In this document: positions 1 to 64,000 of the stretch, piece after piece
Numbering within the stretch: the stretch's first letter is position 1
Layout of the letters: each line of letters starts with the position of its first letter
Source: Ianthella basta
Taxonomy: Eukaryota > Porifera > Demospongiae > Verongiida > Ianthellidae
NCBI GenBank assembly: GCA_964019415.1
Contig: OZ025890.1
Location: 3,874,553 to 3,938,552, forward strand
Length of the DNA stretch: 64,000 bases
Direction: 5' to 3'
Translations under genes and position numbers: made by a program
The notes under the pieces: model-generated
The model's input: the letters and a program-made list of their open reading frames with translations, nothing else
Told to the model about the DNA's origin: nothing
Database searches by the model: none

Positions 1-776
1 ATTGCAACATAACGTTCACGACGCTGGAGTTCGGTCAGACCAATAACCTGGTCTCCTTCATATCTCTTTGGAGAACCAGGGTTGGGCCACTCGTGGGTCA
101 GAGTAGAGAGGATGATGTTGCCAAAGGAGAAGATGTCCAACTTCTCATCGTACCGAGGAGGATCATGGAGAGCCTCAGGAGCCATGAATGCCAACGTGCC
201 CTTTATGGATGACCTGCGGCTGAGGGCACATGGGTTGATGGCTCGACTCATGCCAAAATCGCTCACCTTGGTCACGAAAGAGACCACATTCAACAATACG
301 TTGTTGGTACTCAAGTCGTGATGGACGAGAGGCGGGTTCTGGCTGCGGAGATAGGCAAGCGCTTGGGTCACCTGACGGAGGACGAGCGCTTTGAGGTTGA
401 GGGGGAACTCCTCCTTGCTGTGATCCTCCAAGTGCATGCGAAGACTGGTGTCCATCTTCTCCATGACGAGAACTGGTAAGCGAGAGCTGCGCTCAAAGTA
501 CACTCCAAGGAACTGAACAACTCCTGGATGACGCAGCTTCGACCACGTTAGGCATTCCGCCTCGAAGTTGCCGATCAGTTTCGCTACTCCTCCGGGCGAC
601 TGGTCTTCGAGCAGGATTTCATGAAGACGTTTTGCCGCACAGACAGTTCCAATCCATTCTACTTCATACACGGTAGCGTCAGCCCCTCTCCCGAGTTTGG
701 TGTCTGTAAACGTCACGTTCTCAATGAGCAGGCCGGGGAACCTGGAGCTCAAAGATGGACGTACCCTTTCCGACAT
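1..776 (-). CDS. Partial copy of TKL-like protein kinase (cut by window edge)
   Basis: Bases 1-941 match 10138-11078 at a constant offset of 10137, with no difference seen where I compared them. The start codon is at 776-774 and the reading frame runs off the left edge after about 258 residues. This copy therefore includes the glycine loop, the VAIK-type lysine, the HHD catalytic motif, DFG and APE, but not the C-lobe end or the charged C-terminal tail. Homology stops abruptly at 941/11078. The two copies are either a very recent segmental duplication or an assembly or haplotype duplication; from this window I cannot tell which. Confidence 0.85.
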   Translation of the reverse strand, partial: MSERVRPSLSSRFPGLLIENVTFTDTKLGRGADATVYEVEWIGTVCAAKRLHEILLEDQSPGGVAKLIGNFEAECLTWSKLRHPGVVQFLGVYFERSSRLPVLVMEKMDTSLRMHLEDHSKEEFPLNLKALVLRQVTQALAYLRSQNPPLVHHDLSTNNVLLNVVSFVTKVSDFGMSRAINPCALSRRSSIKGTLAFMAPEALHDPPRYDEKLDIFSFGNIILSTLTHEWPNPGSPKRYEGDQVIGLTELQRRERYVA

Positions 777-817
777 CTTTAGCTAGTAAACAATCACGTG
801 CATCTGGCTGGGCCTCA

Positions 818-850
818 AGTAAACGCCCGCTTGCCTGTAGGCGTTTACTT
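818..850. promoter_or_regulatory. Inverted repeat just upstream of kinase start (copy 1)
   Basis: AAGTAAACGCC and GGCGTTTACTT form an 11-bp perfect stem around a short spacer, about 45-75 bp upstream of the kinase ATG. The same palindrome lies at about 10955-10987 before copy 2. It could be a binding site for a dimeric factor or a hairpin in the 5' UTR. Its function is inferred only from position. Confidence 0.5.
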
Positions 851-966
851 TGGACGGTCTAGCAAGCCAGACTAACCTGCATCGCGCTGCTAGCTGACTG
901 TGCAGCCCTAGCAGTGCTGTGATGGCAGATTAAGGTCAGCCGCGACCAGTTCTATCTCCTATTTGT

Positions 967-2264
967 AGGGTGTGTAAAAATGTTTCCTCCAAAAGCAAGG
1001 GCAGATGTAGGGATGGTGCAGTGTGTACCTGCAAGGTATGGCAAAACCACCTGGCAGAAGAACTGTAGGAACAAGGAGGAGGGCCGGTTCATGCAAAGAA
1101 GGGGGCCAGTTGGTCCATGCAACAAGTAGGAGGGCCGGTCCATGCAAAACCCAGGTCATTAACATGCGCTGACTTTGAATACATTTTCACCATCCCTATA
1201 TCTGCCAACATTTTGCTGCGCCTCCTACTACTGCATGCCCATTCCAGCTCTTCAGCTTCCCCTTTGCACCCACAGGTACAGCCTTACAATTTTTCCATCT
1301 TTCTGCTTTGTTGCATGTGCTCTGTACACTATAGTTATTAGGTTTATTCTTGCAAATTGCTTGCTACTCAATCTACTTTGCTGTGCTCTAGAATCTAGGC
1401 CCTTCTGCTCTTCGTGCAATACATTACGTGTTTCAATGTAGCAGCTAGCTGCAGGGCCCATATTCTTTGGCTTCATCACTTACAGTATGTAGCTATGCAT
1501 CTTGCTCCGCCTTGAGACCCTGGAAAACCACCCAGCTCGGCTACTAGTACATGTTATTGCTTACCATTGCTCTTCACTACATTGCTGCCTGCAAACTGGT
1601 GCACCCACTTTCGGGCCCTCTCTGTTTGGCTCTACACTGTAAAAACAGTGATGGTTTTGGGCCACCAGTGGTGGTTCTCAAGGACAAGCAGTGGCGAAGT
1701 TCAAACTCCCTATATCCAGGATGCGAATGACTTATACAGCGTACAGAGTGCAACGTACATGCACCATGGTGCACACCAGACTGCAGTTTCTGGCTATTTA
1801 GGCTTTCCTCATTAGCGCTTCAGTCACGTACGTGGATGTATGCATGCCACATGGTGGTATGTATGTACGTGGGAACATATAGCTAGAATGGGCATACTAT
1901 ATGCATGCAATAAGATAGTCTCCTGTGGCAGCCCTTGCTATCGCACACTCACATGTACAATTGCACTACAATACGCAGGTAGAGAAACAGGGGATGGTAG
2001 CAAGACCGCAAGCGTGGCAAAATGTTGGCAGATGTAGGAGTGGTGAAAATGTATTCAAAGTCAGCGCATGTTAATGACCTGGGTTTTGCATGGACCGGCC
2101 CTCCTCCTTGTTGCATGGACCAACTGGCCCCCCTCTTTGCATGTACCGGCCCTCCTCCTTGTCCCTACGGTTTTTCTGCCAGGTGGTTTTGCCATACCTT
2201 GCAGGTACACACTGCACCATCCCTACATCTGCCCTTGTTTCTGGAGGAAACATTTTTACACACC
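967..2264. mobile_element. Fold-back (inverted-repeat) element with ~250-bp arms
   Basis: The arm at about 967-1216 is the reverse complement of the arm at about 2016-2264, with a few mismatches. A third, solitary and diverged copy lies at 46805-47033. The roughly 800-bp centre (1217-2015) has no convincing coding potential. The short ORFs in the arms are translations of the repeat. This looks like a non-autonomous fold-back or long-TIR MITE family; I saw no transposase. Confidence 0.75.
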
Positions 2265-3566
2265 CTTGTTTCTCTACTTTTTATGGAATGCAAATTACAC
2301 ATGGGCTGGTCAACCTTTAAGGCTTCCAAACAACAGTGGCAACAAAGGGACATTCTCTGAATCATGGCAGGGTGTGTAGCATGATAGCACAATGTAGGTT
2401 GTGTCAGGGTGGGCAGCCTAAGGGCAGCTGGGTCAAAGATATATTACAATTACCTATGTTTGGATAGGCTGAGAGTTAGTTGTGATGCAGGCTAGGACGG
2501 CAGAACAGGGAGGTTAGAGGCTGTAGCCCCCCCCCCCCCCCCCCCCAAGAATACTTGATCTAGGTAATCTTGTCCATAAGTCCAGCCTGGCTTCGTCACC
2601 TAGCAGCTCCTATAAACCCAATCTTCGTTCACTGTCTGTCAGGAGGGATATGCTGGCTTTATGTAGCTATAGCTACAGCTACCCACACCACAGGTGGTCT
2701 AGATGTAGCTATGGCCCCTACATACAAGAGATTCGCACCATATCTACCTACACCCCTGATGTAGGTTGTGGAGTGGAACTGGAAGTGGCAGCTAGCTAAA
2801 GCGCTGGCCGGAAGCAACCGCACAGTAATTGCAAATGGCTGTCAAATGGCACGACCGCGGATGACCTTCAATAACGGCACGCAGGCGAACGCTAGTCTTG
2901 TATTCACCTTCGAACAGTCATCTGACTGAGCTGTGAAACTATTGAATCGAAACTGAAGGAGGATTAGGCGAATAACGGTGGCCAAAGCGTGTGGTGACGT
3001 CAGCATAAAATGGCGTCTTTCTTCCAGGAACGCCTCCCAATCTTCTGGAAACCTCCATTTGTGAACTTGCTCGCAGAGTCATCTAACCTACAAAAGGGCA
3101 CTTACCCGTCAGAAGCGCTGTAGAACTGTGGGTAAATTATTCTCTTACTCCCTATCGTTCGTGCGCTACGGTTTACGGAGAAGAAGAAGAAGAAGACGAA
3201 ACACGGAAAAAGACGTCGGCGCTTTCTTCACAACGGCGCGCGCGCGCGTGGAAGTAAGGTTAGCTCTGTATACTGTACAGCATCCCTTCCTTGTAAGCGG
3301 TTTCTTGTGTCGGTTCTTACTACTGTTCAGGAGTAGCGATACTTTCCGTTTGTATTACAGCATACAAACAACCACCACCATCCCTACATAGACAGCACTA
3401 CCGTGCTGTCTGATATAGCTAGCTATACCTCCGGGCCCATTCCTACGTAGCTAGCTAGCAACTTCCCATCACACCCCTCCTCACCCCTCACCCCCTCCTC
3501 CCCCCTCACCCATCACACCCCTCCTCCCCCCTCACCCATCACACCCCTCCCTCTATCATTAAAGGC
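2265..3566. other. Non-coding stretch, promoter-like around 2800-3130
   Basis: No gene is recognised. It holds a poly-C run (2529-2547), a TGACGTCA site near 2996, an ATGGCGTC start-like context at 3009 with only about 37 following codons, and C-rich CACCCCTCC repeats at 3470-3550. It may contain a first exon I cannot connect to anything. Confidence 0.4.
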
Positions 3567-3712
3567 ATGGAGGGTCCCAAGGGTCAGTGCTTGAGATGGT
3601 TTGACTGCGCCCACTCCAGTAGTGTCACTAGTGCATGGGGAGTTCTCCAAAGATGCATATGCCATGCAGCCATCTTCTCAGCTGCTCATTTGATGCCACC
3701 ATCAAGTGTGTG

Positions 3713-3717
<5 letters not shown>

Positions 3718-3778
<61 letters not shown>
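3718..3778. repeat. (TG)n microsatellite
   Basis: A pure TG dinucleotide run lies just 5' of the LINE coding fragment. It opens a poly-CV reading frame with no protein meaning. Confidence 0.95.
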
Positions 3779-3779
<1 letters not shown>

Positions 3780-3781
<2 letters not shown>

Positions 3782-4350
3782 GTTGGCAACACTGCGGCTA
3801 CTAAAAGAAAAGGGTAGTGAATCGCGATGCTTGGAAGTAGCTAGTAAGTCTCTGAGACGGATGATGATGATGCTGAGAGGTGGGACAGCCCCCCTTATGA
3901 TTGAAAGTGGACGATGGCGAGGGCTGCCAAGAGAGGAGAGAAGGTGTCGGGAGTGTCAATCAGGGAAGATTGAGGATGTGCCCCATTGGTTGTTGGAGTG
4001 TCATGCATGGGGCACAGAACGACAAGCTCTCCTGCAGTGCATGAGGCAAGTAGTCAATGATTTTGACAATCTTGAGGAGGATGACAAGTTGATCTGCGTA
4101 TTGGACAGGGGATGCAAGCACGCATCAATATTGAAAGCCATTATGAAAATGTGGAGTGCCCGATTCTATTAGCTAATGCCCCCTTTCAAGTACCTGTCCA
4201 GACTGATTGCTGTTGAACTGATTAATTGACAATACTGACATGACTATAATTATGCTTATTATGATGTTTACTTTGCTGCTTCTTTTGGCCTCACAGGGCA
4301 GTTTGGCCCTAGTGCCTGAGGGCATGTGGCATAATAATAATAATAATAAC
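3780..4350 (+). mobile_element. Non-LTR retrotransposon (LINE) 3' fragment
   Basis: Codons 3780-4172 encode the C-terminal end typical of LINE ORF2. There is an RGGTA stretch, then E-x-GRW-x-GL-x-R, then a CxxC(x8)HxxxxC zinc-knuckle-like cluster (CREC...HWLLEC) and a basic tail ending KMWSARF. A 3' UTR follows and ends in an ATA/TAA repeat at 4330-4350, as expected for a simple-repeat-tailed LINE. No reverse transcriptase core is present, so it is 5'-truncated. It belongs to the same family as the fragment at 11645-12457. Confidence 0.8.
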
Positions 4351-4533
4351 ATATACACACAAACACACATCACATGCAGACACACATATACATGAACAAG
4401 GGTTAATCACTGGATATTACACCTACCAGCCTTCTACACCGAAGTGTTTCAGGAGGCTGGGGGGCCGGAGCCCTATTGATGGCAACCAGTGATCGCCCTC
4501 CCCCATTACTAGTCATCTTACAAAGATGGAAGA

Positions 4534-4577
4534 GCCACAGACAGCTGTTTCGCCTGATTGGGGCTCATCAGTGTGGC
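4534..4577 (-). ncRNA. Type I hammerhead ribozyme, inverted copy
   Basis: On the minus strand the same elements occur: helix I strands at 4577-4572 and 4539-4534, CTGATGA at 4571-4565, GCC/GGC helix II, GAAAC, and GUC ending at 4540. The core is unchanged relative to the plus-strand copy; the differences lie in the distal helix I region near 4517. Two intact ribozymes facing each other mean transcripts of either strand would contain a cleavable motif. Confidence 0.8.
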
Positions 4578-4961
4578 GTACTGATGGAATGCAGGATGAC
4601 TAGTCACTCTTGTATCCCCCACCAGTGAAACACTTGTGGTTTCAACAAGCTAGAGTGAATATTAATGGGGGAAGGCTAAGTCATGAGCATGACTTGTGCG
4701 GGATTGTTGAGAGGTCGGTTCATTGCAGTAAGCCACTGCAACGACCAGGTGTAATATCCAGTGATTAACCCTTGCTCAACCTAGCCCGGCCTGGCCGTTG
4801 CAGTGGCTTACTGCAATGAACCGACCTCTCAACAATCCCGCACAAGTCATGCTCATGACTTAGCCTTCCCCCATTAATATTCACTCTAGCTTGTTGAAAC
4901 CACAAGTGTTTCACTGGTGGGGGATACAAGAGTGACTAGTCATCCTGCATTCCATCAGTAC

Positions 4962-5005
4962 GCCACACTGATGAGCCCCAATCAGGCGAAACAGCTGTCT
5001 GTGGC
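4962..5005 (+). ncRNA. Type I hammerhead ribozyme
   Basis: Helix I is GCCACA (4962-4967) with TGTGGC (5000-5005). The first core block CTGATGA is at 4968-4974. Helix II is GCC/GGC (4975-4977 with 4985-4987) and a 7-nt loop. The second core block GAAA is at 4988-4991. A minimal helix III (AC/GU closing an AGCU loop, 4991-4998) leads to the cleavage triplet GUC at 4997-4999. An outer helix I extension pairs ACTAGTCATCCT (4935-4946) with AGGATGACTAGT (5028-5039). All invariant core bases are present. The very short helix III resembles retrozyme and Penelope-type hammerheads, which may act as dimers. Confidence 0.85.
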
Positions 5006-5284
5006 TCTTCCATCTTTGTAGGTTTGTAGGATGACTAGTAATGGGGGAGGGCGATCACTGGTTGCCATCAATAGGGCTCCGGCCCCCCAGCCTCCTGAAA
5101 CACTTCGGTGTAGAAGGCTGGTAGGTGTAATATCCAGTGATTAACCCTTGTTCAACCTAGCCCGGCCTGGCCGTTGCAGTGGCTTACTGCAATGAACCGA
5201 CCTCTCACACATATACATGGTATCTAATACATCCCTGCACTCCCCCCTTATTCCCCCTTCCCCCTCCCCCTCCCCCCCCCCCAG

Positions 5285-5389
5285 GTATGTATACATGACA
5301 AGGATGTGATTGGTCTAGAGCACCACCCACACCAGAATCTCCTGGCCACCTTTGGGGAGGACACACAGCTCAAACTGTGGAAACTATAG
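5285..5389 (+). CDS. SMU1: Terminal exon of SMU1-like WD40 splicing factor
   Basis: After a poly-C/CCAG acceptor, 34 codons encode the last WD40 blade and stop. The segment [20 protein letters not shown] and the LKLWKL end match the C-terminus of SMU1, a spliceosome-associated WD40 protein (vertebrate form: HEKDVIG..HHPHQNL.AT.....LKLWK). An AATAAA signal follows at 5522-5527. I found no upstream SMU1 exons between 942 and 5284, which is filled with mobile elements. They may lie left of the window beyond a large intron, or this may be an orphan exon. Identification is by remembered similarity. Confidence 0.8.
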
Positions 5390-6239
5390 ACACACACTCT
5401 GCATGTAGTCAATTGCAAATGCAAGTGGTGTGAAATGGAATGAGTCCTTATTTGGTGTCCTTATAATAAGAGCTACCGATTGTTTTAATGACCAGTGATT
5501 GATACAATATTCTCAGGATAGAATAAATTTCCACAATGTATTTTGTGTGTACATGTTATCAGATGTTTGCAAAAGTCCAGCTCTGGCTGGTTGTTGTTAG
5601 ATACGTACGCGTACAGGGGTTACAAGGGCTTCACAAAAATCCTTAGGTATGCAAGGGGCATTATTGGTGAAATATATACCAATGATTAACCTATAGGTCC
5701 AGAGCATCCAGCTACAAGACTAGTTTATAGGGAAAACTACATGATTGTACATGTAATTAATATTGTGCATGTAATAAAACTGACAAATGTTTGTAGAAGC
5801 AACGTACATTGGCAGATTGCTCTCAAAACTGCCAACAATAAATTCTCCGCCAAAATTTCAGGCCATTATTCTGGTACAATCATTTTCACCTAATAATATC
5901 CTGCGAAATTGTACTCATGTATGTATTAATTTTCGTATATATATACCATGCAGTCATCAGTCCATGCATGCAGTGTGAATACACCATCCACATGCGCGCA
6001 GCTGTCAACACCTTCACAGCAGGTTAATTTGCACAGTCATGCAGTCATTAAAATTCAAGTTGTACAATGAATATCATTACCAAGTTCAAAGTACAACAAT
6101 TAAATGAAACAAAGAATACAGTTTACAGATACCCACACACTACCACACTAATACATACATGTGTGCTCAGAGTGTTACAAAACATGTTACATACTTTATA
6201 AACAACAAGAGTTTTAGTCCCTAAATTAAAAATTTTGTG
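5390..6239. other. Intergenic region between convergent SMU1 exon and NHL gene
   Basis: AT-rich 3' flanks. It contains the SMU1 AATAAA at 5522 and presumably the NHL 3' UTR on the other strand. No gene or repeat recognised. Confidence 0.5.
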
Positions 6240-7064
6240 TTAGAAACACAGCACACGGTTGTTCCCCCTATCAACTACATACACCACACCACTGTCATCA
6301 ACACAAATACCAGAGGGTAGATTAAACCTCCTATGATCAACACCTTTCCCTCCAAACTCATGAACTAGTTCACCTTCCAATGTGTATATCATTACGATGT
6401 GTGAATCAACTGAAGTGATCAACAAATGGTTGTCACTAGTAGCAGCAATGCAGGTTGGTTCATACTTGGTCTGGAAGTGTCTCTTAAAAGTGCCTTCTTT
6501 AGACCACACACAAACTCTCCTTCTCTGAATATCAGTAACATACACGAGGCCATCTGAACCAAATGCTAAGTCACGAGGTCGATCAAAACACCCTGGGCCA
6601 CTTCCTTTTGAGCCAAAAGTAGACAGAAACTCACCATTTTCATCATAAACTGTGACACGTTTGTTGCCTTGGTCACAGATATAAATCAGACCTTCTGGGC
6701 TAACAGCCACACCATAGGGGATACTGAGACGATCACTTTTACTACCTGCATAACGTATAGTCTGAAGGAGTCGGCCATCTTGTGACAGCTTTACTACTTT
6801 ATTGCTGCCAAAGTCTGACGCCCAAACATTCCCTTTCAGATCAAATGCAGCACCTGACAACATGCTACCAATCTCTCCTAGCCCAATAGTCCTCACCAAT
6901 ACACCCTCTTTGGTAAGAAAATAAACAAACCCGTTCATAGTTTCAGTCACAGCCAGGAGGCCCCCACTGTTCACAGTCACTGCAACATATTTACCATCTG
7001 TCCTCTGTTTGATGACCTTCTGACACCTTCCTAGCTCCCTCCAGTTCCTGAGAGGGTGCTTCAT
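6240..7064 (-). CDS. NHL-repeat beta-propeller protein (last exon)
   Basis: After a TTTCCTGCAG acceptor (exon 5' end at 7064), about 274 codons encode at least five NHL-type repeats, with recurring patterns such as P-x-G-[IV]-[AC]-V, G-x-[IV]-Y-[IV]-x-D and N-x-R-V, ending NNRVLCF. NHL propellers are protein- or RNA-binding modules, as in TRIM-NHL proteins. No RING or B-box is seen here; upstream exons could lie beyond the (CA)n tract at 7107-7195, or the ATG at the acceptor could be the start. The apparent extension through the CA tract is an artefact. A RING-less NHL protein or the tail of a TRIM-NHL are equally possible. Confidence 0.75.
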   Translation of the reverse strand: MKHPLRNWRELGRCQKVIKQRTDGKYVAVTVNSGGLLAVTETMNGFVYFLTKEGVLVRTIGLGEIGSMLSGAAFDLKGNVWASDFGSNKVVKLSQDGRLLQTIRYAGSKSDRLSIPYGVAVSPEGLIYICDQGNKRVTVYDENGEFLSTFGSKGSGPGCFDRPRDLAFGSDGLVYVTDIQRRRVCVWSKEGTFKRHFQTKYEPTCIAATSDNHLLITSVDSHIVMIYTLEGELVHEFGGKGVDHRRFNLPSGICVDDSGVVYVVDRGNNRVLCF

Positions 7065-7101
7065 CTGCAGGAAATACAACAGAAATGTATACACCACAGC
7101 C

Positions 7102-7106
<5 letters not shown>

Positions 7107-7195
<89 letters not shown>
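7107..7195. repeat. (CA)n microsatellite
   Basis: A dinucleotide run about 40 bp upstream of the NHL exon acceptor. It creates false long frames on both strands. Confidence 0.95.
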
Positions 7196-7197
<2 letters not shown>

Positions 7198-7199
7198 CA

Positions 7200-8060
7200 C
7201 GCACACACACACATGCACCAAACACATGCCAAACAATTTCCAAGAATTGATTAGCAAACACCATTGATCATGCAAATACACATGCACATACCAATGACCA
7301 ATTGCACATCCACAAAAGTAGCACAAACTACCATTCTGCATTGCTACTACAGCACACAAAGATTGTGTAGCTTGTAATGACTGTAGCTTTCAGCTTCTGA
7401 GCACATGTCAAATGCTGGTTGCATCATAGACATACGCACATCTATGGTACATCAAGAGGAGAACAGTCTGTGTTTCAACAAAGGGTGTATGCTGTACTTG
7501 ACATTTCCGACTTTTCGTCGTCTTCTTCTTTGACAGCGGTAGCTCACGAACCAGAGGGACCAAGAGAATACTTCACGCACTATATATTGCACCATTTTTG
7601 GCTGGCTGCATTCCTTTGTAGGTTAGAAGGCGGCGCAATTTAGTGCGGAATACAGCGCTTGTCTCGACTCCTGCCGTGTTGTTTGGCCAAGCGGGACGGA
7701 CGCCATTTTCAAATTACGAAATTCAACCGGAATAAACTAGCGTGACTAATGCCACTGTGAGCAGCTTCCGGAGGCTCCTTCTTCCGTTGTTTTGCACCAC
7801 TGTGGAATTCTTTGACTTGCTCTATGACTTAGCGTGGCATTTGGCTTGTGCATGGAATGAATTATTTACAATGTCTATACAATTTCTCAAATGCAAATTG
7901 CAGCTAATTCTATCAGGAGCTATACAAGGAAGTTAAATAGCTATAATATTATCGTGCCTTCTAGCTCATGCACTATAAAAAGTGGGGTTTCCTATAGCCT
8001 ACGTGAGACATTGCTAGGTGCAAGACGCCATTAATATACAATGATGTAATCAGATATATG
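7200..8060. other. Upstream region of NHL gene
   Basis: No confident coding exon. A GC-richer patch at 7620-7720 with an ATGGCGTC context on the minus strand (start near 7704) could be the first exon or promoter of the NHL gene, but I could not connect a splice donor. Confidence 0.3.
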
Positions 8061-8324
8061 TACAGTGCTTTCGAGGTTCCTTGTCCCGATCGCGATTTGA
8101 AGTCTGCACTCGATCACGTGGCACGTGATAAATGAGCGTCACAAATTGTCATTTCGTATTTGAAATTCGAATTGCGTAAGCACTCTCAGTGTACAAAGAG
8201 TGCTCACGCAATTCGAATTTCGAATACGAAATGACGAATTGTGACGCTAATTTATCACGTGCCACGTGATCGAGTGCAGACTTCAAATCGCGATCGGGAC
8301 AAGGAACCTTGAAAGCACTGTACC
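8061..8324. mobile_element. MITE-like near-perfect palindrome (~264 bp)
   Basis: The left arm, starting ACAGTGCTTTC at 8061, is the reverse complement of the right arm ending GAAAGCACTGT at 8324. The arms are about 120 bp with a short centre near 8187-8200. CACGTG-like motifs occur in both arms. There is no ORF. It is probably a non-autonomous DNA transposon able to form a long hairpin. Confidence 0.8.
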
Positions 8325-8599
8325 ATGGCCGGTCGCTTAGTCCTCTATTAAGCCAGTGCGGCATTTAGAAGGACATCCACAGTGGTTGTGCCAGTGGGCC
8401 GCCATTTTAATTACTGCGAGGTAGCTTCCAGTGGACGTTTCTGAGTTCGTGCGGAGCCCAGTTCTAGCTGCCACTTTGGTTCTACTCCAGAATAAAAACA
8501 TGAGGGCCATATACCTGCATTGCTATCCTGTGGTAGTCGCAACGTATTATAATTATCTGAGCGAATGCTCCATAAAAAGTGCAGAAACTAGAAGGAATA

Positions 8600-8821
8600 A
8601 AAATTTTCTACAAAAACTACTAAAGATGTAGGGCTGGCATAAAAAGTACGAAACAAGGAAAGGATACTACACAGTGGAGCATTCACCACTGTCCCTACAT
8701 GCAAGAGTGTATAGCAACACTCTTCAATGTAGGGACAATAGTGAATGTTCCACTGTGTAGTAGCCTTTCCTGGTTTCATACTTTTTATGCTAAACGTTTG
8801 GTAGTTTTTGTAGAAAATTAT
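8600..8821. mobile_element. Second MITE-like palindrome (~220 bp)
   Basis: Arms of about 100 bp (8600-8706 and 8722-8821) are inverted copies that include the word TGTAGGGACA and a GCATAAAAAGTA end. There is no coding capacity. Its sequence is unrelated to the palindrome at 8061-8324. Confidence 0.75.
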
Positions 8822-9308
8822 ATTCTATATACAGTACAAGTTGCAAAATACAACAGTGTTGAAGCCATAAAATAATGTAATATAATGTAATGTTTGAGGA
8901 CTTTGGGCACCCTGTGGCATGCACAGACCATTGGTAAGATGTCAAACTTAAGGGAAATTAAAACGATTTTAAATATGACAGAATCTTAAATTAGGCCTTT
9001 GTTTATGTGCAAGGTGGCACTAAACTGCAAATATAAAATGCCATAGTCCGATATCACTGCTATGGCACATTTATACTGTTAGTGGGTGTTCTATCCTGCA
9101 AATGCTTAGGAAACTCCATAGGCAAGTGCAAGTGGTCAATGAGGATGTGCACTCAGCAGGAATTAGTATAATTAAAGAATATGCTGTACAATTAGAAGGT
9201 TGACAATTTATATAGTGTGACGTCATGGAACGGTGACGTTTTATAGTGACATCACACAAACGTTGCACCCTAGTCAATCCAAAATATAGGGTACACTCCG
9301 TGACGTTA

Positions 9309-9396
9309 CCTTCCTCACCCCAAAGACCCCCTTGAAGCGGCTGGCAGGAAGAAAGGGCCGCTGCACACACGTCTCTTTGGCACCCATTGCCAGGAA
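9309..9396 (-). CDS. Possible exon downstream of the kinase
   Basis: A TTACACACAG acceptor ends at 9397 and an in-frame stretch of about 29 codons (LAMGAKETCVQ...RFKGVFG) leads to GAAG-GTAACG. It is in the right phase to follow the kinase donor at 9705. I do not recognise the peptide. It may belong to the kinase gene or be chance. Confidence 0.25.
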
Positions 9397-9704
9397 CTGT
9401 GTGTAAGTGCCAAAGGCACATTGGAATTTGGTGGTTTCTATAATTATATAGAGTGCATACCTATTCCTCAAGGGTGGCGATACCATGTTGATGCATGTAT
9501 GGCTTGAAATATTTTCAAGGGGGGGGGGGGGGAGAATTATAGTAAGGGGGGATTCCCCCCAATGCACCCTTGTATACTATAGTTCAGCTGTAACCAATTA
9601 ATGGTTACTGACACAATAAAAATATTCATTTATTAACCAATAATAGAATAATGTACAACATAAAATAGAATGAAGAACACACTAAACGAGGTGTGTCAGC
9701 TCAC

Positions 9705-10913
9705 CTTTGAAGTCACTGCTGGCTGATCTCTCAACTGTTGGATATTGGCTTGTTGTGCTCGAATGGCTGCATCCTTCTCCCTCAATGCCTCATCCTTCTC
9801 AGCGAATACTACTTCGTTTGCACGTATTACCTCATCTAGGTGCCAAAGTGCCTTGTCTTTCCCACTAATGACCTCATCTTTCCCCTTTATAACTTCATCC
9901 TTCTCCTTCAAGGCATCCTGCAATGCCTCATCCTTCTGTCTGCATTCTTCCTCCTTGGCTGACAACTGCTGGCGAAGGTGTTCAAGAAGAACAGCAACAT
10001 GGCTGTCTCCTGGGAGCGATGACTCTATACGTCTCAGCTCTCTCACCAACATCACACTGGAGGGACGCTTGCTTGGCTGGTCCTGCAGACACTGTGTGAC
10101 AGTGGGGAGAAACAGCTGCTTCTCTTGTGCAGTGAACATTGCAACATAACGTTCACGACGCTGGAGTTCGGTCAGACCAATAACCTGGTCTCCTTCATAT
10201 CTCTTTGGAGAACCAGGGTTGGGCCACTCGTGGGTCAGAGTAGAGAGGATGATGTTGCCAAAGGAGAAGATGTCCAACTTCTCATCGTACCGAGGAGGAT
10301 CATGGAGAGCCTCAGGAGCCATGAATGCCAACGTGCCCTTTATGGATGACCTGCGGCTGAGGGCACATGGGTTGATGGCTCGACTCATGCCAAAATCGCT
10401 CACCTTGGTCACGAAAGAGACCACATTCAACAATACGTTGTTGGTACTCAAGTCGTGATGGACGAGAGGCGGGTTCTGGCTGCGGAGATAGGCAAGCGCT
10501 TGGGTCACCTGACGGAGGACGAGCGCTTTGAGGTTGAGGGGGAACTCCTCCTTGCTGTGATCCTCCAAGTGCATGCGAAGACTGGTGTCCATCTTCTCCA
10601 TGACGAGAACTGGTAAGCGAGAGCTGCGCTCAAAGTACACTCCAAGGAACTGAACAACTCCTGGATGACGCAGCTTCGACCACGTTAGGCATTCCGCCTC
10701 GAAGTTGCCGATCAGTTTCGCTACTCCTCCGGGCGACTGGTCTTCGAGCAGGATTTCATGAAGACGTTTTGCCGCACAGACAGTTCCAATCCATTCTACT
10801 TCATACACGGTAGCGTCAGCCCCTCTCCCGAGTTTGGTGTCTGTAAACGTCACGTTCTCAATGAGCAGGCCGGGGAACCTGGAGCTCAAAGATGGACGTA
10901 CCCTTTCCGACAT
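9705..10913 (-). CDS. TKL-like protein kinase with charged coiled-coil tail
   Basis: 403 codons run from the ATG at 10913 to an AAG-GTGAGC splice donor at 9705, so the protein probably continues in further exons. Residues about 22-295 form a kinase domain: glycine loop GRGADATV (29-36), lysine K49 in CAAKR, HHDLSTNN (152-159) with the catalytic Asp at 154, DFG at 173-175, APE at 199-201. HRD is changed to HHD, making it a non-RD kinase. The style (VYEVEW, LRHPGVVQFLG) is tyrosine-kinase-like. Residues 310-395 are Glu/Lys/Asp-rich with repeats such as KEKDEVIKGKDEVISGKD, predicted coiled coil. It acts presumably as a cytosolic signalling Ser/Thr kinase; no ligand domain is visible. Such kinases are numerous in sponges. 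A second partial copy is at 1-776. Confidence 0.9.
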
Positions 10914-10954
10914 CTTTAGCTAGTAAACAATCACGTGCATCTGGCTGGGCCTCA

Positions 10955-10987
10955 AGTAAACGCCCGCTTGCCTGTAGGCGTTTACTT
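10955..10987. promoter_or_regulatory. Inverted repeat upstream of kinase start (copy 2)
   Basis: Same 11-bp stem palindrome as at 818-850, conserved as part of the duplicated block. Confidence 0.5.
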
Positions 10988-11192
10988 TGGACGGTCTAGC
11001 AAGCCAGACTAACCTGCATCGCGCTGCTAGCTGACTGTGCAGCCCTAGCAGTGCTGTGATGGCAGATTAAGGTCAGCCTTGTGTACAGCTAGCTACCTTC
11101 CATTATTTAGCTAGCTACACCTCTCCCTCTCACCCACCTCTCCTTCCCTCTCCATAGCTAGCTATCACCCTCTCATTGAAGGTAGCGTACGA

Positions 11193-11616
11193 AACCAATT
11201 ATCGACCGGTACCAATTATCGACCAGTAGTCACGGCTGTTCGCATAATACCTGAACCATCCGCGGAGATGTACAATAGTTCGCGGACGTTTACGGAACCA
11301 TAAACAGAGTGAGAGACATTTGCGCGTGGATAGAAGGCTTCCCTTAGACTCTGGTAAGCGTTAGCCGCTCGTTTTAAGAAAGGGAAGACTAGTACCTCTT
11401 TACAAGAAAATCATAGCTGCGCGAACGGGCGCAAGAATAGACGTGTGCGCATCTTACCTGAATGCTTTGCAGCTCGCGAACGGCACCAGCCTTCCTCTCG
11501 AAATGCACTACACAGACTTGGCACACCTTGCTCTGCATTCCTGGCAAGTCCTAGGTTGCAGTTTTTTGCGAAGCGAAGTTACTAAACGATTTGTGAGAAC
11601 CGGTCGATAATTGGTA
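11193..11616. mobile_element. MITE-like element with ACCAATTATCGACCGG terminal inverted repeats
   Basis: ACCAATTATCGACCGG occurs at 11193-11208 and again, shifted, at about 11210. Its reverse complement ACCGGTCGATAATTGGT ends at about 11615. The roughly 390-bp interior has no ORF. It is probably a non-autonomous DNA transposon. Confidence 0.6.
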
Positions 11617-11644
11617 GTAGGCTTTTCAACTAGAGGGTGCCATT

Positions 11645-12457
11645 TTGTTTATACTATTATTATTAATAATAATTATTTTAAGTGCACCGTGTTGTATAAT
11701 ACAAACACTAGGGTGTCAGCCCCATGCAGCACTATAATATAATTGAATGTAACAATGTCAAAAGAATCACAATGGGCATAGTTCTTTAAGAGCAGCTTGT
11801 CCTTTTCTGCCACATCCTCTGCAGCGCCTTCCGCACTCCTCCATCTCTGCATGCCTCCTCCAGTACCCATATCACCCTCTCGTCATCCTTCATGCTCTCC
11901 CATCCCACCACTATCTCATTCATCAGCCTTGCCATTTCTCTCCTCTCTTCTGCCACAAATACACACCGGCACACAAAGTGCTTGACATCTTCCACTTCAC
12001 CATTGTCACAGTTCTTACAAAGTCGTTCACCCCTACTTAACCCACACCATCTGCCAGTTTCTACCCTTAATTCTGCTGTTCCCCCTCGTAGTTTCACATT
12101 CATCCTCCTTTGCATCTTACACTCTATCTCCACACACCGCACCTTGCATTCGGCATCTATTAAACTCCTAATCACTTCCAGCTTTGGCCGTTCCCTAGCT
12201 GCTTCCCTCCATACTTCTTTCACTTCCCTCCATGCTATGTCCTTCAACACCTGCTTTACTTCTTTCAATGTCAACCCACTCACGGCCTCGGCATCTAACC
12301 CCTTCCATTTGAACCTCACCAAACTTTGTTGCAACTCTTTCACCCACCGCACTTTACACCCTACTTCCAAGGCTTCAAGCATCACAACTTTCAATAACCT
12401 ACCATCAGTCATCCTCATCACCTGCACCCAGAACTCGATACTTCTCTTCATTGGCAT
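11645..12457 (-). mobile_element. LINE 3' fragment (reverse transcriptase C-terminal region)
   Basis: A 223-codon frame (12457-11786) encodes the ORF2 C-terminus of the same LINE family as 3780-4350: RGGTAELRVETGRW, a CKNC...HFVCRC cysteine/histidine cluster, and a tail ending ALQRMWQKR. Upstream residues (VMLEALEVGCKVRWVKEL) look like the linker after the RT domain. The minus-strand 3' end runs into TAA/TTA repeats at 11651-11675. It is 5'-truncated and lacks RT and endonuclease. Confidence 0.8.
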
Positions 12458-12574
12458 TATTTGAGCAGAACAGCGCCATGTTGTTCAAAGGTACACGAGG
12501 AATTTGGAATGGGAATGGGTTTGGGCGCTTGTTGGGACGGTCTAGCGGACTAGAGTAATTTTTGTAGTGAGTCC

Positions 12575-13000
12575 ATGATGGAGGAAAATCCTGGCTCTAG
12601 CTCTGAACTGCCAGGTACTTCCTTACGCGGCAGGTAGAGGGAAATGCCTTCCTCAAACCGTAGGCGGTGGCGAAGTCCTTCGTCAGACAGGGGGCATCAT
12701 CGAAGTCCTTCCTCAGACAGGAGGCAGAAGCGAAGTCCTTTTTCAGACAGGAGGAGGAAGAGAAGTCCTTCGTTAGACAGGGTGCATCGTCGAAGTCCTT
12801 CCTCAGACAGGAGGCAGAAGCGAAGTCTTTCCTCAGACAGGAGGCGGGAGCGAAGTCCTTCCTCAGACAAGGAGCGACAGAGAAATCCGTCCACTGAGCC
12901 ATTGCCAGCACAGGCACCATTCCGTGGCCCGCCCTCCCTCCCGGACGTTTCTTTAGCTTCAGCAAGCCCTTCTCTAGTGAGACCACACTTAAGTGCTTAA
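12575..13000 (+). CDS. RS-repeat (arginine/serine) exon
   Basis: After an ATG at 12575, a possible mini-intron (12634-12667), and then in the same frame from 12644, about eight copies of a 10-residue unit of the form RSPSSDRRxK are encoded by a 30-bp minisatellite. The unit resembles the RS domains of splicing regulators. A possible donor CTA-GTGAGA lies at 12974. Downstream exons at 13205-14079 may belong to the same gene. I do not recognise an orthologue. Other frames of the minisatellite are also open, so coding is not proven. Confidence 0.45.
12668..12890. repeat. 30-bp minisatellite
   Basis: Units built around GAAGTCCTTCCTCAGACAGG repeat about 7.5 times with 85-95% identity. The unit length is a multiple of three and keeps all frames largely open. 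Confidence 0.9.
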
Positions 13001-13204
13001 GCATACATCTTTGTTGGCCACTCCATAATGTTGGCATGCCAGTTTACCAGTAATTTCCCTCAAGGTTTGTACTGCTTATATGAAATTAAAGAATTCGCTT
13101 CAGTGGCACTTGAACTGTGCATGCTAGTGTGAAAGGGGGTATGTTCCTTGTGCCAGCTTGCATTGTGATTTCATTGTTCATTTCATGTATGCCTGTTGGT
13201 TGCA

Positions 13205-14079
13205 GTGACACCTATCTATGCAGCCCTTCCCATCAGTCCTGTTAACCCAACTTACCTTTGGTATAACCTCTGCAGGCTCCTTGTATGGCTAAATGGAGAA
13301 TGGTCCGTGGCTACTTCATGGTTGATGCCAGAACATATTTTGACACTTTTCGCCATGACACTTTGGAACCACTGGCTAAGGTCTTGCAAGTGTTGCCTAA
13401 AGATGTGACTGGGGATGAGAAAACGGAGATCATCCAAAGTTTGCTCGTGATTTTCAGTTCTATGTTCCTGATGTGCTGACAGATCTTGACAAGTGCTCAA
13501 CCAGTGCGGAAAGAAAATTGCAGGCTGCGTTGTTAATTCCTTTGGCTGGCATTTGCTCTTTTGCCCGAGTATTAAGTGGAGGTACAGTCAAGTTTAAATA
13601 CTGTTTGGAACCAGTAGTGTGTTCAGTTTACTCCCCTGGACAACACAGTGCGTGCACCTTCCAATACTCAGATATTGAAATGGTACAGGTGATGTCACTT
13701 CCCAGTTCACAAGAAGGGAACTTTTTCAAGAAAATGGTTGCCTTGGTTGAGCTGAAGTTCGGACATTTCACACAAGTAAAGAGTGATCACTTTGCGCAGT
13801 TATTTCAAATGCATGCAGCTGCCCTGGCTCTGAAATCAGGCTTGTGGAATGGCCGCCTTCTTTGTTGCATTGCAAGTTTGACTGATTGGCATTTATTCCT
13901 TCTTGAAGTGTGTACTCGTTGATCTGGAAACACCTGTTTTGTCGTCAACATGTATCGTAAATTTTCCTTTGGCAGCTTTGATTATGCTAACCTCCCTGTT
14001 CACCGTCTTGAGGGATTTTACGCTGACTTGATTGTGGGTGTCGCCAAATTGATAACATCACACGTAATGCAGATGTAGT
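13205..14079 (+). pseudogene. Frameshifted gene with nuclease-like segment
   Basis: Open stretches at 13285-13440 (MAKWRMVRGYFMVDARTYFD...) and 13440-13922 (FYVPDVLTDLDKC...VALVELKFGHF) read as one protein only if the frame changes near 13440. A last exon after TTTGGCAG (13975-14079) reads FDYANLPVHRLEGFYADLI. The E-x-K of VALVELK, followed by a helical HFAQLFQMHAAALAL, resembles PD-(D/E)XK nuclease-fold proteins, including Crinkler-like proteins, but this is weak. It could be a mobile-element gene, a pseudogene, or a gene with an unmodelled intron. Confidence 0.35.
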
Positions 14080-14960
14080 GTACAGTGTCATTTATTACAT
14101 GGTGTATAGAATTATTCATCACCTACCTATTGTATGTATGCCCATAACAGTATATATATTTTTTGTATTGTCTAAATATTGTGTATGTTATACGTACATT
14201 TCACTTTTAAGTATAATTATACGTATCGCAACTTGCACTGTATTAACATACATGCGTGTCTTATGTATCGTCTTATGGTAGCTAGCTGCACCATGTACCA
14301 CCGAAACAAGCAGCTATACACGTCTACACTTTCTTCCGATATGCCATACGTAAATACCTCACTGGCCAGGCAGCAAAAGACTCTGACCATTAGCATGGCC
14401 TTGATTCCAGGCTAGTATAGTGCTGCACGTAATAACGGTATGGCCGACAGATTATGCCTCCCTTATATGCCGTATTCGTTCTGTTTACATAGCTGCCCGC
14501 AGGCTTTCCTATTAAGCAGGCAGTCTAGGAAAAGCGGAATGATTTGAAGCACCAGCACCACCAAGCCCAGTGCATGACGATCCCTATACACGCAAAACAA
14601 TCTATCACGTTTGCTCATATGGGTGTGGTCTAAATGGCACAGACACATAATAGATTCTTTCTTCATGCAGAAGACCTTCAACTATGTGAAACTTCTTTCT
14701 ATTTTGATGGGCAATGAGATCCATCATTGTACAAATTGAAACAATCTTACCACAATGCAATCAAATGCTCACAATACAATTATAGCCTACACAATTATCA
14801 CAGCAATAACATTGATCAATTTCCCACCTCTAAATACTGATACAGTTGAACGTGCACCAACATACATACACATGTATACCAAAATGCATGCATGCATGCA
14901 ATGGGATAGGGTTCAAGAGTAAACGCTAAGCAATAAATGTACATCACCAAACGCCTTCAG
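14080..14960. other. Intergenic stretch
   Basis: AT-rich, with no recognised gene. It includes the 3' flank of the AIP gene on the minus strand and short ATGCATGC repeats near 14884. Confidence 0.5.
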
Positions 14961-16818
14961 TCAGTTTGCTCCAAACAAGTTAGCATTTCTCATTCGCACC
15001 TTCTCCCTGTCCCTACTTTCCTTCATTTTCTGCTCCAGCTGCTGGAGTTCTTTCTGAACACTTGCACTGAGAGTTGGATCCAGTTCCACAACTCTAGCAA
15101 AGTCAGTCTTCGCCTCAACCTCATTCCAACTGCATGCGTGTGCCTTCCCCCTTCGAAATAATGCTTTCAAATTGTTTGGATCATATTCCAGTGCAGAGGT
15201 TGTGTGGCGAATCACCTCTGCATAGTCCTGGGCTAAGAGCTTACATTGTGCGTAGTTTAGCAGTAAGGGCAAACGGATGTCCTGCAGTTTCTTCCACTCA
15301 GGTGTGTTTGGAAGTTCCATTGTAGTCAACCCTTCAAGACAACCAAGTGCTTCACAGTACTTCTCTCCAGCTTCTGTGTGTTGCCCTTGCTTGTACAAGG
15401 CATTGCCATCTGCCTTGAGTTTAGGTACAAGTGCCAGCTTCTCTTCAGTAGTTAGCTGCCACACTTGCTGTTGATAGTCACCTGGGCTCTCTACATTCAG
15501 TACTTCACATTCAAAGACAAGAGGGGACCTGTCTGCTACAATAGAGTCTAGGTCGGAGTGACCAGTGCCCATTGTCATAGCAGCAAAGCCACACCGGTGG
15601 TCATGGGAGTGGTCCACTTCCTCTCCTATATAAGGTGTGGGTGGGACATTGCAATATGATGTACACATTTGATCATGAATAAAAGGGTAAGAAGCACACG
15701 ACGTCTTGCTTAAAGTGGTGAATGAGTAAACCACCAAATGAATTAACTTCACGTGTAATGCTTAGTAAGTTCTACAGATTCTGACTCGGTCTGTCACACA
15801 AGTGTCAACTGTGTGCCATGCGTGTAATCTCCTAGTTGCTCACAGAAGGCAAACACTTTGAGTATATAGAATGCCATTTCCAGGCAGTCATTTACGCACA
15901 CACCTCTAACCACATATTACCCTATAACAACATAGTGACAATGAAAGTGGATCATTTAGTTGTATGCTGCCCACCTCTCTGCCTCTTTGCCATCTGTCTG
16001 AGGACCTTTGACACTGTACCATATTCCATGACATGCTATACAAAGAGATAAGCAGTGCAAACTATACGATGGGTTGTGACAAATGGCAAGTGTACACAGT
16101 CTACAAGACAACTACGATACTGTTGCACAGTACTGATACTGCACTTCTTCAGTCCTCCTCCCATAGACTGTATTAATTTGGGCGCTGCACTAAACTCATC
16201 ATGCCCTTACCTTGTATGCACAGCCAAACCTCGCTACCTCCCCCACTGCCATGCTCTTGACCATGTCCTCCCAAATTGGAACCTTGAACTCCCGGCCAAT
16301 TAGCAGCTCAAATGGCTCCAAACCAAGCACTTGCGTGTCATCTACGAGCTGGTCTGCATCTGGGTCAGTGTCTTTTGGATCGGAAACCCGGAATGTCTTA
16401 AAGTGGAAGCTGACCTGTTCATAATAGCAAGGGAAAAGTAAATAGGTAGCTACCTAGCTACAGAGGGGTAGCTACAGTGGGTAAACAGCACTTGGCCCCA
16501 GAACTCCCCAACTCCCTGGGCCTCCTACCCCCTCTAACACACACAGAGACCTCCATTCACAGCCCTACATTACTTGAGTACGTCATAGACAACACCAGTG
16601 ACAAATGGACACTAGCTAGCTAGCTTGCTAGAGTGGAAACAAATTAAACATTGAGTTAAATGTAACCCAATACCTATTAGCTATGCTTTCTTGAAAAGTG
16701 GGAACGTAATTAACTCTTTTATTCCATTAACCTTTGTATTCTTTACATAATTCGGTCTAGGACCTTTCCCTCCTCTGACAATCTCCTTCCAAACTCCAGG
16801 AACAAGCTCCCATACCAT
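14961..16818 (-). CDS. AIP: AIP-like FKBP/TPR HSP90 co-chaperone
   Basis: Four exons: 16818-16747, 16414-16211, 16035-15975, 15625-14961. Phases agree and the total is 333 aa (vertebrate AIP about 330). The N-terminal FKBP-like domain reads VRGGKGPRPNY, VSFHFKTFR, FELLIGREFKVPIWEDMV and HVMEYGTVSK; a GHSDLD stretch matches the AIP GHADLD. Three TPR motifs follow (about residues 180-310: LKADGNALYKQG, PLLLNYAQCKL, ALFRRGKAHA) and a charged C-terminal helix. AIP binds HSP90 through TPRs and chaperones AhR and other clients in the cytosol. Its ATG lies 62 bp from that of TBL2 on the other strand, suggesting a shared promoter. AIPL1 is a vertebrate paralogue, so AIP-like is the safest name. Confidence 0.92.
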
Positions 16819-16880
16819 GATCACGGGAACGCAACCGATAAAACGCAAACGTATGAAAAACGCGTGCGTTCATAGTCGGC
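16819..16880. promoter_or_regulatory. Bidirectional promoter/5' UTR, AIP-TBL2
   Basis: Only 62 bp separate the two divergent start codons. The interval is GC-richer with an ACGCGTGCGTT core. The two genes must share most of their proximal promoter, or one must start inside the other. Confidence 0.6.
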
Positions 16881-17416
16881 ATGGAACTACCTTTGCTAAT
16901 CGGTGCCTGCGCTGCTGTAGTTGCCGTCCTGTTGGTGGTTGTATTGGTGTTCTTGAAAGGAGGAGGGAAGGAGCAGTCGAAAGATGACGAGGGTGAGCAT
17001 GAACAGAGGTCTTCAGTGAAGAATGAACGCCTGCAAGTGGAGAAGAAGAAAGAAAGGAAGTTTGATAGATCTAGAAAGACATCCCACTCCTCCCACCCTC
17101 TCCTGGCGGCTGAGTTAAAGGGACATACCAGGACTATAGTAGATGTGGATTTTGATATTAATGGCAAGTATGTCATTACGGCATCTGAAGGTGAGGAGGC
17201 TGTGTGGTCATGTGACACACATGTGATCAGTTTTAGCACGGTCCGTTTGACATAGTACTATTGAGATAGCAAGGGTTTCTATTACTTGATTTAACATTGC
17301 ATGACTTGCTCCACAGCCCATAATCCTATTTGTAACAATGTCTGATACATTTCCTTCTCTGATGATTTACTGTGGCATGCACTGTGAAGGTGGCATAGTC
17401 ATACACACACACATAT

Positions 17417-17502
<86 letters not shown>

Positions 17503-20500
17503 TGCCCTCCGTTTTGATGGCCTTGCCACCCGATCTCTTGCACCCTGTGTAGATCGCTCCATTCGTCTATGGACTACAAAGGATCTCTTGGAGAAGGAGC
17601 ACAAGTACTTTAGGACCAATCTTGACTTTGACAGCCCCACCAAAGTCAAATTCAGCCCTGATGGAAAGTGAGTCCTTGGATACCTTGGAAAATGTATGAC
17701 TAGGAGTTTAGTGAATGTAGCAGTGTTTCAGTTAATGTGAGGAGTTCGTAGTACTACCTTTGTCAATGGCTATTTGTGCAAGTTAGCACCCACTGTTTCT
17801 GCCTATCTTTACTTTTCCACCTTCCTTCCCCCTCCACTACACCCCACTGCACCCAATGCACTCTTCTGCACTCTAACTGTACCTCACTGCACCCTACTGC
17901 ACTCTAACTGTACTCCACTGCACCCTTACCTCCCCAGAGCATTCATCATTGCCACAGATATGCACAACACCATTTCTGTGTACAAACTGAAGAAAGAAGC
18001 TGGAAAGGTGACTGCGGAGAAGGCTTTGGACTTTGAGCGGGTGAGGTGACATATAGAGTATTGCTTCTCTTCCAACCAACCCAACAGCCGTACTATTACG
18101 TTTAAGTTCTTCCATGGGCTTTGTCACCTTTTCAGTTGTATCCCACAACTCCTATACATCACTATCGTCTGATGTTGTGTGTAATCCTCCTCTTTCATGT
18201 CTCTCTCTTCCCTGTGCTAATGCAGCTGCACCAGAGTCCCATTATTGCCTTGGACATGGCCTCCAATGGCCGTTTCATCATGTCCTACTGCGAGCAGATG
18301 TTTGTGGTTTGGAGCTTGCGCGGGGAGAGCTATCAATCAGTGCTGACGCACATGTCTCCCAACACTTACGCCTTGGTGTCTCCGTGTGGGAAGTTCATTG
18401 CATGTACTGGTGAGTGCAGACTGTTTGGTATGTGTAATGAGACTATGTATCATAGCACAGTTGTAGACATCAGATAGGCATACAGTACTTTGAGTATTCC
18501 AACGGGTGCCAGCTGCGCCTCTTCTTGAATGGCCTTAATTGATTCTCGTATATGTAACCTACCATATATGTCCGTATAAAGGCCAGGCTCAAATAGAGGC
18601 TGGGGCTCGAATAGAAGCCATAGGTCCGAGCAGTGAATCTTTTATAGAGACCAGATTCACATTGAAGCTGGGTCTGGAATCCACACACTGGCACTCTGCA
18701 GCATCTGAGGTGCACGTTTTCTGTACAAATCGAATGCAGCGCAAGGCATGGTGACTTGCTGGAGTTTCTGCTGCAGTGGCAATGTCCAAGTCTGAAGAGA
18801 AGCGCACCACGTAGCTACTTCTTTCTGCAGCTATATAGGTATGGAGCGAACGTAGTGGAGCCATGAAAGAAGCCGCTGTGAGGGAGATGGGAGTCGCTGG
18901 ACGAAACTGATTTGTGAGCTTTGCAACTTTTGAGAACTAGCGCTTTCTCAGCGCATGCTGATCTCAACGGCAGCCATGTGTTATCAGAGATTTTATATAG
19001 GAAACATGGCTAGGAATCAGTTAATTTTGTACTGATTTTTAATAAAGGCCGGGCTCAAATAGAGCCCGGGTCAAAAACCTCATGAAAGAAGTAGAGGCCT
19101 GGGCCTCTATTCAGACATATACGGTATATGTATAGGACATTGCCTGTTTGTGTAGTGACAGTCTAAGTGAGACTTTATATCATGAACTTCCATTACTGAG
19201 CGCTCATTGGCTGTCACTTTTATAATTGTAGGGTTTACCCCTGATGTCAGGATATGGGAAGTTACTTTCACTCAGGATGGCAACTTTAAGCAGGTGACTC
19301 ATGTGATGGACCTGAAGGGTCACAATGCAGGAGTGCAGGGTGTGGCCTTCAGTGGAGATGGGAAGACTGCAGCTTCTGTGTCCAAGGATGGGACATGGAA
19401 AATGTGGAGTATTGATGGTTAGTGTGTATGTGCGTGTAGTGCACATGGTTGGTGTATGTAACTGACTGTGTATGTATCTGTTGGTGTGATTGGTGTGTTG
19501 TATGTGAGACAGTGTGACAGCATCTTTGCTGTGTATGTGCTATCCCTTTCACATGGACCCCCTAACCATGGTCTTACAAGGTCAAGTACCATGATCAGTA
19601 TTGCAATCTGACCATGTGTGGTGGGGCATTTCCCAAGTACCCATTGATATCCATCAGCATGGCAGCGTGAGCATCGCTAATAATCACTATAACTTTCATG
19701 AATACAGGAATGTGCATCGTACAATGCTGCTCATTTGTGTACTTAACTTGCAGCCAGGTATCACTATTACGATCCCATGCATCTACTTGCCGTACCTGTT
19801 GCCTATATATATCTATGCTAGGAGCTATGGCCACCAAGTTATGCTTGGTTGGTGTTTGGCACATGGTACAAGACCAGGTAAGGGCATCTGCTATTGACTA
19901 GTTGATGACCTACTCATATAGCTTTTATTAATTATTTGATCAACTTTTTTGCACCTGCGTTAGTTACCATAATTAACTAATCATAGTTTCTCACACCTGC
20001 ATTACTTAACGGCCTTAGCTAGTCGTTTTTTTCGCACCTGTTACTTAATGGCTTATCCTCCCTCTTGGCCTGGGGTGGTTAACACTAATGGGTCTTCCTC
20101 TCCTGACCCATTATGCCCCAAGGAGTATCCACTTCACCCAAGCCAATTCTGGGGAGGGGGGGGGGGGGGTATTGATTGACCTAGGAGTAGTAGTCAAGGG
20201 AGACCATGCACTAGCCCATGTTAGTCCACGTATTATATGTAGCCAATGGTGTATAGGGGGACGGGCGGTGTTGTTAGGGGCCAAGAGCCCAGCCCAGCTG
20301 ACACTCATGAGGTATACATCAACTACCTCTGGGTGTTCATAGGCCGACAGGATGTTACGCTGCGAAGAGCGTAGGTGACTTCATGGGCCACGGTATCCCA
20401 CTCAAAATCCCTCTTGCAATGCCCTTATCAGGAAGTGGCAGAGTCGCTGATCTGGATTGCCCTGAAAGGCCTCCTGCCAGACTGCTGCCTGCAGGGGGAT

Positions 20501-23500
20501 GGTGTGGCCACTGGCAGCCAGGCGGGGTAGGGGGCTTTAGCTATCCTGCACTGTTCAAACGAAGTAGATCATCGATGTATGCGTACACAGTGCCTAGGCA
20601 GAGACAAGACTCAGTCTTACTCGGGGTTCCCACCTACAGTAGGTGTGAGGGGCCATAGATGTATGTGTCATACATTATACTCATGTCAATGGATCAGAAC
20701 ATAAGAACTCAATACACATTACCCGGACTTCACCACTCACTACAGTGCCTACTAGTACAACCAGCATAAGGTTATAACCTCTGGCGAGGTGTCCTCCTTC
20801 TTGGCAAATGATGGGACCTTGATGTCCTGTCCATTTGTGTTCCTGTGGCTCAACGGAGGGCTGTTTGACAGCCAGGTGTGCACAGTTTGCAGCGCTCCAT
20901 TCTAATTGAACATACCACTTAGCTGGCAGCCTTTTCCAAGCCATTCTTGCCTCTGTGCTGTGGATAATAAAGTCACACGTGACCCTCACCTGCCTCCACC
21001 ACAGCAGCCTGCCCCAGCCTGAGCCCACACGAGTCATGAACCCACACACCATTCGCTTGCCCCTCATATGCTACATGTGTCTGCCCTGGTCATTGGGCCA
21101 TTTATGCTGATGCATTAACCCATCCTGTATGTACTAGGGGATATGAATCAGCTAACCAGTGTGTATGCATGTAGGAATGCATACATACGTAAGTGCGTAC
21201 ATAATTGTGTAGACAATGGTGTAATTCTTCCTTCTTTACATCTCTCCTCAGTGGACTACCGACGAGGGGAAACGACTCGAAAACTCTTCAGTGTAGACCT
21301 TCCCTTCAAGTGTGAAGCTCCTAAGATCAGCATGTCTCCTGACGGGAGAGTAGTGGCACTGGGACTGGACCACTCCATGTATGTGTACTCATGTGAGGAT
21401 GGAGAACTCATGGAGGCAATGGAGCATGTGTATCAGAGTAAGCGAACATGCATCGAGTTTACCACTTGCATATGTTCGGGTTGTGGTCATCGTGAGGAGT
21501 CCAAATATAGTAGTTTGTCTGTGTTAGATATGAAAGTGCAATTGTAACTGCCACACATCTACTGGGAGGAATGAATGTCAACTAATCCAGTGAACTGAGA
21601 CTCAGTTCACTGTAGTAGAACTGCTAGCTTACATTAGCTGCTTAATTGTTACATACCTCAACGTTGAGCAGACTATTCCGTAGTAGAATTCCTTGTTGCT
21701 TATGCCACAGCTAGCACCATTATAATCAGGTGCTGCTGTCTCCTCGCCTTGCAGGCCCTGTGTCATGTCTGTTGTGGCACTCGGACAGTTCCTTGCTGCT
21801 GTCAGTAGCCACTGGGGGGAGACATGTCCAGGTGTGGCACAACAGTGCTGGGCTGCGGAGGAGGATTGCTCAACTGGAAGAGAAGCGGCCTCAGGCCAAG
21901 GGAAATGAAGTGTACCAGGTCAGTCAAGGTCGAGGGGTCCTGTCTTAGCTTGTCTACATAGCTATGCACTTTGTGGACTGGCTCGACCATATGCATCTTG
22001 GCTTGCCAAATTCTCTGGTGTTGTGCTCAGCCAATTCTATGGCCTGCACTGTTTTAGTAGCTTTGTCAAAGTTCGGGTCTACCTCAGCCAGTAGGCACTG
22101 CTGGCTTTGTACCTGAGCTAGGCCACACACCAGGCAATCTCTAAGCATCTTGTCTCTGCATCATCCATACCCAGAGTGCTCTGAGAGCTTACTGTACATA
22201 GCTCAACCACATAGCTAGCAATACTCTCATCTGGTTATGCATGTGTGAGTTGAATTTGTATCAGTACATGATCTAGGAGTGTACTGCTGGCTTTGTACTG
22301 AGCTAGGCCACACACCAGGCAGTCTCTAAGCATCTTGTCTAAGCATCATCCATACCCAGACTGCTCTGAGAGCCTACATAGCCCAGCCAAATAGCTTGCA
22401 ATATTCTCGCCTGGTTTTTGTGTGCGTGAGTTAAATTTGAACTTGTGCATGATCTAGGAGTGTTTTGGGTTGTAGTGGGTCTGGACAGGTCCCTAAGTCT
22501 TTGTAAAAAAAACTCCACTGGCTTCTCTGCTTCGGTGCCCAACACAGGCACTTCCAATGCCAGTGCTTCTCACTCAAAGCACTTTCAATGCTGGCCACCG
22601 AATAATGGCCACTGAGTGAATGAGTGACAGCAACTGAGGTTGTAAGTTGCAGTTATTGAGTAGCATGCAGCTTACTCCTGGTTGCTCCGTTGAGCTGACT
22701 CCTGGTTCTTCCTTGGAGCTGATTTCTGTCACCTGCTGTTCTGTGCACCTTCATCTTCCTGCACTGCTGGATCAGACCAAAATTGAGCTAGACCACTGAG
22801 GGGATGACTTTGTGCAATGTCACTCACCAGCCTGTTAAGTGGAGATACTTCATCAGCTGTAGTACTAGTATGTGATTGTGTGCATTCTTTCTGTTGCCGA
22901 GGTTTCTTTTCCTATACTGCCTTCTGAAATTTGATGTGTGCCACAGGCTGGGGAGCAACATTTAGTTTAGGAGGAACGTGCCACTGCTGCAATCTGTCAG
23001 TGACCGTTCTATCTGATGGAAGTGGAACCTCCTTTTCTTGAAATCTTCAATGTAGAGAGTAGTGCTGCAATGTGGCTGCATGCTCCTCCTTTCCCTGCAA
23101 CACAGTTGCACTGTGCAATCACCGCCATGCCATCATTCTTGAACATGACATACACCGTGTACGTAGTCTTTGCCTTCAGCGATGAGAAGCAGTGTGTGTA
23201 CCCTTACAGCCACTGACTGTGTTTCCTTGTGATTGTGGGACCATACATTTTGAATAAAACAATCTTTGAAGTACTTGTATGCCTTTAGGGACTTGTAAGC
23301 CTTCAAGCTCTTCCTGTGGGAAGTCTTGTCTCTGCTGTTCACAAGGTAATGGTAGAGTTGCCTGAAGGAGAAGCCATGCAGACAAGCAGGATCTTTGTTC
23401 TACTTGTGGATCTGTCTAAAAGATGGCAGCCCACTACATCCCAACGATCCTGCCATGGGGCTACTACCAGAAGGCACTGCTGAGTCTTCTCCATCACTGG

Positions 23501-24866
23501 CGTCAGCAAAACAATGAGCCCAGTAAGTTAGCAAGCGACCGATCAGTTTGGTTTTGTTACCCGACAACTTCAGCGACTTTTCTTGGCAAAGCTCATTTAG
23601 CAACTTCACCGTCAGCTGTTTCAACACTTCCAGAAACTGTTCTTCGCTTGCAGCGGATTCCAGGTCCAACATCGCTCGAACGCCCTCCATCTTCGCACCT
23701 GAACAATGCACGTGCCAACACTTTTGCCAACAGTGACATTTTGTGACATCATTATGCAAGTGGTCTATACCTGTGAAGGAGTTTAAAAGGAATGTGTCCA
23801 GCTACATAATGCATTCTCTGCATCTGTGGGAAGAGATACTGGTGTCAGCACTTCTGGCATTAATGACGAATTTGTGTTTTCACTTTACAGACAGCATCAA
23901 CCCAGCTTTAAAACAGTCTGTCCAAAGGGGATCTGGCTGTGGTAGACTCAGAGCCTTGTGCACATCATTCCAGATCAAAGGGATTATCTGTACTTGGCAT
24001 GTACTGTTTTCGAGCCAACTCTTTGCCTTGAGACATATTTATATTTCCAGCAAAGCAAGCGATTAACGCATCCATCAATTTGATACAGAACTTTCTTGCT
24101 GTTATCTCATCCTCGATACACGCTGACACAAAGCATTCAATTTCCTTACGCTCATGATTCCTTCTCTGCGTGTAAAGAAGCAGAAGCCAGTTCATTTCAT
24201 GTCAAAAGCGCTGGGCGTATGCAAACTACACCTGTGGTACACATATAGCCAGATGAAGTCCTTACAAGGTTGGTTCTGATCACGTGATTCCCATCCCAGT
24301 TTTGTTATGTCTCTGACAAGTCTAGCATATGCAGCACGGTATGTAGGACACACAATAGCAGGTCACAGTCACTGCAACCATGGCATGGTACTTCACGTCT
24401 TGGTTGGTAAGCGGATGCAGTCCTTCAGTATCATATCAATCTGGTGTCCCAAATAATACACTTCTGACTCCATGAATTGACACTTGTTCTCACAAGCACA
24501 GAGGCTAGTGAGGAGTGGTATGTATGACAACCCTGATTCACCTGAAGGACTGTGACATGGCCAGCACTACATTTAAACCACTGCCAGTTCTGAGCCTGAC
24601 CACTCTTCAATTCATCCAAATGGCTGCCTTGATCCACTGTGACTGGCTCTCTGCATACGTTCTCAACTTTCCCAACTTTCGTCATGTTTGTGATGTGACA
24701 CTACATGTAACTGTGCTTGTACCATACATATCATGCTGAGGTACCAGTCAGGTATACTAGGGCTTGTACCATGACCACCTGCTCTCTTGTCTCTCTTATT
24801 GTGCAGAAACGACTGGAGGAGGAAATAGCAGAGGCAAAAGCAAAGTTGGATCAACTCGAGCATTAG
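16881..24866 (+). CDS. TBL2: Transducin beta-like 2, ER-anchored WD40 protein
   Basis: Eight exons: 16881-17190, 17553-17667, 17938-18040, 18226-18409, 19232-19417, 21252-21437, 21755-21918, 24807-24866. All phases join, giving 435 aa (human about 447). Residues 5-27 are a hydrophobic N-terminal anchor, then a Lys/Glu-rich linker. WD repeats begin at LKGHTRTIVDVDFDINGKYV and include SIRLW, VSPCGKFIACTGFTPDVRIW and SVSKDGTWKMW, which match TBL2 closely. The C-terminus is a short coiled coil (RIAQLEEKRP, EEEIAEAKAKLDQLEH). In vertebrates TBL2 sits in the ER membrane and associates with PERK under stress. Exon 2 follows a (CA)n tract. Intron 5 holds a MITE and intron 7 (2.9 kb) holds retroelement and SWIM/SAP gene debris. 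Confidence 0.93.
17415..17500. repeat. (CA)n microsatellite in TBL2 intron 1
   Basis: Pure CA run 50 bp before the exon 2 acceptor. Confidence 0.95.
18560..19134. mobile_element. MITE in TBL2 intron 4 with (C/G)TATATGTC ends
   Basis: The start ACCATATATGTCCGTATAAA and the end reading, in reverse, ACCGTATATGTCTGAATAGA are inverted repeats, extended by AGGCCxGGCTCAAATAGAG-type sequence in both arms. There is no ORF. It lies between TBL2 exons 4 and 5. Confidence 0.65.
19560..21140. other. TBL2 intron 5 filler, probable retroelement debris
   Basis: About 1.6 kb of intron with higher GC, a G-run at 20155-20168 and several short frames, none recognised. The composition suggests a decayed mobile element but I can show no domain. 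Confidence 0.35.
21954..22557 (-). mobile_element. Ty3/gypsy-like gag remnant in TBL2 intron 7
   Basis: Minus-strand frames read MLRDCLVCGLAQVQSQQCLL and FDKATKTVQAIELAE, the pattern of retrotransposon Gag (L-R-D-x-L-V-C-G-I...LLAE...A..IAQ..E.A). A second partial copy of the same segment (about 22283-22430 against 22100-22250) shows an internal tandem duplication. Stops interrupt it; no protease or pol was recognised. Confidence 0.6.
22800..24200 (-). pseudogene. Decayed SAP/SWIM-zinc-finger gene in TBL2 intron 7
   Basis: On the minus strand, 23700-23440 encodes a SAP-like helix-extended-helix (LTVKLLNELCQEKSLKLSGN, then KTKLIGRLL). Further 3', about 23145-23040 encodes a SWIM zinc finger (QCNCVAGKGGACSHIAALL, CxC...CxH), followed by in-frame stops. 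This order occurs in SWIM/YqaJ-nuclease-type mobile gene families of animals, but I could not identify a YqaJ domain. Exons are broken, so it is a relic rather than a gene. Confidence 0.5.
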
Positions 24867-25097
24867 GCAAAAGAGTGTTGTGTGTATGTGCACAGGTACA
24901 GTAGAGAGTATCTACATGCAAGGAGTAGGAGTAATTTTGTACAACTGTACTCGCATGAATGACTTAGTCAATTTAGCTGATGCAGCTGCCTTAGGGTATA
25001 TAGGCCTCATGTGCATGCACGTGACTGAATCATACAAATGGCGGAACTCGTGCGGTTGTGATAAAGTTTCTCTGAGCTGATCGCAACCAGGAGCAAA

Positions 25098-26603
25098 ATG
25101 GTCTTCATGACGTCAAGGAAACAGTTCTTTCTTGGCATCTGGTTTGTTGTAGTGGCTGTACTGTACTACTATCATCAGCGTGGATCTCTGACAGTCGAGG
25201 CATTGGGACGCATCAATATCGAGTCCCTCACGGACACCTTCGCACAACTCTGGCCAGCAGCAGAGCAGCCGGCGCCCAAGCCGGCAGAGCAGCCGGCGCC
25301 GCAACGTGTACCGACTCCACAGCCCAGACAGGCGCCAAAGGAGCTAGGTCCGGACAGGCGCACTCCGGCGCCGTATCCTCAAGACAGACAGGGAGTGCGG
25401 TTGATTGCCAAACGGGAGTTAAAGCAGCACGGGCCGAATGGGCCTCTCTCTCCAGTCTGGTTGTCGATCCTGGGCCAGGTGTACAATGTCGACAAGGGGA
25501 AGGATAGTTACTATGGGCCTAATGGTGGCTACAACTTCTTCTCCGGGCGGGACGGTACGCGAGCATTCGTCAGCGGGAACTTTACAGAGGACGGCCTCAT
25601 TGAAGATATTTATGGTCTCAGTCCTAAGGAGTGTCAGGACCTAAAGAACTGGGCTCGTGACACGTACGACAAGGACTATATATTTGTTGGGAAACTCATT
25701 GGTGGTTTTTATGATGAGAACGGAGAGCCAACTGAAATGCACCATGAGTTGGAGAGACAGGTGGAGAAGGCACAGGACATTGATGCGTTGCTGAAGAAGG
25801 AGGAACAGCAATTTCCTCCGTGTAACTCACGCTGGAATGCAAGGGAGGGAGGTTGGGTATACTGCGGCAAGAAGAGGTTAGTCAGGAACATGCATGCACA
25901 CGTACATAGCATGGCTGTGTTGTGGGAGCAGGTGCCATAGTTGGCCAACTGGTTAATGAAGTGAGGGCTTCTCAGCTGGCTCAGGCATCAGAAAGGGTTG
26001 GTTCTCTAATACCAGCTTCACAACAGGGTTGAAAACCTTGCCGACGTTTTGACCAGATGCTCTGGTCTTCTTCAGGGCGAAGATGACCAGAGCATCTGGT
26101 TGAAACGTCGGCAAGGTTTTCAACCCTGTTGTGAAGCAGGTATTAGAGAACCAACCCTTTCCAACTGGTTAATGTCTGTATAGTAAAGACTGTTGGCTGC
26201 ACGTTGTATATATTGGGAACTAGACCTTGCATGCACCATACACAAACTGAGTAAGTATGCCTATTCGCACACAAATGGTGACCCTCTCTCCCTTGACATG
26301 GGTCCTATGGCAGTGCATAAGCAAAATGCATTATTACTAGCAACAGAGACAATTTACGTGAAATGAGTCCCCTATGCATCACCGTCAGGCTACTTCCATT
26401 ACCCATTCATTTCCCTGCATGCCTGTGACAGTGGTGGTATTGTTCGAGACTGGGAGGGATACCCACGCAGGCTGTACTCCTCAGTGAGCAAAGCCCTCAG
26501 GTGTGCCTGTGTCCACAAACGTGACCTCGACAACCCACTGCTGAAGGAGTATGACAACTGCTCGTCAAACTCCAAGGAGTGTCAGACAAAGCCGCCTGGA
26601 TGA
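25098..26603 (+). CDS. CYB5D2: Neuferricin-like cytochrome b5 heme/steroid-binding protein
   Basis: Two exons (25098-25876, 26432-26603) give 316 aa. Residues 8-23 are a hydrophobic signal-anchor, followed by a Pro/Ala/Gln-rich linker (residues 50-95). The cytochrome b5-like (MAPR) domain begins around RELKQHG and includes SILGQVYNVDKGKDSYYGPN, YNFFSGRDGTRAFVSGNF and LKNWARDTYDKDYIFVGKL. The C-terminal cysteine part (FPPCNSRW, GWVYC, RCACV, NCSS, EC) matches neuferricin (FPPCN.EW...WC) rather than the shorter neudesin. Neuferricin is an extracellular or ER heme-binding MAPR protein studied in neurogenesis. ATTAAA at 26693 may be its poly(A) signal. The intron contains a Penelope-type hairpin. 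Confidence 0.92.
25991..26162. mobile_element. Penelope-like terminal hairpin with degenerate hammerhead motifs
   Basis: An 80-bp inverted repeat, largely perfect, lies in the CYB5D2 intron. On the minus strand (26078-26040) it reads GCC-CTGAAGA, a GACCAGA/TCTGGTC helix, AAAAC, GTC-GGC. That is the hammerhead layout CUGANGA-helix II-GAAA-helix III-GUC with GAAA changed to AAAA. The plus strand (26076-26112) keeps GAAAC-GTC-GGC but has lost the leading CU. This is the widespread animal motif linked to Penelope-like elements. No RT was found. Confidence 0.6.
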
Positions 26604-27261
26604 TAACTCACTGAATGTGTAGTGTATTATCAAAGTCTATGCTTGCTCAAATTGGTACCCTTGTAACACAAGTCACAATATGTCAGCTCACAATTAAACT
26701 CTTCACATTGGTTGAATTAGGATAGAATTTAATATACAATGGCTATAGCTTGTATATGCATATGGCATCTGCTAGATTCAAATTCTTTATCTACTGCCAA
26801 TTAAATGCATGTGAGTGCGGGTGAAATTAAAGTTACTCATTATAGTTACTCATGTATTATAGCTATTATATGCATGAATTTTGACACATCTATATATGAG
26901 ATTTAGAAAAGTACAGGAGATAACTAGCATTGTAGACCAACATGACCATGGATTGGGATCTATATAATTATGTGGGTACAGATTGCAATAATACTAACGA
27001 CAATTTGACTGTATATCTTTGCAATCTATAATTGTGCTCCAGAGCACAGAGAGTACAGACAAATGCATGCTTGACACATGTATCATGAAATCTCAGCAAG
27101 TGGGGGAACATGATTCAAGAAAGGAAATGAAAATTTAAAAACACAACATACAGATCAATGGTGTTACTATGAGAGTTACACATGAGAAAAAGCAATCACA
27201 ACTGAAGCTAAAAATGGTGCTCAACAGGTATATACGTACATACAACATGGGAGTGGTCACA
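26604..27261. other. Intergenic region between CYB5D2 and KMT5A 3' ends
   Basis: AT-rich 3' flanks of convergent genes; nothing else recognised. Confidence 0.6.
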
Positions 27262-37485
<10,224 letters not shown>

Positions 37486-37579
37486 GATTAGTCGCTTCGC
37501 ACGCTACAATCTATTGGCAATCTCCCCGAGTTTGTTTACCGCCATTTTTCAAACAGTTACCATGTCTACGTAATAGCAA

Positions 37580-37609
37580 TGACGTCAGGCATGCAGTATA
37601 ATGACGTCA
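37580..37609. promoter_or_regulatory. Two TGACGTCA sites upstream of KMT5A
   Basis: TGACGTCA at 37580-37587 and 37602-37609 lie 95-125 bp upstream of the KMT5A ATG and just past the XBP1 stop. They are CRE/ACGT-core sites for bZIP factors (CREB/ATF, possibly XBP1). Function inferred. Confidence 0.5.
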
Positions 37610-37629
37610 CAAAATAAAATACACTGTGG

Positions 37630-39280
37630 TCATAACTGCTCCTGAACGGAAAGCAGTTTACAAACAAAGTCAGCATCATCCTGCTCTCTGAAACCTTCCA
37701 TGGAGTGTACTTGACTGCCAGGGCTCACAAAAGAGTCAAAACAGCTGATGAAGGAATCCAGTGGTTGGTTATAACAATGATTCAGTTCTCCGGTGGGCAC
37801 CATTTGGGGTCGTGGACCTCCCACCACTTGAGTGCTTTCAGCAGGTGCAGACGGTTCTCCTGGACAGAAGCCCTCGGGCGTAAAGAGGTCTGCAAACAAG
37901 ATATCAAGGTTCTCAGCGTCCGATACACTCTCCTCTTGGCTAGATGTGGCTTCAGCACCACCAAGGATGGCGAGGAGTTGGCCAATCTGTAGGAGAGAGA
38001 GAGGGCCAGTGACCACAGGACATGCAGCTGGGACCTCTAGTCACTCTACTGCATGCTGTGCAAGGGTGCTAACACTTACATCATCAACATGATCATCTTG
38101 GCCAAGAGGTTGACCTTCATTGAGGCTGTCAACATCGAGAGGTGAAGGAAGTGGGGCAGGGCCAAGGGTTTCTGCTGCAGAGAAACACAGCCAAGTGCTG
38201 CAGACTTGGTTAACCCTGCTGCCACTCCTTTCTCCTCACTAGTGACAGCCGCTGAGGCCTCCAGTGATGACGACGGTGGTGGTGGTGGTGGTGGAGTTGG
38301 AGGGTGTACAGACGCTGCGACAGGTTGTGGTTGATTGTATGGATACCCATGTTCATCTATGGCAGGAGCACATTCTATAAGGCTCCCTCTCTCCTCACCC
38401 ACTGATGTCATTGCTATTGCTGGCTCTGAGGAGGGGGGTGCAGTGATTGGATGGTGACAAGTGAGAGAAATGTTTTCCTCTTCAAGTATGTTGGAACGTT
38501 TGCGAAGCAACTCATTCTGTTCCATGAGATGTTTGTTCTGGAAGGGACAGCAAGGAACACATGTTTACATACATGATGTGCCACGCAGTAAAGCCATGCT
38601 TCCCCTCAGAAGATACATAAATACATAACATGGTCACTAGTCTCGCGTAGCCCAGACTGCTTCTCTCCTCCAGTTTTATATTATAGTGTCATTAGTTGGA
38701 GGAAAGGGTTCTGGCTATGCAAGACTACATGGTCCCTTCATGTAAATGCATGTCAACCAAATACACACTATCTGATGTTGTAGAGGTGACACCACAGCAC
38801 TGGAGTACATCACCGCAGAGTCATTTATCAAGCACTATATACACTAAATCCGTGGATAAGTTAAACAGTTGAAGATCCATGTCTCGTGTTTAAGTGACTC
38901 TCTGCTGTGATCTGCTCTAATATTAACGATCTATCAAGGATCAGTTAACTACATACCATGTCTTCCAGCGCTGCAATCCGCCTTTCCAAATCTTCCATGT
39001 GCTTCTTCTTCCTGTCGCGCGAGGTCTGCGAGGCCACCCTGTTCCTAATCTTTCGCCTGTTCTCCTTCTCCATCGGGCTTAACGCGCTCTTCCTTCTCTT
39101 TGCTGGGGGAGGGGAGTCAACTTCGGAGTCCTTGTCGCTACCGTCAGAGCCGAGCGATCCACCCCTGCCTCCATAAAGGAGTGACAGAGCGATGGGTACG
39201 GGTATGGGCTCTGCGTGAGACGGCCACTGTGCCGCGGGCTTGGGGGCCAATTTGGGCTTGTTAGACTGGCTCATGGCCAC
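37630..39280 (-). CDS. XBP1: XBP1 bZIP transcription factor of the unfolded-protein response
   Basis: Three exons: 39280-38957, 38537-38080, 37986-37630. The bZIP reads PPAKRRKSALSPMEKENRR, KIRNRVASQTSRDRKKKHM, then a leucine zipper crossing intron 1 (LERRIAALEDM-NKHLMEQNELLRKR). A predicted IRE1 intron of 23 nt lies at 38200-38178. After its removal the frame continues through AAETLGPAPLPSPLDVDSLN to the acidic C-terminal activation region, ending KLLSVQEQL (371 aa; human XBP1s 376). Without removal the protein follows another frame to a stop at 37782 (328 aa). The spliced form drives ER-stress genes. It is head to head with ZWILCH. Confidence 0.95.
38174..38209 (-). promoter_or_regulatory. 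IRE1 cleavage double stem-loop (23-nt unconventional intron)
   Basis: On the XBP1 mRNA strand, CCAAGT-CTGCAGC-ACTTGG (38209-38191) and TTTCT-CTGCAGC-AGAAA (38185-38169) are two hairpins with 7-nt loops fitting CNGCNGN. IRE1 cuts after the third loop base, at 38201/38200 and 38178/38177, releasing 23 nt and shifting the frame. Lengths of 23-26 nt are typical of animal XBP1 introns. Confidence 0.92.
38636..38735. mobile_element. Short MITE-like hairpin in XBP1 intron 1
   Basis: AGTCTCGCGTAGCC at the left and GGCTATGCAAGACTA at the right are imperfect inverted repeats, continuing into CTCCTCCAG/TTGGAGGAAA. No ORF. Confidence 0.5.
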
Positions 39281-39502
39281 CGTGTATCGTCGTAAAACAA
39301 CCCTTTCTTCACACTGGACGAGCTTAAGTAACAGTCTCCATCACACACACAGGGACAAAGAATGACGGTGCCTACGATCGTTGCCGATTCTGATTGGTCC
39401 TCAGACGGATACCGATCGTTGCAGCACATGATTGGACCGTTATGACGTCAGTCTTGCTTCTAAAAATAGACGGAGCGCGGGTGTTCGGAATCAGGCTGGA
39501 AA
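39281..39502. promoter_or_regulatory. Bidirectional promoter, XBP1-ZWILCH
   Basis: 222 bp between divergent start codons. It contains TGACGTCA at 39443-39450 and two ATTGG (inverted CCAAT) boxes at about 39394 and 39431. The ACGT core is a bZIP/XBP1-type site, so XBP1 autoregulation is possible but unproven. Confidence 0.6.
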
Positions 39503-41383
39503 ATGGAAGAATTAAAGCAAAAAGCAAAGGAGTTTCTAGCCGTCTTAGAACGATTGTCCAGCGCACTGGAAAGCACAAGAAAAGTTACCTCGGAAACTTT
39601 TGATGACGCCTACCTTGTCACCTTCTGTCCTGCGCCCTCGGACAGCTCCCTGCACCGCCTACTCCCGCCTGTCCCTGTTGATAATGGCGGTTTTAGCCAA
39701 GCACCGTTTGTTCTTGTATCCAAGCCGCCGATAAAGGATGCAGATGTCACACTGACCGACCTGTCTTACAGCAGTGACCTGGTTCCTGATGAAAACAGTC
39801 TGGCCGATCCAGAAACGCAAGTGGTTGCGCAATTCACCCTTGATGAGGTGTGTCAGGTAGTCTGCTCGCCGGGCCACTCCCCTGCTGATGCGTCCGCGCA
39901 TGCGCAGTCACATTCACTGCATCGAGTGCGATTGTCTCCAGGACTGATCTATCAGTCTCTCACCAAGGATGAGGCTCGCTATGTTCTATCCCTTCACTCC
40001 CTGGCCCTCCGTGAGTGCAACACCTCCTGCTCCTCTGTACCAGATGTCTATGCAATCTCACAGAGTATGGGACAAGGTGAGCAGGATGGGGATGTGAGCC
40101 TTCAGGGCAGCCGCTCTACCGTGTCACATGGCACACCAGGGCAACAAATGATATCAGCAGCTGCCATGAAAGAAATGGATGAGGGGAGATGTACCCCTCT
40201 GTCACCTGCCAGTACATCTGCACTTGCAGTGTATGAAGCTGGTCCTGGGATGGACTGTGAGGAAGGTGGGGCACTTGTGGTTGCTGAGATGGCCTGGTCC
40301 AACCCAAAGAAGGCCTTGCAGCCTCCCCCTGTAACGGCTAATGCAACGCTCCATGTGGCTACTACATTCGGCTCCCTAACCTCTCCCCTTCATCGCATTT
40401 ACCAAGAACTAACCTACCTGAGCAAGTATGTAGCGATTGTGGATAAAACTGTGCCGTTCTATATGCCTGAAGTGATTCCCTCTCAGAATAGTCCCTTTTC
40501 TTTGGAGAGCTTTCTGTCTGAGTATGAGAAGATGGCAATCTTGTCTTTGGAGCACTCCCCTGAGTCAATGTTAACTTCAGATGTCACCCTCAACTGCAGC
40601 TTGGATGATCATTCAATAATCAGTTTGCGACAGATTACTGATTTTCTTGAATTTTTGTGGGAGAAACTGCACACAAACATGGATCAAGTACAAGGGACAT
40701 TCCACGAGGTATTTCAGCTTGTAATGGCAAAGAGGGTGCAGCCCTTCCTTCTGCGCTCAAATACTTCTTCTCTCGCTTCCCTCATTCGGAAGATCCTGTC
40801 CCCTCAGGAGAGCAGTCGGCACTTGCAACTGGAGGTGAAAGAAGCACTGTCAAGTGACAACTTGACCACTCACTTTGCACAGCTGGGTCTGCTCAAGATC
40901 GCCCAGGATATACGCTATGTGTATGCCAGTCACCACCTCCTGCCTAGGGCAGACCTTCAAGACCTCACGAGAGTGGACTCTAAGCCTCCTGCTGAAGCCT
41001 TCTCCACACTGATGTGTTACTACAAGGCACTTGAGGTGGCTCTTGTTGCTGAGCTGCACTTCAGTATCATGGGCACCACCCTACACCCCCTCACTCGCAC
41101 AGCGCTTCACTACTTTAAAGAGAATACCTCTCATTCTGGGAAGTGTTCACCAACTTTTCAACTTTCGTTTCCCCCACAGTCGGAGGGTGTGAAATCCATC
41201 GCTTCACTTTGTCAGCACCTTCAACCAACCATCTGGAGGGCAACCACTGCAGAAGGGAAGAAGGAGAAACTGTTTGTCTTTTCCTCCTCACCTCTTCTGT
41301 ATGGTCAAAGCCTCCAACTTCTGGACACCACTGCTGTGGATAGCATGTATGTATATGAAGTCACCACACACTGCACCAAGTAA
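39503..41383 (+). CDS. ZWILCH: ZWILCH, RZZ kinetochore complex subunit
   Basis: A single 626-aa exon (human about 591). Matches to Zwilch include EMAWSNPKKALQPPPVTANA followed by TLHVATTFGSLTSPLHRIYQ (human DISWSP...LQIPPLSSTATLNI...PRGPLNHLYREL), then TDFLEFLWEKL, GTFHEVFQLVMAKRVQPFL (human FTLIIQSLQRGDIQPWL) and SNTSSLASLIRKI. Zwilch joins ROD and ZW10 on unattached kinetochores to recruit dynein and Mad1-Mad2. An acidic, low-complexity insert at about residues 185-250 is longer than in vertebrates. It has no introns, unlike its neighbours, so a retrogene origin or simple intron loss is possible. AATAAA at 41608 is a likely poly(A) signal. Confidence 0.9.
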   Translation: MEELKQKAKEFLAVLERLSSALESTRKVTSETFDDAYLVTFCPAPSDSSLHRLLPPVPVDNGGFSQAPFVLVSKPPIKDADVTLTDLSYSSDLVPDENSLADPETQVVAQFTLDEVCQVVCSPGHSPADASAHAQSHSLHRVRLSPGLIYQSLTKDEARYVLSLHSLALRECNTSCSSVPDVYAISQSMGQGEQDGDVSLQGSRSTVSHGTPGQQMISAAAMKEMDEGRCTPLSPASTSALAVYEAGPGMDCEEGGALVVAEMAWSNPKKALQPPPVTANATLHVATTFGSLTSPLHRIYQELTYLSKYVAIVDKTVPFYMPEVIPSQNSPFSLESFLSEYEKMAILSLEHSPESMLTSDVTLNCSLDDHSIISLRQITDFLEFLWEKLHTNMDQVQGTFHEVFQLVMAKRVQPFLLRSNTSSLASLIRKILSPQESSRHLQLEVKEALSSDNLTTHFAQLGLLKIAQDIRYVYASHHLLPRADLQDLTRVDSKPPAEAFSTLMCYYKALEVALVAELHFSIMGTTLHPLTRTALHYFKENTSHSGKCSPTFQLSFPPQSEGVKSIASLCQHLQPTIWRATTAEGKKEKLFVFSSSPLLYGQSLQLLDTTAVDSMYVYEVTTHCTK

Positions 41384-41675
41384 CATTACTGCACACTTTA
41401 TTGGTGTTGGACCCTGTGTGTGTATGTGTTGCAGTTGTGCTTGTACAGAGTGTATTATTAATTATTGTATTATATGTGTACCCCTTCAGCGCAGTGATCA
41501 GTGGGGGATGTTTATAACTGGTACATTCTTTGCCGTGGTCAATGATAACATCTTAATATATGTACATTTAATTTGTCAGTCATACATTTCTACATGCAGT
41601 CAAATATAATAAAAACCCAAGAGGAGGGCACTCCTGCATGACGGCTTTGAGCAAGCACTTTTGCATGGACTCCAG
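41384..41675. other. Intergenic, convergent ZWILCH-LYRM9 3' flanks
   Basis: 3' UTR sequence with AATAAA at 41608-41613; nothing else seen. Confidence 0.6.
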
Positions 41676-42168
<493 letters not shown>

Positions 42169-42314
42169 TTCGCAACGTCTTTAACTAGGGGAATTCCCTT
42201 CCCACTCCGAGCTGTAAACTGTAAGTGGGCGTGTATCCCAAGCAAGGAACGTCGACTGCTGAATTTTGTAGCTTAATCTTCTTCGGTTGTACTCTGTGAG
42301 ACTAAGACGTTATC
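42169..42314. promoter_or_regulatory. Bidirectional promoter, LYRM9-NLR
   Basis: 146 bp between divergent start codons of a mitochondrial assembly gene and an immune-type receptor. Confidence 0.55.
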
Positions 42315-45300
42315 ATGAGCTCTACAGGTGCAAGACTTCGAACCGCTTGTGAGTCTACTGACACCGTGCGATTATTGAGAGTGGCTGGCTAGCTAGCTAA
42401 CCAGCTCGGTGGTCCATTTTGGACGAATTTGCGCACTTTCACGTGCCTGTTGTCTGCTGCATTGCTTCTACCAGCTGTCCAGCTCAGTTTCGCGTGACCC
42501 CTTTCCATCGCAGGTTACATTAACGAGGACTCTGAAGGAGACGCTGTTCTCTCGCAGGAAGTGCGCTGTAAGAAACTGAATGACTGAATGTTTTGGTTAC
42601 TGGACTCTGTTCTAGCTATCAGTTCCTTGTTGTGTCTATGGTTCTATTCACATTGCTCACGCACTGCTGCATGCTATCAACCAATAGACACTGTTTGCGT
42701 AAATCCTCTACTTCCCTTGCAGCTCGTAAGGACCATGCTGTTCTTTTGAGGAAGTATGTGAGCAGAAATTCAGCTGGCAAGGGAAGAGCAGTGCTAGAAT
42801 ACCTTGAATTTGATACAGTATCAATTGAAATGTGCTATGCCAACAACCCAAGGAATGAAGAAGAAGCTGTCCAATGTGGTCTACTAAAGTGGACAGGGAG
42901 TCATGATGCAACCTGGAAGGTGCTGGTTGGTGCCATGGGACAGGCAGGAATTGCAGTACAGTACATTGATAAGCTCAAGGAAGAGCTTCAGAAAGGTGCA
43001 CACACACGTATGTGTCTAATCTATGCATGTGTGCATGTAGCGCTGGTGAGGTGTCATGGTGACAATAATCCAACAACTACATAAGCTAGTACAAGAAAGT
43101 ACAAACAAGAGTGCCTTGGTGGCAGTTAACTAACTGCCCCTAAGATCAGTTCTGTCTCCCTTTCCATGCCATGAGGTGGTTGTGACATCAGCACATGATG
43201 TTCTGTGATGTGATGATGACACACCGCGCTACATGCATTTGTTTGCAACTCTGTGTGTGTGATTCCTCATAAAGTGGTCAACAGTGTTTTAATGTTCATC
43301 ATCATGTCATGTCATGAAGTATGGGGCCAATCCGAAGAAGGGATTTGTTGGGTTCGTACAAGCCCCCTTCCGGGATCTGTAGACCTATCCATTTTTAGGG
43401 TTCCAGATCTCTATTGAGGGACAGAAGCATTGTTTGTTGTAGTTTTACTGCTTTTTTCTGGCAGGCCAGTATATTTGTACGACCATTTTACACATGCAGT
43501 CTGCCAGTTTGTTGTGACATACATACATACATACATACATACATAACATACATACATTGGTTCAGTTAACCCTAGGAGAAGTATCTCCAGCAGTTCGTAT
43601 CATGCATTGCTGTCCAGAAGTCTTGCCGATCTTATCTCTGCATGCCATGCACAGTCCCTTGGGATGGTGTCTGGGTAAGTTTGCTTAGCCCCTATGCCAT
43701 GTCTGCCTTTTGCTTTGGGCTAGCTCCCACACGAGCAGTTGGCATGTAATTATATAAACTGGTTGTGGGGCATGGCTGCTCAGATGGGCATAGTGACCAA
43801 CAAATTTTATCTTCTTGGCTCGAAGATTCCCAGATTCTGGCTGAATGTTTTAATGCACTTGAGCATTGGTCTGGTGATCTTGCCACCCTGATCCCTAGAC
43901 CATACCTTAGTAGCCGGGTTGTGACATCATTGGGTGGAATTTTTTCCTTGATACATTTTCCCAGAATGTAGCCCCCTTTCCAAAAACCTGCATATATGCA
44001 TGGGTCTGAAGTCACAGAAATGACCCTGATGTGTATCTTGTGTTCCAAGTGTGAGAAAGATTATAAAGCGTGTTTCCTTTCATACATTGATTTGTAGTGG
44101 AGATTAGGGACAGAGAGAGAAGCTCTGACAAGAGAAGGGAGGTCAAGGTATCCTATGCATGCATGCAGCTACTAGACTGCATGTGTTTCTCTTATATACT
44201 CTTGCTATACACTGTGCAAGAACTGTGTAGTTATATAGAGTGTCTTCTGTCTCTCACATGGAGAAGTGAAGGAATGTCCTTTTGGGGGTGACCAGTTACG
44301 TCAACATGCACTCTATGAGTTTGGTACCTGTAGAGTCTCTTATTTTTAGAGGGTCCATTCTACCTTCATGTCAGTCAATGCATGTTGTCTCATATATTGA
44401 CTACATGTGTATTTGTCTCCTAGGACTATCTACTGACTTCCCTTGACCCCAGGTGCTCCTGAGGCTCGTTCCACTTATACTGTTCATTGTATGCACCCTG
44501 TGGCTCAGTGTGAGTGTACTATTACAGTATACACTAATGTATATACTGTGTGCATCCATGCATGTATGTATACTTCCTAATATCTGTATTTGTGTGTATG
44601 TCTTCTTGTGTATTGTATAGTGTCTACATACTATGGACCCACCCAACTCTGTATGTGACTTGCTCAAAGTAAGCGGCCCCTTTTCCTAGCTTCTCACATG
44701 CACCTAGCATGCTGCAGATATACATGCATGCATGCTCCTTCTTTGCACTGCATGCTGCATGTGTTGTAGCTAGTGGTGTGTGCATGTCATTGTGTTCCTT
44801 CCACTGTCTGTGCAGCCACCTGTGGAGTCAGTGGCTGTTTTCAGAGAGCGCCTTCAGAACAAGTATAACATGATACCTGTTGCTAGTAGCCTGAAGTATT
44901 TGAAGGTACCTGGTTATAAGTTTTTTCAACCTCTTATATATGAAGCTAGCAAGGTTATTCCTGACTATGGTGCAATGGAGAGACTTGAACATGGGCAAGA
45001 ACGAATAGCAGACTATGGTGAAGTCATGCAAGCAGCAAGTGGAGGTAAACTGGTCCTCCTAGAAGGTCCACCTGGTTCTGGTAAGAGTACGGTGTCTCGT
45101 CAACTGTGCAGGGACTGGGCTTTGTGCATGCACGGAAAATGGTTTGAGCTAGTGGTCCTTGTTCCACTGCGTGAGTTGAGAAAGAAGGAGAAAGTGAAGT
45201 TGGAGGACTTACTGAGGTTGGCTTATGGGAACTTACCAGATGGTGTTGTTGAGCACATTCAAGCAGTGGATGGGGAAAGAGTGCTCTTCATTCTGGAAGG

Positions 45301-48300
45301 GTATGATGAGATTAAATCACAGACAGATGGTACTACCATCTGTGATTGAAGGCCTGTTACGCAGATTTTCCCTTCAGCAGTCATCAGTGATAGTCACTTC
45401 TAGAGGCATTGCTGCTAAGAGCTTGTATGATGAACTGTACATAGACAAGCGCTTTGTAATCCAGGGCCTGAGGAAGGATGAGATACCACTGTTTGTGAGC
45501 TACTACTTTGGAGGTAATGTCTCAGAAGTGTGGTCCCTTATGGATAGACTTGATGCAGATCCCCGTTTGACTGCAGCGTGCAGCAACACACTGGCTTTGG
45601 CCATTGTATGTTATCTCCACAGCCAACAGGAAAATGTTTTTTCCACTATGACTGAGCTGTATGGACAATTTTTGGGATTCACTTTGAGAGAATTTCTTAA
45701 ATGTAACCCAGAACTTGTTGAATTTCCCAAAATTTTGCAGAAATACAATGAGGAGACATTCCTTCACGACCTTCCATCCATTTTGCATTCAGATTCACCC
45801 TTCAGTCATCTGGGTGCAGTAGCTAAGCTAGCTCTACATGGTATCCTTCAGGATACGTTTGTGTTTAAAACCATCAATGACATGGAGTCTCAGTTTCCTG
45901 AAGAATTTGATGGTTATGGTCTATTGGACTCCACTGTGATTGTTTTTGGGCAGGATACCAAGCTCTACAGATTGAATTTTATGCATTTGACCTTGCAGGA
46001 GTTCATGGCAGCTCTCCTTGTAGCCAGCTGGACACCAGATGAGCAGACAGCCTTCTGGAGGAAGCACTTTGTACTGCAGCATGATGGTCATATTATCCAT
46101 GAAAATCGTTTTTTGACAATGTTTACATTTTACTGTGGTTTCAGTGCACTCAAACTCAGAGGTGTCCAAGACCATCTTCTTCAGGAGGTGAACAATGTAT
46201 GGGGGTTAAGTACACAATTTGTCCAGACACTAGTGAGAATAGCAGTAGCAAGTGGCAACAAAGAATTTGTGTGCCGTCTGCTATCTCCTCTTGGCAAGAA
46301 GATCGAAGTAAACGTAAACAATATCCTTGACAGAACAGATGTTGCCTGGTGCCTCCATGCTTGCAAGGACAGCTTTGAGGAGCTGGTGGTGACATCCTAC
46401 TGGACTTCAGTTCATGCTGTGGCTGTTTTTCTCCACCAGTTGGAGCAGCTCACATCACTATTCATCCTTGAGCTGCCTAATTTGTTCTGTGACCTGTCAG
46501 AGTCAACATGTTCTGAAGGTACACTGCAGTGATGGTCATGCTCTTGTACATGTATATTGCCTGTTTTATCAGACAGCACAGTAGTGCTGTCTATGTAGGG
46601 ATGGTGCATGGTGGTTGTTTGTATAATTATGCTGTACTACAAACTAAAGGTACAACTACTCCTGAACAGAAGCAAGAACCAACAAAAGTAACCGCCTGCG
46701 AGGAAGGGATGTTGTACTAACCTTACTTCCAAGCGCAAGCATGCCCTTGTGTAGAAAGCGCCGCCACCTTTTTCTGTGTTTTATCTTCTTATAAAATGGT
46801 GCCAGATGTATACTATAGGGATGGTGCAAATGTATTCAAAGTCAGTGAATGTTAATGAGCTGCATGGGTTTAATTTTGTGTGGACCAGCTAGCCCCCTCT
46901 TTGCATGGACCAGGCCTCCTTCGTATTCCTACAGTTCTTCCGCCAGGTGGTTTGCCATGCCTTTTAGAGACATACTGCACTATTCCTGCATCTGCCCTTG
47001 TTTTTGGAGGAAACATTATCACACACCCTTTACTATATGAGGTAGCCTGCATGTGCAGGTACTGTATGCAATTATAAGCAGTATTGCTGACATTAATGGA
47101 AGACCTCTGTTAGTTGTTCATGTCTGTCACATGCAGATCTCCAGACCATTTCAAGATTTTGGAAGAAACAGACACATCTCAGAAGTTTGAAAATGAAGTG
47201 TAGAAAATCACTTGATTGCATTCCTCAAAGTAACCTGCGCCTTTACATACAAGAAATTACACTAACAGGTTGGTATAAAGTGCTAACTGACTCTCTTTGT
47301 GTCAATCCATTGCTCGTATTCACCCATAAAACTTTCAGGCATTGATGTGATACCTGACAAGTTGGTGTCTTTGTTGAAGGAGTTACCTTCTCTACAGACA
47401 CTAGTGCTGGAGTATTGTGCAACATATTATGTGAGTTGTCTTGATTGTATACACAGAAAACACTTATGTATGTAGAATGAGCACATTGTGTGCAAGTGCA
47501 TGTATATACTGTCCTACATATGTGCATTCACAGGGTGTTAAAAAAGAGGCTGAGGATCCTTCAACCATCGATGCTGTCACTGATGCTGTCAAGAAGCATC
47601 CCAACCTGGTACATTTGGGAGTGGATAGGGATTGCAGGGAACTCCTTTATATAGGACTGCAAAAGGGTGGGTTCCAGAAGGCAGGTGTGAGGGAGGTGGA
47701 TGCAATTAAGAGCCGGGGTTTTTGGAACTCAGGTCTACCTGCAACGATGAGCTCTAAGTGTGAGTGCATGCTTGTCTGTGTAAAGTCATGTAGTGGGTTG
47801 AGGTCATTGTGTATCTATTTATATGCATTCAGCTACCAAGAAAGAAATGGTCCTAGAGGACCTCATACCTGCAATGAAAAGAGGGTCACTAAATGTAGTG
47901 GGTGTTGTTCTGGAGACAAGCTCTAGTGTGGAGAGAATACTCCAAGTACTGCCACAGTCAAATGTTGAAGAGCTTGCAATTGAAATAGAGCATGATTATC
48001 GCTATTCAGAGGAGGTGAGTCCACTGTGTGCACATTTCCCATTCTGTAACAAATATACTGTTGCTTTCTTTGATTTGCAAGCTGAGGTGCACATCTCTGT
48101 ACTCAGTCCCACCTCAGTCTGGTAGCAGCCATCAGAGCAGGTTTGTCTGAGTCCAAGACACTGAAAAAGTTTAGGATGTCGCTGTCATTCAGTGATACCA
48201 TTCTCGTTCAGTCCATTCTAACAAGTGTTGCCAGTCCACTGGAGGAACTAATGCTGGATGGCTCTCATTGTGAGTGTAGACACTTGTGTGCACAGAGGGT

Positions 48301-49442
48301 GCCTCTACTGGTTGGGCGATGATTCATTACTCCCCCTACACACACACACACACACACACACACGTGTTGATCTGTAGTATTTAGTCTATTGACATGTTAT
48401 GTTTTCTCTGATGTGGTAGAGGCTTGTGTTGTAGTGTATGCTGTACGTGAACTTGAGAGTTGCTTAGCTTTCATGTAGCAATAGGGAAAAACAATTGTAT
48501 ATAGAATGTGCCAACTGCATCTGTTTGATTGTCTACCGACACCATGCGATAATTGGTCATGCATGCATGTACACTGACTGATAGGATCAAGTTGATGAAG
48601 TCTCCATTCACCTCAGCATGCATGCCGAAGGAAGCACCTGTACACAAAATAGGAATAATACAGATATACTTTCACAGTATTTATGCCTTTGTTTCTGATT
48701 GGGGGGTCTAGCTCCACTAAGTGGTCATATATATAATTATGTACCACTGGAGTTTGCAATTGCATCTTGGTTAAATATCGGTGTTGGTACAATATCATGT
48801 ACACGTGCATGCATGGGCATCATTGATGTTTGACCTCTGCAGGCCTTGCACCTGGTACAATGGCTGACTTTGTCAACCATTTGCAAACCATTTCTTTGAA
48901 AAAATTGTTCCTTGGGAGTGCTCATTGGTTAACCACATCTGACATAGCTGCACTGTTGGTTGGAGGCCTGGGACAGAGTGGAACACTGGAGGAATTGCGA
49001 ATCGGCACTCAGTGTAGTGAAACAGAGGTTTGAAATATTCTTGAAAGCATGCATGTCATGCATTTGTGGTATAGGCTGTGGAGTAGGCGTCAGTTTGTGT
49101 GTGCTGTGAAGTGGTCTACCAGGGTTGGGTTGTTTTAAATTGTGATGTCCCGTACCTTCTCTTGTGCACCTCCTGCAGGCATGCCAGGATGTCGAGGATG
49201 AAGACACTCTAAAGGCAGTGGAAACAGCTGTGAGGGAGAGTACATCTGTCAAAGAAATTGTTGTCTATTGCCATGGATTGAAATGGACCAATGTTGCCAC
49301 TGCCCTACTCAAAGGGGCAGCAGAAAACAAGTCATTAAGAGTGCTGGCTCTGAAGACACCTGACAACTTTCCTCCTCCCCAGGATATTGTTGATAAAGCC
49401 AAACAGATGAGGAGAGGGCTTAAGTTGTTAGTAGGCATATAG
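42315..49442 (+). CDS. NLR-type receptor: Death - NACHT - leucine-rich repeats (one frameshift)
   Basis: Thirteen exons: 42315-42348, 42514-42567, 42723-42995, 44098-44147, 44621-44668, 44816-46518, 47137-47268, 47339-47430, 47534-47759, 47833-48014, 48107-48269, 48843-49027, 49179-49442. Discounting one extra base in the NACHT exon, the frame closes at 1134 aa. Exon 3 is a Death-fold (CGLLKWTGSHDATWKVLVGA). The NACHT exon has Walker A GPPGSGKST, Walker B VLFILEGYDE and sensor-like SVIVTSRG, then winged-helix/HD-type sequence (LNFMHLTLQEFMAALL). The 3' exons are irregular LRRs (LPSLQTLVLEYC, SPLEELMLDG, SGTLEELRIG). NLRs sense danger or microbes and oligomerise through NACHT; Death recruits adaptors. 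The frame breaks near 45336. Confidence 0.88.
43517..43556. repeat. (ACAT)n microsatellite
   Basis: About ten ACAT units in NLR intron 3, next to unrecognised, possibly retroelement-derived sequence at 43560-43960. Confidence 0.9.
46805..47033. mobile_element. Solitary arm of the fold-back family in NLR intron
   Basis: Matches the arms of the element at 967-2264 (about 80% by eye; shared words GGGATGGTGCA, ATGTATTCAAAGTCAG, GGAGGAAACATT). It lies between the NACHT exon and the first LRR exon. Confidence 0.75.
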
Positions 49443-50180
49443 CTAGTGGTTAGTCAGCAGTTGATATAAATTACAGTATCATAACTAATTTGGAAAAGTT
49501 TTCTAATCATTTGTCTTGTAACTGTCGCAACTACACAAGGAGCCCATGCATGTGCATGCCAAACATGCATACAGCAATGTGCATTAATTGCAACGTACAG
49601 CATGCAGAGAGAGACATTCACTGCATGGTACGTACTGCCATCAACATCCATATAGCCTGGCCACATACAATGTCACGTGTACCAATAATCACCCCCTTAT
49701 ATATATAACTATATTAGCAGGAAAATATACATATTCTACAGTTATGATCTCTCCAGCCCATAGCCATGGAGGGTAATTGCATGCATACTTTATGCCTAGT
49801 TAACTATAACAGTGGTACCTATAGCTAGTTGCAATTATTGCATGATGCACTACTGCATGACGAATGTTGTACATGTCTGCATGCACATGTATATACAACT
49901 GGTGTAAACATATACTGGCAAGTCACGTCTTGTTACATACGTACATGACATTGCGGCACTAAAGTCATATATATGGAATAACATGTGCATTTTGCAAATA
50001 GTTTTGATCACATCTTGCAATTGACACCACTAGCTCTTCCCTTTTCTCACAATTTACATGCAGTCAATTCACCTGCCATGATTTTGTCTCTCTCACACTA
50101 GGTAAGGGAGCCTAAGGCAAAAATGCTCAACATTTATACAAGTTGTAGCAAGAACATTCTATAGTATTCAGTTGCACCTG
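49443..50180. other. Intergenic region between NLR and IQANK1 3' ends
   Basis: AT-rich, with many ATGCATG words; no gene recognised. Confidence 0.55.
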
Positions 50181-56299
<6,119 letters not shown>

Positions 56300-56432
56300 G
56301 TTTGGAATACTTCCAAAGATCGAACTGCAAAACTATTTCGGTAAAATAGCGGCCATTTTGCTTCGCACAAAAAATTCCTTTGAAGTAGGCCGACAGTTGT
56401 CATGGAGATGTTCATTTACAAGCATATGGAAT
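56300..56432. promoter_or_regulatory. Bidirectional promoter, IQANK1-coiled-coil gene
   Basis: 133 bp between divergent start codons. Contains a GCGGCCATTTTG element, a YY1-like core common at animal transcription starts. Confidence 0.55.
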
Positions 56433-59400
56433 ATGGCTTCCCCTTTGATTACTGCGAGTCGTCTTCCTGCTAAAGGCGATAATGGGACAAAGCCTTATCG
56501 CCCATCCAGCTCCAGAGGAATATATCTACCTCCCATCTCTTCGCAGAACTCGTCTAGTGAGCCCGCGCCGCATTCTGAGCCTGCAGAGGAGCGCCTAAGA
56601 CAGCAACTTCCTCCTGTGCAGGACAGACTGCATTCCGTCATGGGACAGCTTAATAACGAGGTGCACTGTAGAAGAATCCTGACCAGTCACACTGTGTAGC
56701 ATACATTGTGCACCTTTATTGCTACATTGAATTCATCCTTACTCCCTTTTAGCATGTAACAACTTGACAACTTGTATTTGTACACCTGGTACAGGTGAAT
56801 GAAGCAGAGTCAAAGCTAAAACATTTGCTGAGCACCACTTGGCAGGACAGTGAGTAGTACAGTTAATACAGTATGTATATCTACAACATATCCTTATCAT
56901 AATTAAATTAGTGCTTCTAATTGACTCTAATCTAAATGGGAATCACATGGTTGCATATTGGCAGCTGCAAATCTAAGTGGCTGAACTGTTTTACCTATGG
57001 CAACACCAGCAGTGTCACCGCTGACTGCCTGGTCTTTACATCAGTGACCTTGCCTGGTTCTCATCCCCCCCTCCCGCATTCAGTCCACCAGATGTTGTCT
57101 CTGCAAGCCAGCGACCACAAGAAAGACCTGACAGAGTTGACCCATGAACTGGATCAGACCAGGCAGGAGCTGGCAGAGGTGACACATAGGGAGAATGCTT
57201 TGGTACGGCAGCAGACTACTATGAGTGTTGAGATGGTAGCAGAGGGGAAGGCCCGCAAAGTGGCGGAAGAAGAGGTTTGTATGCTTGGGACCTTGTCACT
57301 TCACCTGAGTAACATTCCAGCATAATTTGGCCCATGCTTTAATCAGTATTGGGATTGGATGAAAGGGGCCCTGCTTTGTGTGTGCATGTGCATGTGCGTC
57401 TTGTGTTATCTTTATGTAGGTTAAGAGCTTGAAGCAAAAGATGTCATCTTTAGAAGAAAGACTACAGCTGTCTGCCTCTGATGCAGACAGCTTACAGAAG
57501 GATCACAGCAAAAACCTCACTGCCCTCAAACAACAAGGAGAGGAGCTGGAGAAGAAGCACAGAGAGCTGCAAGATAAGCTAACCAAGGCAAATGAGCGTA
57601 GTAGGAAGGCAAGAGCGGAGCTAGAAGCAGAGCAGGATGTGTCAGAGAAGCTGAGGAAGGAATTAGCAGATGTGGCAGCTCAAAAGGGCACAGAGACAAG
57701 AAAGAATGCCGTGGAGATATCACGGCTGAAGGTCTGTTCATCAATTGTAGTTCCTTCTGTGCTACTGTACACTAATCATGCATGTGTTAAATTCCGTGTG
57801 AGCATGTCTCACTGCATGAAGTTAGCTGTTTCCTACGCACATGTTACCAGCTATACATTGGTACAGCATGTCAGATAAATTGGGGGTGCTGTGAGCCTTC
57901 TTGCATCCTCATGTGTCTTGTGCAGAACCAGTTGTCTGTGGCTAACCAGTCTCTCTCAGAATCAAAAGCAGAAGTAGATAAACTTCTGACTCAGTTGAAG
58001 AACCAGAAGCAGTCTGAAGATGCTGTTATGGTCAGTGCAAAGAAGAAACATGCCACTGAAATTAGAGCGATGCAGCAGAAGGTTAGCATAATTATTACAT
58101 GGACTTTACTGTATGTACAGGGGCTTTTAAATCAGCTAGCAGAGAGTTACTATATGTATTCATGGCCCATGCAGTGAGATGTAAATTGGGCTTTGAGTGT
58201 CAATCTTGTATCCAGTCCCTATTCTCCTCGAGCTGACAATTGCACTATTGCGTGTGGAATAAGATTGCAGAGAAATAGGGGCTAGATGCAAACTATATTG
58301 TTGTCTGGCCTGGAGTGCCACCCTCCATCACTCTGTTGTTTGTGTTCAACCAGCCTTGCCCCAATGTGTGTTGTGTGCAGTCTCTGGTTATTGTCTGAGT
58401 CCTTGCATGATTGTAGTACTATTACCCATACACGCTGCATGCCAATTCAGATAGGATAGTTCACACCATTGAGATCTTGGCTGTGTGTAGAATATGGATG
58501 TGAGTGTAGCTGTACAGGTACAGATCCAGTGTATATTCCCCATACACACTCTGTATTGAACGTGTATGTATTGTCTGCACACATTGGCCCAATTACATGT
58601 GTTGTACCTGTTGGCTCCTAATAGCATTACACATATCTCTTATTTCACATACTTCCCATCCTTTGAAGGTTGAATGTGTAATGTCCATTTGATGGGTTAT
58701 ACGTTTATCACCCACGGAACAACCTAGTATATTAACATACACCCATTTAATAGACTATTAATGTACTCTCTATGTTTTGTGTACAAAGTATGTGTAGCTA
58801 TGGTATGCGTGGGCATTCTTGTCTTACCGGGTATGTAGGAGTTATGGTAGTCAATTTACCGTAGCCTTGGAGCTGTTGTGAGTCATGTCATCACATAGCA
58901 TTGCCAGCAATGTGTACGGAAATCCAAGCCATGTATACGTAGGTGTGGGAAAGCACACCTTATCCTGCTCTGTTGTATGGATTGACATCAGATGGGGCAG
59001 ATTGTACTAATGTGAAGTAGCAGCTGAGTGCACATATTGGCCAAAAAGAGCACTATTTGTGTCATACCCTCTCTCCTTTGTAATCCACTGATTTACATGA
59101 CTTGTTCAGTTTTCATTATTTAAGGCAAGAGGCTTTACACAGTGTGCAATAACTATGGTCAGACTGGAGAACACTGTGCAGTGTATATACAATATACATA
59201 TTAAGGTGCAGTTACTATACAGTTCATGTGAATTAAGGTATGAGTTTGGTTGTAGATAGTCAAACATAGCTTACTATCAAGGGTTCTTTGCTCTGGTCTG
59301 TAGTTAATACAAGCTCCACACTAGTGCTCCTTCATGTGAGGTCAGCTTGCTGTAGAAATTCTTGAAGGCTTCATACACCTGCTTGTGCAAATCCTTCTGG

Positions 59401-61995
59401 TGTCGCTTGACGAACTGGACCTGCTTAGCCACTCTCTGCTGCTCAGCAGGTGTCAGCCGTCCCTTGCTTCGTGCCTTCCACATCACGCTGTTGTCAAGGG
59501 TACTGTACGAACCCACCTTTGGGCTCTGAGATACAGTGGTCTCTATGTTGTCCTGGAACTGTAAAGCCTTTTTGATCTCTTTATCTTCGACTGTGGGCGG
59601 GTTGTCAGTTGGCCAGTGATTCTGTAGCACATATTTGGCCATGGCAGAAGAGACAATTGGTGTGACTTCACTCTCGGCAGGCATTGCAGGGGAGTGGCTA
59701 GGAGATGGCTTCCCTTTCCAAGCTGGAGGGCCTCCTTGAGCGACACGAATCATAATAGATTGCTGTATCTGTGCACAGGAAACAGAGAAAGGAAGTGAAG
59801 AGTCTTATTCTACTTGAAACTGTGTGCTACAGCACAGTTTCACTCTGTGGTTCAATCAACTGTCTCTACCCACAGTGTGGTGTTCAGTAGTAGCTGGGGA
59901 AGGTAGGCCTGCTTAAAGTGTGTGTGTGTGTGAAGGGGGGCACTCACTGTAAGTAGTGGTAGTCTTCTGAGTAGTAGCAGTACACTCACTGTCCCTCCCT
60001 GTACAGCCTCTCTAAAACTAACCGCTGAGATCTGACTAGTGATTGTGCCCCTTTTATATTGCTGAATGTCAGATGTGGTAGTATACCTATTGTCAGACAC
60101 CTAACACCTGTTACAATGATAACAGTGTACCCACAGCGTGTGTTCTTGAAAGGGGTATCATGGGAACTGGTCTGTTGAGCATTGAACGCCTCATTAACCC
60201 CCATAGGATGATTTTCCCCATCACGTATCCTAGGTCCAGTGTAATTAGGCCGAGATATACACTCGTGTGGCTGTACATCCCATTTCTTCAGTGTGGTCAT
60301 GTAATACTTACTCCCAATGTCCTATTACTTGGGGTATGCACACATGCATTGATGGTTTCTCAATTGACTAATAGTAGATACTGTTCAGGCTATGCAGCTG
60401 TTGTTGACTCAACTATGTCATGTACAATATATATCTCTCAGCCCGTCTGTGATTGGATGCACACCAGCAGTTGTTCATTCCTCTGTTCACCGTTGGTAAA
60501 CTGGTTCTTTTGAGCATGTGATGGACTACTTGATGACAAGGCATGTGGGTTGGGTGGACTTTACTGAGCACCTCCTCTCCCCCGCACTGTGCTGTCATAC
60601 ACACTGTAGATTGAATCCTTGGAGAATGAGATTCAGCAGATTCACGAGCAGTATGCTGCTCGCATAGGTGAGTCATGTGCATGCATGCGCTTGTTCATGG
60701 ACACACACTCTTGTACCAGAGCACACACACATATACTGTTGTGTACAGTATGACTGCGTTTGCCAAGTGTGAATTAGCATACATACATTTGGCTGCACAC
60801 ACATGCAGAGACACACACAGACATACACACATGCACACACATGCACACACACACACTCACACATGTGCACACACACACATGATGCAACATGCTGCTGTGT
60901 ACAGTATGACAGTGATGCTATGCTTGTTGAGTGTGTAGCTAGGCACGAAGAAACGCAATACCCATAGCAATAGCTCACTGTGAACATATGAATTGGGGAA
61001 AACTACTAAAGTATGTTAGCTATGTGCTGGGAAAGCTGATGCTGTGGGCATTTGATCTATTGCACCTGTGTTGGTCTCATGACTGTAAACCATGGTTAAT
61101 GTGAGATTCTTTGTGACATGGCGTGCGCAGTAAGAGCCAGGGGCTTGTCTGAGTTACCTTTCCAGGAGGTCAGCATGTCAGTGAACACTCTGCACTAGAA
61201 CTTAACGTGGTTCTCTGTTTTCTACCTCCCTTTCTTCAGCAACATTACAACAGCAGATTGCCAAACTGAAAGCCGCAAAGGGCCAGGAGGATTATGGTGT
61301 TGATGCACGGATAATGTTTCTTGTTCACCAGGTACGTACGTGAATACATGCAGGTGGGAGTTAAGCAGCTATGGGCAGTAAGTACGTACGTACATCGGTC
61401 ACACCTGTTAGACCTACTTATGCAGAGCAAACACCCATCCCTAGGGGTGAGCTGTTTGTCCCAAGTTGACATTATAGCTACGAGTACTTATGGCGGCTCT
61501 GTATTGAGATATCCAAACACCCCAGCCACATTCGACAACATACTGTAGCTCCACCCTTGCCACTCAGAGCCCCAGCACCTGTGTGTGTATCCATGGCATG
61601 CCTTTAGTGCTGGTTCCCACTTCTGAGTAACAAGAGCCTAATGAATTTAACGAGCGACATGGCTACTGCTTAGAAACATGTCAGTGATAGGCTTCAAAGG
61701 AACAAGATGGCAGTGTGATAGAGAGGTAATTTGTGATAAACCATGCATGGGGCACGTGCAGCAACCACTGTGTAACTTTTTTAGTATACTGTAGCTGTTT
61801 TGAGTGTTTGCCTCTTGTCAGGGCACCATGTCTTCAAAGGGTATATGCTCAGTGCAGTGCATGTTGTGTAGTGTGTTGGCAGTGATGGGAGACCCCCTCA
61901 CTGCTCCTCTCCCACCACACACACGTGTTCAGAATCGTAGAGAGAAGGAGAAGATTGAGAAGCAACTCAAGGACAAGTCCAAAGTGGAAGCATGA
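56433..61995 (+). CDS. Coiled-coil protein of unknown function
   Basis: Eight exons: 56433-56660, 56795-56849, 57084-57274, 57420-57731, 57926-58081, 60610-60667, 61240-61331, 61933-61995; phases close at 384 aa. The first 75 residues are Ser/Pro-rich and probably disordered. From residue 77 on, the protein is almost continuous heptad coiled coil (LTELTHELDQTRQELAEV, LEKKHRELQDKLTKANERS, KAELEAEQ-like segments), ending REKEKIEKQLKDKSK. There are no catalytic motifs. It resembles cytoskeletal, centrosomal or ciliary scaffold proteins in form only. Pairing with an IQ/ankyrin gene could hint at a ciliary role, but this is speculation. Intron 5 holds an opposite-strand exon. Confidence 0.75.
59304..59768 (-). 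CDS. Terminal exon of an unrecognised gene nested in an intron
   Basis: After a TTTCCTGTGCACAG acceptor, 154 codons run from IQQSIMIRVAQGGPPAWKGK to a stop at 59304. The middle is rich in Lys and Gln (EIKKALQFQDNIET, LTPAEQQRVAKQVQFVKRHQ), predicted helical, and it ends GALVWSLY. I do not recognise it. Upstream exons would lie at higher coordinates on the minus strand, possibly within the same host intron, but none was identified. The clear acceptor and the length argue for a real exon. Confidence 0.5.
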   Translation of the reverse strand: MQQSIMIRVAQGGPPAWKGKPSPSHSPAMPAESEVTPIVSSAMAKYVLQNHWPTDNPPTVEDKEIKKALQFQDNIETTVSQSPKVGSYSTLDNSVMWKARSKGRLTPAEQQRVAKQVQFVKRHQKDLHKQVYEAFKNFYSKLTSHEGALVWSLY

Positions 61996-61997
61996 CT

Positions 61998-62060
61998 GGC
62001 ATATTGTATTGTATTGTATTGTATTGTATTGTATTGTATTGTATTGTATTGTATTGTATT
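61998..62060. repeat. (TATTG)n pentanucleotide repeat
   Basis: About twelve TATTG units directly after the coiled-coil gene stop codon, followed by TATTTATTACAGACTAGG. It could be the tail of a retroposed element. Confidence 0.93.
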
Positions 62061-64000
62061 TATTACAGACTAGGATACTAGATACGGATTGAGGTCCCCA
62101 TCTTTGGCATATATGTTACTTGTTTGATGTCGTGCAGTGAACACACATGGTTGGTGCAGTGAAGCAAGGTGTACACATACATGTATGTACATGCTCATTT
62201 TAAAGCTGTATGCGTATGGTCACAGGTGTGTGACGGCAATTTGCATGCTTGGACAGGGTTGATTAGATGTTCTTGCTATTCCTGGCACCTTTGTGCTCTA
62301 GGTAAGTAATGATTATGCATGTACATATGTCTTGTGATTGATTGCAGTTCTTCGTTGGGCTCCCTAGTTACCTTTGCTGGGAATCTACACAGATTAGCAC
62401 ATGATGAGAAGTAGACATGCCATGAAGTGAATGATATGGGCAATTTGTTAGCTCCTTGTCGCAGTGGCTATCAAGTGTGCCGTTTCACACTCATACTGCT
62501 GTTGTAGTCCTTTTCATCACATAACTAGTGAGCAATTTGTACTTTACTGCGAAAGTAATGATGCATGTAATTGTGACCACCGTGTAATCAGTTGCATGCA
62601 GTGTCATTCATACATATACACACATGTGAAACTCATACAACCCTCTGTGTATATGTGGTTGTGCCACTTTTATGTGACAAAGTATGTATGTATGTTGTGG
62701 CTGTTGTTTCTCCTTTTAACAGCACATATGCATGTATAGTTGTATATATGCCTAGTAGTTAATTTACTGCCAGCCATGTACGTAAGACAGGATACCACTG
62801 CATGTGCACTTGGCACTGTGCAGAGAGAGGATGAGACACTGCTCAATGATTGGTCCGTGTATGGGAGGCACTTGCTTCTGCCCCTTGTTGAGTGTTGTTG
62901 TGTAGTGAGCAAATGGTAGGGATTTGATTGTTTTAGTGGCAGGTATGTATATACTAGTATGCAGGTGGCCAGGTGTGTTGGCTACACACAAACATGAACA
63001 TGCAGCTGTTTGAGTATGGAATTTGCAATGGGCAGCTGTTCCCTGTACACTTGACCATGGTGTGCTCTGCTTACTATGACCATACATAGGCATACAGTGC
63101 AAAAGTGCATTGCTATGCACACACAAATGATCAATCTTAGTACATTTATGTGCCTGAGAGCTTTGTGAATCATGCAGATGTATTGGGACATTCTTATCTG
63201 TATGTAATGACTCAAAGGATAGGCAAGGGAAGGAATCTTTACTACACAGCCTCCTACACTCTAATGTGGAGTTCCAGTCACTGAGCCAACCCAACTTAAC
63301 CTGGTGGTGACAATTTACCCTCTCTTGTGCATGCCCTACTCAGCATCGAGTTGCGTGCTTAATGTTGCTATGTATATTCATACGTACATTCAATCAGCTG
63401 TCATGAGCCTCTGGCCTCTGTGTGAGTGGGTCTACTTGTATGTATCTGCCCAGCTAATAGTTGGCTCCCTAGCTATCATGGCTGGCTCTGCATGCATGGC
63501 CACAATACAGGGTTGGCAGTGCAGGTAAGCAGCTACAAATGTATAGTTCTGTAGTGTACGTACATGCCTTAGTTCACGCTTACTAGTGACTGTGCAAAAC
63601 TCTAACTATATATAGTAACATATATACTAAAGCAGTTCTGACCAATAGCACATGTGCACAAAGTATATTTGAGCTCAACAAGCGCAGCCACTATCGGCTA
63701 TGCCAGATATGCATGCGTGATGTATTAATCAATTGGATTTAATTGCATAATAATGTTTAATATACATGTACGTACATGGTAGTATGTAGCTGTATGCGAA
63801 CATGTAATTTGATGTGTAAGTCTAGTACATGTTGAGAGATTCAAAGGAGAATGCAAAAGTGAATGGGGGGAGCTAGTAATGATCTTGAGCCTGGCTCTGA
63901 ATGGCTGCCTGAATGAAGGTTGCCTGTATAGCTTGACTTTGAGTTCATCCTACAGTTCTGTTTTCCTACTCCAGACCTGCAGGCATTAAATTCAATACGT
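62061..64000. other. No recognisable gene
   Basis: About 1.9 kb of AT-rich sequence with ATGCATG, TACGTACAT and CACACA words. Short frames on both strands show no domain or splice-consistent exon that I recognise. Confidence 0.5.

Follow-up and report, generated by a model that had tools for sequence, protein, structure and literature searches.

The insertion at positions 4395-5205 of a 64,000-nucleotide stretch of the Ianthella basta genome, the whole of which is referred to here as the window, consists of two oppositely oriented arms of a non-coding, hammerhead-bearing unit, joined head to head as a single insertion within an exact 14-bp target-site duplication. The element is a non-autonomous hammerhead retrozyme whose RNA, itself probably circular, is quite probably copied by a Penelope-type enzyme from both cut strands of the target. 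The features of the locus are as follows.

4381-4394, no strand: left target-site duplication CACACATATACATG, an exact 14-bp direct repeat whose last 2 bases also fit the element end
4393-4749, minus strand: inverted arm of 0.98 unit, starting at the no-tail site (unit position 32)
4534-4577, minus strand: type I hammerhead, cut expected between 4540 and 4539 (RF00163, 29.6 bits)
4747-5122, plus strand: direct arm, one full 376-bp unit
4962-5005, plus strand: type I hammerhead, cut expected after 4999 (GUC; RF00163, 29.6 bits)
5123-5207, plus strand: partial second unit, reaching on its outer side to the tail site (unit position 85)
5155-5207, plus strand: the "tail" (unit 33-85), which separates the two fixed ends, contains a predicted stem-loop and occurs only at the right outer end
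5206-5219, no strand: right target-site duplication CACACATATACATG, an exact direct repeat whose first 2 bases also fit the element end
5285-5389, plus strand: context, an SMU1-like C-terminal exon that includes the stop, 79 nt beyond the end of the element

The direct arm (4747-5207) amounts to 1.23 units, that is, one 376-bp unit followed by the first 85 bp of the next. The initial annotation had described the locus as a direct repetition with a 376-bp period, and the period holds, but direct repetition is confined to 85 bp (4747-4831 and 5123-5207, 99% identical) and the locus is a head-to-head insertion rather than a simple tandem; the inverted copy at 4393-4749, its minus-strand hammerhead and the flanking 14-bp direct repeat had escaped notice. 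As inverted repeats, the arms match over 231 nt at 100% and over 132 nt at 99%; mismatches occur at 3 of 364 positions, and an 8-nt duplication also sets the two apart. Both carry a 4-nt insertion and a deletion in helix II of the hammerhead, and since neither change occurs in 53 other full units, both arms appear to derive from one RNA variant. The unit is 376 bp long in the window copy and 365 bp in the family consensus, with a GC content of 51.3% and 52.1%, respectively. The claim that the element lacks an ORF was borne out, the longest ATG-initiated frame in 4393-5207 being 49 amino acids long (41-49 amino acids with the family consensus included). Its designation as a retrozyme-like element also stands, given the type I hammerhead, the non-coding unit of 365 or 376 bp, the dispersed copies, some of them with tandem units, and the target-site duplications.

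Some further observations concern the surroundings of the element. A frame at 3836-4172 ends in a cysteine-rich stretch, which we take to resemble the C-terminus of a LINE reverse transcriptase (RT), after which a TAA run (about 4331-4349) comes immediately before the element. Positions 1-470 of the window repeat part of a kinase ORF (9696-10913), and an antisense ORF at 82-321 recurs at 10219-10458; close relatives of the kinase are numerous, with 858 proteins at E 1e-30 or better. Matches to miRNA families in the element region, all below the gathering score, were attributed to the long hairpin described below and set aside.

Because there is one hammerhead on each strand of the window copy, a transcript of either strand would be cut once and would release no unit. 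For the plus-strand transcript, folding predicts a near-perfect hairpin some 350 bp long (minimum free energy -773.5 kcal/mol, versus a mean of -265.2 for 20 shuffles), which would bury the ribozyme, and double-stranded RNA would be a likelier product of this copy than circular RNA. The single hammerhead per strand and the predicted hairpin speak against the earlier suggestion that the copy offers a host-driven source of circular RNA. Among the 38 loci of the family discussed below, only nine carry at least two intact hammerheads on one strand, spaced by a unit, and could serve as sources. The SMU1-like intron in which the element had been placed fared better on one side than on the other. The downstream exon is indeed SMU1-like, its peptide matching residues 481-512 of an SMU1 entry in the PDB (E 1.2e-13, the best single-stretch match, with multi-repeat WD40 proteins outscoring SMU1 in sum), but the upstream exon was not located, and the intron is a putative one. 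Lying 79 nt upstream of this exon, the element may be intronic.

The type I hammerhead put forward in the initial annotation is real. On the plus strand it has a 6-bp helix I, a minimal helix III of 2 bp and GUC at the cut site, and the minus-strand sequence is identical. When 1 kb was searched with Rfam model RF00163, as had been suggested, it scored 29.6 bits (E 4.9e-5) and so fell short of the gathering score of 34, which nothing in the window reaches. One G of helix II is missing in the window copy and present in 53 of 54 full units, and the helix has 3 bp here versus 4 bp in the family consensus. What had been described as a 12-bp distal helix corresponds to a pairing of 15 nt, 93% complementary, between 4935-4949 and 5025-5039. 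Of the 37 sister loci fetched, 20 were scanned, and 17 of these hold 33 RF00163 matches of at least 34 bits, most at 38.7 and the best at 40.6 bits; in the remaining three (L044, L063 and L064) no match of at least 34 bits was found.

The genome search for further copies of the unit gave 161 matches from the best 40 of 973 first-look candidates, the ones that were scored, and the hammerhead core pattern, in which the bases at one helix-II pair are left free, has 422 exact matches in the 209-Mb genome versus 0 for a reversed control, so that the hammerhead is not a chance occurrence. Judged by eye among the matches listed, the bases at this free position can almost always pair with each other (GCCC/GGGC, GGCC/GGCC, GACC/GGTC), with one exception noted. 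A pairing test was made on 15 distinct cores of our choosing, from which rows with length changes or a lost cut site were excluded and in three of which helix III was shortened. In this test 97.6% of cells pair, versus 91.7% in shuffles and at most 44.4% when slid, and two-sided changes are found at 6 of 14 hammerhead pairs, a figure reached by 0 of 500 shuffles; a point against the test is that 25 of 500 shuffles attained its measure of further pair types. From these hammerhead sequences we infer that the RNA of the element would cleave itself. The genome search with RF00163 itself, in which 73 of 23027 candidates were scored, gave 18 matches, none of them in loci of the window's family, and is not a census.

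Hammerhead cores of another kind were noted at L085 (C2:4546500-4547400) and L086 (C2:15735200-15736100), with a long helix III and a covarying helix II. They adjoin or sit between (GT)n/(CA)n runs, show no second unit in the 0.9 kb read, and score weakly with Rfam HH9 (25-30 bits, gathering score 52); close to the end of C2, a 30-kb interval contains three cores of the L086 type.

The 38 loci of the window's family (family A) are the window copy and 37 further stretches, which cover all clusters of the listed matches; drawn from a larger family, the sample comprises its best-scoring members, those most similar to the window copy. In 26 of the loci the two outer ends could both be placed, and without exception these have one end around unit position 32 (19-37) and one around position 85 (84-94), with the 3' end of the sense strand facing outward at both (in L052 the arm on the tail side measures just about 10 nt and was read by eye, and in L067 the no-tail end was taken from other alignments, one aligner having picked another piece). 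The distance between the two fixed positions, about 43-53 nt, constitutes the tail. Exact duplications of 8-16 bp flank 24 of the 26 insertions and are at least 12 bp long in 19 of these 24, versus 4 of 760 random flank windows; no exact target-site duplication was found at L043 and L058. The other 12 loci comprise ten with one fixed end only and two composites (L040 and L041). Three of the ten (L055, L069 and L072) have one arm only and are flanked by a duplication of 11-13 bp.

The same rule holds in a second family, family B (L001-L003, L005-L007), which is about 81-86% identical to the family-A consensus in the aligned parts. Its 40 loci were taken from the 150 matches listed out of 153, with 40 of 813 candidates scored, and were assessed by match coordinates, with end ranges that we set after looking. 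Both ends fall within range in 21 of the 40 loci, and all 21 have one of each; 16 loci have one such end and 3 have none. At least two pairs among the 21 look like duplicated loci, which leaves about 19 independent insertions. Across the 26 family-A and 21 family-B loci there are 0 cases in which the same end is used twice, and if two equally likely sites were chosen freely, the probability of 26 + 19 mixed cases would, by our arithmetic, be about 2^-45.

The arms of the family-A insertions, measured in 25 loci (L052 left out), bear on the nature of the template. Longer than one unit in 29 of 50 cases, they cross the ribozyme cut site in 38 of 50, and the number of direct tandem units rises from 1.23 in the window copy to 6.23 in L062, the longest arm. 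Arms of several units that read through the cut site imply that the template is either a circle or an uncut multimer. Arm-to-arm similarity was considered as proof of a single template and is weak, the difference within loci lying only slightly below the permuted value (0.033 versus 0.039, sd 0.0025, lowest of 300 permutations 0.032; 21 loci). Nor is any claim made from microhomology at the junctions, where overlaps of at least 3 nt are found in 7 of 25 cases (5.3% expected) and filler or unaligned bases in 13 of 25.

Three observations on individual arms may be added. L057 and L067 have different flanks and the same arm junction (unit 358/330, with a 7-nt overlap), for which a recurrent joining site and a re-mobilised inverted RNA are candidate readings. 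The largest array, L062, is a 3.2-kb insertion with a 13-bp duplication and carries 6 and 2 hammerheads on opposite strands; it is a possible source locus. Among 25 tail-side arms, 13 end at unit 324-360 or 1-6, 11 of these after 1.22-1.34 units, perhaps at a strong RT stop imposed by a hairpin predicted near 316-360.

Penelope-like elements (PLEs) of the same genome are arranged in the same way. The genome has 55 GIY-YIG matches, which by eye form 13 divergent pairs, 1 same-strand pair and 0 convergent pairs. At L078, an RT and a GIY-YIG domain are encoded in one frame, the two copies form a head-to-head pair within a 12-bp duplication, and a minimal hammerhead motif lies near each outer end, whereas only one of the two sides has a tail, of about 37 nt. 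The motif was identified by pattern matching, and an Rfam search at E 0.1 listed no hammerhead in L078. The outer ends of five further pairs were fetched, three of which belong to the same PLE family. All four readable pairs of this family (six pairs fetched in total) are head to head, with duplications of 12, 12, 14 and 14 bp and a tail at one end. Of the remaining two pairs, one is unreadable on one side, and the other, L083/L084, belongs to another family and has no clear ends. The tail word GCAATGAACC, the sole one common to family A and the PLE, was considered as a binding motif and dropped, being absent from L001-L008.

The retrozyme and the PLEs are alike in their head-to-head layout, their target-site duplication, the tail at one of the two outer ends and the hammerhead motif upstream of the start sites. 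Unlike the PLEs, the retrozyme has no RT or endonuclease ORF and is therefore not itself a PLE, though it is inserted like one; helix III is present in its hammerhead and missing in the PLE motif of this genome. This arrangement has been described in a rotifer, where, in excerpts of PMC3846280, Penelope elements have inverted pLTRs, a duplication and a tail at one pLTR. According to passages of PMC11167929, a purified PLE protein cuts and extends both target strands and starts at two adjacent internal sites of the RNA, the tail being the stretch between them. In the same passages the start site did not differ from one strand to the other and hammerhead cleavage was dispensable in vitro, so that neither a strand-coupled start site nor a requirement for processed RNA finds support in that assay; one start site per strand is suggested by the genomic end rule instead.

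In the mechanism that we propose, unit-length RNA from tandem source loci would cleave itself and probably be circularised. A Penelope-type RT with a GIY-YIG endonuclease would make a staggered double cut in the target, giving rise to the observed duplications of 8-16 bp, and both freed target 3' ends would prime minus-strand cDNA on the retrozyme RNA. Priming would occur at two fixed internal sites about 43-53 nt apart, the positions at which the insertions are seen to end, with one site per target strand. The cDNAs would run variable distances along the RNA, sometimes for several laps, and the joining of their free ends would yield the head-to-head structure that is observed. The exact single use of each start site would fit a scheme in which a single enzyme assembly makes the two cDNAs from the same RNA molecule. 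In its most specific form, the mechanism would involve a dimeric Penelope-type enzyme on one circular RNA, using both start sites once and extending the two target 3' ends simultaneously, with each polymerase completing up to six laps and leaving minus-strand cDNAs that are then joined; this we offer tentatively, at somewhat less than even chances. If it is true, animal retrozymes would be obligate parasites of PLEs, moved by symmetric two-strand priming on a circle, a process that to our knowledge is not familiar from LINEs or LTR elements. Any specific PLE family would be a candidate partner only.

Other routes to such structures differ in how they account for the two ends. Head-to-head copies could also be made by LINE-type target-primed reverse transcription with twin priming, and a frame that we presume to be the end of a LINE does adjoin the element. 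Twin priming by L1 likewise leaves an inverted 5' segment and a duplication of roughly a dozen bp. L1, however, has a single fixed start and inverts in a minority of insertions, whereas here the two starts are each fixed, and distinct from one another, wherever both ends were placed (47 of 47 loci), with inversion as the rule; moreover, no poly-A was found at the outer ends examined, and PLEs with this very layout are present in the same genome. We regard a LINE origin as improbable. A foldback or MITE-like DNA transposon that happened to contain a hammerhead would have inverted-repeat ends and a target-site duplication as well, but the outer ends are asymmetric, one having about 53 nt more than the other, the duplications vary from 8 to 16 bp, and the centre is variable, with arms of up to 6.23 tandem units, all of which makes such an origin scarcely credible. 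Self-priming, in which a single cDNA folds back and copies itself into an inverted repeat, is the reading favoured for PLEs in the excerpt of PMC3846280, and it would suit both the palindromic structure and the strong hairpins predicted in the unit. It predicts that the arms meet at neighbouring positions, yet their inner ends lie at unrelated unit positions (mean circular distance 89.8 nt versus 80.0 permuted, 25 loci) and come within 20 nt of each other at 1 of 25 junctions; it would also leave unexplained why there is another fixed outer end 53 nt away, and we consider self-priming very improbable.

A different matter is whether, with all else as in the proposed Penelope-type mechanism, the template is a linear multimeric transcript of genomic arrays and not a circle. 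Tandem loci do exist (L062, with its 6 and 2 hammerheads), and unprocessed PLE RNA is the dominant substrate in vitro in the passages of PMC11167929. Against this, only 9 of 38 loci have at least two same-strand hammerheads at unit spacing, yet 29 of 50 arms exceed one unit, and on a multimer the same site in different units could serve both primers, which 0 of 47 loci show. A linear template is a serious alternative, if an unlikely one, and the preferred reading remains that of a Penelope-type enzyme copying retrozyme RNA, probably circular, from both cut strands.

Among known systems, twin-primed insertions of L1 resemble those described here in that two target ends prime on the RNA and an inverted segment results, and differ in that only one start is fixed and inversion is not obligatory. 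Plant LTR retrozymes, as described in excerpts of PMC7229834 and PMC7761336, are likewise hammerhead-bearing and non-autonomous, with circular RNA as the proposed intermediate, but have LTRs of their own, a PBS, a PPT, type III hammerheads and 4-bp duplications. Animal non-LTR retrozymes are characterised in the excerpt of PMC7229834 (Cervera and de la Pena 2020) by a non-coding unit of 170-400 nt and a type I hammerhead with a short helix III, and the present elements agree with them in unit length, in having one type I hammerhead per unit, in occurring as dispersed copies, some of which have tandem units, and in duplications that, when present, exceed 4 bp (here 8-16 bp in 24 of 26). The GC content of 51-52% compares with less than 50% in that excerpt, a descriptive rather than a defining trait. 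Unlike the animal elements described there, the usual insertion here is head to head with two fixed ends. The words "inverted" and "head-to-head" are absent from the main text of PMC7229834 as available, passages of PMC11722881 and PMC8490949 contain no head-to-head retrozyme insertions, and no paper on such insertions was found in the open-licence literature as judged by titles, abstract openings and term counts. PLEs have been proposed to move animal retrozymes on the grounds of shared hammerheads, tandem copies and co-occurrence (excerpts of PMC7229834 and PMC7761336). What is new here is that the insertions themselves bear the PLE signature, in many events, and this signature, as read from genomic copies, is an addition to the earlier proposal. 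Since the mode of PLE insertion is called little known in the passages of PMC11167929, the rule of one of each end would provide a genomic readout of that mode.
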